Of a stretch of 64,000 nt of DNA, positions 1-64,000 are shown in pieces; within the stretch, counting starts at the first letter, position 1, and each line of letters starts with the position of its first letter. The stretch is taken from contig JADLSH010000155.1 in NCBI GenBank assembly GCA_016169945.1, forward strand, positions 3,045,501 to 3,109,500, read 5' to 3'. The notes below the pieces were generated by a model. It worked only from the letters and a program-made list of their open reading frames with translations, was not told where the DNA came from and ran no database searches. Source of the stretch: Trachythela sp. YZ-2020. Taxonomy: Eukaryota; Cnidaria; Anthozoa; Malacalcyonacea; Clavulariidae. Both the position numbers and the translations under genes were made by a program.

Positions 1-28
1 GCCTAAGGCTATTTACTCACTGTCAGAG

Positions 29-190
29 TCACTGTCTATCATCTTTTTTAGTCCCCAAGCGGTTGCTTTTGTTGTGTTTTTTTGCTTGAGCCTTTTTCTC
101 CATCTCGTCAAGAGCTTCCTTATCAAGGTCAGAGCTCTGGCTTAAAACATTTATATTTTCGTCTGTTGAATTCACGCTAGAGCTAGCCAT
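29..190 (-). CDS. small unknown ORF, probably a 5' exon or relic
   Basis: A 53-codon frame opens at an ATG at 190, is rich in Ser, Asp, Glu and Lys, and closes at 29-31. After the A-rich stretch near 85-95 the neighbouring frame stays open to about 13 and ends in an acidic Ser-Asp tail, so a one-base slip in the A run is possible. I do not recognise the product. It could be the N-terminus of a recombinase-type mobile-element protein or simply chance. Confidence 0.22.
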   Translation of the reverse strand: MASSSVNSTDENINVLSQSSDLDKEALDEMEKKAQAKKHNKSNRLGTKKDDRQ

Positions 191-479
191 ATTTAATTTC
201 ACAACTTTCGTCTCTTGAAAGTTGAAAACACCGTGAAAGCCCGAGAGCAGTCAGAGACTCAGAGCAGTGAGAGCACTCAAATGGCTTCCTTGCCAAGTTG
301 AAAATTCTGAATATTAATTTGTCGAAAACAATCATGAGACGCACGATTGACCAATCATATGCAGGGCAGAAGACACGTAATTACCGCCCGTTCGATTCGT
401 TACGGCCCGCGCTTGCGAACGTTTTGAAGAGGGCGGCTTCCCATTTGGCCTTCTATATTGATAATAATACGCATTATAT

Positions 480-779
480 TTAAGTCCTAAACCAGTCAAG
501 AGTTTGTTCGTGAATGCCGTACATAGAGAGTTTCTTGATCAGAATGTCATGACCAACTGCGTCAAATGCTTTACACAGATCAAGAAAAAGTACTGCATTT
601 ATCAGTGCAGCATCCATATTGAGTAACCATGCATCAGTGTTTGACAATAAGGATGACATGGTGGAATGACCCTTACGAAAGCCAGACTGACACGGACTCA
701 GAATATTGTTTTTACTTAAAAATATGTCTAGTTGCGTACACACAAGTTTTTCGAATAATTTAGCAATGATGATGCCCAA
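480..779 (-). pseudogene. LINE reverse transcriptase fragment
   Basis: About 99 codons of non-LTR reverse transcriptase are visible on the minus strand. The frame shows the QSGFRKGHST block and, about 40 residues later, the VLFLDLCKAFDAVGHDIL block that holds catalytic motif A (F-D-A-V-x-H). The downstream GVPQG and YADD motifs are absent, so this is an internal fragment. It ends just before the start of the LINE on the opposite strand and belongs to a different insertion. Confidence 0.8.
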
Positions 780-839
780 CCTTGCTCCCTACCCCCCTTG
801 CTCCCTACTCCCTTCCCCCACAGATTGTTAAAGTTCAAT

Positions 840-2590
840 ATGGCTGCCGGTCGTGCTTCGTGTAGCTCCGATGAAAATCAAATAAATCAGCTTCAAGTTA
901 CCTTCTCCCACATTCTATTAAAGCACGAAGGCTTCATAGAATATAACAACGACAACAAAGTAAAATGGACCGGCGGCTTAGAGAAACTAAAGAGTCTTGT
1001 AGTCGATTTGTTCGGCGATGAAGGCAAATGGAGCTCGCCTGGTGGGAGTGCGAAATTGTTTCGAAGTAATCGGATAAGCATTACTTGGTATGCTAACAAG
1101 GGATGACTCTTATTTCAAGGGGAATTGGGAAATATACTGAAGGAATTAATAGTGGACTTATTCAAGAATAAGGCAACAACGAATTTGATGGATAAAAGCG
1201 ACGATCTCGTCACAGAGTCAAAGTGTTATGACCGTTTATCCGACGAATTAGCTAGCCGAAGTTAAGCTGAGCGTTGAAAATATGTCAAGCGTTATGAATA
1301 GACTTTACGGCGATGTCTCCCGTACAGTTAATTACATCAATAGTCAAGACTTAAACTCAAAGAAAGCGGTGTCTGAATTTGGTATTCAAACGGACATAAA
1401 CCCGGTGAGTAGAAATCTTGCTCATATTAATAGTCAAGACATAATCTTAAAGAAGTCGGTGTGTGAGATTGGTACACAAACGGACATAAACACGGTAAAT
1501 GAAAGTCCTACTCAGAATAAAGTAAAAGTGTGCATACCCAGTTCGTATTACGAGCTTTCAACCGATCTTGAAGGAACAAAATTAGACATAGTAATAATGG
1601 AACGCAAAATTACAAGTGGGGTACGTGGTAACGGTCAAGCAATAGATCAAATTCGTGCCGAAATGGCTGATATCAGAGAGGAACAGCAGAAAGTCGTACA
1701 ACACGATAAAGCAAATATAGAGCTATTAACAGAGCAAAATAACGCTCTTTCTGATAAAGTAAATACTCTGCATTCAGATTTGGAAAAATTGAAAGTAAAT
1801 TTACATAAAGCTGATCAAAAACATGTTTATGATCATTCAAATCAGCGATGCGTACCTAAATTGGCTAAAACAACAAAAGGTCACGAACCTGAAAATCCCC
1901 TACCACAACTAACAAGTAAGCAACAGGTTAATGGCCCAGCTGACTCGCCTGTCAATTGCGCCCAAATCAGTGAAACTTTGCACCCGGTGACAAAACAAAA
2001 CAGCGAGACTACTGATGAGGCGAAACAAACACATTTACATGAAGTCGGACAAAAACAATTATTAAATAACTCCAAAAGCGTCACCAACAACAAAGGTTTA
2101 AGCGATAAATTAAGCCCCGATTCCGTAAATAATAAGCAGAATAATGGTCACCCTTCCGCCAGTCAGAAAATCACTCACAAAACTGTCAACGGAGAAACTA
2201 GAGATACTGTCCCGCGACCGTCACCACCGGGGTGGCTGAAATGCTTGCCTTTGATTAATATACCGAATAACGAAACAAATAACAAAAGCGTCATCAATAA
2301 CAAAGGTTTAAGGGATAAATTATGCCCCGATTCCGTAACTAATAAGCAGAACAAAGGTCACCCTTCCGCCAGTCAGAAAATCACTCACAAAACTGCGAAC
2401 GGAGAAACTAGAGATACTGTCTCGCGACCGACACCACCGGAGTGATTGAAATGCTTGCCTTTGATTGATATACCGAATAACCAAACAAATAACAACTCGA
2501 ATTTTCGTGGAAATTTTGGAAGGCGGAAAACTCGTCGGAGATCTCGCCGTTGGAAGTATACGGATATGGTGAGCGAAATGACGATATCAT
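840..2590 (+). pseudogene. LINE-A ORF1 protein, frameshifted
   Basis: The ATG at 840 opens a frame (MAAGRASCSS...) that breaks near 1104, continues in the next frame to about 1263, and returns as the long frame from 1282. The three pieces abut, so I read one decayed ORF1. The 1282-2445 part has two NSQD-LKK repeats near its start and a heptad-rich stretch (about residues 130-185) that should form a coiled coil, the usual trimerisation element of ORF1 proteins. Near the end lies a 70-codon in-frame duplication. A Trp-to-stop change at 2443-2445 cuts off a strongly basic tail (R/K cluster near 2518-2560) that overlaps the ORF2 start and was probably the RNA-binding C-terminus. Confidence 0.65.
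2065..2490 (+). repeat. 210-bp in-frame tandem duplication in ORF1
   Basis: Two copies begin near 2071 and 2281, spaced 210 bp (exactly 70 codons). Both encode the NNKGL-DKL-PDSV-NKQN-GHPSASQKITHKT block followed by a proline-rich segment. A partial third start follows near 2440-2490. The copies differ by scattered substitutions, including the TGG-to-TGA change in the second. Confidence 0.85.
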
Positions 2591-5263
2591 AACGGAAAGC
2601 CTAATGTCCTTAGCCCCCAAAATCGACGAAGTCCGTTTGTTCGTTTCCAAACATAATCCAGACCTCGTTTTCATAACAGAAATGTGGCTCAAAGAATCTA
2701 TCGGAAACAATCATGTCGAATTACCGGGTTATAGTATTAAAAGACGAGACCGCAGCTCAGCCCAACATGGAGGTGTTTGCTTTTTCTCTAAGGAGTGTAT
2801 TAAGGTTAAACAACTTCAACAATTTGAAAGTCCTAACCTTGAAGTTCTCTGGATGCAATTAAGACCTTCCAGGCTCCCAAGAGGAATCCCATGTATAGTA
2901 GCTGCAACAGTTTACCATCCCCCAAGTGCAAATGATAACGAAATGTTGGAATATTTATCAAAATCTTTTACTGACATCGAGGGTCTCTTCCCCGGATGTG
3001 GTATTATCATTGCTGGAGATTTTAACCACTTAAATATCAAGAATTTGTCTCGCCAGTTTCAATTGAAGCAATTAGTGCATCTGCCTACTCGTGGCACGAA
3101 TACGCTGGACCTCGTCTTAACAAACCTGCACTCTTTCTACGAATCTAAGTCCGCCACATCCCACCCACCATTTGGCCTTTCTGACCACTGTGTCATAACA
3201 TTATACCCAAAGCAAAGAGATCTCAATTCTACTACCAAGAAAGTAATCTATAAAAGAGACACTCGACCTTCTCGAAAACAAATGCTTGGCAAATACCTAA
3301 GCCAAATTGACTGGCACCTCTTTGACCAGCTCACTAGTTGTAGTGAAAAAAATGACGTATTCACCGGAATCATCATTACAGGTTTAAACTATATCACGCC
3401 TGAAAAAGCAGTCACCTTCCATCGTAACGATCCACCATGGATTACTGAAGATCTCAAACGCTTAATTAAACAACGACAACGCGCCTTTTCCTCAGGTAAC
3501 TCTATCGCTTTCAAGTTATATCGGAACAAAGTAAATAAGGAGAGAAAATCCTGTCGTGCTAAGTTTTACATCTCCAAAGTAGAACATTTGAAACAGTTGA
3601 AACCTAAAGAGTGGTGGCGTGAGGTGAAACGCCTCTGTGGCATGACCCCAGTTTCTAATCCTACAGATTTCTCTTCCCAGCTCCAATTAGAAAACACAGA
3701 TCATTTGTCACCACTAGATTTAGCTAATCTAATCAACAACACCTTCCTCGAGCCTATGCAAGACTTCTGCGCCCTTAGCGACACGTTCACGGGAACTGCT
3801 TCACTGACCGAAGACCTTCCAATAAATGCGTTAACCACACCTGAGTTAATTAATCATAAGCTCAATTTACTTAACCGTTCTAAAGCACCAGGCCCAGATG
3901 GCATTCCTAATTGGATCCTGAAAGAATTTGCAGAAATTCTATCAAATCCTATCTCCATCATTCTCAACTATTCTTACTTAGAACAAAAACTGCCAAGCGT
4001 TTGGAAACAAGCTAACATCATACCCATCCCGAAAAATAAACCAATCCGTGATATAAACAAGAATCTTCGACCTATTTCACTAACTCCAGCCTTATCAAAG
4101 TTAGCTGAAGACATCGTAATCGAAAAATACGTCTCTCACGCAGTTTTGGAGGTAGTCAATCAGGATCAATTTGGCGGAATCCCTAAATCATCAGCAACCC
4201 TAGCCCTCATCAACATTATTCACACATGCGCCCAAGCGACTGACGGAACTGGTGCATCCGTGCGTGTCCTCTTGTTTGATTACCGAAAAGCCTTCGACCT
4301 GATTGATCATAACATTTTGGTTAACAAAATCCGGAAGCTTTCAATTCCAATACCTATTATCAATTGGATTATCGACTTTTTAACTTCAAGGGAACAACGA
4401 GTTAAACTCGCCAGGGATTGTTTCTCCGAATGGGGAAAAGTTCCTTCCGGAGTTCCTCAAGGGACAAAATTAGGTCCTTGGCTCTTTATTCTCATGATAA
4501 ACGATTTGAATCTAACTGATTTCCAAATGTGGAAATACATTGACGACACTACCGCTGCTGAAGTAATACCAAAAGACTGTCACAGTACTATCCAAACAGG
4601 TGTAAATCAATTAGAAGACTGGACTGTGCAGAATAAACTCCAACTTCAAATTCCAAAATGTAAAGAACTGCTGTTTCAGTTCACGAGAGTTAGAATCCCT
4701 TTCCCCAGTGTTGTCCTAAGTTCTGGAATTCTTGAATTAGTTGAACAAGCCAAAGTTTTGGGACTGACAATCAGTAACGATTTGAAATGGACCAAACATG
4801 TTGCGGAAATGATCAAGAAAGTTAACAAACGAAAATATTTCATCATACAACTGAAACGTGCAAAAGTGCCCGCCAAAGAAATATTTAATTTTTACTGTAC
4901 TTGTGTAAGGCCTGTCTGGAGTACAGTTGTGAAGTCTTCCATTTTGCCTTGACTGACTATCTTAGTGACGCCATTGAGCAAGTCCAAAGAAGAGTCACAT
5001 CAATTATTTTCCCAGGCATGCCGTATTCTGTCCGTTTGCAAAAGTGCAACCTTATTCCCCTCAGCGAACGTCGATACAACGCCTGCTCAAAACTTTTCAA
5101 ACAAATCATCAACGATCCACATCATAAATTATCATCCCTTCTGCCAGACCGTCACTCTGCGAACTATGATCTCAGGAAAACTCCCGAGTTTCAACTCCGA
5201 AAGACAAAAACAGATAGATTTTTAAAAACGTTTATTCCGGCCTGCATCAAAGAATTTTCTTAG
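2550..5263 (+). pseudogene. LINE-A ORF2: APE endonuclease plus reverse transcriptase
   Basis: An 800-codon frame runs to 4952. The endonuclease half shows the ITEMWL motif near the start, IIAGDFNH near residue 155 and GLSDHC near residue 210, the metal and catalytic blocks of APE-type nucleases. The reverse transcriptase half shows SKAPGPDG, LLFDYRKAFDLIDH, PSGVPQGTKLGPW and the catalytic box KYIDDT. A one-base deletion near 4911 shifts the frame; the C-terminal 120 residues continue at 4901-5263 with the LPLSERR-type C-terminal domain of this LINE group. No RNase H domain is visible. The enzyme would nick target DNA and copy the element RNA there; this copy is broken. Confidence 0.85.
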
Positions 5264-5478
5264 ATGTTAATATTTTGATACATTTTTAACTTATATATAT
5301 ATAATTATATAGTATTAGTATATAGTAAAATTATAGTTTAATATTTCTATTAACCTTATATGAATTAAAATAGTAATTCTTGTAAATTATTGCTCTATAT
5401 AATTATAGAACTTAAATTAATCAACGGATGTAAAATAACACGCAATTCAGTTATTGTAAACTGCAAAGTGTTTTCTTA

Positions 5479-5503
5479 ATAAATCTATCTATCTATCTAT
5501 CTT
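5479..5503 (+). repeat. TCTA tail of LINE-A
   Basis: About six TCTA/ATCT units directly follow an aataaa signal. They mark the 3' end of the LINE. A similar ATCT tail ends the SINE at 40.77 kb. Confidence 0.8.
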
Positions 5504-7242
5504 TCATATGCTAATGTATTGCGGCGCCTCATATGCTAATGTTTGGCGGCCCCTCACAAAAGGGGGTTGAAAACTACATAAATTACTACTATCTGAGTTT
5601 AGGCTAATCAATAATCGCTCCGTCCATCAACACTCTCTTGAAAATGCTCTCCACCCAATGTTTCTGAATTTGATAATCCCAAGCAGCCCCCCCCTTAAAA
5701 CTCTCGGCTATTTTGTTGCCTAGTTTAGGCCATTTCAGAGAAAATTTTATAATTTGAGCCCCACTTTAAGCGAGTTAAGGTCCAAGAGCAGGTGTGACAA
5801 TACTCAACGCATATGAATTCGAACAAGACTCAATTGCAAAGTCCCATAGGATGCTCTATGCGTTTCAATTCTCGACGAAAGAATAATATAGTTCAGTGAT
5901 ACATTTCAATTTGTTAAATTCCACTGCACAATGCAAACATTTTTATGCCTTAAACGTACTCCGACATAGTACACGCATGCTCATTATCACAGAAAGTCTG
6001 AAATTAAATGAGGTAGTACAAGGTGCACAGGTCGATCGCGAGGATCTCAAGCAACGTACTGTAATAGAAAATCAGGCACATTTCGTCAAAACATTCAGTC
6101 GTGAAAGTAATTCGAACAGGAATTGCTTAAACTTACTTAAACTAGAGTAACGACAGAATACATAAATGAAGTATGTAAATTTTTATAATGTACATTATAC
6201 CATGCATACTACCAATTGAATTTACATCTTGACATATTTAACGATGTTGGAAGCTAAAGCGGCGTTATCCATAATAGTTTTTGTACGCGTTCTCTGGTTC
6301 TAAATATATATTTACAAAACTACGACTTTTTACCAGGCACCAAAAGATGTCTGTAATAATGTGAATATAACTCTCAAAAATATTAAGTCGTCCAGTTTAT
6401 CTCACAAAAATATAATAAAGGGAAGCTGGGAATTCTGTTGGCGTTCCAGATGGGGGCACTAACAACCAGGCAGATGAAATCTCTCAATAGATTCAGAAAG
6501 CTCTCAATAGATTCAAGAATGTATTTTTTTCGTGACCAGTTGCACTCCAGAATTCCATAGGGTCAACACATCTAATTACGGTACCCAGAGCATTTTTATG
6601 AAATAGCAACAACGTCAACGGCAACTCAAAAAATTATCACTTCATCCTACATTCAAACAAACGTTTCTAACTTATTTTAGTTATTATCTGTCATGACGTT
6701 TGCCAATCCGCTTTTTTTTACCACCCAACCTGGAAAGCGTCGCACTATCCTAACGCTCTATATCGAGTAGATACTGATACCCCCTCGGAGATTATCACTT
6801 TAACCTGAAAGTTTAATGTCGCATCCGTAGCATATAACCTGTAGCAAAATATAATGCTAATCCTCAAAATTACCTTGAGATGTATTTTATCTTGCAAATT
6901 TTACGGTGCGATATTATGCAGAAGTAGGTCAACGAGCAACAGAAGAAGTTTTCTGGATCGTCGCGGAATTGATTTCCAGGTTAGCACAAATGGTTATTTA
7001 ATTAAGGATGTATACATAAAAGCTCCTATATGTCATCGAAACGTTTAGTACAGATGCACCAAATGTGCACCAGAAGAAGTTGGTATTAACTTTGAATTTT
7101 CGATGAACATATATTTATATATTAATTTTTTTATTCTGTATTTGTAATTATCTGTACTTGTAATTATCTGAAATTTACCACCCGATCTGCTGCTTTACTT
7201 ATCATATAAAATAACGTTTTTCATTCAATCCTTCTTTCTTCG
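5504..7242. other. intergenic stretch, no gene seen
   Basis: AT-rich sequence. The only structure seen is a short direct repeat (tcatatgctaatgt followed by a ggcggc-type block) at about 5507-5550. The 50-85 codon frames here show no domain and no codon-like pattern. Confidence 0.6.
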
Positions 7243-7292
7243 TTTACTCGTTCGTTCGTTCTTTTGTTCTTTCGTCCGTTCATTCATTCATT
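7243..7292. repeat. TTCG/TTCA microsatellite
   Basis: Tandem tetranucleotides change from TTCG-like to ATTC units. It lies just beyond the 3' end of the minus-strand pentraxin gene. Confidence 0.8.
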
Positions 7293-7468
7293 CATACTCT
7301 GACACGCATCCCTCGCTCAAAAGTTAACATGCTAACTTTGGACATGAAGCTGTTTGACACCTGATTTTGATGCTATTTATTTAAAGATATAACGTTAACT
7401 ATAAGTTATCCATTTCTGTGCTAAAAAACCTTTTGAGTGAAGTGTGAAAACTAATTAACTGACAGTGT

Positions 7469-7847
7469 TCATTTGCAACAAGGTGGTTGGAATCTAGAAA
7501 CATTTCCTTCCATAACAAAATCACTGAACGCCACATAGTTGCCTTTCAAATTTTCAAAACAAGATGAGGCGAGACTCCCAATTTCAGCAGAAGAAAGGAC
7601 TTTGTTCCAGATATGGACTTCAGCAATTTCACCTGAGAACGCCGATGCTGGTTCAAAACCTCCTCCTATTTTATCTTGATCTTGCCCAATGACCCATTTC
7701 CCCCCACCTGGAAGAATTTTTCCATCCCCAATTGTCGTGTTATGAACGTTCGATCCATCCACGTAAACGACGACCTGTCCATCAGAAGACTGCCATGTAA
7801 CACATACATGATGAAATTTGTCAGCGTTATCCAAAACCAATTCAATG
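7469..7847 (-). CDS. exon 5: second half of the pentraxin domain and stop
   Basis: The acceptor reads ctatttgcag at 7848 and upward. The exon carries the pentraxin signature HHVCVTWQSSDGQVVVYVDG, then GGKWVIGQDQD, EIAEVHIWNKVLSS and a Cys-Cys-Lys end before TGA at 7469-7471. The H-x-C-x-T-W pattern is the family signature; the acidic positions after GQDQD are where pentraxins bind calcium. Confidence 0.88.
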
Positions 7848-10800
7848 CTGCAAATAGAATAATAGATATTGGATTCATCCATATAAGTAATGAAATTTGT
7901 TAAACATTGCGTAAAATAATTATCTCTGCATGGAGGAGGCACATTTCCTCTGACTGTAAAGGTGCACAAATAATTTGTCTTAGATTCCAATACAATATTT
8001 AAACATAACGGATGGTCGCTTCATTATACAAAAGATACATCCAAAAGTGTCCAAGTTACTATAAACGTGGACGAAAACATAGTACCTTATGGCAGGCGGA
8101 GCATCTGCAACAGCATATGGGTGGAAATAGATTTCCAGTTTTTCCGGTCGCAAGTTAATAAGTAATCCGTTGGAAAAATTTTGATTGTTGATGGTGTAGG
8201 CATACGATAAGATTGCGGAACCCGAATTACCAGTTGCACTCATCCAAAAACATGCAGTAATGGAAGTCAAGTTAGTCAACGGTCCAGTGAAGATTCCATA
8301 TTCCACGGTATTCTTACCGCGAAAACGTAAGGCATCAGCACCTTAAATCACAAAGAGTGGAATAAAATTGAGTAAGTTGTGAAAATTCTCAATCAATTGT
8401 CGACACAGCACAATGGCTTTGAAAACCCCCTGAAAACACGTAAAGGAAGAATAAAGGAAATGAGTGCATTATCGAAAGCATAATTATAATAAGTTAACTA
8501 GAAATATAAATGCACGTATAGCAACCCTTTGCCTTTTCTAACCCAAATACCCATACCTGCAAAATATTGTCTGAATATTAAATAGTTCTAATTAGAGAAC
8601 TGCTAGCACAAACAATAGACCTTGTGTATAATGACGTCACAAGGTTTGAAGCGCGCGGTGAATTCTGGTCTTAGTGGTAACGAAATACGAAATATTTCAA
8701 AATGGTTACTGTCCAAAGTGAATGTTTTGAGGTTAATAACCTTCTATTAGAGGCTGTTTAAAGCAAAATACTATACTCGTTGAAAACAGTCATACAATAG
8801 CAGATTAGATGCCCCCAAAACTAATCGAAGGTAATGGAATTAATGCTATAAGCGTGCTGAAAAGCTGTTGCTCTTGGTTCTTGTTTCTACAAAGCAACCT
8901 ACTCCAATTAAATCTCGCTGAGCTTAAAGGGGATGAAATCGAACTCCTTTGGCGTTAAACACAATACAAGTTCGACCTGGTAGATGCTTAAATAGTAATT
9001 TAATTTTAGTTTAATAAATCACGCGATTAGTGTCATGGTCTAAGTCAAAACGAGCTGACAGAAAGTTGAACGTTGTTACAAAAGGCAAAGCAGCTATTTT
9101 CTTTGCTTGTGTCCGTTTATGTTAATGAGTTTTGAATACGGATGTTGCACCCTATTAACCCCAATTTTTTTGAAAATAAATTCGCACATTTTATGAGGTA
9201 TAGACAAGTATTTTTATTTCTCTCCTGCCATGAGGCATTTGTTAAGATGTTAAGCCTGATATATTCTTGAGACTTGACTTTTAATAATGGTTAAAGTGTT
9301 AAATAGAAGGGTGAGAATATAAATTCGCAACTACAGTATCTTAAAAAAGTGCACCCAAATGGTTATACCTATTTACCTGTCAATGTTAAGTCCTCCCCAT
9401 CCAAGGGGAGTGTAAAGGGAAAACCACGGGAATTTGACGACGTGATGCTTCTGTTCAGAGCGGGTCAATGACATTAACAGACGGGAATGTTGTGTTTGAA
9501 ATTACAGTTAGAAAATAATAAAACTATAGCATCAGTTTGTATTTACTGCAATGCTATTGCCCTCCCCACAGAGAGTGGCCTATATTTCTAATTTAACAGA
9601 GATTTTAAATCTCGGGTGAGGAATTTGATACTAACTCAATCAGAAATGTCAAATCCTCATGGTTTGCCAACCTGCCCTTCCTTGGAGCTTGAAATTGACA
9701 GGTACATTAGACAGGGTCGCGCAGAGGGGGGGGGGACAAAGGGAGCAATTTGCCCCGGTCACTGAGAATGTAATTTAAAATGTTAAAGAATGCAGGACTT
9801 AAAACAGAAGTTCAAAGGTATAGAAATTAATTTTCTAAACAAGCACATGACACCATTATTTTTTGGCCCGGGCACCCAAATGTGTCTGTGAGACCCTGAC
9901 ATTAGGTGTAACTGGGCAGTACAAAATATTAGGATGATTTATTTCAACAAATTAGAAGCCACTCTGTTGCCTTAAAACTAGTTTAGTTAATACGCATAAT
10001 TATAACAACATTATAATTTTTCTGTGTCCTGTTATTTATTTATTATCAAGTATTATTATTTCAGAATATAGCAGGGGCCAGAGGGTAGCACAGCTTAAAA
10101 GGATAACATGAGACATGACAGGTTTGCAAGGCTGCCAATCTTCACGCATTGAGCGTAAAAGTCACGCAGTTTCGAAAATTTTCGTGGTCACGCCCGCATA
10201 GTAAAATCAATGCAAACGTCACTCATTTTTCCCATTTTTCAAAATTGAAACGCAACTTCCGTTATTTTGTTGGCGTTTTTTTCTTGTCCACATAACGACT
10301 TGTTTTGTCCATTCTTGATGTCAAACTGGAGTTCAAAATTCATTACCCAAATCGAAGGAAATTGCATTTCAGTGGTTGTAGTTTTCAAATTTTCTCACGG
10401 GGTGCATTCCTCCGGACGCCCCTAGAATGCTCACGCCTTCGGTAGTCGACACACCTGTGTGTTTAGGTCAAGGTCGCTCATTTTCTCTCCACAAATATGA
10501 CAGCTCTGAGTTTGGTTAATCAAGTAATGGCCAATGTTTTCCATGGAGAGGCACTTCTCCTTGAGAAGAAGCTAGGTCTAAGCAGCCAAGTCCAAAGATA
10601 GTAAGGGCTTTTTTATGTATGGGGTATTTTTATCAAAATACTAAAAGCCCACCAGGAAATCTCCCTCTATTCCAATGGTTCGTGCCATGCCTTCCCCCTT
10701 TTCATCATCTTAAAAATTTTACTGCTCACTTGACACATTTCGCGAAGGAGCAACACAAGAAATTTTAGTCAGTTATGTACATGACAGTACAGTACATGGA

Positions 10801-13800
10801 CTCATGAAGAGCACCTGATAGGTTGCAAAGTATAAATGATAATCTATTTATGCAGATGTAGTCAGCAAAATAAACCGAGACAAATAATATATACTTCTCA
10901 AAAATATATGGTAGTCCGATCAGTGATAGCCATGAGACATCCTTTACGGAAAAATGGTAAAAACAATGCAACGATGAACGCTTTCAACTACAGGTCGAAA
11001 TGAGAAATATTCAACATAGAAAAGTCCAAAAGCATTCTGTCAGCTGAAATTTATAGTCCCACCTTTAGCGTTCCGTATAGGTTCGAAATTTTCATAAAAC
11101 TTAACTGCTTTTTTTGCGCAAGCTTATTCTACTCGTGACAAACCGCCATATTTTATTTCAATGTGATGACCATGCATGCACACAATAAATAGTTTATTTA
11201 ATAGACAAAGAAAATCTTTATATTAATTATATTTAAGTCCTATTTAGACCATACTTAAATGCTTTTTTGTTCTCGATGAATTTTAAATATAATGATCATA
11301 AATGATCACCTGATTATAGTATTCTCCAATATTCGTTGATAGTGTTGCCTCAATCCTAAGAGGCCAAAAAGCATGCAAAGCAACAGGTTTGGATAAAATT
11401 CTTGCTAAAATTCTAAAATTATCTGCAGACATAATTGCACCCTCGTGGACGTTCATCTTCAATCTGTCGCTTACAACAGGCATATATATAGATGAATGGA
11501 AGCGAGCTCGTATAACGTCAATTTTTAAATCTGGGGATAGAAGACAATGTGAGAACTATCGGCCTATTTCTATATTACCGTACCGGTGGTGAGTAAAGCC
11601 TTTGAGAAGGAAGTTTTCGGTCGGGTATATGGCTATACTTGTCTGAAAATTCTCTATTGTCAAAATTTCAATCTGGATTTCGTCCGAAGAATTCAACTCT
11701 AACTGCCCTCATCCAATACTGGGACCACTGCTATTCCTATTGTATATTAATGATCTGCCCGATTGCTTGAAATCAACTACTCCAGGCATGTACGCAGATG
11801 ATACTCAAGTGTTTTCATCTTCCTACGATGCCAATGAACTTGTTATAAGGTTAAATTCGGACCTTGCTCATATGTGTAACTGGCTTAAAGAAAATAGGCT
11901 GCAGATGCATCCGTCTAAATGTAAAATGATGTTTATTGGCTCCCCGTATAATCTTAATAACATAATGTGCCAGGAAACCGTTGAGGCTAATGCAAAACCC
12001 ATATTACGAACTGGTACACAAATGTGTTTGGGAGTGAAATTATATGAAAATCTTAATTGGGACAGTCACATTGAAATGATATGCAAGAGGGCGAGTGCAG
12101 CTATTGGTGCTATGAAACGTATAAAGCCCTTTGTTCCAATGCATACCTTCGAATCTATTTATAAAAGTCTTGTGCAGCCCTACTTTGATTATTGTCCCCC
12201 CTGTGGGACACCTGTGGTAAGTTGCTAAGAGACAAGTTGCAAAGATTTCAGTTTCGTGCAGCAAGAGTCTTAACGAGTGCTAATTATGATACTCATTCAG
12301 CTGATCTTCTTAACTTTCTTGGGACACACTTGAAAATAGACGGTCTGGTGCCAAGTCAGTATTAATGTATAAAATACTTAATGACCACACTGCGCCGGGT
12401 CTTCGGGGGTCCTTCGTGAGAAGAGAAATTAATCAAACTAATTATCATCTCCGATGTACTGCAACAGATCTTACACTTCCGAAGCCGAAACGAGAATTTC
12501 TTCGAAAAAGTTTGAAATATAGCGGCGCTATGCCCTGGAATCAACTCCCAAATGAAGCAAAATTGGTCGAGTCGCTTCATTCGTTTAAGTCAATAGTTGG
12601 ATAATGACATGCTTCCTAGTTATCATATATTATTTGTGTGTTTGTGTGTTAGTATTTAGTGTACCTTTCTTTCTAATATTTTGAACCCTTAAACACGCCC
12701 CTATGTAAACCAGCCTAGAGTTGATGGGGCTAACGTGTTCGCTATTTTGATTTTAAATAAAGTATTACCTACCTACGTACCTAACTATCCATGTTTCGCT
12801 TATCCATATTTTATACCAATTTAAGCAATAAAATACATTGTCACAATACTCGAATCTCAAATAAGTTGCATAGAAATGATGAAGGAACAAATTACACAAA
12901 ACATACCGTGTTTAGAAATGGAATCGATGTTTAAAATAAGTAATTTAGACGTGCCAACTTGACAATATTAGTTCTATTTCAGACTTGATGACTATGATAA
13001 TGCAACTATACGGACTTTGTGTAAAAAAGCTGAAAATTTTCCGTATGGTTTCTAGCCCAGCTCAGGGACAGGTCATATATTAGCAGGGGGAGGGTCATCG
13101 TGCTCTACTAGACCTTGCACTTTGCTATGGTCTCCTTCACTTCAGAAACACGGATGTAAATATACCTGGATTAGTAACAACAGCAAGGGCTTCGTCCGAA
13201 ACGGATCTTCCGTGCCGTTAACGAAGGTATAATTTGATGTTTTATAAGATTCACATATATTTTACATTCACGATACATGACCATATGTTTGCAAACGAAA
13301 ACGAAATCTGAAGAAAATACGTTAGTTCTATTGCTAAAAACAGTCCAATCGAAATGTAATGGGGAAATTAATGCCATATCTCTATATTCTTCACTTTTAC
13401 ATATCCAAGTGCTCGAAGTCCCAATAAAGTAAAATCAGGTCTGGCTAACATCATTAATTTGGAGAGGTAATAATGTTTTGTAATCTCTGTTTAGGCCAAT
13501 TCGCGACGATTGCAGCCAGAAAAAGCTAAAGGTAATCTAATGTTTGTTAGATTAAACGATACAATCAATTGACGAACGATAGGTTTAACGACCATCAATT
13601 ATTCTACTATATAAACTATTGGTAAAGGAGGTACTTATGCACAGTCGAACTTTCCCTCTAATAGGACAGTTCAGTATATCCCGAAAGTGTTATGATAAAT
13701 TGCTTAATAATTCCATAATTCGCTAATAATAAAGTATGAACCCTCTCCAATGCCGAGAATGCATCAGAGAGATTTCATTGCATACTTACAAGATTCGCTG

Positions 13801-16800
13801 CAATATTTTCCTCCATAATTGGAAAGACATTCACAGTATGAAGTTGTATTTTCACACCTACCAACACATCTTCCACCATTTAAGCATCGAGAGTCAGGAC
13901 ACTTGAAGGTTGTTGGGTCCTGTGAGAAAACGTTTGTATGAACAATTACCAACGACAACTTCGTTACTTTTCCAAACACGGGCATCCTTCGTTCAAAAGG
14001 CCGTGGGCTTTTAAATAATTTCAGTATATTTCAAAACAGTATTTGAATCAATACCCTAAGAAATTTCATTCAGGACAAAACATTTCCACACCGCAAAATT
14101 TCGCTTCAACCGGCCAGCGATTATGGAGGGCGCAACATCCTCCACTATATACCACTATATACCATTGTATAACAAACCTCAACATATATATCCTTGCATA
14201 TATACATTAATTAGGCACCGTAAACGGAAATAAAAATATATTACTTCGCATTGCTCACCAGTTTGATGCGGTTTTGTCATTTCGTTTTATAGGGTTATAA
14301 TTCTAGTACTATTCGAAACATTATTTTTGATTCAGGAATGATTAAAAGAGTCATCACAATTTCGCTGTCGGCTTATAGTCTAGACTCATGCTTCTGCCTC
14401 AAAAATCTCATGTTTTCCGTTTCGTGGTAACCAGAAGAAACAAGTTTGGAACAATGCATTACGGCTTTTTATTATATGGCAAGCATTGTTTTGGTGTATC
14501 GCGCAATTTGATTGGTTCCTGAGCGGTCCGGAATTTCCCGTATTGCCCCGGTAGGTAATACCGGGCAATACGGTATTCTTATTGCCCTGCGACGACTTCA
14601 ACCCATTTCAAACCAATAAAAGCATAAAAAAATCCTTAAAAATAATTTAAAACAATGAAAAATAAACGGAAAATACGGAAAAAGGATAACTAGAAGGGGT
14701 AAAATCAAGTTTTGTTGGCTCAACTCGAAATATTAAGATGTTTTTAACTAAAACAGTCAAGAATATTTTTTGTTTTTTCGAACATGCAAAGTTGTTTTTG
14801 TCTTTGATCGGATGGCTCAATATCACTATATTTTCTATGAATTTTATATTTTATTCTATAAATGGTACTGTAGAGTACTTTTACCAAGCTAAGATTAGAT
14901 CAATTTATAAAAAACTAAGACAAATTTGTATCATTGGCTTTGAGTTTCGGACTTTGTACTTTGCCCTCGCATGATCAATTTTTGGCAAAATGAATTGTTT
15001 TTTGTTGTCTATAATGCCATATAATAAACAACTTACTAACTTCGACTGTTCGGTCTGTACGGTAAAATATCAAGCCTCGGTCTTGCTGTATTGACCTCGC
15101 TATCGCTCGGTCAATACAGCAAGACCTCGGCTTGATATATTACCGTACAGACCTCACGCTCAGTTAGTAAGTAGTTAATAATGAGTTTTTGGCTCTCATA
15201 TTTACATCCCACGCTTCGAGGCTATCGCATGTTTAGTTTGACAGATTGCGTGCGATCATGTGCAATTGTGTGCGAGACTAGCGGGTGTATACCACTAATA
15301 ATCATTATGGTAATAAGCTTTCCTCCAAAGCAAGTAAATTTTACTTCAAACATTCAACATATACTAATATATCTTATCATTTATATGTTATTGACTTGTA
15401 TATATTTCTGATTGTTAATGGGCGCTAGGTAGCTCACGATTTCCTCCCGGTCAAGTCAGTTAATTACTTATACAGTATGTAAGTATAAAAACTTACTCTT
15501 ATTGGCTGCAGTAAAACGTAATGTTCGTAATCGTGATGCTCGACTAAAAGGTCAGGCTGTTCAACTGCTGTCTCATGAAGTAGTTCACAGTTCTTCTCAC
15601 AGAGCGAATTCTTCCTGAAGTTTACAGACTTACAACATTCATTTCGACGCATGCATAGAAAAATGCATTCAAGTCCTGACTTGGCATGAAGATGCTGCAG
15701 TATATGAGAGCTGTTTAAACGACGATCTGAAGGAAAATAAAAAAATGAAGCATTTCTGTTAAACGCAATACAGGAATGGAATTGGTTAAAAATTAAAGCT
15801 CGCTTTAGGATTTCTTATTAGCTGTAGTCACGGCTCGAGGGATATCTCAGTAAAGCTTCATTGACTTCTACATGTAATGTATGAAATATTTCTTCCCAAG
15901 GGATAAATTTTTATGGCAGGGAATGAGCGAAATCTCCAGAAACAACCTATATATTGTCACGAAAGTTGCTTTAGTTTGCAGTGAAATACAAAAAAACAGT
16001 CGTTTCAGGGAACGCGAACCAATTTTTTATTGGGGTGGGGCTAAGATGTCCGAGTGCGCAGTGACACTAGCATCGAGCGCTAAAGGCGCGAGATCTTTAG
16101 GGCGGCATGGGGGCATGCTCCCACAGAAAATTTTGAAATCTAAGATTTAAGAACAATGTCCCAAGAAATCTTTCCAAATATTTGGTTGACAGAAAGCTGG
16201 CTGATCACGAAACCTACCCGGTCGTACCTACACAACGATTCAATATTTACTGCCAAGACTGATCATGAAGAAGAGAATGAAGTTTTAATTTGACACCTAA
16301 AATATTCATACTTTTTAAACAATCTGGAAAGTAGCGGCAAAAAGTACTACGATTCCCTTCTAGATTAAAATAAACAATAAGCATCAGGCATAGCAGAGAT
16401 GTTTTCTTCAGTCTAACTTCTTTATGGTTGTGAAAAATTATAATATGTTCAACTATGTGTATTCTACTAGAAATCACAATATGTATGAAAAATTATTGGG
16501 CGAGGGGAGGGCTAAAGTCCCCCCAACCCCTCCTCCTCTGCTCCGCGATTCCTTTGTTTCCGTTTCTGTTGTTTCCTCCATGTTGATCCTCCAATTAGAG
16601 AATTGGATAGCGGAGGGTTCTGGAAATCGAATTTCCCTGGGGGAAGTTATAAACTAAGTGGTATTCAAGGTCGAATCAGTGAATTATATACATGGTTTAT
16701 TTTTAAATGAGTGTTCTTTCGAGAACCCCTACTAGTCACTTAAGGCATTAATATTGATTGGGAAATATTTGTGTCCATTTTAGCTGTATGCATTCGCCGA

Positions 16801-19800
16801 ACCTTGGTTCTCTTGACGCAAAAGAATACCTGCTCTTTTCTTGAAACTAATACATTTCTGATATGATTTTAAAATCTCATGAAATACTGCATAGCCACGA
16901 CGAACATATCACTCCGATAGCCGGATGGAATTTTACACAAGCATATCTAATGCACAATTAAATAATGTTAAATTTAAAAATTTTAAGCAGTATGTATAAT
17001 TCTCACACCAAATATACACTTCATCAGCATCGATATAATCATGTGCTTATTCTTATTTTTATATTTATTGCATACTTCTTAGATGAACATAAAATACTCC
17101 TAACTTTTTTATGGAATAAGTTGCCACAATTGTATATTTACAAACTAGACGTAATTAAAAGTGTTGAAGTATTTATACTTGCAGGTGGCTATTGTTGAAA
17201 TTAAAGCGCAACATGAAAAATATGGAGTCAGTTGTATTGACTCAAAATAACTCCAGTATAGTTTAACAAGCATTATATTTAAATCAAAGTATGGACGTGA
17301 GTTTTGCGTAATATCGAGATCAAAACAACTCCCTCGTTTACTGAATTTTTCATATAATTTTGTACTTGTGTTAAAATTTTTTCTTCAGATCTAGCCTAAA
17401 TAGCATGCATATTCGTAGTCGATCAATTCCCCTCTTGTAGTCACACGAGAATATTGCGTCATGCTAAAAATTATCAGCTATTTTGGGTGGTATTATTGTT
17501 GATTTAATCGAAGTGCCGTTTTCGCTTATATTATTGACAATCGGTCATATTTTTTATATCAGTGGGAGGTCTGCGTATGAATTATGGTCATGTGCCCGCA
17601 ATCAGTAATGGACTTTCATACCGTTAGCTGTACGGAATTAGTACCCACGCTACGCTTTTCCCAGAAACGCGTGGCTCTTGGATTGAAGCAAGCAACACAT
17701 TTTTATCGACAAGATGGTGTCTCACAGAAAGCTAGGAAAACAATATATTCAAATATCATCGAATTATACAGCCAGTTAAAAGATATACTTAGGTTTCCTT
17801 CAAAATTTATCAAAAAAAGAATTTTTTCATGTAAAAAATATAACTCATCCTTTTCTTTGGAAAGCCTATTCGTAAACGAAGAGTAATAGCACTCTCCGAC
17901 ATTACTTTGGCCAAAATACAGAGGGAAGCGGTTTAATCTAGGACAACGTTTTTCGTGTCCAATAGACGTAAAATCATATCGAAATTTAGCAATTTGTTGT
18001 GCAGAATATGACAACAATACAATACTGGACAATTAACTAACAAACGTCGAAATATTTTACTTCGAATCCATATCTCTTACCTTCATAATTGCCTTTGAAG
18101 CAAAAGTCTAATTCTAACCCTTTACATCTGGTAATGTACAGCATCCACAATAATGTCAAGGGAAAATATGTGAGAGAAGTACTTAGTCTCAGTGGGATAT
18201 ATTTAAACTGATTTCCCAACTTCAGTGCAAAAATTTTCCGCTGATTATGACAGAAACACAATACTGTCTTGTTATTTCGATTGCTTTTTTCAATACTAAA
18301 CGGATCACGTAAAGTTTATTCTTGTGTTCGGAGGCGTACAAAAAATTTAGACCAGCTGTATGTGTGACCAATTAAGTTTGTTGAATTGACAATCATATGA
18401 TAATATTTTTCATCGTGTAAGTTGTTACAATTGAATATTTACGAACTAAATGCGTTCATTTAAAAATTAAACTTCCTCTAAAATTATTATTGAACTTAAA
18501 CCGCAAAATGAAAAATGTGGACTCATTTTCTTGACCCGATATAACTCCAGAAGAGATAACACGCATTATATTTAAATCCAAATATGGACGCGAGTTTTGG
18601 GTATTGGGATCAAAACAACTTCCCCGTGTACTGAATTTTTAACATCGAATTTTGTATTTGTGCTAAAAATTTATCTTCACTTCCTATCAATTATGCATGT
18701 CACGATATAACCTAAATAGCATGCACGCAGTCGATCAATTCCGCTCTTGCAATCATGCGAGAATATTGCGTCATGCTAAATAATAACATGCTATTTTGGA
18801 TGGCATTATTGTTGATTTCATCGAAGTGACATGAACTATTGCCACGTTATTCAACTGAGAAAGTTTATTGCTATGCTCGGAGGCATACAAAATTATAGAC
18901 TAGCTGTAAATGTGACAAGTTAAGGTTGTTAAATTGGTATTCAAACAGTGATGCATAATTTATGCACTATACTTAACAATTAGATTATGAGCTCAAGATT
19001 TCTATGAGGTGATAGTTGATGAGGGCGAAGCCCGAATCAACTATCATCTCATAGAAATCGAGAGCGAATAATCTAATTGTTTTAGTAGAAACCAACAAGA
19101 AAACAGTGTTTCAAAACGTTTTTCATAATTTATTGAAATTAATTCGTTTTAAATCGAGCCGAGGAGATGGCCGTTTCGCTACTCGCTATCTATCGACAAT
19201 TAGATAGGGAGTAGCGTAGCCAATCAAATTACAGCATTTGCAATAGTATACTAGTATGATTCTACTAATTAAGTTTAGACTAGCATGTATGAACTTCAAA
19301 TTTATTGCATATGGTTATACAATATTCCTAAAAAAAAATTCGTGCTGTAAGTTGTCACAGTTGTACATTTAGGAATAAGTGCTGTCATTTAATAGTTTAA
19401 CTTCTTCTAAAGGTACTCATAGAAATTTTGAAGCAATCCATTAGCATGTGGTGAATGTGCAACTTGAAGTCCACAATGATATGTAGGGAGTCATTATCAT
19501 GGACTCAAAATAACTCCAGCTGCGATAACATGCATCGTACTTAACTCCAAAAGTGGACATGAATTTTAGAGAAGTTGGTATCACAACAACTTCTTCGTGC
19601 CTTATTTTTTAACAGCGAATTTTATACTTCTGTTAAAATATCTATGGTTCTTTATCATTAAGCATGTCAAGACCTAACCTAACTAACATGCCCACAGTCG
19701 ATCAAATCGGTCCTTGCAGCTACGCGGGAATATTACCTTATGCTAATATTGGTGGATTTCATCGAAATGCCGCTTCCCTTATATCTTTGCAATCCGCAAT

Positions 19801-22342
19801 ATTTGTGCGACGGATTACCCGGACGCTCGTGGCTAGTGGCTAAAAGAGCGCAACTTCTTTCTCTTTTTTGGCGACAAGCAAATGTCTCTCAGAATACTGG
19901 AAAAACCGTCTATGAATATTATCGAATTACACAGTCAGTTAAAAAGCATCCTAGTTTTCACGCATTAGCTTTTGAAACATTACAGAATGGGCTTCATTCA
20001 ATATTTTTCAAAAAATTAATTTCTTTAAGTCAAAAATATAATTCGTACATTTCGAGGCAAAGCCCATTCCCAAACGAAAAGTAATAGTACTCTCCGAAAT
20101 CCATTTGGCCGAAACGCGCTGGGATGCGCTTTAATTTAGAACTATTAACAAGTTTATTGTGTCCAATAGAATAAAAAAAATTGTCGAACTTTTGCAGTAT
20201 TTTTAACATTGAATGTTATCTACATAACATTTGAAAAACAAATTTCACTTTAATTTTCGTCCTTACTGCATGCCTGCCGGTTCTCAGTGAGTGTCATTGG
20301 CGGCTTTGTGTTTTGATCATATGATCAGTGAGTTTTCAATTTAATTACTTATGATAAATTCGATCTATAATACAATGAATGGTCAAACTTTAATGTCAAT
20401 GAATAGGTATGTGTTGGCTCATTAGCTGTGCTTTAAATGAATGAATACCAACCCCTATCGAGTTAGATTGAAGACCCTTAGCCAAAAAATAGCAAGCGAA
20501 AATATGGCCTGTCTGATATTACACCTTTTTGCCAGGAACTAACAAATATCGAAATATTTTACTTCCTACTCTCTTACCTTCATAATTGCCATCGAAGCAA
20601 AAGTCTTCTATCCCTTTACATCTGGCAATGTGCGTCCGCAATAATAGCAAGCGAAAATATGTGAGATGAGCATTTAGCATGAGTAGGATATATTTAAACT
20701 GATTTCCCATCTTCTGTGTGAAAAGTTTCTGCTGATTGTGACCGCAAATTCGATCGCTTTTTAAATACTAAACCTTAACTGAGAAAGTTTATTGCTGTGC
20801 TCGGAGGCATACAAAAGTATAGACTAGCTGTAAACGTGACAAGTTAAGGTTGTTAAATTGACATTCAAATAGTGATGCATAATTTATGCACTACTTAAGT
20901 TTAGACTAGCAAGTATGCCGGAACTTCACACTTATTGCATAGTTATGGCTATACAATATTCCTAAAAACAAATTCGTGCTGTAAGTTTTCACAGTTGTAC
21001 ATTTAGCAACTAAGTGCTGTAATTTAATAATTTTACTTCTTCTAAAGGTACTCATATAAATTTTGAAGCAATACCATTAGGATGTGGTGAATATGCAACT
21101 TGAAGTCCACAATGATATGTATGAAGTCATTATCATGGACTCAAAATAACTCCAGCTGCGATAACATGCATCGTACTTAACTCCAAATGTGGACATGAAT
21201 TTTAGATAAGTTGGTATCACAACAACTACTTCGCGTCCTAATTTTTTAAGAGCGAATTAAAATATCTACAGTTCTTTATCATTAAGCATGTCAAGACGTA
21301 ACCTAAATAACATGCACACAGTAGATCAAATCAGTCCTTGCAGCCACGCGGGAATATGACCTTATGCTACTGTAATATTGGTGGATTTCATCGAAATGCC
21401 TCTTCCCTTATAACTTGGCAATTCGCAATATTTGTGGGACGGATTTCCCGGACGCTCGTTGCTAGTGGATTTTTGAGCGCAACTTCTTTCTCTTTATTGG
21501 CGACAAGCAAATGTCTCTCAGAATGCGGGAAAAACAGTCCATGAATATTATCGAATTATACAGTCAGTTAAAAAGCATCCTAGTTTTAACGCATTAGCTT
21601 TTGAAACATTATACAATGGGCTTCATTCAATATTTTTCAAAAAAGGAATTTCTTTAAGTCAAAAATATAATTTCTACATTTCGAGGCAAAGCCCATTCCC
21701 AAACGAAAAGTAATTATACCCTCCGAAATCACTTTGGCCGAAACGCGCTGGGAAGCGCTTTAATTTAGAACTATTAACAAGTTTATTGTGTCCAATAGAA
21801 GAAAAAGTACTGTCGAACTTTTCCATTATTTTTAACATTGAATGTTAGCTGCATAACATTTTAAAAACAAATTTCACTTTATGTTTCGTCCTTCCTGCAT
21901 GCCTGCCGGTTCTCAGTGAGTTTCATTGGCGGCTTTGTGTTTTGATGATATCATCAGTGAGTTTTCAATTTAATTACTTATGATAAATTTGATCTATAAT
22001 ACAATGAATGGTCAAACTTTAGTGTCAATGAATAGGTATGTGTTGGCTCATTAGCTGTGCTTTAAATAAATTAATGCCAACCCCAATCGAGTTAGATTGA
22101 AGACCCTTAGCCAAGAAATAGCGAGCGGACATATGGCCTGTCTGATATTACACCTTTTTGCCAGGAACTAACAAACGTCGAAATATTTTACTTCCTTATC
22201 TCTTACCTTCATAATTGCCATCGAAGCAAAAGTCTTCTATCCCTTTACATCTGGCAATGTGCAGCATCCACAATAATAGCAAGCGAAAATATGTGAGATG
22301 AGCACTTAGTCCCAGTGGGATGTATTTAAACTGACCTCCCAT
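7469..22342 (-). CDS. secreted PAN-EGF-pentraxin domain protein (five-exon gene)
   Basis: Five exons join with consistent phases: 22342-22207 (phase 1), 15726-15497 (phase 0), 13919-13790 (phase 1), 8341-8086 (phase 2) and 7847-7469. All introns are GT-AG. The sum is 1131 nt, 376 residues plus stop. Domains in order: signal peptide (about 1-33), PAN/apple domain (about 35-120), one EGF domain (about 125-166) and a pentraxin/laminin-G-like domain (about 167-372). Every junction restores a sensible codon; the EGF-pentraxin junction creates a Cys. Proteins of this type are secreted or lie at the cell surface and bind ligands; the ligand is unknown here. Exon 1 can instead be the copy at 20710-20578 (375 residues). 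The exon structure is read directly from sequence; expression is untested. Confidence 0.82.
8086..8341 (-). CDS. exon 4: first half of the pentraxin domain
   Basis: The acceptor is ctttgtgatttaag and the donor is AAG|GTACTA. The exon encodes CADALRFRGKNTVEYGIF..., which covers the first beta strands and the TACFWMS block of the pentraxin fold. It starts with the last two bases of a Cys codon supplied by exon 3 and ends two bases into a Ser codon completed by exon 5. Confidence 0.87.
8342..11280. other. intron 3 sequence, no gene seen
   Basis: It lies between exons 3 and 4 of the pentraxin gene. AT-rich, with a poly-G run near 9727 and a 10130-10460 stretch with repeated tcacgc words that looks like a decayed dispersed repeat. 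The 68-codon frame at 10765-10971 shows no domain. Confidence 0.5.
11290..12775 (+). mobile_element. 5'-truncated, internally deleted LINE-B in intron 3
   Basis: A reverse transcriptase remnant runs from the KATGLDKI block (about 11378) to a C-terminal domain ending at 12604. It is followed by aaataaag and an ACCT/ACGT-type tandem tail at about 12764-12785. It lies antisense to the host gene, inside its third intron. It is truncated at the 5' end and lacks about 100-150 codons of the palm region near 11590-11725. Confidence 0.82.
11350..12604 (+). pseudogene. LINE-B reverse transcriptase remnant
   Basis: Three frame pieces are visible. 11389-11592 holds KARITSIFKSGDR and ENYRPISILP. 11728-12228 holds GPLLFLLYINDLP and the catalytic box MYADDTQVF, then the thumb up to SLVQPYFDYC. 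12365-12604 holds the C-terminal domain ending GAMPWNQLP. The part between the first two pieces, where motif A should be, is missing. Frameshifts separate the last two pieces. Confidence 0.8.
12790..13789. other. intron 3 sequence, no gene seen
   Basis: AT-rich, without repeats or frames that can be supported. The 68-codon minus frame at 13171-13377 shows no domain. Confidence 0.5.
13790..13919 (-). CDS. exon 3: EGF domain
   Basis: The acceptor is cgttttctcacag and the donor is TCTT|GTAAGTATG. The exon encodes DPTTFKCPDSRCLNGGRCVG, then CENTTSYCECLSNYGGKYC. The six-Cys spacing C-x4-C-x5-C, then C-x-C and a final C after GGKY is that of an EGF domain. It starts in phase 0, matching exon 2, and ends one base into a Cys codon completed by exon 4. 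Confidence 0.9.
14538..14573. repeat. small hairpin
   Basis: Arms ccgtattgccc and gggcaatacgg flank a 14-base spacer that is itself partly palindromic (cggta...taccg). It is likely the core of a small fold-back repeat. Confidence 0.65.
15031..15172. mobile_element. 142-bp fold-back element
   Basis: Almost the whole stretch is an inverted repeat. acttactaac at 15031 matches gttagtaagt at 15163, cggtctgtacggtaa matches ttaccgtacagacc, and tcttgctgtattgacc matches ggtcaatacagcaaga around a roughly 10-bp loop. This is typical of a short non-autonomous fold-back DNA element. Confidence 0.75.
15497..15726 (-). CDS. exon 2: PAN/apple domain
   Basis: The acceptor is a pyrimidine tract ending ccttcag and the donor is AGA|GTAAGTTTTT. 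The 230-nt exon completes the codon left by exon 1 and encodes the PAN signature C-I-F-L-C-M-R-R-N-E-C-C-K-S-V-N-F-R-K, then LCEKNCELL. The spaced Cys pairs and the KSVNF block are the core of apple/PAN domains, which mediate protein or carbohydrate binding in extracellular proteins. Confidence 0.88.
15727..17150. other. intron 1 sequence, no gene seen
   Basis: AT-rich; no supported exon. A C-rich block near 16510-16640 looks like a decayed dispersed repeat. Confidence 0.5.
18081..18219 (-). pseudogene. exon 1 copy A, start codon lost
   Basis: Homologous to the copies at 20578 and 22207 and keeps the donor (GAAG|GTAAGAGA) and the signal-peptide-like stretch. At the position of the ATG in the other copies (18219-18217) it reads TTG. 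It also carries a small in-frame insertion near the RCKG-LE-L-DFC block. It could still serve as a non-coding first exon. Confidence 0.75.
18976..19080. mobile_element. 105-bp fold-back element
   Basis: acaattagattat pairs with ataatctaattgt, and gatttctatgaggtgatagt pairs with actatcatctcatagaaatc, around a loop near 19021-19035. It sits where the unit array has lost a segment and may have caused that break. Confidence 0.75.
20578..20710 (-). CDS. exon 1 copy B: signal peptide
   Basis: ATG at 20710; the exon encodes MGNQFKYILLMLNAHLTYFR and a Leu-rich core, then ARCKGIEDFCFDGNYE, with donor GAAG|GTAAGAGAG at 20578. It is one codon shorter than copy C. It splices in phase to exon 2 and would give a 375-residue protein with a slightly different signal peptide. 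Confidence 0.75.
22207..22342 (-). CDS. exon 1 copy C: signal peptide
   Basis: ATG at 22342; the exon encodes MGGQFKYIPLGLSAHLTYFR, a hydrophobic core (LLLLWMLHIA) and the start of the mature protein with two Cys, with donor GAAG|GTAAGAGATAAGG. It is 136 nt long and leaves phase 1, which exon 2 completes. It is the most distal of the three first exons and the intact one most like the other copies. Confidence 0.77.
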
Positions 22343-23229
22343 CTTCTACGTGAAAAGTTTCTATTGATTGTGACAGCAAATTCGATCGCTTTTTAAATAC
22401 TAAACCTTAACTGAGAAAGTTTATTGCTGTGCTCGGAGGCATACAAAAGTGTAGACTAACTGTAAACGTGACAAGTTAAGGTCGTTAAATTGACATTCAA
22501 ATAGTGCTGCATAATTTATGCACTACTTAATTAAGTTTAGACTACCATGTACAACTTCACACTTATTGCATATGGCTATACAATATTCCTAAAAAAAATT
22601 CGTGCTGTAAGTTGTCACAGTTGTACATTTAGGAATAAGTGCTGTCATTTAATAATTTAACTTCTTCTAAAGGTACTCATAGAAATTTTGAAGCAATAGC
22701 ATTAGCAGGTGGTGAATATGCAACTTGAAGTCCATAATGATATGTATGGAGTTGTTGTCATGGACTCAAAATAACTCCAGCTGCAATAACATGCATCGTA
22801 CTTAACTACAAATGTGGACATGAATTTTAGATAATTTGGTATCACAACAACTTCTTCGTGTCCTAATTTTTTAACAGCGAATTTTATACTTGTGTTAAAA
22901 TATCTATAGTTCTTTATCATTAAGCATGTCAAGACCTAACCTAAACAACCTTCACACAGTCGATCAAATCGGTGCTTGCAGCCACGCGGGAATATTACCT
23001 TGTGTCTTTGAGGCATACAAAGTATAGACTATATGTACATGTGACCCATTAAATTTGTTGACTTGACATTCATATTATGCATAATTAATGCGTTACTTAA
23101 GTTTAGACTAGCTTGTATAAACTTCACACTTATTGCATATAGCTATACAATATTTCTAATATTATTTTTGATCGTGTAAGTTGTTACAATTGTATATTTA
23201 CGAACTAAATGCGTTTGTTTGTTTGTAGG

Positions 23230-23960
23230 CATGGGACGGATTTTCCCGACGCTCGTGACTCATGGATAAATGCAGGCGAATCCTTAATAGTATAGGTGAT
23301 GAGGGTCCAAGCCCACTTTTTCATTGGACTTGGCCTGTACCTCCATCATACCGTGCTGTTCTTTTTTAAACTGGGCCTGATACCCGATTACACCATGCTG
23401 TACTTTTCATTGGACTGGGCCTGTACCCCAATCATACCCGGCTGGTATTTTCCGGCCGCTGACCCGTGGGTGGTGAAGGTTCTGGAGAATTTTAATTTCC
23501 AGTGACTTGTGCTAAGTAACGTTATGTCTGAGTCACTTTTCCTTTATTCTTTCCAGAGCGATATATCCCCAACTAGCACAAGTTGTTGGTTTAAGACGCA
23601 GGGCTATGAGCTGGAAATAGTTGTACTCTGCGGCCTGATCGCCATTATACTCTCAGGTTAAGATTCCTATTATACAATACGGCCCGGCGCTTATGCGCTG
23701 CGCGAAACGCGGTGAATGCGTTAAAATACTTCTGCATGATCCGTAGGATCATGTGGAAGCTTAAATCATGTCCCTGGGCCCGGTGGGTGGTGTAATATTA
23801 TTGGGTAATGGGTAATATTATTTAAAGTTATATGTTCTTGTGCAATGTTATGTTCATAACAATATACCACCAACTAGAATAAGCTATTGGTGGTAACCTA
23901 AGGTCAGATTGGGATTATACTCTCTTGTCATGATAGCTATTATGTCACCAGGTCCTATAA
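23230..23960. other. decayed sequence with short direct repeats
   Basis: 23296-23505 holds three 57-60 bp repeats built on ggactgggcctgtaccc. In the plus frame they give a hydrophobic block repeated three times. 23560-23700 and 23860-23990 are a second pair of direct repeats sharing the words cccaactag/ccaactag and attatactctc. No gene can be supported. The region adjoins the ATPase relic and may be the rest of the same insertion. Confidence 0.4.
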
Positions 23961-23999
23961 TCATGCGCTACGCGATGTGCTGTGGGATTCTCCAGGATC

Positions 24000-24504
24000 C
24001 GCATCCTTTCCGAGCTATCGGGCTTGTGTCTTAGTATATGTTTAGAAGTCGTAATCCCACCAGACAGGATACTTAGAAGTGGTATATACGGCGACATTTT
24101 CTCGACAATATTGCATACGTCTCGTTTTAATAGTTGATCCCTTTGAAGTTCGTGTGCCAGCTCCTCTTCATTTGATATAGCGTTTAGTCCGCCTAATATG
24201 CTTTAGAATCGGCTTAATAGTAAGTCAGTTATGAACTCATTAGCCTTTTGCATTCGTTTTCTTTCGTACGCTGTTTAAAGCTTATCTATGACCTTTTGGC
24301 TAGCATTTTTAATTGAATCAACAGGTCTATTGATTTCCCCATCCTCAGCCAGTCTTAGCAGATCATTTGGCTTTGCATCCTCTTCTACGAGTGCATGTCC
24401 TTCGCGGCATCTAGAATATTTTCAAGCTCTTTAGAGATTGCATTTTGAGAAACATTAAACTCTTCCACAATCGTGTCCAACTTTTGAACTTTGCGCTTAG
24501 GCAT
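24000..24504 (-). pseudogene. unknown protein, frameshifted, next to ATPase relic
   Basis: ATG at 24504 opens MPKRKVQKLDTIVEEFNVSQ and an alpha-helical stretch. A frameshift near 24395 leads on to EEDAKPNDLLRLAEDGEINR and further charged helical sequence (ERKRMQKANEF, NEEELAHELQRD), with in-frame stops, down to about 24020. The start lies 9 bases after the ATPase stop, as in compact viral gene blocks. I do not recognise the family. The continued coding character across frames suggests a former gene of about 160 residues. Confidence 0.4.
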
Positions 24505-24512
24505 TACTATTA

Positions 24513-25085
24513 CTATACCTTATGTTTGATTTGCGGGACTACTACTTTGTGTTCGTATGGGTAACGTAAGTTAATTTCTAATCGTGCATAATGCTTATTT
24601 TTTAATGTTTTATGTATATTTTCTAGTTCGGTATTCCTAACCCCATTTAGGTAGTTATCTATTATCACTTTCATATCGCTGCGGTTGTTGTTAAAGAAGG
24701 AGACCAGTTTACTAATATTTTCACGATATGGTACTGCTATCGATGTAAACTGTTGTGTAGTTCTGATAGTACTTAACCTGAAGTGTCGGGCTGAAAAAGT
24801 TATAGCTTTACTAGTTACGAATAGCTACTACCACTTTTAGAATATCGTTAACCTAGTCTTGGTCACATTCTATAGCTACGGCGTCCTTATCATTAATATA
24901 GGGCCATTCTTGATATGTTTTATTCCACGAGAATGTAGGGCAGATTAGAACGAAGAAGTCGAACTGATGTTTATACTTAGCCTCCTCCGCAGGCATCGCC
25001 TTAAAATTGGCGGGGAGAAATTATTTGCTGGAAAAAAAATTAGTGTCGGTGCCTGCCAAAACCAGAACAGTTTGGACCGGTCAAG
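24513..25085 (-). pseudogene. A32-like DNA-packaging ATPase relic
   Basis: From about 25085 the minus strand reads a degenerate LVLAG...-like P-loop region, then FKAMPAEEAKYKHQFDFF, VLICPTFSWNKTYQEW and a stop at 24855-24853. After a deletion and frame change it reads RLSTIRTTQQFTSIAVPYRE, then SKLVSFFNN, DNYLNGVRNTEL and LEINLRYPYEHK before TAG at 24515-24513. The CPTF-NKTY block, the TTQQFTSI sensor region with P-RENI, and the closing PY-HK are features I associate with FtsK-HerA/A32 packaging ATPases of nucleocytoplasmic viruses, adintoviruses and Mavericks. Walker B is missing. This is family memory, not a search result. Confidence 0.5.
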
Positions 25086-26018
25086 TTACCCTTATGGACC
25101 GGTCATGTTACCCCCACCCCCACGGGATATTTTGTTCATATATTAAAACTAAAGAGAAATGTCAAAGGCCGTGTTACCCTCACTCTCACGGGATAATTAT
25201 TTGTTCATAAAAACAACTGCAAAATTATAGTGATAAACGTTCGCTAGAATTCTGTAACATTTTATGTTACAAATATTAAAAAATTATTTAGTATCTTGCG
25301 CTTTAAAAGCTACAGAATATATTTAAAGATAAAGCATGTGGATCGAAGTCATGAAAATAGAAGTCGAATGGCTTTAATCGAGTTTCGACGGACAAACAAA
25401 ATTCTGACTTGGCTTCTACAGTCTACACTACGTCGTTTGATGCTGCTAAAGCCGCTTGTTTAATAAACGGAGAATGAGTATTAAATGGATCCCCTAATGG
25501 TCTTAGTTCGACGGAGTGAACATGTTCAAACCACTTAGAAACTGTATAAAGATTTGTGAGCGCCGAGCTCGAATGGAAAATGTAACTTAATATATGAGTA
25601 TAGCTGACACACAAATAGCGTTGAACTGGAACAGTATAAATTGTTTTGGGAAACAATGTACTCTAGAAGGTTAGAAGGTACAAGTTTCAAGTGCAAGATA
25701 TAATTGATGCTGGTGGAATATAATACTCATTTTACATGATGAGACAAAAGATAATTTGTAACTGGTTTGGTTTGTTTACAATTTTCTTTGAGATATTTCA
25801 GCCAAGAACACACTTAAAATTTACTATGCTATGCTTTTATGCTGTACTTGAGTACTTATACATGACTGTGTACTGCTTGAGTGCTCAGTGCTCCATGCCG
25901 GCAGATATGTAGCCAATCTCCAAATGGAACAAGGCTTATGCCGGCACAGCTATGGGGCTGAGGACGAGAATGGGTGCGGCTCAGAGGCCAGTCTGCATAT
26001 TTTACTATTTATATATAT
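25086..26018. other. no gene seen
   Basis: Contains a short direct repeat, gttaccc-c-c-c-cacgggata, at about 25085-25200. Otherwise AT-rich and featureless up to the hammerhead array. Small frames here show no domain. Confidence 0.5.
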
Positions 26019-26026
26019 AGTCAAAT

Positions 26027-26070
26027 CTGCTGACATGCATGTTTCGCCGTTCAACGGCTCGTCAGTGCAG
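26027..26070 (-). ncRNA. hammerhead ribozyme, unit 1
   Basis: Read on the minus strand: stem I CUGCA, core CUGACGA, stem II G-CCGU-UGA-ACGG-C, core GAAA, short stem III in CAUGCAUG, then GUC (26034-26032). The 3' strand of stem I is AGCAG instead of UGCAG, which leaves an A-A mismatch next to the cleavage site, so this copy may be weaker. Confidence 0.8.
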
Positions 26071-26307
26071 CTTGTAACGCAGTCTAGATGCGAGTGACTT
26101 CGTATTTATACACCATACTCTTGCCCCCACCAAGCGCATGTGGTACAATACTCAGACACATGCGCATCCAGACATGCGTGAATTGTCTTGGGGCCAGAGT
26201 GCTCAAACGACCACAAGGGAAGTGAGGGTTTGCATTATAGCTTATAGCCACCAATTAACCTCACAGAGTGCTCAACAACACAAGTGAAGGAGCATATATA
26301 GTCAAAT

Positions 26308-26351
26308 CTGCAGACATGCATGTTTCGCCGTTCAACGGCTCGTCAGTGCAG
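26308..26351 (-). ncRNA. hammerhead ribozyme, unit 2
   Basis: Same layout as unit 1 but with a perfect 5-bp stem I (CUGCA with UGCAG). Stem II is perfect. Stem III is minimal: two pairs closed by UGCA. Cleavage is predicted after GUC at the edge of stem I. Such short stem III forms often act better as dimers, which a tandem array supplies. Confidence 0.87.
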
Positions 26352-26588
26352 CTTGTAACGCAGTCTAGATGCGAGTGACTTCGTATTTATACACCATACT
26401 CTTGCCCTCACCAAGCGCATGTGGTACAATACTCAGACACATGCGCATCCAGGCATGCGTGAAGTGTCTTGGGGTCAGAGTGCTCAAACGACCACAAGGG
26501 AAGTGAGCTTTTGCATTATAGCTTATAGCCACCAATTAACTTCACAGAGTGCTCAACAACACAAGTGAAGGAGCATATATAGTCAAAT

Positions 26589-26639
26589 CTACAGACATGC
26601 GATATGCATGTTTCGCCGTTCAACGGCTCGTCAGTGCAG
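26589..26639 (-). ncRNA. hammerhead ribozyme, unit 3, long stem III
   Basis: The core and stem II are the same as in units 2 and 4. A 7-base insertion in stem III makes CAUGC-AUAUC-GCAUG, a 5-bp stem with a 5-base loop. Stem I has one G-U wobble (CUGCA with UGUAG). This copy should fold as a monomer. Confidence 0.87.
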
Positions 26640-26828
26640 CTTGTAACGCAGTCTAGATGCGAGTGACTTCGTATTTATACACCATACTCTTGCCCTCACC
26701 AAGCGCATGTGGTACAATACTCAGACACATGCGCATCCAGACATGCGTGCAGTGTCTTGGGGCCAGAGTGCTCAAACGACCACAAGGGAAGTGAGCTTTT
26801 GCATTATAGCTTATAGCCACCAATTAAC

Positions 26829-27462
26829 AACACCGCGGAAAAACGTCTGCGCATGCGCGAGAACAACATAAAATGGCGGGAAGTTTAAATGCCAAATTCA
26901 AAACAAAAACATGGCTATTTAATAATTCAAGGTAAGTGAAATAAACAAAATAATTCAGTAGACGGGTAGACTAGACATTAATTAAATGTCTCATAGCGTT
27001 TAAAGTGTGAATATTTCCCGGGAGGAGTGCGAATATTTCGCGAAATATTATTAAATATCGAAGTTCAAATAAAAAGTTAAGCAAACTCTCAAGAAGTTAA
27101 GAATCTTAACCCGCTCAAGCAATAGAGTAAATTCTAAAGTTTAAATAGCGTGAACGCGAAAATTATTGAGGCTTAGGGACTAACTTTTTATTTATGAAAA
27201 CTCTTGACAAACTGCCGACACTGTATAACGTATATGTAAATACAAATTAATATACAGTTTAAATTACAAACCTACCTTTTCAGAAACAAAGTAAACCTTT
27301 TATGTCTTCCGTTCGCAAATATTTGCCCTTGAACTTCCCCAAAAATACGCACAAACCGAGTAAAACCTGAGTAAAACTTCCCCAACCGCCATTTTCAAGA
27401 TCGAAACACACGCGTTCTGGAGCTCGAATCTCGCGCATGCGCAGACGTTTTTCCGCGGTGTT
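26829..27462. mobile_element. 634-bp MITE with 34-bp perfect TIRs and 9-bp TSD
   Basis: The TIR starts aacaccgcggaaaaacgtct and is perfect for 34 bp at 26829-26862 and 27429-27462. The target duplication ccaattaac flanks it (26820-26828 and 27463-27471). Removing the element and one TSD restores the 281-bp repeat unit exactly as in units 1 and 2, so the boundaries are certain. No ORF with a domain lies inside. A 9-bp duplication suggests a Mutator-like (or Merlin/hAT-like) mobiliser; the superfamily is inference. Confidence 0.92.
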
Positions 27463-27519
27463 CCAATTAACCTCACAGAGTGCTCAACAACACAAGTGAA
27501 GGAGCATATATAATCAAAT

Positions 27520-27563
27520 CTGCAGACATGCATGTTTCGCCGTTCAACGGCTCGTCAGTGCAG
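27520..27563 (-). ncRNA. hammerhead ribozyme, unit 4
   Basis: Identical in plan to unit 2: perfect CUGCA/UGCAG stem I, CUGACGA and GAAA cores, stem II with UGA loop, minimal stem III, GUC cleavage triplet. The unit is cut off 46 bases further on the plus side. Confidence 0.87.
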
Positions 27564-27611
27564 CTTGTAACGCAGTCTAGATGCGAGTGACTTCGTATTT
27601 ATACACCATAG

Positions 27612-28225
27612 ACCAAGGTTTAGGTCTACGAAACGCAAAGAGTGCTCGACAACATATAGTTAGAGCAAATTATAGATTTTCGCTGACCTCAAAACTTGTC
27701 TGCAACAGGCTGTTTCATCTGTAAAAGAATCATCAGGCAGTTTACAAGTATCGAAAGAAATGACCGCTTATATGCTTCCTGCCGGAGCGTGGGGGTGTAT
27801 GTGGGAGACAATGTGTGCATGCATGGCTTTGTTTGCGTTGTTTACGCGAAATTTATTACGTACGATGACGACACCGTGAAATTATTTCAGCTCTTTTGTT
27901 GAGTAAACAATTATTGTTTTTTTCTTTCAAAATACAAAATTTTTCTTCTAAACATAAATTGTATCGTTTTGATCCTCTCGTGTGTACGAAATAGAATGTT
28001 TTAAAATTTGCCAATTAATATACTGAAATCCTTATTGCTTTCTTTCAATGTCCAAATATATTTCGATAGTTCCGTGTCATTTGCATGCTTTTTATGCTGA
28101 AAAGAATTAGTGTGGTTGGCCAATCGCTCTTTGAATGTGGTTGCAAGCATGCCAATGTAATTTTTGATCGTGTTTGTGTTGATTACTGTGACTGTTGCTT
28201 TGTATACTATGTCCCGAGATGAAAC
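27612..28225 (-). mobile_element. 3' part of a Penelope-like element (PLE2 copy b)
   Basis: It matches the terminal repeat and coding end of PLE2 at 35.73-36.26 kb: the same hammerhead-like motif, the same gccggagcgtgggtgtatgtg block, and near 28080-28215 the same GIY-YIG-domain remnant read on the minus strand. It is truncated at about 28225, where it meets an inverted copy of its own terminal motif. Confidence 0.75.
27694..27749 (-). ncRNA. hammerhead-like motif in PLE terminal repeat (copy a)
   Basis: Minus strand: ACUUGU...GC, CUGAUGA, UUCUUUUACAGAU, GAAA, CAGCCUG, UU, GC...ACAAGU. The distal part of stem I pairs (ACUUGU with ACAAGU) as does GC with GC next to the core. Stem II is weak (UCU with AGA, flanked by a U-U mismatch). 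It resembles the reduced hammerheads described in Penelope-like elements; activity is uncertain. Confidence 0.55.
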
Positions 28226-28316
28226 AGCCTGTTGCAGACAAGTTTTGAGGTAAGCGAAAATCTATTATATATATATATTTCGCTTACCTCAAAACTTGTC
28301 TGCAACAGGCTGTTTC
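28222..28316. repeat. palindromic junction of two PLE terminal repeats
   Basis: atgaaacagcctgttgcaga and the following 20 bases at 28222 are repeated in inverse at about 28277-28316 around an AT-only centre. It joins two terminal repeats tail to tail, a typical trace of PLE partial tandem or inverted insertion. Confidence 0.75.
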
Positions 28317-28348
28317 ATTTGTAACAGAATCATCAGGCAGTGACAAGT
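28294..28348 (-). ncRNA. hammerhead-like motif (copy b)
   Basis: Same plan as the motif at 27694 with CUGAUGA and GAAAC intact. Stem II carries small changes (UCUGUUACAAAU), which weaken it further. Stem I is CUUGUC with GACAAG. Confidence 0.5.
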
Positions 28349-28417
28349 ATCGAAAGAAAATTTTCGCTGCCTGATGATACTTGTCGATAAATTTTCGCTG
28401 CCTGATGATACATCGAG

Positions 28418-28472
28418 ACTTGTCACTGCTTGATGATTCTTTTACAGATGAAACATCCTGTTGCAGACAAGT
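28418..28472 (+). ncRNA. hammerhead-like motif (copy c), core mutated
   Basis: Plus-strand copy: stem I CUUGUC/GACAAG and the UUCUUUUACAGAU-GAAAC block are kept, but the first core box reads UUGAUGA instead of CUGAUGA. The first C of this box is invariant in hammerheads, so this copy should be inactive. It lies at the 5' end of PLE1. Confidence 0.5.
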
Positions 28473-28527
28473 TTTGAGGTAAGCGAAAATCTATAATTTG
28501 CTCTAACTATATGTTGTCGAGCACGCT

Positions 28528-29755
28528 TTGCGTTTCGTAGACGTAAACCTACACGTGTATATTGCGAACAAACTGGTTCGTCATTTTAGTAATATTTGCT
28601 TCCTTCGTACCTGTAAATCACTGAATCTTATACCGAATGGCTTACGAGCACCTAATATCTTGAAGAATACTACGAACTCGGCGCTTGCTGATAAGTTATC
28701 GACTAAACGCAGCAGACAGTGGCTGCAATTAGCTATATCGACACCCAATACCATCAACTATGTGGAATTCGCCGCTTTGTATTCCCTTTAAACCGGCAAC
28801 AAAACGAACAAATATTACGCCTTGAACATACATTAAAGGACACCAAACAACGTAAACTTGAACACTTAATCTCTCGACAATGCCCATATAGTAACACTAC
28901 TACAGAATTCAAACCTCAAGGATTCAAGAATATGTCATCAAAAACTGTAGATCCAGATCTTGAAAAGTTGCTAAACAAAGGACCATCGTTTCTTAATGCA
29001 GAACCTGCTGAACTCTCAAAACGTTGTTTAATTTCAAGTGCTAGTTTGCAACTCGCGACAGATCGACTTGTTGAGGATAACATTCCAGATAGAGCCATAG
29101 ATGAGTTTAAAGGAGGAATTGCTCGCATCGTCGATGATTGTGAAAAGTTCGGCAAGAAAATACTAATTAAGAAGAAACTACCATTTAAACGACCTGCAAA
29201 ATCTGTTGTTTTCACACCCACCGCATTGGACTCTGAATGCTATGATAACATGGTCAGTAAATCTACCATAGACACAGGTAATTATAACCCCTTGAAAAGA
29301 CTAAATTTACCCAGAGCAGAACAGATAAATTTTAACAAGGTCCTGAATAAAGTTGCGAACAAATATAAATCTAATGACCCGAAGATGTATAATAATCTGA
29401 GGGCTAATATTTGCACTGAACTATGCCGTGTTCAGTATATTGCTTACCCAAAGACCATAAAGAGGGGGATTTGAAAGGACGACCGCTACACGCTGCTACA
29501 GGCACTCCCGCCACCCAATTGTCTAAATACCTAGGCAAGGAGTTAAACATGTTGTTACGTTATGTACCTGCCCACCTGAGAAATACCGCAGATTTCATTG
29601 AATTCATTAACAATCTAGATTGCAGTTCTTTTCATGGGTTCTGCAGTCTGGATGTATGTAATCTGTATGCGTCGATATCCCTGGATGATCTTAACGAAAA
29701 CACAACTAGTGTATTTACGGTGGCCAAACGTTTCTTTTATGAACATAAAAAAAAA
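28528..29755 (+). pseudogene. PLE1 N-terminal domain and first RT motifs
   Basis: Three overlapping frames follow one protein: 28528-28735, 28735-29450 and 29450-29755. The last shows YCLPKDHKEG, LKGRPLHAATGTPATQLSKY and SLDVCNLYASI, the fingers and motif A of a PLE reverse transcriptase (the Asp of SLDV is the first catalytic residue). The frame stops in the TGA made by the inserted element at 29759-29761. A run of nine A's just before it holds a further one-base shift relative to the downstream half. Confidence 0.78.
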
Positions 29756-30788
29756 TTGTGAGTAGTAGGGGAAGAGGGGTTCTACGTCGGGTGGAGCGGG
29801 TGGAGCGCCTTGCTCCGCCCATGACGTCATCATTTCATTTAATTTATTCACACTCACGTTAATTTATTTAAACTTACTACAGTGCTAATGGCTTTTCTTA
29901 ACATTTTTGAACCGCTGCCGTTTGTTTATCTACAGTTTTAAATTTATTTCTGGCTACTTTGCCGCCGTTTATCTACAATTTTTAGTTTACTAATAGGTTT
30001 CTTATTCAACTTTAAAGATGATTACACAGAAAGTCAGAAACTATATACCGGTATAAATATATTCATTTGTTTACAATTTGACACTTATGTGTTCAATGAA
30101 GCATTATGAATAATTATACTTCATTATATTATATTGTGTTATGCGAAGACTGTTTCTATAATAAAGTATGATCCTTTTATTGTTGTAACGCTATCATGAT
30201 CTATTTATTTAGTTAACTTCGCAAAACACAAACCAGGCAACTAGCAGCAACAAATTGTTTCACAATTGAAACAGCGAGCGCTGTTACATTTCAAACACAC
30301 AGTCTTTCAAGTTCTTGAATCATCGACATGAAAAATTTCTCATGTATTGTACCATAAGTGTTTATAGTTTGTATCACGCAGCATGATTATTGCAACATGA
30401 TGGTGCAATAAGTCTGTAATTCATACAAAAACATAATATTGACATAGTAACTTAGCAACCGGTGAACAGTTTGCATTTACGGGACCTTATTGCGGGACAT
30501 ATTTAACAAGTCCCGCTCGAAGGGGCGCGTTGGGGACCTCTTGCGGGACATATTTAGGGCGTCCCGGGGTCCCGTTCGAAGGAATTGCCAGCCATCTTTC
30601 TGTGGGCGTAATTTCAGGGGGGTAGTGAAATTTATTTCGTGCGGGACTGTTTTTAAGGAAGTGTAGTTATTCCTGTGTATAATACGGGTAGTGTGCCCCG
30701 TTTAAGAAAAAAGTAACTGATCAAACAACTTGAATGGCGCAAATTCTTTATTTTAACACAATTAGCTATTACATTTTTAATTTGTAAT

Positions 30789-31565
30789 TTATGAGTCAGT
30801 AGCATCTTCATCATCACCATCATCATCATCATCATAGTAATGTTGCCTGTCTTCTAGCAGACGCTTGAACTGATATTTTCTCTTTTCTACTGCGGAATAT
30901 AAAGCTTCGTCGCGGTCGAGGAAATCTACGTCTATCAAATTATCTCTTGTCTGCATAATCTTCTGGTGAGTTGGATCTTTTTTCATGTGTGACATCCACA
31001 GCAGCCGGTCTACATAAACATCTTCTAGTTCTTTTGTCAGTTTTGGAAGAAGTGCTGAAAACGATTGCCTCTTAGCTTCAACCTCACTAAAACCTTCATT
31101 TTCAATACACGCAACGTTTTCTTGAAATTCATCCAAAAGTTGCAGTTTTGCTTCATGTATCAACGTTTGTCAGGGGTCGTAGTCTTCTTCATCTTCGCTG
31201 GTTTGGTGATCCCCGTCTTCGCTTTCCTCTTTGCTGTCATTTTCCTCGCTGTTCTCATTTTCTTCGCTGCTGCTCTCTTTTTCTTCGCTATGGTATTCTT
31301 CCTCATTATTATCATCACTATCGAAAATATCGCCGTTGTGATATTCGGAAGAGGTAGATGCCCCTTCATCGAAATGATCCATTCTAGCTCTTTTTGCTCT
31401 GGGAATAATGTCGTGGTCTTCTTCGCCAGCGCAAGATGACTTGACGTTATTCAGATAAACACGTCTTTCTTCACTTGATAACCGGTGAATGTCTGCCAAA
31501 TGATTGGATAGTTTGCAAAGGTTTTTCTTTCCGCACAGAGGACAGTCTTTACGCGTTCGAGGCAT
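30789..31565 (-). pseudogene. zinc-finger/acidic protein, left-arm copy, nonsense-broken
   Basis: Near-identical inverted copy of the gene at 31934-32710. The ATG at 31565 opens the same CPLCGKKNLCKLSNHLADIH zinc finger and acidic region. At 31172-31170 the Trp of the DPW motif is TGA, which ends the frame; the C-terminal half continues at 31163-30789 in the same frame. No other break is seen, so the loss is recent. Confidence 0.82.
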
Positions 31566-31933
31566 GGAGCGAAATGACTTCTCTTTTTTCAGGGTACACA
31601 GTTTTTAATGATTATGTCGAACAAACACGTCCTTGAAAAAGCCTGTAGACGTGTTCATACGTCCTGTAAGACTATTCCATGGCGATACCTACACATTTTG
31701 TCAAACGGGACCTCGGGACGTCGCTACGGGACGCATTTTAACGCGTCCCGACGTCCCGTAAGACTGTCCCGTAGCGACGTCCCGAGGTCCCGTTTGACAA
31801 AATGTATAGGTATCACCATGGAACAGTCTTACGGGACGTATGGACACATCTACAGGCTTTTTTCAAGGACGTGTTTGTTCGACATAATCATTAAAAACTG
31901 TGTACCCTGAAAAAAGAGAAGTCATTTCGCTCC

Positions 31934-32710
31934 ATGCCTCGAACGCGTAAAGACTGTCCTCTGTGCGGAAAGAAAAACCTTTGCAAACTATCCAATCATT
32001 TGGCAGACATTCACCGGTTATCAAGTGAAGAAAGACGTGTTTATCTGAATAACGTCAAGTCATCTTGCGCAGGTGAGGAAGACCACGACATTATGCCCAG
32101 AGCAAAAAGAGCTAGAATGGATCATTTCGATGAAGGGGCATCTACCTCTTCCGAATATCACAACGGCGATATTTTCGATAGTGATGATGATAATGAGGAA
32201 GAATACCATAGCGAAGAAAAAGAGAGCAGCAGCGAAGAAAATGAGAACAGCGAGGAAAATGACAGCAAAGAGGAAAGCGAAGACGGGGATCACCAAACCA
32301 GCGAAGATGGAGAAGACTATGACCCCTGGCAAACGTTGATACATGAAGCAAGACTGCAACTTTTGGATGAGTTTCAAGAAAACGTTGCGTGTATTGAAAA
32401 TGAAGGTTTTGGTGAGGTTGAAGCTAAGAGGCTATCGTTTTCAGCACTTCTTCCAAAACTGACAAAAGAACTAGAAGATGTTTATGTAGACCGGCTGCTG
32501 TGGATGTCACACATGAAAAAAGATCCAACTCACCAGAAGATTATGCAGACAAGAGATAACTTGATAGACGTAGATTTCCTCGACCGCGACGAAGCTTTAT
32601 ATTCCGCAGTAGAAAAGAGAAAATATCAGTTCAAGCGTCTGCTAGAAGACAGGCAACATTACTATGATAATGATGATGATGGTGATGATGAAGATGCTAC
32701 TGACTCATAA
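31934..32710 (+). CDS. C2H2-finger, acidic-linker protein of unknown role
   Basis: 258 codons. Residues 8-28 are a C2H2 finger (C-x2-C-x11-H-x4-H, in CPLCGKKNLCKLSNHLADIH). Residues about 75-130 are a Glu/Ser/Asp-rich linker. Residues about 131-240 form a helical domain beginning DPW and holding LLPKLTKELEDVYVDRLLW, KKDPTHQKIMQTRDN and DEALYSAVEKR; the end is acidic. A diverged paralogue of the helical domain lies at 56.1-56.6 kb. The finger suggests nucleic-acid binding. The gene sits in the right arm of the palindrome, reading outward. It may serve the element or be a captured host gene. No known family is assigned. Confidence 0.75.
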   Translation: MPRTRKDCPLCGKKNLCKLSNHLADIHRLSSEERRVYLNNVKSSCAGEEDHDIMPRAKRARMDHFDEGASTSSEYHNGDIFDSDDDNEEEYHSEEKESSSEENENSEENDSKEESEDGDHQTSEDGEDYDPWQTLIHEARLQLLDEFQENVACIENEGFGEVEAKRLSFSALLPKLTKELEDVYVDRLLWMSHMKKDPTHQKIMQTRDNLIDVDFLDRDEALYSAVEKRKYQFKRLLEDRQHYYDNDDDGDDEDATDS

Positions 32711-34064
32711 ATTACAAATTAAAAATGTAATAGCTAATTGTGTTAAAATAAAGCAGTTGCACCATTCAAGTTGTTTGATCAGTTACTTTTTTCTTAAACG
32801 GGGCACACTACCCGTATTATACACAGGAATAACTACACTTCCAAAAACAGTCCCGCACGAAACAATTTCACTACACCCCTGAAATTACGCCCATAGAAAT
32901 ATGGCTGGCAATTCCATCGAACGGGACCCCGGGACGCCCTAAATATGTCCCGCACGACGTCCCCAACGCGTCCCTTCGAGCGGGACTTGTTAAATATGTC
33001 CCGCAACAAGGCCCGTAAATGAGTACTTATGCGGGACTCGCTAAATATGTCCCGTAAGTATTTATACTGTAATATGACGTCATATCTTCTTTGAATCTCA
33101 GAGTGAACTGAACATAACCCTCTGCATTTTACAAGTTATGTTGATGCGCATGCGTATGATGTCATTACCTACGTCCCACAAGTATTCCAGCTAACTTTAG
33201 TGAATATATACCGAGCGCTACATCAATAACATCATTCCTATTCTTGTATATAATAAACTAAAAACTGTAGATAAACGGCGGCAAAGTAGCTAGAAATAAA
33301 TTTAAAACTGTAGGTAAAGAAAGACTGTGTGTTTCAAATGTAACAGTGCTCGCTGTTTCAATTGTGAAACAATTTGTTGCTACTAGTTGCCTAGTTTGTG
33401 TTTGGCGAAGTTAACTAAATAAATAGATCATGATAGCGTTACAACAATAAAAGGATCATACTTTATTATGGAAACAGTCTTCGCATACCACAATATAATA
33501 TAATGAAGTATAATTATTCATAATGCTTCATTGAACACATAAGTGTCAAATTGTAAACAAATGAAATAATCCCGAAATAATATATATTTATATACCGGTA
33601 TATAGTTTCTGACTTTCTGTGTACTCATCTCATGAAGCAATTCTCTTCCACATTTTGCTACATAAACTCATCTAACCTAGGGTCATGCGCTAGTTCATTG
33701 GCATTCTTTGAGTTGCAATTGATGAACCGGACGGGAATCGTAGTCCGAATATAAATATTAAAGTCAGCAGAAAAATGCGAAGAGCAGCCATTCTTTAGAG
33801 GTAGATATACGTCATGTAACCCTAATTAATAAACTAAAAACTGTAGATATACGGCAGCAAAGTAGCCAGAAATAAATTTAAAACTGTAGATAAACAAACA
33901 GCAGCGGTTCAAAAATGTTAAGAAAAGCCATTAGCACTGTAGTGAGCTAAAATAAATTAGCGTGAGTGTGAATAAATTAAATGAAATGATGACGTCATGG
34001 GCGGAGCAAGGCGCTCCACCCGCTCCACCCGACGTAGAACCCCTCTTCCCCTACTACTATTGTG

Positions 34065-34480
34065 GGCTACGTGCCTTGCAAGACGAGGATTTCGAGACAT
34101 TAATTCGTTTATGTTTGACGAGTGATAGCGTATTGATTGGCGGTGAAAGTTACAAGCAAAAATCAGGCCTTGCTATGGGTAATAACCTGGCACCATCTCT
34201 GGCAATAATCTGTATGAATGAACTTGATTCGTTAATTGTGAGTAAAACCGAAGGCCATGTTATCCTCAAACGGTTATGGACAATTATTTTGCATTTTTGT
34301 TATTTGGTTGTTTATCGGCGCAGAGATTGCTAACGACGGCCAATAGCTTAAATGACAGAATCAAATGTACTCTTGAAATAACTTATAATAACGAATTACC
34401 CTTTTTGGTTACGCTCGTTTCGTTTGACCCCGAATCCAAAGCATTTTCCACCAAGTTTTACATTAAACCCATAAACCCAT
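34065..34480 (+). pseudogene. PLE1 reverse transcriptase, second half
   Basis: Resumes right after the insertion with LRALQDEDFETLIRLCLTSD and QKSGLAMGNNLAPSLA, motif B of PLE reverse transcriptases. A frameshift near 34275 leads to MDNYFAFLLFG, where the catalytic pair normally D-D reads D-N. The thumb region continues to FYIKPINP. Both the shift and the D-N change argue that this copy was inactive. Confidence 0.78.
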
Positions 34481-34489
34481 GCACCTTAA

Positions 34490-34640
34490 AAACAGGTGTG
34501 TTTAATGACACACCAATGTGTGTTTCATTGCAGACCAAGGTGTGTACTTTTTACACACCTTTCTACGCACTTTTGGAAAACACACCTTGGTGTGTTAGAA
34601 AACGCACCTTGGTGTGTAAGAGAACACACCATGTATTATT
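34490..34640. repeat. minisatellite of palindromic acaccttggtgtg units
   Basis: Five to six irregular units of about 22-28 bp share the self-complementary word acaccttggtgtgt or its half. They interrupt the PLE1 coding frame exactly between the thumb and the linker, so they arose by insertion or expansion inside the element. Confidence 0.65.
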
Positions 34641-34670
34641 GCAATTATTCGCACAATACCAGATGCAATC

Positions 34671-35480
34671 AACAGGAGGTTATCCAACATCTCTTCTGAT
34701 AAGCAAGTATTTGACTCGGCCGTCCCTCCTTACCAAGAAGCACTAAGAAAAAGTGGCCATGATTATAACCTAAAGTTCAACCCAAACCCACCGGTAACAA
34801 AGAGATCCAGAAGCAGGAATATTATATGGTTTAACCCACCTTACAACTCAAACGTAGCCACCAACATCGGCCGATTATTCCTGCAGACGATCGATGAATG
34901 TTTTCCGAAGGGTCACCCGCTCCGTAAAATATTCAATAGGAACACTCTGAATTTGAGCTATAGTTGCATGCCTAACATGAAAAGCATCATCTCTTCGCAC
35001 AACAAATCCGTAATTAACAATGAAACTGAATCCAACCCAAACCCAACCACCACATGTAATTGTCGGCATAAGAATACTTGCCCGCTCGACCAAAAATGCC
35101 AAACGAAAGGAATAGTCTATCAAGCCACAGTCACCAGACAAGATAACATGAAATCCGAAACCTACGTAGGACTGACTGAAAGCACTTTTAAAACCCGATA
35201 TCTAAACCACTCTAGCTCATTTAGAAACCTAAAATATAAATCTGCCACCGAGCTTAGCAAATATGTCTGGACATTGAAAGAATCAGATGTCCACTACACC
35301 ATCAATTGGAAAATATTAAAACAATGCAAGCCATACTCGAATATAACGAAGAGATGTAATCTATGCCTGCATGAAAAATACATCATTATTTGTCACCCGA
35401 ACCTAAGCTCACTTAACCGCAGAAATGAACTTGTATCCACTTGCAGACACAGGAAGAAACATTTACTAAGCAATCACTAA
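34671..35480 (+). CDS. PLE1 C-terminal domain with GIY-YIG endonuclease
   Basis: An open frame of 269 codons. It shows the connector IIWFNPPYNSNVATNIGRLF and SYSCMPN, then a Cys knuckle (CNCRHKNTCPLDQKC) just before GIVYQATVT and ETYVGL, the GIY and YIG motifs, with the catalytic Arg in TFKTRYLNH and the later ELSKYVW block. In PLEs this nuclease makes the target nick for insertion. The frame has no ATG of its own and is the intact end of a broken ORF. Confidence 0.85.
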   Translation, partial: NRRLSNISSDKQVFDSAVPPYQEALRKSGHDYNLKFNPNPPVTKRSRSRNIIWFNPPYNSNVATNIGRLFLQTIDECFPKGHPLRKIFNRNTLNLSYSCMPNMKSIISSHNKSVINNETESNPNPTTTCNCRHKNTCPLDQKCQTKGIVYQATVTRQDNMKSETYVGLTESTFKTRYLNHSSSFRNLKYKSATELSKYVWTLKESDVHYTINWKILKQCKPYSNITKRCNLCLHEKYIIICHPNLSSLNRRNELVSTCRHRKKHLLSNH

Positions 35481-35599
35481 CAAAGAATTAGCAGACACTT
35501 ATCACAGTTAGCTATGTGTACGTATTTGTAATATAAGTCATTCGTTTTATAGATTAATCCTAATTCAAATTTCTTAGCGTTAAAAAATCAGTTGCAATA

Positions 35600-35655
35600 T
35601 TCACCTGATGAGTGTGGTAGGCTCGGCTTGCCATACGAAACAGATTTGTAGTGAA
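35600..35655 (+). ncRNA. type I hammerhead ribozyme at the PLE1 3' end
   Basis: Stem I UUCAC (35600-35604) pairs with GUGAA (35651-35655). Core CUGAUGA at 35605-35611 is followed by an approximately 11-bp stem II (GUGUGGUAGGC with GGCUUGCCAUAC, UC-type loop) and core GAAA at 35637-35640. Stem III is CA/UG with a 4-base loop; cleavage is expected after UA at 35650. All invariant positions I can check are kept. Hammerheads are known from PLE terminal repeats. Confidence 0.82.
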
Positions 35656-35742
35656 TTAAAGTTTAATGAAGTAGTTCGGGTTTGTACTTTATTTGTTTTA
35701 CTATATATATATATATATATATATATTTTCGCTTACCTCAAA

Positions 35743-35798
35743 ACTTATCTGCAACAGGCTGTTTCATCTGTAAAAGAATCATCAGGAAGTTTACAAGT
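35743..35798 (-). ncRNA. hammerhead-like motif (copy d), PLE2 terminal repeat
   Basis: Same plan as the copy at 27694. Stem I here has one weakened pair (ACUUGU with AUAAGU). CUGAUGA and GAAAC are intact. Confidence 0.5.
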
Positions 35799-36080
35799 AT
35801 CGAAAGAAATGACCGCTTATATGCTTCCTGCCGGAGCGTGGGTGTGTATGTGGGAGAAAATGTGTGCATGCATGGCTTTGTTTGCGTTGTTTACGCGAAA
35901 TATATTACGATGACGACACCGTGAAATTATTTCAGCTCTTTTGTTGAGTAAACAATTCTTGTTTTTTTCTTTCAATATACCAAATTTTTCTTCTAAACAT
36001 AAATTGCGTCGTTTTGATCCTCCCGTGTACGAAATAGAATGTTTTAAAATTTGCCAATTAATACTGAAATCCTAATTGCT

Positions 36081-37160
36081 TTATTTCAATGTCCAAATAT
36101 ATTTCGAAAGTTCCTTGTCATTTGCATGCTTTTTATGCTGAAAAGACTTAGTGTGGTTGGCCAATCGGTCCTTGAATGTGGTTGCAGTCATGCCAATGTA
36201 ATTTTTGATCGTGTTTGTGTTGCTTACTGTGACTGTTGCTTTGCACACGATGTCCCTAATCATGCATTGTTTTTGAAGCGGGCAAATGGTGTATGTTTTC
36301 TCTACAACTGCAATTGGTAGTGTCCCTGTCCTGTGGCTTGTTGTTCCTAGATATGCGTGTATTGTGTTTAGTGATTACTGCCTTGACATTGTTCATGCAG
36401 CTGTAACTTACTTTAACTGTATTTCTGTTAAGAATTTTATGGAGCTTGTGGTGCGGTGGAAAATGTTTGTCAATTAGACTAAGGAAATTACGTCCTATGT
36501 TTGTGCTAACACTCTTGCTAAATGGTGAGTTGAACGAAATGATATTGCGTTGCCTATTCCTGCGTTGTTGTTGCGGTGTGTGCTGATTGTAGCTAAGTTC
36601 ATGATTAAAGCTGCTATGCCTAAGTGCGTTCTGATATATGGGTGCAGATTCCTTAAAAGTTTGCTCATCTGATGAAAATAGTGCGATGCGCTTGTTAATT
36701 GATGCAGGTAGTTGCCTTGTGATGCTCGGTGGGTGATTAGAGTGCATATTTATGTATAGTGGATCGTCATTGGGCTTCCTATAGGGCCTATGTTTTCCAT
36801 TGTTAAGGTCGAAAGTTACGTCTCTATATAGGCCGATGCTTTCTTTGCCAAATTTCTTACTCAGCTGGTTTAAAATGAAAAGGCCTACTAACTCACAAAT
36901 TTCCGCGCCGTCGAAACTGCCCATGGTAACGTCAAACAAACTCTTGCTATCTTTTTTTATCCATGAAATTCCGGTATTGAAAAGGAGAGATTTTCTAGCG
37001 TGGTTTATTATTGAAATATCGTTTTCAGGTATAGTAGCCAAATTTGAAGCCCAAGATAAAGCTTGGTCCAATAGTTTTTCAGAAATAGAAGGGTAGAAAT
37101 CGACAATGTCAAACGAAATAAAACTGTGTCTGTCCTTATCTTTTATATTGCCAAACCACT
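36081..37160 (-). pseudogene. PLE2 reverse transcriptase end, connector and GIY-YIG domain
   Basis: Frames at 37071-36256 and 36263-36081 follow one another. Visible are DVTMGSFDGAEICELVGLFI (RT motif B region), then GKESIGLYRD, where a deletion replaces the second catalytic Asp, the connector SFNSPFSKSVSTNIGRNFLS, SYSCMNNVK, a Cys knuckle (NCSCRENIHHLP), and after a frame change DIVCKATVT with KNYIGM and TFKDRLANH (GIY-YIG). Related to PLE1 but clearly another family. Confidence 0.78.
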
Positions 37161-37339
37161 GAATAACTTGTTTTGTATTCGTCCACTGACGAATACAAAA
37201 ATAACTTTGCTTATTTTGCCGGATTCGCTTTTAGCGCGATTAATTAATCGGCATTTTGGATTGTTTTATAAATTTTCGTTGTGGTCAAAGATATAAATGC
37301 TTCGCGTTTTTAATTTTTTTCAATTCTGTCGCCGATTCC

Positions 37340-37813
37340 TAAATTGTTCGAAATGTTTTTTAGTTCTGAATCAATTTCATCTATAGTGTCCTCGGATCCA
37401 TGCTTACATGTTTTTGTGATGTTGTCATGTAAGAGCTTGTTGTATGTGTCGAGCGAGGTTTCATAAATATTCCTAGTTTTGTCTGCAAAAATGAAAATTG
37501 ATTTTCTTTAGATCGCTAGTCAAAGATTCCTGAAATTGGTTCCTATATGGCCGAAATTGTAAATTTTCGACTAGTTTTATAAGGTCGTCTTCGCTGAAAG
37601 GTTTCATTCCGGAATAGAAGGAGGTGTTTTGTTAGACGCAAGGCCGAAATGGTTGTTTTGGTTTTCACATTTTTTGTTTTTAAGAAAGAAATTAGCTTTC
37701 CATCTCATACGTTTTATTACACTTTCCACTTTTTCAATCAAATTTTTCAAATAAGCGTCCTGTGACGGTATAGGGATATTCTTTAGTGAATAGTAAAATC
37801 GAAATTGCCGCAT
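37340..37813 (-). pseudogene. PLE2 N-terminal region
   Basis: ATG at 37813 opens MRQFRFYYSLKNIPIPSQDA, and the protein continues with frame changes to about 37340 (RNIYETSLDTYNKLLHDNIT, then a DSELKNISNNLG-like helix). It precedes the RT in the element and lacks catalytic motifs, as is usual for PLE N-termini. The frame before the RT start is interrupted near 37200. Confidence 0.6.
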
Positions 37814-37960
37814 TTTGAAGTTAAATAGAAATTAATAACGTAAACAAGAGTGCACAACCGATATACGGGTGCGAATATACGTGTAGGTTTAGGTCTACGA
37901 AACGCAAAGTGCTCGACAACATATAGTTAGAGCAAATTATAGATTTTCGCTTACCTCGAA

Positions 37961-38016
37961 ACTTGTCTGCAACAGGCTGTTTCATCTGTAAAAGAATCAT
38001 CAGGAAGTTTACAAGT
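37961..38016 (-). ncRNA. hammerhead-like motif (copy e), upstream PLE2 terminal repeat
   Basis: Same plan with complete ACUUGU/ACAAGU pairing in stem I and intact CUGAUGA and GAAAC boxes. Together with copy d it brackets PLE2, so the transcript could be cut at both ends. Confidence 0.55.
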
Positions 38017-38247
38017 ATCGAAAGAAATGACCGCTTATATGCTTCCTGCCGGAGCGTGGGGGTGTATGTGGGAGAAAATGTGTGCATGCATGGCTTTGTT
38101 TGCGTTGTTTACGCGAAATTTATTACGATGACGACACCGTGAAATTATTTCAGCTCTTTTGTTGAGTAAACAATTCTTGTTTTTTTCTTTCAAAATACAA
38201 AATTTTTCTTCTAATCATTAATTGCATCGTTTTGATTCTCCCGTGTT

Positions 38248-38440
38248 TTGATCCTCCCATTGTCGATTTCTACCCATCTATTTCTGAAAAACTACTGGAC
38301 CAAGCTTTATCTTGGGCTTCAAGTTAGTAGGCTTTTCATTTTAAACCACCTGAGTAAGAAATTTGGCAAAGAAAGCATCGGCCTATATAGACATGACGGT
38401 TTGGCTATTATAAAAAGTAACAATGATATCAATAGTGAAA
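38248..38440 (+). pseudogene. short PLE reverse transcriptase fragment
   Basis: Plus-strand frame with FILNHLSKKFGKESIGLYRH and DGLAIIKSNN, matching the PLE2 RT around motif C (here Y-R-H-D instead of Y-R-D-D). It is inverted relative to PLE2 and ends at a LINE fragment. Confidence 0.7.
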
Positions 38441-38449
38441 CTGGGCGAT

Positions 38450-39290
38450 AATTCAATTTTGACTGGCGATCATCCTTTTTAAAAATAAGTATTACATTTG
38501 CCAACTTCCACTTCGACGGAAATATTCCTCTGGAAAGAGATATATTCATATACCTGGAAAAGGAGTTGGCAATACCACTTGCACTGGCTTTAATTAAAAT
38601 ATTACCCACATGCACCATCGACACCATAAGCTTTAGAAACATCAACACTACTGAGTAATATTTTAACCTCCTGTTCACTTGTGGAAATATCTGACAGATT
38701 TCTCATATTTTGCAAAGCAATTAAATTAGGTAACGGAGAATATTTTTTTTCCAATCTACACTGTGCGCTAAAATATTCATTAAAAATTACAGCTTTTTCT
38801 TTTGCGTCAGTTATTAAACAATCATTTTCAATTAAAGTAGGGGTTCCGGATTGTATTTTATCACCTTAAAGTGATTTGACTACCGTCCGCCACTTTTTCG
38901 GTCCAATATTTGGGTTCTGTAATTTTACATTAAGATTTGCAAAATATGTTTCCTTACTTGAACGTATTAATGATGTGGTATAATTTCTTTCCAGTCTGTA
39001 GTTTTCCCATGCGACTGAATTGTTCCGCCGACTGAATACTTTTAACAACCTATTTCTTTTACGAATCGCACGCCTAATTCCTAATTTAATCCAAGGTTTT
39101 CTCTTGGACGAATTACAACTGCTCTGTTCGGTACAAAGGTTTTAAGTACTAGCTCAATGCAATTGAACCACTCATTATATAAACCATCAACATTTTCAAC
39201 GTTCTCAAATATTTTATCCCAGTTCACCGTCGACAAGGCATGACATAATGTGTTTGAATCTACTTTGGTAAGTCCCAAATGTGTTGTTTA
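38450..39290 (-). pseudogene. LINE-C fragment: linker and RT fingers
   Basis: Minus-strand frames from 39278 to about 38450 give LNWDKIFENV-like and SSKETYFANLN linker blocks, then PKKWRTVVKSL, KAYGVDGA-type sequence and FPSKWKLANVILIFKKDDRQ with NYRPVSLL. This is the segment between endonuclease and RT palm of a CR1/Jockey-like LINE; the palm with YADD is not present here. Several frame breaks. Confidence 0.72.
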
Positions 39291-39712
39291 TAACATTTTT
39301 TTCATATTTTTGGATTGTAATATACTTCTCTTAATCCTTGTTCTAGTTCTATATCTTTATCGCTTGAGAGTGTTATCACCGCTCATATAGACTACCATAT
39401 ATACAGTTCTAATAGAATTTTGCCTGCATTTATCGACTCGTCATTTTAGTCTGTTACTGGGAAGTGTAGTTTAGTAATTACACCCTTATCGATTGGCACT
39501 TTGCTCTCAATGACAACATATTCTCTCTCACAGAACCAAATAGTGACTGTGTACTGGTGATTGACTTCTTTTTTAATTATTAATGTTTAATAACACATCA
39601 TCGCATAAAATGAATTACAATGTGTTTTACAATTAGGGTAAAAGTTGCAATAACAAAATCTAACTATATTACAATATATCTTTAGGATTAAGAACTATGT
39701 AGCTAAGAACTA
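39291..39712. other. no gene seen
   Basis: AT-rich, without supported frames or repeats. It may hold 3' UTR of the LINE piece at 39713-40083, whose sense strand reads toward lower positions. Confidence 0.45.
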
Positions 39713-40083
39713 TTATTTGTTTAAGACACTAATCATGCTAGGGAAAAAACTGTTATTAAACCTATTAGTTCTACCTTTAAAAGAAGAGAATTGTTCAATA
39801 TTCCTTAAATTATATCCGTGTTCGTTCTCCCTTCTCAGGGTTAGATGACACGATAGGCGACCGCCTAACACAATCTTTTTCATTGTTTTCTCACAAAGTT
39901 CACTTCGACGTATATCCAGCACTGCAACATTTCTTGCGCTTCACGGTAAGATCGGCCTGGCAGTATAATCGTTAGTGCACGTTTTTGAATTTTCTCAACC
40001 TGTTCAGACAAATACCTAGGCAGACTACAATGCCACACTGTACAGCAATATTCTAAAATTGATCTAATCAATGCGTAAAACAT
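39713..40083 (-). pseudogene. LINE RT C-terminal fragment
   Basis: Two frames (40083-39880 and 39922-39713) follow one protein: RSILEYCCTVWHCSLPRYLS, VEKIQKRALTIILPGRSYRE, then RREN-HGYNLR and RTNRFNNSFFP at the end. These are the thumb and C-terminal blocks typical of CR1-like LINEs. A shift near 39900 breaks it. Confidence 0.78.
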
Positions 40084-40394
40084 ACGAACACTAGAGCTTA
40101 CTAGTTTATTTTACAGTTGTATTTAATAAAGGTGATGGTGAGCGAGACGTCGACACACATTCGAGACTTCGCATTACATTAAAATCGCCGTTGAAAATTT
40201 TCAGTGTAACAATATACAAGAAAATGTTACTCGACTTCATGCGATTGATTGATTTCAGTGCAGATAATGGTAGTGCGAAAAAAGATAACCACAGTGCTTA
40301 TCTCATCAGTCGAAAGGCTCAAAAAAGTGATCGCGCTCCAAAAAGAACACCGATTTCGGCCTAAACTGAAATTGTGTTCTGAACGAAAGGGAAG
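40084..40394. other. no gene seen
   Basis: Unique-looking sequence between a LINE end and a SINE; no frame or repeat supported. Confidence 0.45.
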
Positions 40395-40771
40395 TACGGG
40401 TGGCGCACACGGCTAGCGCGTCGCCTTTCACCACTAAGGCTGGATGGGTTACCACCTGGGCACAGTCTTCGTGTCGACTTGCAACAACTAGGGACTAATG
40501 TGAATAGAGTTGTCGTAGTTGATCTCTCCCGTGCTTCGAGGGTTTTTCTCCGGGTACTCCGGTTTCCCCCCCTCTTCAAAATAAACACCTAGTTGCATGT
40601 GCAGATCACAAAAGGGGTATGAACTAATAGCGGCTGCTAGAGGCGCCATTTGTAAGCTTACGGTTTACCTCGGTCTGTTCATGTCTGTGTAATGTCTCTG
40701 TAGTCGTAATGTAAATGGTTGTTGAAAAGCCCTGTAGGGAACAACTATTAAAATATCTATCTATCTATCTA
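40395..40771 (+). mobile_element. tRNA-derived SINE with ATCT tail
   Basis: The head begins tggcgcacacggctagcgcg at 40401, like a pol III A box. The body contains the gagggtttttctccgggtac-tccggtttcc block shared with the SINE at 45.47 kb. It ends in ATCT units at 40754-40771, like the LINE-A tail, so the same type of LINE may mobilise it. The B box is degenerate. Confidence 0.6.
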
Positions 40772-40987
40772 ACGAAAATGTGGACTTCAATTTGGTTTAT
40801 TAATGAAAAAATATATATATTTAAATTAACAAGAACTTAGAGCCATAGTTAATTCCGACAAATATATTAACAGGATCAACAGAGTAACGCTATCACGTTA
40901 CGGTATCAAGTATGTGAAGAGAAGGTTTATTTTAGTAAAAGCGGTTTGTATACACACTAGCTATCAACTAAGTCTATCTATACCTAA

Positions 40988-42520
40988 ACTTGCTCCAAGT
41001 CTCTCTCGAATGGGGAAAAAATTGGGGTCAATCCAGTTTATAATAAGATCAGCGCGTCGATGATTTTAAGGATTTTCTTACCAACATAAGTATAATAAAT
41101 TCCATTAATCGTTACTCATTACTCGTTACTCATTATTCCGAATACAAACACCCTATTTTGGTAAAGTTTTTTTTCACATTATTATTCGTGAACATAACTA
41201 TATTCTTGATTGGCTAATTTTCCCGACAACAACTGTTGTGAATAATACATCAGCTGCAAAAACAATTCTCAGCTGCAAAAACAATTCTCAGCTGCAAAAT
41301 ATTGCTCATAAGTCATGAGAATTTAAAAACTCTCTTGTGAAGTAAACACAGAGTTGTTTGAAACAATTTATATCATCAATGCTAACTTGACAAAAAATAT
41401 TGGCAATAGAAAGAGGCTATGGAAATTTCAAAAACACATGCTTCAGCTTAAATATAGATCTTGAGCACCCAAAAAAAGAAGCATGTGAAGAAGACAAGCT
41501 AAGAAAGGTGATCAGATCAGCTAACACTTTGTGATTGTCTGCCTATTTTGAACTTGTGCATTGCAATACAAACAGTGAATAATAAAACAATTATTGAACT
41601 CTGTGATTGCAAAATATTGTGATTTGTCAGTGACTCACAAGGATCTCTGATTTGGGGAGGGGGGGGAGGAAGCAATGGCCTAAGGGACTGTGGGGGCTGG
41701 GGTTAAGGCCCCAGTCCATATGTCAAAAAAGGCCCTGCCTCGCAGATAATTTATTTAAGATAGCTTATTTCAATCAGCCTATAGGACTTGTGTTTTATAT
41801 TATATGGGTAGAAAGCTAATCATTTCTAGAGAACCTTGTAATTCATTGGCCAATGAATGATTTGATAATAAATTAAATTCTATCTTGTCTTCACAAAAAA
41901 ATCATTATTTTACAATTAATTGTATATTTTTTTCAAATACGATTTTGTTTCTACTTACCATTTCACAATACAGTGACCTTCATCAATAGCCAGGCATTTA
42001 ATGCTTTCTCTTATTTCTTTCCGCCTAAGCACATTACGGTATTTGTTCAGCACGGCTTCGGGCGATGTTAGAATTACTAAGCAATCCTTTAAGGTGTTTT
42101 CAATGTCCTCTACACACGATTCTCGCTCTTAGTCAGAATGCAGTCGACATACTTTGATTCCCATACCCTCTAGTTTGTTCTTTTGGTCACACATCAATGA
42201 TACAAGTGGCTGGATGACAAGAATCTTGTTGTTTGTTGACTTAGATGTTACAATATCCTGGATTTTTTATTCAATGTCAACATCATTCGAGCTGAGCAGC
42301 TGAAACGCGTCAGAAGCAAAGGGAAATAACTGATATATAGCTGATTTTCCTGATCCCGTCGGCTGCGAAATAAAACAGTCTTTACCTTTGAGCAGATTTG
42401 AGACTGCCTTAATCTGGTATTCCCTTAAATTTTCGTTCGCCGTTTCCCCCTCGCCCTGATCTTATTATAAACTGGATAGATCCCAATTTTTTCCCCATTC
42501 GAGAGAGACTTGGAGCAAGT
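40988..42520. mobile_element. 1.5-kb TIR element with RecQ-like helicase relic
   Basis: Inverted termini acttgctccaagtctctctc and about 45 further bases are found at 40988 and, inverted, at 42520. The 4-bp duplication ctaa flanks them (40984-40987 and 42521-42524). Inside, on the minus strand, is a helicase fragment. A 3-4 bp duplication together with a superfamily-2 helicase would fit the Academ group of DNA transposons, but no transposase is present. Confidence 0.8.
41959..42455 (-). pseudogene. RecQ-like DNA helicase fragment
   Basis: The minus strand reads NLREYQIKAVSNLL, Walker A in SQPTGSGKSAIYQ, LVIQPLVSLMCDQ (motif Ia), the LTSPEAVL block and DEGHCIVKW, which matches DEAH motif II with Ala replaced by Gly. 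Two in-frame stops (after DVDIE and after LHSD) break it. The frame ends at a good splice donor (ATG|GTAAGTAG). It is the first helicase lobe only. It is bounded by the TIRs, so it travelled with the element. Confidence 0.78.
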
Positions 42521-42530
42521 CTAATCAATA

Positions 42531-44339
42531 GTCGGCCGGCCAAGCTATCGAACGGTGCAAGTTGATGGCAACTTCGTGTTAGAAGCTGGCGACAAACATA
42601 TTCATACTCAGATAGATGTAGAGAAAAAGGTTTGAGTTGTTGCCAAACAGAAAAATCAATTTTTAAGTGAAAAATCGAGAGTTTTTAGACCGCCTTCCCG
42701 CAACGTCGCGGCAACTAAACTTCAAACGATTGCCGAAAATTACGTTGCTATGCTACAAGTTTCTTTGCTCTGATTGGTCATCAATAACGTTCGCTTAGTC
42801 GACCAATGAGCGAATGTAAAAGTGTGTGCACTTCCGGTTTTTGTATTCACGACATAAACAAACTGCGAAGATCGAGGAAATAACTTGCAAAATTTTACGA
42901 TTTCAGCGATATTTAGGTAACTTTTTACGTGTTAAAGCCATATACACTTCATAAACATATTGTACTTCATTCAGCGACACTGACTTGGACATAGTGTGTC
43001 AAATTTATTTTATTGTTGTGCCAATACTTTGACTATTTTGTCAAGTATTTTTCAATGTTTAATACACCCAGAATCAAATTATAATATTGAGTGCTGAAAA
43101 TTAACAAAAATAAATGCTAAATTATAATATATTTATCGATGTTAGTATGGTCAAACATAAAGTAAGATTTGGTGGACATTTGCAGCAATATAATCGGCGT
43201 TTCTTTTGCAAAACATTCACATGAAGTCAATACAATTTATTTGCGAGTTTAGTAGGGTTGAATTCGTTCGTGACTTTATTCTGTCTAAATTTTTTAATAT
43301 AAAGATTCCGTCTCTGTCATGTTTAAGAGTTAGGTCAACAAAATATCATATTTCCCAATCTACTGTAGCATAACTTACCAGAATATTATAATCACTGACA
43401 CTGTGCATGCTTGCATGGTAATGCCAATGACCTGTTCCTGTAAATTTATATCGTATTCTTTTTTGACAGTCTTGTATAGACTATTATAAAGCCAGCTTTT
43501 AGTTCAAATTAGCCTGTAATTAATAGTTGTTTTCCTCAAAATTATAGAGTAACACTGGCCAAGTCTAGTTTACTCCAAGTTGCTTTATGGATTTTGTATG
43601 GCAAATGAAATACATAGCCTTGAATTATGTGCGTTTCTTAATATATAATCACTTTGAAGTTTACAATAAAATATATCAGTTGTGTATATTTTCTATTAGC
43701 TGTAATCCGTGAATTAGATTGTATTTATTAATCTGGACAACTACGAACACTCAAATATCCTACAAAGGCAAGTACCAGACAAGTAGAATCTAACTAAATA
43801 TTAAGGTCAGAAGAAGTACGAAGAATTTTGGCACAAGAATAAAATAAATTTGACACACAATTGTCAAATCAGTGTCACTGAACAAAGTACAATATGTTTA
43901 CGGAATATATATGGCTTTAACACGAAAAATCTTACCTAAATTAAATATCGCTGAAGTCGTAAGATTTTGCAAGTTTCTTCCTCGGTCTTCTCAGTTTGTT
44001 TACATCGTGAATACAAAAACCGGAAATACACTCGCGTTTACGTTCGCTCATTGGTCGACTAATTAGGCGAGCGTTACTGATGACCAATCAGAGTAAAGAA
44101 ACTTGTAGCATAGCAACGTAATTTTCGGCAATCATTTGAAGTCTAGTTGCCGCGACGTCGCGGGAAGGCGCTCTAAAAACTCGCGATTTTTCACTTAAAA
44201 ATTCATTTTTCGGCTTGGCAACAACTCAAACCTTTTTATCTACATCTATCTGAGTATGAATATGTTTGTTGCCAGCTTCTAACACGAAGTTGCCATCAAA
44301 CGTTTTTAGAGGCACTTTTTTATATCTTGGCCGGCCGAC
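42531..44339. mobile_element. 1.8-kb element with about 500-bp inverted arms
   Basis: Ends gtcggccggccaag (42531) and cttggccggccgac (ending 44339) are flanked by TA on both sides. The arms match inward with small gaps to about 43030 and 43830, including caacaactcaaacctttt, the 'cggtttttgtattcacga' block and 'tgacacacaattgtcaaat'-like sequence. The middle (43030-43830) is AT-rich with no gene. It looks like a long-TIR non-autonomous element with TA target. Confidence 0.8.
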
Positions 44340-44491
44340 TACAAGACGGTATAGATACATTTGTCAGTTCAAGTCGTAATATTTGTACAGCAGTCAGCAA
44401 CACGCTTTGGAGTAAGAATAAGTTCGTGGCTTTTAATTGAATGAACTGTAAATTTGAAGGAGAAATTCAACTTCAAAACGATGATCTGTTA

Positions 44492-44873
44492 CAGTAGCCT
44501 GCGTGGCCGGCACTCGTTGGAAGGGAAAAGTATAGCGGGGATTGAAGGCCTGCAAGAAAACCCGCCTTTCGTGAGTAAACGCCCTAATAAAGGCTCATTA
44601 AAATTGACCAATAAAAATGCAGCTGGACTATAGGGAAAATCCCGAACCGAAGGAAATGTATTCGCTTGTGCATAAACATGTCAATCAAGACGAAGAAATG
44701 TAGTAATATATTCCTGTGTGCGTAAACATGTCATTTAATTCTTGGTGTTGACCAATTAAATTCTACGTTCAAAAATTGAACGGCGTTTACTCACGAAAGG
44801 CGGGTTTTCTTGCAGGTCCTCAATCCCCGCTCTTCTTTTTCCTTCCAACGAGGGCCGGCCACGCAGGCTACTG
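44492..44873. mobile_element. 382-bp MITE, CAGTAGCCTGCG ends, TA target
   Basis: Ends cagtagcctgcgtggccggc (44492) and its inverse ending at 44873 continue inward for about 100 bp (ggcgtttactcacgaaaggc and its partner). TA flanks both sides (44490-44491 and 44874-44875). No ORF. TA duplication suggests a Tc1/mariner- or ISL2EU-type mobiliser. Confidence 0.82.
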
Positions 44874-45324
44874 TACAGCAAAAACGATGACAGAACAACT
44901 CTTTTGGAACAGAAATAACCGGGTAAAATTTACAATTTGTGCATAATTCACGGTATTATAATTTATATCATTCATGTCATTCATCATTATACACCGCCCC
45001 GTTCGGGTTCTCATACATATATTTGTCCTACAATTCCTGGTTAGTGTTATAAAATAAGTTTACTACAATGTATCGGAGCTCACAAAGGCACGTCTGCAAA
45101 CACCACAGACGTGGTGTGGAAATCCTGTTGGACTTTTATAAGGAGGTTTCTATAGTTTTAGTGTTCAGTAATATAAAAAAATAGACTATGTACATAAGAA
45201 CAATTTGCAATGTAAAACACAAACTATTTACAAACAAATGGAATTAGGGAAAAAGTTTAAGGAATATTTAGTACATTACTGAATACTGTCATATGTATTC
45301 GTCAAATATTTACATCAACTAGAC
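44874..45324. other. no gene seen
   Basis: AT-rich; probably the 3' UTR side of the minus-strand LINE piece at 45325-45441. Nothing else recognised. Confidence 0.4.
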
Positions 45325-45441
45325 ATCAACTAATGGGATTTTGTAGTTTAAAAGAAAAATTTGATTTAATATTTTTAATTACTTCATCAAGACAATTCCA
45401 TATAGGAACTCCTTTGTTAAATACGGTGTATTTACGATAGT
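45325..45441 (-). pseudogene. LINE C-terminal fragment
   Basis: The minus strand reads YYRKYTVFNKGVPIWNCLDE and VIKNIKSNFSFKLQN before a stop, the last block of a CR1-like LINE ORF2 (pattern W-N-x-L-x-x-x-I-K...). About 38 codons remain. Confidence 0.65.
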
Positions 45442-45466
45442 ATGTTCTTTATAGCTCACATGTTGG

Positions 45467-45640
45467 GGCTTCGGTGGCGCAGTCGTCAGAGCAAGCGCCT
45501 TTCACCTGTGAGTTCTAGGTTCGATTCTCGCTGGGACTCTACTCATGTGAAAAGAGTAAGTCATCGCTCTGCCGAAAGTCGTGGGTTTTCTCCGGGAAGT
45601 CCGGTTTCCTCCCGCAGGGAAAGCTGATTGGGTGGGTTAG
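45467..45640 (+). mobile_element. tRNA-derived SINE
   Basis: A box tggcgcagtcg at 45475-45485 and B box ggttcgattct at 45518-45528 are spaced as in a tRNA gene. The remainder cannot fold as a tRNA and runs into a body with gtgggttttctccgggaagt and ccggtttcctcc, shared with the SINE at 40.4 kb. Confidence 0.75.
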
Positions 45641-45649
45641 GATATATAA

Positions 45650-48400
45650 ACTAGAAATACATGCTTGCAGTAACCCCTCGCCCCACCTGAACATTGAGAG
45701 ACACTACATTCTAAAAACATTACCAATAGTATTTTAGTACTGATACATTCCTGCACTGTTTTCTGGCCAAAAAAACACACAAAAACTTGTTTTTGTTCAT
45801 TTTAACTTTTTTAGAAAATATTTCGCTTTTTCATTACAAAATCTGCTATGCAAAGGTGGTAGACGAGTCGGATATCTGGGTTCAAAGCAAAATTTTGGCT
45901 TGGAAAACAGAATTGGATCCCTGGCTCACACCCCTCTTCACGACGCACTCAAAGGCTATCGCCATATCAAATGTTTTACTTGACGTAATCACTGTGTTTT
46001 CCTTCATTTTAAATATATGTGCCCTTAAATTTTGATCATTACTGCAATAGTTTGGAAAGAAGAGTGGAAGGAAACAATAATATTTTGGGAAATTTATTTT
46101 GGGTTAAAAAAAGCGATTTATAAGTTATAATCCCCGAGCCAACGGCGCGAAGCGCCGTTCCGCGCGATAGCCCTGGGCGAGGGTACTAATTCCGCTCGGC
46201 TATTTATTACACCCGGGAAAAAAGGAAAGCTGTGGGAAATCTAAAGTTCATCAAGTTTTGCGGGCGCATGGCTATGTTTCATGGGTGTGATGGGAACAGG
46301 TGGGAATTTTGTTTGAGCGTGCGCTGGATTTCGCGCAGTTGTTAGAAATGAGACCTGGGGCGAGTAAACTCGGCTATTGAATTTCCGAGCGATTCTTACA
46401 AATTGTGACCTAGTTTTTTCTACCAACCGAAATTATTTAATTGATAGACTGACTGAGAGTGCAAGAAAGTGAATTATAACTTTTAAAATTTTAAAAATTG
46501 TCCAAAGAAACATCTTTATACGTACCTGAAAAGATCGGAGACTCTCGGAATTCGACGGAAAATCCCAGAAAATCACCAAAATTCGTACTAGCGCGAATTT
46601 TGATGTAAACAAATTCTTCCCCAATATAATGTATATGGTATTAGGGGTATTTTAAACCGTATTCGGTTTTGAGGCTCTCGACAAAATTTTGAAATATTTT
46701 ATTTCTTTATCATTTTACTGAGCTGATTTTCACACCTTGAATTACTATTTACTATATTAGAGAAAAAGGGCAAAATATTAAAATGATTTCAAAACTGCCC
46801 ATTTTTTTGGAATCAATGGGCTTTAATCTCTCAAACGAATCGCTTTAGCAAGCAAGAATAGTATAAACGTAGAATTTCTGGCAGCATTTTCAAAGGTACT
46901 TTTATGAACAATTTCAGATCACATAAATAGTGTCGCCGTTTTTGGTATCAGCGCGAATTTTTATATCTAAATTACTTTGATTAAGGGATTAAGAAAACTT
47001 CAGACTACCGTTTAAGAGTAGTCTCGTTTTGAGGCTCTCGGCTAGATTTTTTGCAATTTAAGTTGAAAATTTGACATTTTCCTATTTTTCGAAAAATGGC
47101 GATTTTGGCCGTACGAAATCTCACAGGTTTTGATAATGAGATAACTATTATAGCAATTTTTGTATAGAAACATGCGTTGAAAGATGAAATTCAAACCCAC
47201 CGTAAGTTAGACCTTCTCATTTTATATGTTTACGAAGCCAAGACAACTAGCATCTTCGAACAAAGTAAACTTGGACTTCAGTCCAATTTCTTTCGTCCTG
47301 TTCATTTTAGTACTGATACATTCACTGTTTTCTGGCCAAAAAAACACACAAAAACTTGTTTTTGTTCATTTTAACAATTTTTAGAAAATATTTCGCTTGC
47401 GCCCGCAATTTGTTGACCAGCGCTGGCAAAATTCCCACCTGTTTGTGATGGGTGGTCATCTCACTAATCTTTGTTAGGAGTGGAATGAACGAATTATAAA
47501 AACATGATTAAGTCATATCAGTAAGTCTTAATTATAACTTATAAATCGCTTTTTGGGACTTTAAGAAAAGCGGCTAACAAATTTATCGTTTATACTTTAT
47601 AAAAAGGATAAATAGAGATAAATGGTCGAAAAAACATGGCAAGTTTCTTATAATTGTTGATATATTGTAATATAGCCGTAAAATTTTGTTTTATTTACAT
47701 AGATTTTCATTTTTTCCCGATTAAAGTATCCTATATTTTATGTTATCAAAAAGTTCCAACTTAAAAGGAAAGCGAAATCTTTCACACGAGAGAATTTGTA
47801 TATTTTCATCTGATTGCATTTCAAAAACTAATTTATCGGTAAAAGGCAGTTTAGTTTTATATTTAACTTTTGGAAACGTTTTAAAGAACGGAAGGTTGCA
47901 TTTAAACATTAATTTGAAGCTTATATAATGCATAAGAACATACCTACACCATATATGTCAGATGTGTATGGCTAAAACAACTAATATTTTAATTATTTTT
48001 GTAGTTTTTGTGACCCGTCTGTTTTGTACTCCAGAAAATAATTTTATATTATTATTTATTCCTTAAAAATAAATTTCCCAAAAAAATATTGTTTCCTTCC
48101 ACTCTTCTTTCCAAACTATTAGAGTAAGGATCAAAATTTTAATGGCACATTTAAAATGAAGGAAAACACAGTGATTACGTCAAGTAGACATTTCATATGG
48201 CGATAGCCTTTGATTGCGTCGTGAACAGAGACGAAACAAAATTTGCTTTGAACGCAGATATCCGACTCGCCTACAACTTTTGCATGGCAGATTTTGTGAT
48301 AAAAAAGATTAGTAATAGTAATGTTTTGGAATGTAATGTCTGGCAATGTTCAGCTGGGGCGAGGGGTTACTGCAAGCATATATTTCTAGTTCATACTTAC
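45650..48400. repeat. long inverted repeat pair (about 350-450-bp arms)
   Basis: Left arm about 45650-46115 and right arm about 48060-48400 are inverted copies (for example ctagaaata-atgcttgcag, and the caaaggctatcgccatat block). A further segment, agtactgatacattc...aaatatttcgctt, occurs as a direct repeat at 45737-45830 and 47309-47395. The left arm lies outside and the right arm inside the element at 46130, so two elements overlap or one was rearranged. 46300-48060 otherwise holds no gene, only a weak direct repeat around ttttgaggctctcg (46668 and 47029). Confidence 0.65.
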
Positions 48401-48909
48401 TGATACTCATGTTTGATGACCACCCATAACACCCATGAAACATAGCGATGCGCCCGCAAAACTTGATGAACTTTAGATGTCCCATAGCTTATTTATTATT
48501 ATTATTATTAAAAGCTTACATACGGTATCTCACTCACTTTACCTATTCTTCCGGAGAGCCGTTTACACATATACATACATAAAATTATAACATAGCCAAA
48601 GTATTACAAAATTTAAATTAAGGTAATATTTACATGCCTCAAAGAAGTCATATTTGATCTAGGTTATAAAAGAGATATTTTAAAAGCTATAAGTGTTGGT
48701 TTAGCTCTGATCTCACTTGATAGGCTATTCCAAGCAACCGATCCTCGATAGTGAAAACTACGTTTTTTAGCTTCGGTTTGTGGTCTAGGAATGAACAGAT
48801 CATTTTAACTGTTTCTCAAATTATGAGAATGTGTGTTTGAAATTGGTTGGAAAATGTTGTTGATACTATTAGGCAAATGACCATTTTGGGACTTGTACAC
48901 ACAAGTTAC

Positions 48910-49350
48910 TCATTTGTTAAAGCGTGCGTGGTCAAGAGTGTTCCAGCCAAGATCCTCTAAAATGTCGGATGATCTAATAGTGTAATCAGAATAAGTAATT
49001 ATCCTTGCTGCTCTATTTCGTAATTTCTGTAATTTGTCAGCAAGACCTTTAGCAAGGCAACCCCATATCTCACTGCAATAATCAAAGTATGGCTGAATTA
49101 AAGCCTCATACATTTTCAATAATATCGAAAGTGGCATAAAGTCTCGAACTCGTTTGAGAGCTCCAAGACCGTATGAAACTTTTTTAGTAATTGCATGCAT
49201 CGATTTGTGCTTGCCAGCTTAACGTCTCGTCAACTTCAATGCCTAAGTGTTTGTAAGACTTTTTCCGTTCCAGTGAATGATTGTTAACTTTTATGTCAAA
49301 GTCATAATTCATATGGTTGATGTTGTAATTGCTGGTTACAATCAGATACT
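48910..49350 (-). pseudogene. LINE-D RT thumb and C-terminus
   Basis: The minus frame from 49350 shows NHSLERKKSYKHLGIEVDET, and from 49200 KVSYGLGALKRVRDFMPLSI, LIQPYFDYCSEIWG and the terminal ITYSDYTIRSSDILEDLGW block. It directly continues the frame cut by the Harbinger insertion at 51.92 kb. Confidence 0.82.
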
Positions 49351-49626
49351 TACGCCCGTATTCTAAAAGCGTACTCACACTCACACTTGAGTGGCATTTC
49401 AGTGAGAAGCACTGAAGTGGGGTTGAAGTGCGAGTTTGATTGGAGTTTGAGTGTAACTGTTTTCGTTGAGAGGGCGCACTCATTTGTTAAGCAAAGTGGT
49501 TAATTTGCATTCAAAGAGCGTACTCAAGTGTGACTGACTGGAGTGCAGTATTGTGAACAATCATAAGTGCATGTTAATAAGAGTGTGATCTGTCTTGGCT
49601 GAGAAGTTCCAAAGACAACGTGCAAG

Positions 49627-50461
49627 ATGTCACAAAACAGGCAGTACTTTTCTCAACTAGAAAAGTCACTACTGACAGAGTTAGTAGCAAAGCACAAGGC
49701 TGTCCTGGAATGTAAAAGAAATGATTTCAGGACAATATCGCAGAAAAACGCGTTGTGGGAAACGTTATCGCACGAATTCAATTCGCAGTCCGGTGTAACT
49801 AAACGGGATGCTAGACAACTTAAGAAATGTTGGGAAAATTTGAAGGCCCGTGCCACCATGGTCCTTGCTAAAGCAAAACGAGCCGCTAAATTAACTGGTG
49901 GTGGTGTACCCACATCACCAGGAGACGAACAATCATCGGCTATTGCTTCAATAATTCCTGCTCAAATAGACAGCCTACAAAACCCGTTTGACGACGATAA
50001 CTTCGAATCAGGTAAGGATATGCTCTGAATCATGAAAGAGTTGTTAAAGTTTAATATTATAAAAGAATACACAATAGTGTCTTAGTGCATGTCGTATTTC
50101 ATTTCTCATTAATTTAATAGAAAACGATGAAAACGACATTCAGCAAATTACAACTTCTACATTAACTCCAAATCAGCAGCTAGACCCGTCGACTGTTGTC
50201 GAGGGTGCATTGTCGTTACCATCGACCACAAGGAAAGGAATGTCTGCGGCTCAAGAGCGTTGTTTGAGCATGCAAGAAAAGCAACATGAGGCGGAGATGG
50301 AATTGTTGGCTATTAAAAACCAATTGCTGACTGAACACAAAAGAAAGATAGAAGTGCTTGACGCCGAGTGGGAGTATTGGAATTCAATGAGTAAAAACAT
50401 AAACCTCGCTGCAGAACAACCACAGAAACCATTCACCCGTTCTAGGATGAACACACAATAA
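49627..50461 (+). CDS. Harbinger Myb/SANT-like DNA-binding protein (two exons)
   Basis: Exon 1 is 49627-50011 and exon 2 is 50121-50461; donor TCAG|GTAAGGAT, acceptor ttaatttaatag, phase 1, 241 residues. The N-terminal 90 residues form a Myb/SANT trihelix (FSQLEKSLLTELVAKHKAVL, then RQLKKCWENLKARA). The second exon is helical and basic (QEKQHEAEMELLAIKNQLLT). In this superfamily the Myb-like protein brings the nuclease to the nucleus and to the element ends. It looks intact. Confidence 0.85.
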
Positions 50462-50776
50462 TACTTGTAATGAATGATGTTAAACACATAACGGCATAAT
50501 ATTACGAAAATCTAATTACATAATAATGTAGGTGTGGTAGATAATACGTGACAACTCAATTTGTCAAACATACACAGTAGAATATACAGTGTACTGGAAA
50601 TATTGTTTCGAAACCTTTATCAACTATATTAGACCAGTGGTTTACGTGAAATGTTGTATTATCAAGGCGGCGCGCACAGCAACACCCAATCGTCCTTCAT
50701 TGCCTTCAACATCTGGCATGTCGTCACCTTCCTCCGGAATATAATCAGGTTCATCAAACGGATCATTTCTCTTTCG

Positions 50777-51677
50777 TTAAAAATTGTACAAAATAGCTGT
50801 CGCAACAATAATAGTCAGTGTCGTTTCCAGTTTTGTACGCAGACACATAGACAAGCATGGAAATAATCTCTTTAATACTCCAAATGTTCTTTCGACCGTA
50901 TTTCTGGTTCGTATTTGAGACACATTATAGCTTCGTTCTGGCCGTGTTCGGGGATTCAACAGTGGTGTCATGAGATAAGGCCGACATGGATACCCACTGT
51001 CGCCTAGTAAAACGCCATCGATGTCGCCACGTTCAAATTTTGCACATAAGCGACTGTTGTCAAAAATTCTTGCATCGTGTACGCTTCCTGGCCAACGTGC
51101 GACAATGTTTACAATTTCCAAATTTGCGCCGCAAACAACTTGGACATTGATGGAAAATACCCTTTTCTATTCCGATATAGCTCTGCATTCTGGCCCCTGG
51201 AGATGAGATTTTAACGTGGCTACAGTCTATTGCCCCAACCACATTGGGAAATCCACAAATGCGCCAGAAATTAAGCTTGCTTTGTTGTATCATATTCTCA
51301 TCTGGAAATTTTATGTAATTATTCTTTAGTCGAGCAATAGCTTCCGACACTCGTTTTATAATGCGACTTGCTGATGGCTGCGATATTTCACATAAGTCTC
51401 CACATGCTAACTGAAACGTACCAGTAGCATAAAATCGGAGAATTATCAGCAGTTGGATATCAGCGGGAATCGGTCGTCCCCTGTCGTTATGTGCCTGTAT
51501 ATCTGCACTGATCATGGCCAGGAACTCCTGAAAGGCATCCTTTGTTAACCTATATCTGCTCCTAAATTGTTCGTCGTCGTACTGCTCTACATTGAAATTA
51601 TATTCTCTCCGTCTATTTCTGTTATTGAATATCATATTATCAACAGCATTCAGTCTATTTAGCCATCTTTCGGCCAT
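50777..51677 (-). pseudogene. Harbinger DDE transposase, frameshifted
   Basis: ATG at 51677 (MAERWLNRLNAVDN). The helix-turn-helix region holds TGTFQLACGDLCEISQPSAS. Catalytic residues: first Asp in GAIDCSHV, second in LLGDSGYPC, Glu in TRNTVERTFGVLK. A one-base indel near 51155 separates the first Asp from the rest, which continues at 51121-50777. The frame ends at VATAILYNF-TAA, after which about 45 further codons (RKRNDPFDEPDYIPEEGDD) stay open, so that stop may be secondary. It is the nuclease that cuts at TWA targets. Confidence 0.88.
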
Positions 51678-51729
51678 ATTTACATGCAGTAAAAAATTGT
51701 GAGTGCAGGTCAAGGGACGTATACCTCTC

Positions 51730-51905
51730 ACTCACACTTCAGTCAAAATCTGACCTTCACTTCAGTGTGAGTGGTGTCTTTGAATAGTTGGAGTGTGAGT
51801 GTAGCATTATACTCAGTGAGTGTGAGTGGACACTCATTGAGTGGTGAGTTGCACTAATCGAGAATGAGCGTCCACTCATTGAGTGTGAGTGTGAGTGAGC
51901 TTTTA
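51730..51905. repeat. sub-terminal GAGTGTGAGTG repeats of Harbinger
   Basis: About ten copies of cactca/gagtgtgagtg-type words in both orientations; matching words lie at 49369-49480 inside the other end. They are likely binding sites of the Myb-like protein. Confidence 0.7.
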
Positions 51906-51919
51906 GAATACGGGCGTTA

Positions 51920-53060
51920 GTCTTTTTTGTATTTAATGTTAGTTTATTAGCTTGTAGCCATACTTGAACATTTTTTAGATCATCATTCATTTTAGATTGT
52001 AAAGACACTGGGTCTTTAGCATTTGCAGTCAGACTTGTGTCGTCCGCATACATCTCTACACTAGATGATAGAGAACACGTAGACAAGTCATTGATATCTA
52101 TTAGAAATAACAAGGGTGCAAGAATGGATCCTTGTGGAACCCCACAAACAATCTGACGACACTCTGAAAGGGCTCCATTAACGTATGTGATCTGCTTAGG
52201 GTTTGAGAGATATGAAGTGAACCATTTAAAGGCGTGTGTATTTGCTCCATATAGTTTGAGCTTTTTGAGTAATATCTGGTGATCCACTGTATCACACGCT
52301 TTTTTAGATCTAAGAAGAGAACACCTGTTAACAATTTATTATCAATGTTTTGGTACCATTTATTAGTAATTTCCAGCAATGCTGTCATGGTTGAGTGTAT
52401 TGGTCGAAAACCATGCTGACAATCAGCAAGAAGATTATTCTCAGTAAGTTATATATAGAGTTGATCAAAAACGGTCTTCTCAACTAACTTGCTAACTACT
52501 GGTAAAACTGATATTGGTCTATAATTGTTAGGATCAGATTTCAAATCTTCCTTATATATAGGTGTGACTCTAGCAATTTTCCAATCATCGGGAAATATTG
52601 CACTCCTTATGGATAAGTTTATAATGCCAGTCAAGGAGGGAATTACAATTTCAGCCGCTTCTTTTGATAGTCGACAAGTTATCCCATCAGGGCCACTAGA
52701 TTTATTGATTGGCAATAATTTAATCAATTTAAACACAACATCTTCGGTTGTTTCAGACACAGAAAAACTGCATTCAGCTGGATTTATATAGTTTTTGAAA
52801 TCTTCAGCGGTTGCAGGAATTTCATTTGCCAGATTTGGTCCAATTTGTGTAAAATGTGTATTTAAAACATTGCTTATTTCATATGGAGTGGTATAGGAAG
52901 TGTTGTCCGCTCTGATGTTACTAATTTCAGTAGCTTGGGAATATATCCTTGCCCAAGATTAAATTGATACCTTTCCATGCATTTTTTATGTTTCCAACAT
53001 TATTTTTGAAAAAAAATCGTTGTAGAAACTAGCTTTAGCCTCTTTGATATCAGCATTTAC
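51920..53060 (-). pseudogene. LINE-D RT fingers and palm
   Basis: Frames at 52760-52449, 52388-52101 and 52287-51920 cover INKSSGPDGI, WKIARVTPIYKEDL with NYRPISVLPVVSKL, a short frame-shifted stretch, CGVPQGSILAPLLFLIDIND and the catalytic box MYADDTSLTANA. The frame runs to LTLNTKKT and there meets the Harbinger TIR. Upstream to 53060 the linker with TPYEISNVLNTHF-like sequence is still readable. Confidence 0.82.
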
Positions 53061-53206
53061 TTTATTTCTGCTTTCCTTTTTCCTTTTTCCCAGCTTTCCT
53101 TTTTCCCCGGGTGTAATAAATAGCCGAACGGAATTAGTACCCTCGCCCAGGGCTAACGCCGGGAACGGTGCTTCGCGCCGTTGGCTCGGGGATTAGGAAA
53201 GTAATA

Positions 53207-55920
53207 TCACAATTGTTGTAAAAATATATGGTGTAGGCTAAGTACGCAATATAGGTAAGCGAAATACTTGATGTAATCTGTCACTGAAAAGTCCCGACGG
53301 GGAGTGAACTGAATAATGTATGTATGTATGTGTGTATGTATGTATGTATGTATGTATGTATGTATGTATGTATGTGTGCATGTATGTATATATGTATGTA
53401 ACTTGGCAGAATTTCGGGTATTATAGATATGCAGTTCGTTATGTTGTTTGAAGTAATCATTATAAAAGTCCGGCAAATTTGGACGATAATTGAAGCGATA
53501 CATGAATAAACTCAAATGTTAAAATAATGGTTCTGAATGATCCGTATGAGATTTAAAACTGATTAGTCGAACAATTATCTTTTGCACATTTACTAATTTT
53601 TGTAACCTTGTTGGGTATGTATTTCCCCTGACTAGATTTCCGTACGTGAGTTATGGATAGACCAATGCATAATAAATCAATTTCGAAGTGTTTTTATTCG
53701 TAAAATGTCTTAGTTTTGCAATCAGACGTAGATTTAATTATGTTTTTCAGAACTGAGCTGATGTGTTTCTTCCATATCAACTCCTGATCAATTAATGCGC
53801 CTAGGAACTTTATAAAACAACGTACTTGTTCAACTATATTATTATTTATTTTACTACGTGATTTCTTGATCCTGTGATTTATTTTTTATTTAAAAATGAC
53901 AAATTTTGTTTTGGATGCGTTGATTGATAATTTATTGGCATTAAGCCATTGCACTACTTCATTCATTCTATTTTGTATAGTACTAGCTAAAGCTTTTAAG
54001 CACGAATTTGAATAAAAGGCATTTGTATCATCGGCATATAAGACAAAAGAAAAATGTTACTGCAGTTTCCAATGTCATTGATGTCTATTAGAAATAGTAG
54101 TGGTCCAATAATTGAACCGTGTGGGACTCTAGTCGTAACACTAATTTCAGTTGACTTATGTTGTTTATATTAGCCAATAGAGTTCTTTCCTGTAAAAAAT
54201 TTGTAAACCATTGTAGACATATTCCTCTAATTCCATACTGTTGAAGTTTTTTTTTATAACTTTTTCATGATTGACAGTGTCAAAGGCTTTGAGAGATCAA
54301 GGAAAAGACCTACAGTATATTTACCTTCATATATTGCTTTGGATATCTTATCGGTTAGTTCAAGAATGGCATGATCAGTTGATCTATTTTTTTCTAAAAT
54401 CAAAGTTAATTAGTCGTTTGTGCATATGTTTTTCAAGTAGTTTGAAAAACAATTTAATACCGATATAGGTCAATAGTTTCCAAAAATATTATTTTCCTTC
54501 GCTTTGAAAATAGGAGTAAGTAACTAAAGCTATATTTTCAGAAAGTTGGTATTTTTCCAGTTTCAAATAATAAATTATAAATATGTGTTAGAGGTTTAAT
54601 TATTTCTTCACTGATCATCTTTATCATTTTCTCGCTCATATTTGCAACTCATATTCAGTCACAGGTTCAATAAACATACTTTCAACATAATTACCATTAA
54701 GGTAGCTTTCATATGTTATGTTATCATTTTTTGGACTTTTTTGCCTAGTTGCGGACCAATTTTCACAAAATATTCGTTAAATTTGTTGGCAAATCCAGGG
54801 GATTTCTAATATTATTATTTGAATTCTTCTGTTAAAAAGCACCAGGTACAAAGTGTTCTGGTTTTATTTATGTTAAGAACTTCGTTGATAGTTTGCCATG
54901 TCCTTTTAATATCATTTTTATAATTAAGAAATTGTATTTCATAATAGACCTTCTTTGCAGTAACGTGATTCAGTTTGTTTCTGAATTTTTATAGGCTGTC
55001 TCGTTTCTATAAGATGGCTTTCCACAGTTTTCTTTTGTATTTTTGCTAAGGAAAAACATTTATCAATTGCTTCCTTCAAATTATTGTGAAAATTCGCACA
55101 TGATTCACAAGGGTCCTTGGTTTCGAAAGTACTTTCCCAGAACATATTTTTCACAGATAACAAAAACGAAGCAAGCCTATTTTTGTTGATCATTCTTCTA
55201 TAATATACATTTCCTCTTTGGATTATTTTTATTTGTGGATGAAGATGCTATGTGAAATATAGGGAGATGATCTGAAATATCTGAGAAAATTAATCCATTT
55301 ACGCCAGATTCTATTTGTTCAAGATTGTTTGTAAATATGTTATCAATTAACGTGGCTGCATGCTGTGTAATTCGAGTTGGTATATTTATCAGCGGATAAA
55401 AAGATGAGGTAAAAAATTGCCAACAAAATCTATTTCAATATTCGCAATCATCAGATTTCAAAAGATCAATGTTGAAATACCCTGCCAAATATGTTATGTT
55501 CCTTGTCTTGTAAACTTCGGTTGCTATTGTATTTAGTTTATTTTCAAACATTTCAAAATTACCTCTTGGCGGTCTATAGATAGTACCAAGGATAATATTT
55601 TACCAGTTGTTGAAATAATTTCAATGAAAAGTGATTCAATTATTCCGTCTTCGTTTATATTTAGGTTAGTTCGTAGTTGTAGTTTAAATGAAATAACAAT
55701 TCCTACTCCTCCGCCTTTTTTATTAGCTCTGTCTGAGCAAACAAAATCAAAATTAGTAAGATGGAAATTTTCACTGTTTTTGTCATAAGTCAAGTTTCAG
55801 TTAGACTAATTAAAGTACTTAATAGATTCCTAAACGAGTCAAACATATTAGCTATACTTCTTATATTAGGTTTAGTATCGATAGATTCTTGTTATCAGTA
55901 TTACTATTAGTCATAGCAAA
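53207..55920 (-). pseudogene. LINE-E, strongly decayed, endonuclease to C-terminus
   Basis: The minus strand shows in order: endonuclease block FDFVCSDRANKKGGGVGIVI (55793-55533), a linker with VKNMFWESTFETKDPCESCA (55193-54939), RT with GSIIGPLLFLIDINDI near 54120-54050, and the C-terminal block FKQHNELHIYNTRNSAKLHT (to about 53400). Many stops and shifts. Near its 3' end the coding frame is interrupted by the GTAT microsatellite. It abuts element A at 53195. Confidence 0.7.
53313..53400. repeat. GTAT/TGTA microsatellite
   Basis: About twenty TGTA units with a few variant units. It creates a false HTYIHT protein repeat in the LINE-E frame. Confidence 0.9.
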
Positions 55921-56099
55921 GTCGTTTGGTGGGTAATAATTGCATGTCAAATCATCAAGATTCTCCGGCGTACGTAATAGCGTTTGTAATGTTATTATTA
56001 ATGTCAAAAGCGTTAAACTTGCGTTGCGTTAGTCTATCCATAACCTCATCACTTGGAACTCGACTGAAATCGACAAAAATAAAATGAAATTCTAAATCA

Positions 56100-56587
56100 T
56101 CATTTGAATAAAAAAGAAGCGACCTCTAGCTTATCAATAGCAACCTCTAATGCTTCTTCTGGGTCAAAGTTATCATCGTTCACAAATGCATTCCTCGTTT
56201 GCATAATCTTTCTTTGTATTGGATCTCTCTTAAGGTCTCTTATCCATAGCAGACGTTCCCCATAAATATTCTGCAAGCCTTCACGAAGCTTTGGTACGAT
56301 AAGTAAGTACGCTTTACTATCAGTTTCTTCTTCGGCGAGACCATCTGCAGTAAAGTTCTGCGTTAGCTCTTCGAATTCTGCTAAATTTCGTTTCGATACT
56401 TCCGCTTTTAAAGGTACCCATGGATCGATTTCATATCCATCTACTTCGCTCTCATTATTATCTAACCTATTCAAATCACTCTCTGGCTTAGCATCAGTCT
56501 CCATTCATTGTCTGTATTATCCGAATTATTAAAGTCACTTTCTGAAGTATCATCATCAGACTCTACGTACTTTCTTTTTCTGCCCAT
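56100..56587 (-). pseudogene. paralogue of the palindrome-borne acidic/helical protein
   Basis: ATG at 56587 opens MGRKRKYVESDDDTSESDFN. A one-base shift near 56510 leads to the 134-codon frame to 56100. The second half aligns with residues 131-240 of the protein at 31934: DPW, an EAE/EET-type helix, VPKLREGLQNIYGERLLWIR, KRDPIQRKIMQTRN and DPEEALEVAIDKL. It has no zinc finger; a basic/acidic head replaces it. Function unknown. No inverted repeat flanks it that I can see, so it may be a host gene, an ancestor of the captured gene, or a cargo of another element. Confidence 0.65.
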
Positions 56588-57169
56588 CTCTATACACTGT
56601 GATCTGTGACAGATTTTGATGATGAGTTGTGACCTCGCAGAGTATAGTATCCCTTTCGCGTCTTCTTATGTTAAAACAACGATTAAGCGATAGCTATAGC
56701 TTTAACTTTCTTTGAAGCTAACCAGTGAATGTTCTATTTTATGAACAACATTACATTTTATAATTATCCCTATACATAATTCATAATGGCCCGAACGAAC
56801 AATCCCGATTTGACCCGATTAGGAACTATCAGGCTCGATTATGCACTAACAGGCCCGATGGCCCAAACGAGGAAGCCCGATTTGACCCGATTAGGAACTA
56901 TCAGGCTCGATTATGCACTAACAGGCCCGATGGCACGATGCTTGGTAGAGCATACCTCGCGTGGGCAAGCCAATCACACACGGGACACAAAAAATCCCGC
57001 AAGGACATATTTAACTATTCACAATGGATCGAACGAACAGGCCCGATTTGACCCGATTAGGCACTAAAGGACACGATTATGCACTATCAGGCCCGATAGC
57101 GCGATGCTTAGTCGGGAATACCACGTGGCAAAACCGATATATTTCTTCTCTCTCCCTTAATTTTACTAA

Positions 57170-57540
57170 GTGCAAGATTATTTCTATAATTCTAACCCTA
57201 ACTCTTTGTCTAACTGTAACCCTTTCTCTAACCTACCCTTGTCTCAAACCCTATCCCGTTCTCTAACCGTAACTCTTTCTGTAACTCTAACCCCAACCTT
57301 TACCCAACTCTAACCCTTTCTCTGACCCTACCCTCTCCCTAACCCTAACCCTAACCCTAACCCTAACTCTTTCTCTAACTCTAACCTTAACTATTTCTCT
57401 AACCCTAACCCTATCCCTTTCTGTAACCCTAACTCTTTCTGTAACTCTAACCGTACCACTTGCTCTAACTCTAATCATTCTCTAACCCTAACCCTAACCC
57501 TTTCTCTAATCCTAAGCCTCACTCTAACTCCAACCCTAAC
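57170..57540. repeat. telomere-like CCCTAA repeats, degenerate
   Basis: Interspersed CCCTAA, CTCTAA and CTTTCTCTAA words, with a perfect run of five CCCTAA at about 57336-57366. TTAGGG is the usual cnidarian and general metazoan telomere repeat. Degeneracy and flanks show it is internal, not a chromosome end. Confidence 0.85.
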
Positions 57541-57623
57541 TTCCAACATTTACATTAAGTCTTGCTCTAGTTAATGCTCATATCCTTCAGCTTAAACTTG
57601 TTGTTAGAGCAAGACTTATCGTA

Positions 57624-57720
57624 AGTATTAGAGTTAGGGTTAGAGTTAGAGAGAGAGGGTTAAGGTTAGAGAAAGGGTTGCGGCTAGAGAAAGGGTTAGG
57701 TTTAGAGAAATAGTCTTGTA
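57624..57720. repeat. telomere-like TTAGGG repeats, inverted to the left block
   Basis: gttagggttagagttagaga and following agaaagggtt words are the reverse complement of the left array. The order CCCTAA then TTAGGG is opposite to that left by a telomere-telomere fusion. Confidence 0.8.
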
Positions 57721-58109
57721 CTTTGTAAACTTAAGTGAGAGAGAAGAAGATAACTGTCGGGCGAAAAGGGTAGACAGGGCCACAAAATGTTGCTTGGAGA
57801 ATTATGCTTGCCCGCGCGAGGTATGCTCGAACAAGCACCGGGCCATCGGCCCTGATAGTGCATAATCGGGCCTGATAGTGCCTAATCGAGTCAAATCGGG
57901 TCTGTTCGTTCGGGCATAAAAATCTGTCAAATCTAATAAAAACGGTTCTGATAGGGTCACATCGGGCCGTATAAACATTATGAATCTTTGAATAACTTCA
58001 AATACACGGAACCATTCATGAAGTAAAGAGCTAGATCAGTATGAGTCGTACAGATAAGAGACGAGATAAATCGTTTAATTGAAAATATACATCTTGCAGG
58101 CAAGGACTG

Positions 58110-58262
58110 AATTACGTGTATAAAATTATAGACTATCGCAAAAGATATAGACTTTTTGCTGCTTTACTGGTAATACTATAAACATGGTCGTTCCATTTCA
58201 GATCTTCCCTTACAATCAAAGCCAGGATTTTATTAGAGGAAACTTTCGGTAGAGGTTGGCCA
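58110..58262 (-). pseudogene. LINE RT thumb fragment
   Basis: The minus strand reads VSSNKILALIVREDLKWNDH and VYSITSKAAKSLYLLR, the thumb block (LGL-x-x-x-DLKWNDH) of a CR1-like LINE. About 45 codons, then a stop. Confidence 0.7.
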
Positions 58263-58477
58263 AGTGTAGTTATTGGTTCAAACAATGGCGCCGAAATTCA
58301 TGTTCGGAATCAGGAATCGAGATTCATGTTCGGATTAATAGCAGCTCTCAAATCACATGACGGAGCTCGTGTGTGGCCACATGACTTCTTTCCACCAGTT
58401 TCGAGGCTTGTGATTGTGCAGGTATTTAACTTTCTTTTGATAGTAAATGCTGCGACAACGTTAGTAGTAATGTACGA

Positions 58478-58687
58478 CACTATACGTCACTTTTCCCATA
58501 TCGCATAATCGCATACCTTTTTACCATCATCCAAAAAGTGACGTATAGTACCACATAAATATTCTGACGTCACAACCAAAAAGTGACGTAAAAAGTGACG
58601 CATAGTCCCTCGCTCTCCTCCCTTCGGTCGTCGTCGCTCGCGCTCGCATGTATCGCTCACGTCATAAATATTCTGACGTCACAATCC
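58478..58687. promoter_or_regulatory. cluster of CRE/ATF-like sites and an inverted repeat
   Basis: TGACGT-type sites lie at 58484-58490 (acgtcac), 58539-58545, 58565-58572 (full TGACGTCA), 58584-58590, 58596-58602, 58658-58665 and 58674-58681 (full). ataaatattctgacgtcaca occurs twice as a direct repeat (58556 and 58665). actatacgtcactttt and aaaagtgacgtatagt form an inverted pair at 58479-58550. The cluster directly precedes the virus-like gene block and could be its promoter/enhancer or left end. Confidence 0.55.
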
Positions 58688-58689
58688 AA

Positions 58690-58910
58690 AACATTTCGCC
58701 AAAAGTCTCGCTACGCCGCTAGGCGCGTTCGCTCGCTCTCGCTCGTAACCCAAAACACTATGTACAAAACACTATGTACAAAAATCTACCCCTCGCTCAC
58801 TACGTTCGCGTTGCCTCGCTAACGCCGCTAGCGATAGTCGGAGGCGCGGTCGTCGCTAACGCTCGCTCTCGCTCGTCCCAAAACATTTCTCGAACATATA
58901 AATAAAATAA
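58690..58910. other. GC-richer leader before the gene block
   Basis: Repeated cgctcgctctcgctcg words (58728 and 58862) and a doubled acactatgtacaaa (58756-58780) precede the first ORF. No gene. It may belong to the same terminal/regulatory region as the CRE cluster. Confidence 0.45.
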
Positions 58911-59432
58911 ATGGCACTTAGATTTGGATACTCAAATGATGAACCAAACTTCATCCACAACAAAGCACTCAGACCACCGCGCTCTTTACAATACAGCTTT
59001 ACATATGATTACATTTCAAAAGTAACATACAGAACACCAATCTCTGTTAGACTTGGCTTTCCTGTGGGTTATATTTATGGGCCAGGACTTACTGAGGACT
59101 CTAAACTAACCCTCTTGACACACATATTTGACAATGACACTGTGATAAACGCTCTTACAGCAAGATATACGCTGCGAATTTACGACACTAACGAGGTAGC
59201 CACAGATGTGGACCTAAAAGACATAGACCTGATGACTAAAAGAGTTGGACAGTCAAAAGAGAAAAATATCCTCCATACTAGTACGCAACCCCCGCATTTA
59301 TGTAGTGTTTGCGTACCTAATAATTTAAACATACACATGCAAAGAGGTTTTAAAAAACATTACATTTTAAAACCTGCAGTAAACAACACATCCTTGTGCA
59401 ATAATCCTTGTGCAATAATCCTTATGCAATAA
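58911..59432 (+). CDS. unknown protein, first gene of the virus-like block
   Basis: ATG at 58911; 173 codons, no intron. The first 125 residues look structured and beta-rich (SLQYSFTYDYISKVTYRTPI, SVRLGFPVGYIYGPGL, then charged RIYDTNEVATDVDLKDID). The last 45 residues coincide with short tandem repeats and a segment similar to 59840-59885, so the tail may be poorly conserved or the true stop shifted. No signal peptide or membrane segment. I do not recognise it; a virion or accessory protein is only a guess from context. Confidence 0.55.
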   Translation: MALRFGYSNDEPNFIHNKALRPPRSLQYSFTYDYISKVTYRTPISVRLGFPVGYIYGPGLTEDSKLTLLTHIFDNDTVINALTARYTLRIYDTNEVATDVDLKDIDLMTKRVGQSKEKNILHTSTQPPHLCSVCVPNNLNIHMQRGFKKHYILKPAVNNTSLCNNPCAIILMQ

Positions 59433-59490
59433 TCCTTGTGCAATAATGTTTGGGAGTAATCCTTGTGCAATAGTCCTTGTGCAATACTCT
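59388..59490. repeat. tandem ccttgtgcaataat repeats
   Basis: Six to seven units of about 14 bp at the end of the first ORF and beyond. The same gtgcaat/attacacaagg theme recurs on the other strand at 62257-62350. Confidence 0.75.
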
Positions 59491-59539
59491 CTATAATGTT
59501 GGGTTGTTAAAAAACTTGGACTACCGCATATGGAACAAG

Positions 59540-59807
59540 TTAGTTGGACCTAATAATTTTACACCCCAGGTTTGTTTTACACAAATAATTACCGTTTAAA
59601 TGTGTGTATTCGAACAGTTTATGCTGGGTCTCGTACTTAATGCTTGGATACTTATCTATTATGTATTCCAACACAAGGCTTTCCAAGTATTTAATTGCAC
59701 AGGACACCTTCTCCGGAATACATACTAACTTTCTGGTATATGTATTGCGTTTGGTTTGTTGGATCCATAGACAATCTTCCCCTGTGTTTACTAACAAAAA
59801 ACTTTGT
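59540..59807 (-). CDS. unknown minus-strand frame without ATG, likely a 3' exon
   Basis: Open from just after an in-frame TAG (59808-59810) to 59540: YKQSFLLVNTGEDCLWIQQT, then a helical part SCAIKYLESLVLEYIIDKYP and HKLFEYTHL. There is no ATG near its start, but the TAG belongs to ttttttttactag, a good splice acceptor on this strand, so it may be a spliced exon. The first exon was not found; candidates lie between 59880 and 60080. Confidence 0.4.
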
Positions 59808-59889
59808 TTGTACTAGTAAAAAAAAACACACTACATTATGTAGGGTTTTAGTACCTAGGATATTTCCCAGACACAAGGGGTTTTAAAAA

Positions 59890-59975
59890 TATTTACAGCA
59901 CCCTGTGTATCTTTAAAAAAGTAGATACAGGGTAAGTATTTACAGCACCCTGTGTATCTTTTAAAAAGTAGATAA
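59890..59975. repeat. 45-50-bp direct repeat
   Basis: tatttacagcaccctgtgta plus tctttaaaaaagtagata occurs twice (59892 and 59937). It lies between the minus-strand frame and the first coiled-coil gene. Confidence 0.8.
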
Positions 59976-60083
59976 TTTACACTGCAAACATCTTGTCCCA
60001 AACACTCCTTGGTAAACAGGTGCAAAACATGGATACAAATCGTATATTTTTGTCTACAAAACACAAAATAATATATTACAAAA

Positions 60084-60500
60084 ATGGGGGTTATTAATTA
60101 TATTACCAAAAGAGTTACCAAAAAGAAAACAAATACCAGCAATGGGGACTTACACACTCTGGAGCATTGGGTGCGTTTTGCGGAGGACCAATACAGGAGG
60201 GCTAACAAGCTACAAATGGAACTGGATGTTACCTCCAAGTACGAGAAAAAGTACAAGGAAGCGGATGCCCGCGTACAAAGTCTTTTAGCGAAAATAACAC
60301 AACAATCCATGGATGCATTGGACTTGGAGTCCAAAGTTAAAAACCTGGAAACAGAGAACCACAACTTAAAGATGGACTTGGAGACAAATGGAGTTAGGAG
60401 CGAGATACTTGGAACCCTCGTATTGGAACTGGATTCCACAACAAAGGATCTTTCGGATTTAAGGGAAAGTGTTAAATCCAAAAGAGAAAGTTTAGTGTAA
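60084..60500 (+). CDS. coiled-coil protein A1 of the virus-like block
   Basis: ATG at 60084; 138 residues. Basic N-terminus (MGVINYITKRVTKKK), then a near-continuous heptad pattern from about residue 30 to 135 (ANKLQMELDVTSKYEKKYKE, QQSMDALDLESKVKNLETEN). Paralogous to the gene at 60692: both share MG-I, TLE-W, RANKLQ-ELD, QQS--LDL-S-VK-LE. It stops 5 bases before the 34-residue peptide gene. Probably a structural or scaffolding protein; function unknown. Confidence 0.75.
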   Translation: MGVINYITKRVTKKKTNTSNGDLHTLEHWVRFAEDQYRRANKLQMELDVTSKYEKKYKEADARVQSLLAKITQQSMDALDLESKVKNLETENHNLKMDLETNGVRSEILGTLVLELDSTTKDLSDLRESVKSKRESLV

Positions 60501-60505
60501 GTAAA

Positions 60506-60610
60506 ATGGATACATATTTTCTTTGTTGTCTTGTAAGACTTATTACAAATCCAGGACTACTTACACTTGGATGGTTTTTGTTCGTTTGTTATTCCATAAG
60601 ACAAGGGTAG
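60506..60610 (+). CDS. 34-residue membrane peptide p1
   Basis: ATG at 60506, stop at 60608-60610; 34 residues. The centre LITNPGLLTLGWFLFVCYSI is hydrophobic and long enough for one membrane span. The gene at 63020 encodes a 34-residue relative (identical at LITNPGLLTLGWFLF and CYSIR) although many codons differ at third positions, which argues that the frame is translated. Both copies sit directly after a coiled-coil gene. Confidence 0.72.
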   Translation: MDTYFLCCLVRLITNPGLLTLGWFLFVCYSIRQG

Positions 60611-60691
60611 GCCTGTGTGTGTGTGTTACGCTAGTGGGTTACAAATTACAAATTGTATAACTAACTTTATCCCCTGTTACAATAATAACAA

Positions 60692-60967
60692 ATGGGTATT
60701 ATTTCCTGGGTCCAAAAGAGGAGAAACAAAACACCTTACACATTGGAGTATTGGATACACATAGGGGAGGAACAGCACAAAAGAGCTAACAAACTGCAAG
60801 CGGAACTGGACATTGCCTTGGAGTACAAAAGGAGGTACTATAATGTATTACAACAGGAACAGAAACTCCTTGTACAAATAGCACAACAATCCTTGGAGAC
60901 ATTGGACTTGGCATCCAGAGTTAAGGACCTAGAAATTAAAAATTACAAACTGGGAATAAAAAACTAG
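60692..60967 (+). CDS. coiled-coil protein A2, paralogue of A1
   Basis: ATG at 60692; 91 residues. Same plan as A1 but shorter at the C-terminus: MGIISWVQKRRNKTPYTLEY, RANKLQAELDIALEYKRRYY, QQSLETLDLASRVKDLEIKN. The pair is a tandem duplication with p1 between the copies. Followed after 28 bases by the next gene. Confidence 0.75.
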   Translation: MGIISWVQKRRNKTPYTLEYWIHIGEEQHKRANKLQAELDIALEYKRRYYNVLQQEQKLLVQIAQQSLETLDLASRVKDLEIKNYKLGIKN

Positions 60968-60995
60968 GATTGTGGACTATTATTATTTGTAACCA

Positions 60996-61208
60996 ATGTT
61001 AGGTTACAAATACTTAGCGGATACCCCAGGTTGTTTTTATAAAATGGCTTTAATAATCCAAAAGCGGACGGAGAGAATATTGGACCGTTTAACAAGACTG
61101 GAAGAGAGAACTTGTGCTAATACCAAACAGAAAAGCAATGCAGTGGTGGAACCACACGAGCCATACGAACACGATCCAAACAACCTGTGGACGATGGTAA
61201 AAAACTAA
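60996..61208 (+). CDS. small unknown protein with helical segment
   Basis: ATG at 60996 (a second ATG at 61044 would remove 16 residues). 70 residues; the centre is a charged amphipathic helix (KRTERILDRLTRLEERTC), the end is acidic/polar. It stops 5 bases before the ATG of the next gene, as in operon-like compact viral genomes. Not recognised. Confidence 0.6.
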   Translation: MLGYKYLADTPGCFYKMALIIQKRTERILDRLTRLEERTCANTKQKSNAVVEPHEPYEHDPNNLWTMVKN

Positions 61209-61213
61209 GTGTT

Positions 61214-61648
61214 ATGGACATAGCATGTGTTAACGAGATAACAGATGTCGTGTGCAACACAAAGTCCATGTTTTTATTTTTTGGCCTTGGTGTAAAAACC
61301 AAGGGATTGTACAGGATTAGGGGAATGGATTCCTACACGAAAATAACAACACACATCGCAAGTATGCATTTGGAAGTTAAAAACCTAGCTAGTAGGAACA
61401 AACTATATCTGTTTATGTCCACAGGGGATGGTTCCAAGTTAAAAAGCCTATGTCGTGGTGTAACAAAAAATGGTGGGCAAAGTATGGAGTTAAAAAACCA
61501 GTGGTTCCAGGATATTAAACACATAAGCATCGAGTTAAAAAACACACAGGACCTTGTTGTGGATGTATATGTTAGGATGTTAATACATACTGTGGATCCA
61601 TTGGAAACAAGAACAACCCTTTGGACACCTAGTATAATTTTACGTTAG
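61214..61648 (+). CDS. unknown 144-residue protein
   Basis: The first ATG is at 61214 (the frame is open upstream to 61187 without another ATG). Residues MDIACVNEITDVVCNTKSMF, LFFGLGVKTKGLYRIRGMDS, and a C-terminal half rich in beta-like segments (HISIELKNTQDLVVDVYVRM). No membrane span or zinc ligand. The stop at 61646-61648 overlaps the stop of the minus-strand gene, so the two genes converge with no spacer. Not recognised. Confidence 0.6.
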   Translation: MDIACVNEITDVVCNTKSMFLFFGLGVKTKGLYRIRGMDSYTKITTHIASMHLEVKNLASRNKLYLFMSTGDGSKLKSLCRGVTKNGGQSMELKNQWFQDIKHISIELKNTQDLVVDVYVRMLIHTVDPLETRTTLWTPSIILR

Positions 61649-61854
61649 GACCTTATTGGCAAGTCCAATGTATCCCACTCGATATCCACACCATAATCCC
61701 TTTCCAAGTCCATACAAAAACTCCTACACACCATGTCCAATGTGTCCACTGCACAGTCCGCCTGCGGGTTACCACTGTTTTCCAATGTAATCCATACATT
61801 TTGGTAGGCACAGATAAATTCCTGTAATTTGGTTACAAACATTTCCAAGTCCAT
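61645..61854 (-). CDS. small unknown acidic protein
   Basis: ATG at 61854; 69 residues, acidic, with three Cys (FICAYQNVWITLENSGNPQA, then DTLDMVCRSFCMDLERD). It is the only minus-strand gene between two plus-strand genes and overlaps the stop of the left neighbour by 4 bases. The frame is free of stops over its whole length in a crowded region, which supports it; no family recognised. Confidence 0.5.
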   Translation of the reverse strand: MDLEMFVTKLQEFICAYQNVWITLENSGNPQADCAVDTLDMVCRSFCMDLERDYGVDIEWDTLDLPIRS

Positions 61855-61898
61855 TTAGTTTTTGTTTGGACCTAACGACAAACAAAAACATAAAACAA

Positions 61899-62240
61899 AT
61901 GGCCACACTACCCACTTATATGGATGCTTGGAGGTTTGTAAACAAGAATCCTCCGCAAGCACCAAAGCTAACGAAAGACCAACGAGCATATTGCGAGTAC
62001 TGGGAGGAAAACTTAACAAGTACCAGTAGTAAAAACCCGGATACAAAAAGAACTATTAAGAAATATGGTGCTGTTTACAACAAGTGTAACAAGACCTATA
62101 ACTTTTACAGGTGTAATGTATGGTGCGACATTAAAGGAAAGTACATTAGTCCTTTTAACAATGCTGTTAAACAAAAGTTTACCGAGAATTTTAAAGAGTA
62201 TGTTTATGGTCGAGGTGTAAATATGGTACCCTGGGAATAA
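61899..62240 (+). CDS. unknown 113-residue basic protein
   Basis: ATG at 61899 (MATLPTYMDAWRFVNKNPPQ); 113 residues, rich in Lys, Tyr, Asn and aromatic residues, with Cys in KCNKTYNFYRCNVWCDIKGK. It may bind nucleic acid by charge; no motif proves it. The start lies 44 bases from the divergent ATG at 61854, so the two promoters must overlap. Confidence 0.6.
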   Translation: MATLPTYMDAWRFVNKNPPQAPKLTKDQRAYCEYWEENLTSTSSKNPDTKRTIKKYGAVYNKCNKTYNFYRCNVWCDIKGKYISPFNNAVKQKFTENFKEYVYGRGVNMVPWE

Positions 62241-62256
62241 ATGTTTAATCCAGTGT

Positions 62257-62350
62257 GTGCGAGAGTAAAAAATTATTACACAAGGTCTTTTTTTAAATTA
62301 TTACACAAGGATTACACAAGGTCTTTTTAAAATTATTACACAACAAGTTA
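62257..62350. repeat. attattacacaaggtcttttt repeats
   Basis: Three units of about 30 bp follow the gene at 61899. T-rich cores could act in transcript ending. The theme is related to the repeats at 59388. Confidence 0.65.
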
Positions 62351-62362
62351 TGTTATGTTATT

Positions 62363-62523
62363 ACATACACACACACATATACACACATACACACACACAC
62401 ACCGAGGCATTTGTAACCTAATAAGGATTACAAATGGTAACAAAAGGTTTGTTTTACATCCAAACACACATACACACATGGTACACACAAGCACACACAC
62501 AATACACACAATACACACACATA
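62363..62523. repeat. CA-rich microsatellite leader
   Basis: Blocks of acacacac and atacacac interrupted at 62403-62460. It reads as a His-Thr repeat in the frame of the next gene but precedes its likely ATG. Confidence 0.85.
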
Positions 62524-62528
62524 AAGTA

Positions 62529-63005
62529 ATGGATACATTAATGCGAAAATCTGTATTAGAGTTGCGGAGTATTGGGAAAAGTCTTGGGTTTACAAATACA
62601 AGGAGTTATGGGAAACATAACAAAGAGGACTTAGCAAGAAGAATACATGGACAAGTTAAAAAGGAGGATCCAACAGATCCAACCAATAGTATTGTTCCAT
62701 CCAATAGTAATGTTATCTCCTTAATGGAAAAGGAGATAACTTTGCTACGAGAAGCAGTAAAATCCTTAAAGCAGGACATAGTGGAACTACGAGACACCCT
62801 AATGGAAATTAAAAAAAGTAAACCATTGGAAATCCAAGAGTTAAAAGAGGTGTTTGGAACACATAAAAAACAGGTTCAAAACCAATGGGATGTATTACAT
62901 GTGGCCGTTATAAATAATTTAGAGACTTTACAGACAATGGAGGAAGAAAAAGAAGAGAAGGAACTAAACAAGGCGATAAAAAAGAAGCAGGAGGGTTGGT
63001 GGTAA
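62529..63005 (+). CDS. SAP-like, coiled-coil protein of the virus-like block
   Basis: ATG at 62529 chosen because everything upstream in frame is CA repeat. 158 residues. Residues 1-42 (MDTLMRKSVLELRSIGKSLG, then NKEDLARRIHG) match the helix-extended-helix pattern of SAP/HeH domains, which bind DNA. Residues 62-150 form a long coiled coil (MEKEITLLREAVKSLKQDIV, then heptads to EEEKEEKELNKAIKKKQ). Fifteen bases later comes the second 34-residue peptide. Confidence 0.68.
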   Translation: MDTLMRKSVLELRSIGKSLGFTNTRSYGKHNKEDLARRIHGQVKKEDPTDPTNSIVPSNSNVISLMEKEITLLREAVKSLKQDIVELRDTLMEIKKSKPLEIQELKEVFGTHKKQVQNQWDVLHVAVINNLETLQTMEEEKEEKELNKAIKKKQEGWW

Positions 63006-63019
63006 GGTATGTTAAGTAA

Positions 63020-63124
63020 ATGGATTCTTATATTATCGGTTGTCTTTTAAAACTTATAACTAATCCTGGGTTACTTACACTTGGATGGTTTTTGTTTGCT
63101 TGTTATTCTATAAGACACTCCTAA
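63020..63124 (+). CDS. 34-residue membrane peptide p2
   Basis: ATG at 63020, stop 63122-63124. MDSYIIGCLLKLITNPGLLT then LGWFLFACYSIRHS: one hydrophobic span with a short charged end. Relative of p1 at 60506 with the same length and position behind a coiled-coil gene. Synonymous differences outnumber replacements in the shared core. Confidence 0.72.
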   Translation: MDSYIIGCLLKLITNPGLLTLGWFLFACYSIRHS

Positions 63125-63156
63125 GTTATACCTTGGAACTTAGAGAGAGAGTTGTA

Positions 63157-63183
63157 ATTATTAAACTTGTAAAGTTTAATAAT
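63157..63183. terminator. perfect 12-bp-arm hairpin between convergent genes
   Basis: attattaaactt, spacer gta, aagtttaataat. It lies 32 bases after the p2 stop and 19 bases before the 3' end of the minus-strand gene at 63203, exactly where a two-way transcription end is needed. The role is inferred from position. Confidence 0.4.
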
Positions 63184-63202
63184 GGTTTTGGAAAAATATG
63201 CC

Positions 63203-63388
63203 TTAATCCTCCTCTGGATAATGGCAAACAGTATATGTAGGGTCCAACTCGTATTTATAATCCGGATCCATAGCAAGGCGTTCCTCTATTAGTTCCTCCT
63301 CCGTAAAACCACGAATTTGTACATTCTCGACTAATATACCATTTACCCAACGTAAAAATCTTGGTTTAGTTTGTTTTATGCTATGCAT
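63203..63388 (-). CDS. small unknown acidic protein
   Basis: ATG at 63388; 61 residues. Basic start (MHSIKQTKPRFLRWVNGILV), acidic second half (FTEEELIEERLAMDPDYKYE) and a short aromatic end. Last gene of a minus-strand group of three. Not recognised. Confidence 0.55.
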   Translation of the reverse strand: MHSIKQTKPRFLRWVNGILVENVQIRGFTEEELIEERLAMDPDYKYELDPTYTVCHYPEED

Positions 63389-63446
63389 ATTTATTTAACT
63401 TTTTTTTACCCACAAGGTAAGAAGATTTGATTTGTATAATGGTTCC

Positions 63447-63716
63447 CTATTGGTAATGTCGTTTGTCTCCACAGTGTTTTCCTGGAACACATGCACAGTC
63501 GAACTCCTCCATAATTCTGTTTCCAAGACATATGTTTCTAAGTTCTTTCACATTCCCATTGTTTTTAAGTTTTAACAACTTTTTGTACTTGTTTGGAAGA
63601 GGTATGTCGTCCTGTGTTTTTGGTTTACATTGTTCTAAAACAAGTTGTTGGAGTGTTTTTGGCTCCATAGTTCTTACTTTTAATTTTGGAGGTATAAATG
63701 CCGATCTAACATCCAT
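63447..63716 (-). CDS. unknown basic protein with C-terminal Cys cluster
   Basis: The true ATG is probably 63716 (MDVRSAFIPPKLKVRTMEPK); the frame is open further up only from a non-ATG codon. 89 residues; Lys/Leu-rich middle (NKYKKLLKLKNNGNVKELRN) and an end with FDCACVPGKHCGDKRH, which could hold a metal ion. It overlaps the end of the upstream gene by 37 bases. Confidence 0.55.
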   Translation of the reverse strand: MDVRSAFIPPKLKVRTMEPKTLQQLVLEQCKPKTQDDIPLPNKYKKLLKLKNNGNVKELRNICLGNRIMEEFDCACVPGKHCGDKRHYQ

Positions 63717-64000
63717 AGTATTTTCCTTTTTAAATGTCTCATTTCGCACAAGACTTTGTAAACAGCATCCTTTTTGTGGTACTTTGCAATTGTACCATCC
63801 CCACACAAAACAGCTATTATTTTTGTTTCCGGAACCCAAATTTTATCTATTACACCACCATTAATACTATCGTTGTATATTATAGGGAGTTTGTCTAATG
63901 GTAGCAGGTGCCACCACTCCTGGTCTTGGACAACAGTAACATTTCTGTATTTTTTTCTAGTTACCTTATTTGTTTGTATCTTACCAAGTCGTATGGAACA
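63680..64000 (-). CDS. unknown protein, runs off the right edge (partial)
   Basis: The minus strand is open for 107 codons from the edge to TAA at 63682-63680. Residues include TRKKYRNVTVVQDQEWWHLL, PLDKLPIIYNDSINGGVIDK and IWVPETKIIAVLCGDGTIAK. The start lies beyond the window. The W-W and beta-like pattern suggest a globular protein; no family recognised. Its 3' end overlaps the next gene in another frame. Confidence 0.6.
   Translation of the reverse strand, partial: CSIRLGKIQTNKVTRKKYRNVTVVQDQEWWHLLPLDKLPIIYNDSINGGVIDKIWVPETKIIAVLCGDGTIAKYHKKDAVYKVLCEMRHLKRKILWMLDRHLYLQN

Follow-up and report, generated by a model that had tools for sequence, protein, structure and literature searches.

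The right end of the window, a 64,000-nucleotide stretch of DNA from the anthozoan Trachythela sp. YZ-2020, raises the question of what kind of element is represented by a block of short, closely packed frames on both strands (58911–64000). An initial annotation, made from the letters of the window, had described this packing, and its frames were recovered where it placed them, including the exact overlap of e and f at 61645–61648, the exact 37-base overlap of j and k at 63680–63716, and short gaps such as that before e, which starts 5 bases past the end of d. ATG frames of at least 50 aa, picked longest first, cover 3,918 of the 5,090 bases of the block, twice the cover of any of 200 dinucleotide shuffles (mean 945, maximum 1,938). 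When the remaining window sequence was divided into 12 tiles of equal size, one exceeded the block by this measure, with 4,275 bases; it contains the LINE frames at 1252–4952. The weak frames proposed between 59540 and 60064 are unsupported, and frame a, drawn at 58911–59432, is a Maverick gene up to about 59252, with its last third falling outside the gene, where a different element starts.

The contig goes on past 64.0 kb, as the initial annotation had expected of the element, and the packed block forms the left portion of a composite of 13,535 bp with Maverick-type ends, which runs from 58463 to window-equivalent position 71997 (58457 to 72003 with the duplications included) and is bounded by matching terminal inverted repeats (TIRs) and a 6-bp target-site duplication. 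The outer TIR of the window matches the rightward continuation of the contig, L009, over 417 columns at 76% identity with 79 gap columns, the first 119 bases being nearly identical, and the same outer terminus is found at the right end of a Maverick on C179 (L073). The insertion site lies in a LINE, and joining the two flanks with a single copy of AACGTT restores the LINE reading frame across the junction. All three composites with both outer ends read carry 6-bp duplications (AACGTT, TACGTT and TACGTC), and because these outer duplications match, each of the three was inserted as a single unit. The sequence AACGTT is palindromic; TACGTT and TACGTC are each directly repeated.

Table 1. Features of the composite element within the window.
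Feature	Position	Strand	Remarks
Target-site duplication AACGTT, left copy	58457..58462	.	Right copy directly outside window-equivalent 71997
Left outer TIR, Maverick type	58463..58900	+	Begins AGTAGTAATG; inverted match to L009 8203-7824
a, gene of Maverick arm, truncated by core	58911..59252	+	Inverted full copy in right arm
Left inner inverted repeat of X	59253..59573	+	Begins TCAAAAGAGAAAAAT; inverted copy at L009 2875-3195
b, 138 aa, coiled-coil-like	60084..60500	+	Ka/Ks 0.28 and 0.20 versus C155 and C310 copies
t1, 34-aa peptide, one hydrophobic stretch	60506..60610	+	Paralogue of t2; Ka/Ks 0.22 over 34 codons
c, 91 aa	60692..60967	+	Ka/Ks 0.20 and 0.16 versus two copies
d, 54 aa	61044..61208	+	Open frame only
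e, 144 aa	61214..61648	+	Open frame
f, 69 aa	61645..61854	-	Ka/Ks 0.09-0.14 versus three copies
g, 113 aa, 2-cysteine adaptor domain (PF08793)	61899..62240	+	Pfam; Ka/Ks 0.18-0.20
h, 158 aa, coiled-coil-like	62529..63005	+	Copies 31-35% identical on C26 and C155
t2, 34-aa peptide	63020..63124	+	Paralogue of t1; in Ka/Ks set
i, 61 aa	63203..63388	-	Ka/Ks 0.10 versus C26 copy
j, 89 aa	63447..63716	-	Stretch 50% identical on C26 (L064)
k, C-terminal part	63680..64000	-	Pairs with upstream frame at window-equivalent 65215-66399

The composite is a nest, in which a core element, X, lies inside arms from an abundant Maverick family. The right arm contains a full, inverted copy of gene a (L009 7538–7161), to which the truncated gene aligns over 381 columns at 92% identity, and the homology ends where the core starts. 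Another full gene a, 94% identical in amino acids, is present at the C179 Maverick's right end, where gene a and the outer repeat follow each other in the order shown by the ends of both window arms. An arm also encodes a packaging ATPase, which sits outside the core (Pox_A32, 59.3 bits, Pfam cut-off 22.8), a BRO-N protein (77.4 bits, Pfam) and a collagen-like protein. The initial reading, part of a large unknown element or endogenous virus, is supported by the continuation of the contig, the matching ends and these virus-type genes, and it needs correction in its architecture, a core inside Maverick arms rather than a single virus.

Of the hallmark genes for which a rightward search had been suggested, the window copy yielded the packaging ATPase and no recognisable capsid, PolB, integrase or protease gene. 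Specifically, PolB and integrase had no Pfam match among the scanned proteins of the window and L009, and tblastn searches of L009 with these two proteins from other copies were negative; Pfam recognised no capsid or adenain-type protease in the window copy, and the capsid-like proteins of neighbouring Mavericks were likewise without a Pfam match. The closest genes for PolB, integrase and protease are those of another, distinct Maverick, whose start lies about 1.6 kb to the right of the composite; this neighbour is complete, and its ends are of the same kind as those of the composite. The composite resembles adintovirus-like Mavericks (Polintons) in its outer termini starting with AG, long outer inverted repeats, 6-bp duplications and arm packaging ATPase, and differs from them in that, besides the hallmarks not recognised, a foreign core bounded by termini of its own makes up half of it.

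In the window, X extends from 59253 to window-equivalent position 66995, has TCAAAAG termini and carries inverted repeats of its own, identical at 319 of 321 positions. Inner repeats were also read elsewhere (232 bp at 99.6% identity on C351, 364 bp at 99.5% on C124, and 94–97% identity on C26), with a length of 232–364 bp where delimited and about 0.5 kb on C26, and the full-size copies measured are 7.7–10.1 kb long. The terminal bases of X are identical on C26, C351 and C367, with close variants on C50, C239, C221, C147 and C124. TCAAAAG-type termini bound ten X elements, as against none in the 58 kb of remaining window, and Maverick-type coding sequence lies directly at one end at least in eight of the ten. 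PolB, integrase and capsid are not recognisable in X. The Maverick end beside X differs between copies: those in the window and on C50 adjoin a collagen end, those on C26 and C351 a PolB end. It is very improbable that the 13.5-kb element in its entirety represents a single degenerate Maverick lineage that lost PolB, integrase and capsid and has the X genes as accessories: its packing, outer repeats, ATPase and BRO-N protein are all Maverick-like, but the inner termini are conserved, X recurs between the ends of different Mavericks, and X proteins have no match in either of the other Mavericks that were read (L010–L011 for the neighbour, L043 for C179).

X is often joined to two inverted copies of the same Maverick end, one of them cut shorter. 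On C26 it lies between inverted copies of one PolB end, with arms 99.7% identical over 779 and 726 bp, and on C351 it is placed in the same way, with arms of 96.7% identity over 843 bp and 100% over 397 bp; both composites have 6-bp duplications outside the arms, and PolB is present in them solely within the captured arm. Plain insertion of the core into a Maverick gene was dropped, as the C26 and C351 arms are inverted copies. A different account makes X an ordinary transposon, for example of a rolling-circle type with inverted repeats, that jumped into chromosomal Mavericks, the palindromic arms arising later by recombination between repeats. The sharp termini and inverted repeats of X, its location inside Maverick genes, and the very many Maverick copies able to recombine would all suit this account. 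We nonetheless consider it unlikely, since no duplication is visible around X, its two flanks are not the two sides of one continuous gene, and the three composites keep matching outer 6-bp duplications, with a clean empty site in the window, both of which rearrangement would normally destroy.

Frames are conserved between copies in the same genome, with Ka/Ks of 0.05–0.28 in 16 comparisons that cover b, c, f, g, i, both 34-aa frames, the large protein described below and the ATPase. The X genes of this set are under purifying selection, with Ka/Ks of 0.09–0.28 between copies. The frames b and c are paralogous (45% identity), and t1 and t2 are tiny predicted membrane peptides of X. Most X proteins have no match in Pfam, PHROGs or NCBIfam; the initial remark that none of the proteins of the block was familiar holds in these profile searches except for the 2-cysteine adaptor domain of g, with nothing else above curated cut-offs. 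This domain scores 22.4 bits in the window, 28.2 on C26 and 16.8 on C310, the last below the cut-off of 22, and none of three shuffles matches the family. Iridoviruses and ascoviruses have the domain in common with g, although a single small domain is not enough to class X with them.

Other searches gave a similar picture. IMG/VR, from which records of the same or very near genomes were possibly left out, returned no confirmed relative for e, g, h, partial k, the ATPase or the alignments A2 and A3. The phage collection and the protein database contained no relative of e, the protein database no match to g, and the phage collection no match to a; sequence searches of the PDB gave no useful match. 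A parvovirus-like or giant-virus remnant had been considered for the core and was dropped once the continuation and the copies were read. X might instead be a small virus in its own right, with its capsid protein among the products left unassigned and with Maverick arms captured by chance, and a diverged capsid could indeed hide among proteins that match nothing. This is a distant prospect: no packaging ATPase was detected in the core, and, the initiator-like protein aside, the largest X product in the window has 158 aa, short by the standard of known double-jelly-roll capsids.

The gene k and the frame upstream of it correspond to one large protein in relatives, a single open frame on C26 (1,108 aa) and C282 (1,156 aa), which is split in two frames in the window copy and has two relatives in the protein database. 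A structure model of its 351-aa N-terminal domain, predicted from 19 sequences, reached a pLDDT of 81.6; an earlier model from 3 sequences was unusable (pLDDT 42). In a Foldseek search of the PDB with this modelled domain, the rolling-circle initiator 4cij accounted for four of the five best rows, with a weak score. We take initiators of the 4cij type to be of the RepSTK1/pT181 kind (PF02486), and the conserved motif order of the large protein presumably resembles theirs; the tyrosine of a KIY.K motif is invariant across the 19 aligned sequences. The model thus suggests that the domain resembles, and may be, a putative rolling-circle initiator. Unlike RepSTK1/pT181 initiators, the X protein exceeds 1,100 aa in relatives and has no match to PF02486 in the three members scanned. 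Pfam also found no helicase or polymerase domain in the window-copy frames of this protein or in stretches of 858, 908 and 905 aa from three relatives.

The conserved termini, the Maverick arms, the outer duplications and the selection on X genes, together with the initiator-like model, make it rather likely that X is a transpoviron-like satellite with captured Maverick ends, which Maverick enzymes would copy, package and integrate. Mimivirus transpovirons are likewise small, linear-type, virus-associated and capsidless, at about 7 kb against 7.7–10.1 kb for X; like X, they have inverted repeats that measure a few hundred bases, and they encode a large replication-type protein and a tiny membrane peptide (PMC7031253 and PMC3671162). 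They differ in encoding a PolB-helicase protein, according to PMC11071308, whereas Pfam gives the large X protein neither a helicase nor a PolB domain; furthermore, X resides in an animal-type genome and is joined to Mavericks. Transpovirons also occur in the particles of viruses or virophages. Another parallel comes from defective adenovirus genomes with duplicated ends, in which two inverted copies of one viral end surround other DNA. In contrast to these, the core formed by X is an element in its own right, whose termini are conserved and whose genes are selected.

For the satellite, we infer a dependence on Mavericks that would begin with replication of X in cells with an active Maverick, perhaps started by its putative initiator, and with its joining to Maverick termini outside the chromosome. 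A composite with two Maverick termini could then use the Maverick machinery, PolB for copying, capsids for packaging and integrase for insertion into the chromosome, replication and packaging thus being supplied in trans. The abundant Maverick family is a plausible candidate helper: among 705 first-look ATPase candidates in the genome, the 150 scored are 86–100% identical in amino acids, and 148 of them are stop-free. Composites may also have been retained for interference with Mavericks, as host-protecting defective genomes; a role of this kind has been proposed for protist virophages. Having ends in common, composites and Mavericks would compete for polymerase and packaging, and X genes are selected; we give this account very little credence as the explanation, and it does not conflict with the satellite reading.

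According to PMC8097293, it is an open question whether the Mavericks of animals form particles and pass from cell to cell. If the satellite reading is true, a selected satellite that has retained little beyond Maverick ends would point indirectly to Maverick replication, packaging and integration in trans in animals, and the virophage/transpoviron type of relationship would extend from protists to animal genomes. More tentatively, X could be the first example of a transpoviron-like class of hyperparasites in animals: capsidless linear replicons that capture Maverick termini extrachromosomally, travel in Maverick particles and reach the germ line via Maverick integrase. A second class, smaller at about 3.3 kb and consisting mostly of one initiator-like gene, has termini of the same kind and might do likewise. 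A literature search, mostly outside subscription journals, found neither Maverick satellites nor nested Rep elements described. These observations suggest that the virus-like elements of animal genomes may have parasites of their own, carried in the same genomes, and the inner and outer terminus sequences can serve as probes in other species.

The three composites measure 13,535, 14,878 and 13,920 bp, yet X spans 7.7 to 10.1 kb, which speaks for the satellite reading. A strict packaging size agrees with these three and was rejected on a small-X composite on C141, which is only about 7 kb long.

The packed frames at the right end of the window are genes: ATG frames of at least 50 aa cover 3,918 of 5,090 bases (mean of 945 and maximum of 1,938 in 200 shuffles), and 16 codon comparisons between same-genome copies, both 34-aa frames included, give Ka/Ks of 0.05–0.28. 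The short frames, gaps and overlaps listed in the initial annotation were all found where described. As that annotation also supposed, the element continues beyond 64.0 kb, running into the rightward continuation of the window (L009, position x of which is window 63800+x), where its inverted ends were found.

The gene a part of the two arms agrees at 92% over 381 columns, and AACGTT stands at both outer ends, followed at the element start by AGTAGTAATG. The flanks joined with one AACGTT give a single unbroken match to the LINE protein encoded at window 2493-4952; with either flank by itself, the match stops at the junction. The window composite was thus inserted as a unit of 13,535 bp. The outer repeat contains many GCTCGCTC-like motifs and TGACGTCA sites, possible protein-binding sites in the Maverick terminus.

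Coordinates and scores of features (C, contigs of the same genome; L, stretches read from contigs)
Feature	Location	Detail
LINE protein	window 2493-4952	
Frames for one protein	window 31170-31604 + 31895-32710	inverted pair
Terminal inverted repeats	window 58457-58831 vs L009 8203-7824	
Outer repeat with motifs	window 58463-58900	
X inverted repeats	window 59253-59573 vs L009 2875-3195	319/321 identical
BRO-N	right arm	77.4 bits
Packaging ATPase (Pox_A32)	right arm	59.3 bits
Collagen-like protein	right arm	118.7 bits
Gene a, second copy	right arm, L009 7016-7543	inverted
MALxFGY start, collagen-like protein	L009:5746-6924	
MALxFGY start, gene a	L009:7016-7507	
Small-X-like fragment	L009:9045-9298	70-73% like part of small X elements
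Neighbouring Maverick	L009:9801 to L011:8080 (window-equivalent 73601 onward)	18,280 bp incl. LINE
Large palindrome	C367:163726-176584	two inverted X copies around one PolB gene
Paired b/c regions	C273:1299285 + 1308729	inverted
Paired b/c regions	C310:838645 + 842898	direct

Between the Maverick arms lies the core element X (7,743 bp). Besides genes b to k it encodes a large protein, which is split over two frames here and occupies a single frame in relatives (1,108 aa reported on C26, 1,156 aa on C282). Gene g scores 22.4 bits for a 2-cysteine adaptor domain (C26 copy, 28.2; C310 copy, 16.8; cut-off, 22). The 34-aa peptides t1 and t2 are duplicates, each with a hydrophobic stretch. In its proposed way of working X resembles the transpovirons described in PMC7031253: its repeats are about as long as theirs, and it too encodes a small membrane peptide. 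However, the defining helicase was not found in X, which is not classed as a transpoviron.

Across the genome (G000; 578 Mb, 396 contigs; window, C151:3045501-3109500), b/c DNA gives 30 match rows and the large protein 99, at 27–100% identity. The two lie within 15 kb in 16 of 22 compared b/c places; no large-protein place was found within that distance for the other six (two each on C310 and C273, one each on C353 and C279). Neither the C310 nor the C273 pair has a listed large-protein match in that range.

X ends were recognised at ten elements, all beginning TCAAAAG and then a purine-rich stretch, a pattern with zero occurrences in 58 kb of the window outside X. Maverick-type sequence directly adjoins at least one end in eight (C151, C26, C351, C367 twice, C50, C124 and C239, where the PolB match reaches 25.2 bits, slightly under the cut-off of 25.8); the C221 flank has no assignment, and C147 by eye adjoins a LINE-like frame. 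That X is an independent virus seems improbable.

On C26, a single Maverick PolB end stands on both sides of X in inverted orientation, the two copies agreeing at 99.7% over 779 and 726 bp. PolB is complete in the left copy, the right one keeps only its last part, and TACGTT stands outside on both sides. The arrangement on C351 is the same but uses a different PolB end (96.7% over 843 bp and 100% over 397 bp), and the outside sequence is TACGTC. In the window both arms derive from the collagen end. The C26 and C351 composites measure 14,878 and 13,920 bp. It is clear from the 6-bp duplications that each composite is inserted whole. A rival to the satellite reading, a plain transposon in chromosomal Mavericks rearranged later, is unlikely, though the least so of the rivals.

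We infer that, before this insertion, X would use a protein of its own to replicate in cells where Mavericks are active and would be joined to Maverick termini outside the chromosome; the polymerase, capsid and integrase of Mavericks would then act on the composite in trans. A protective defective element is an equally improbable reading to that of an independent virus. The window composite has Maverick ends, but neither the PolB nor the integrase expected of an autonomous Maverick was recognised in it; a degenerate Maverick is a marginally better, still very doubtful, account.

The right-arm ATPase is one of a very abundant family, with 705 candidates at first look; the 150 scored are 86–100% identical, 148 without a stop, and when the gene's DNA is compared pairwise across 30 of these loci the median identity is 91.6%. 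One locus, C179, encodes an rve-type integrase (30.3 bits, slightly below the cut-off of 32.6), BRO-N and a 406-aa protein without assigned family, and its right end repeats the window-arm order of collagen, gene a and terminus AGTAGTAATG. Judged by its integrase-type gene, BRO-N, right-end order and terminus, the C179 element is a Maverick, read here up to its right end. The MALxFGY start common to the collagen-like protein and gene a is perhaps a shared particle anchor.

The small X on C124 measures 3,266 bp, with 364-bp repeats at 99.5% identity, and a frame resembling by eye the window's inverted pair adjoins one end. A small-X region on C141 has a different Maverick end on each side, both of the type next to the window, and only one inner end was seen. 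Between the window composite and that neighbour lies a small-X-like fragment; the neighbour is a separate Maverick with PolB (128.9 bits), an integrase of the rve-chromo type, a C5-protease-like protein scoring under its cut-off, target-site duplication AAGCAC and termini starting AGTAGCTTATCC.
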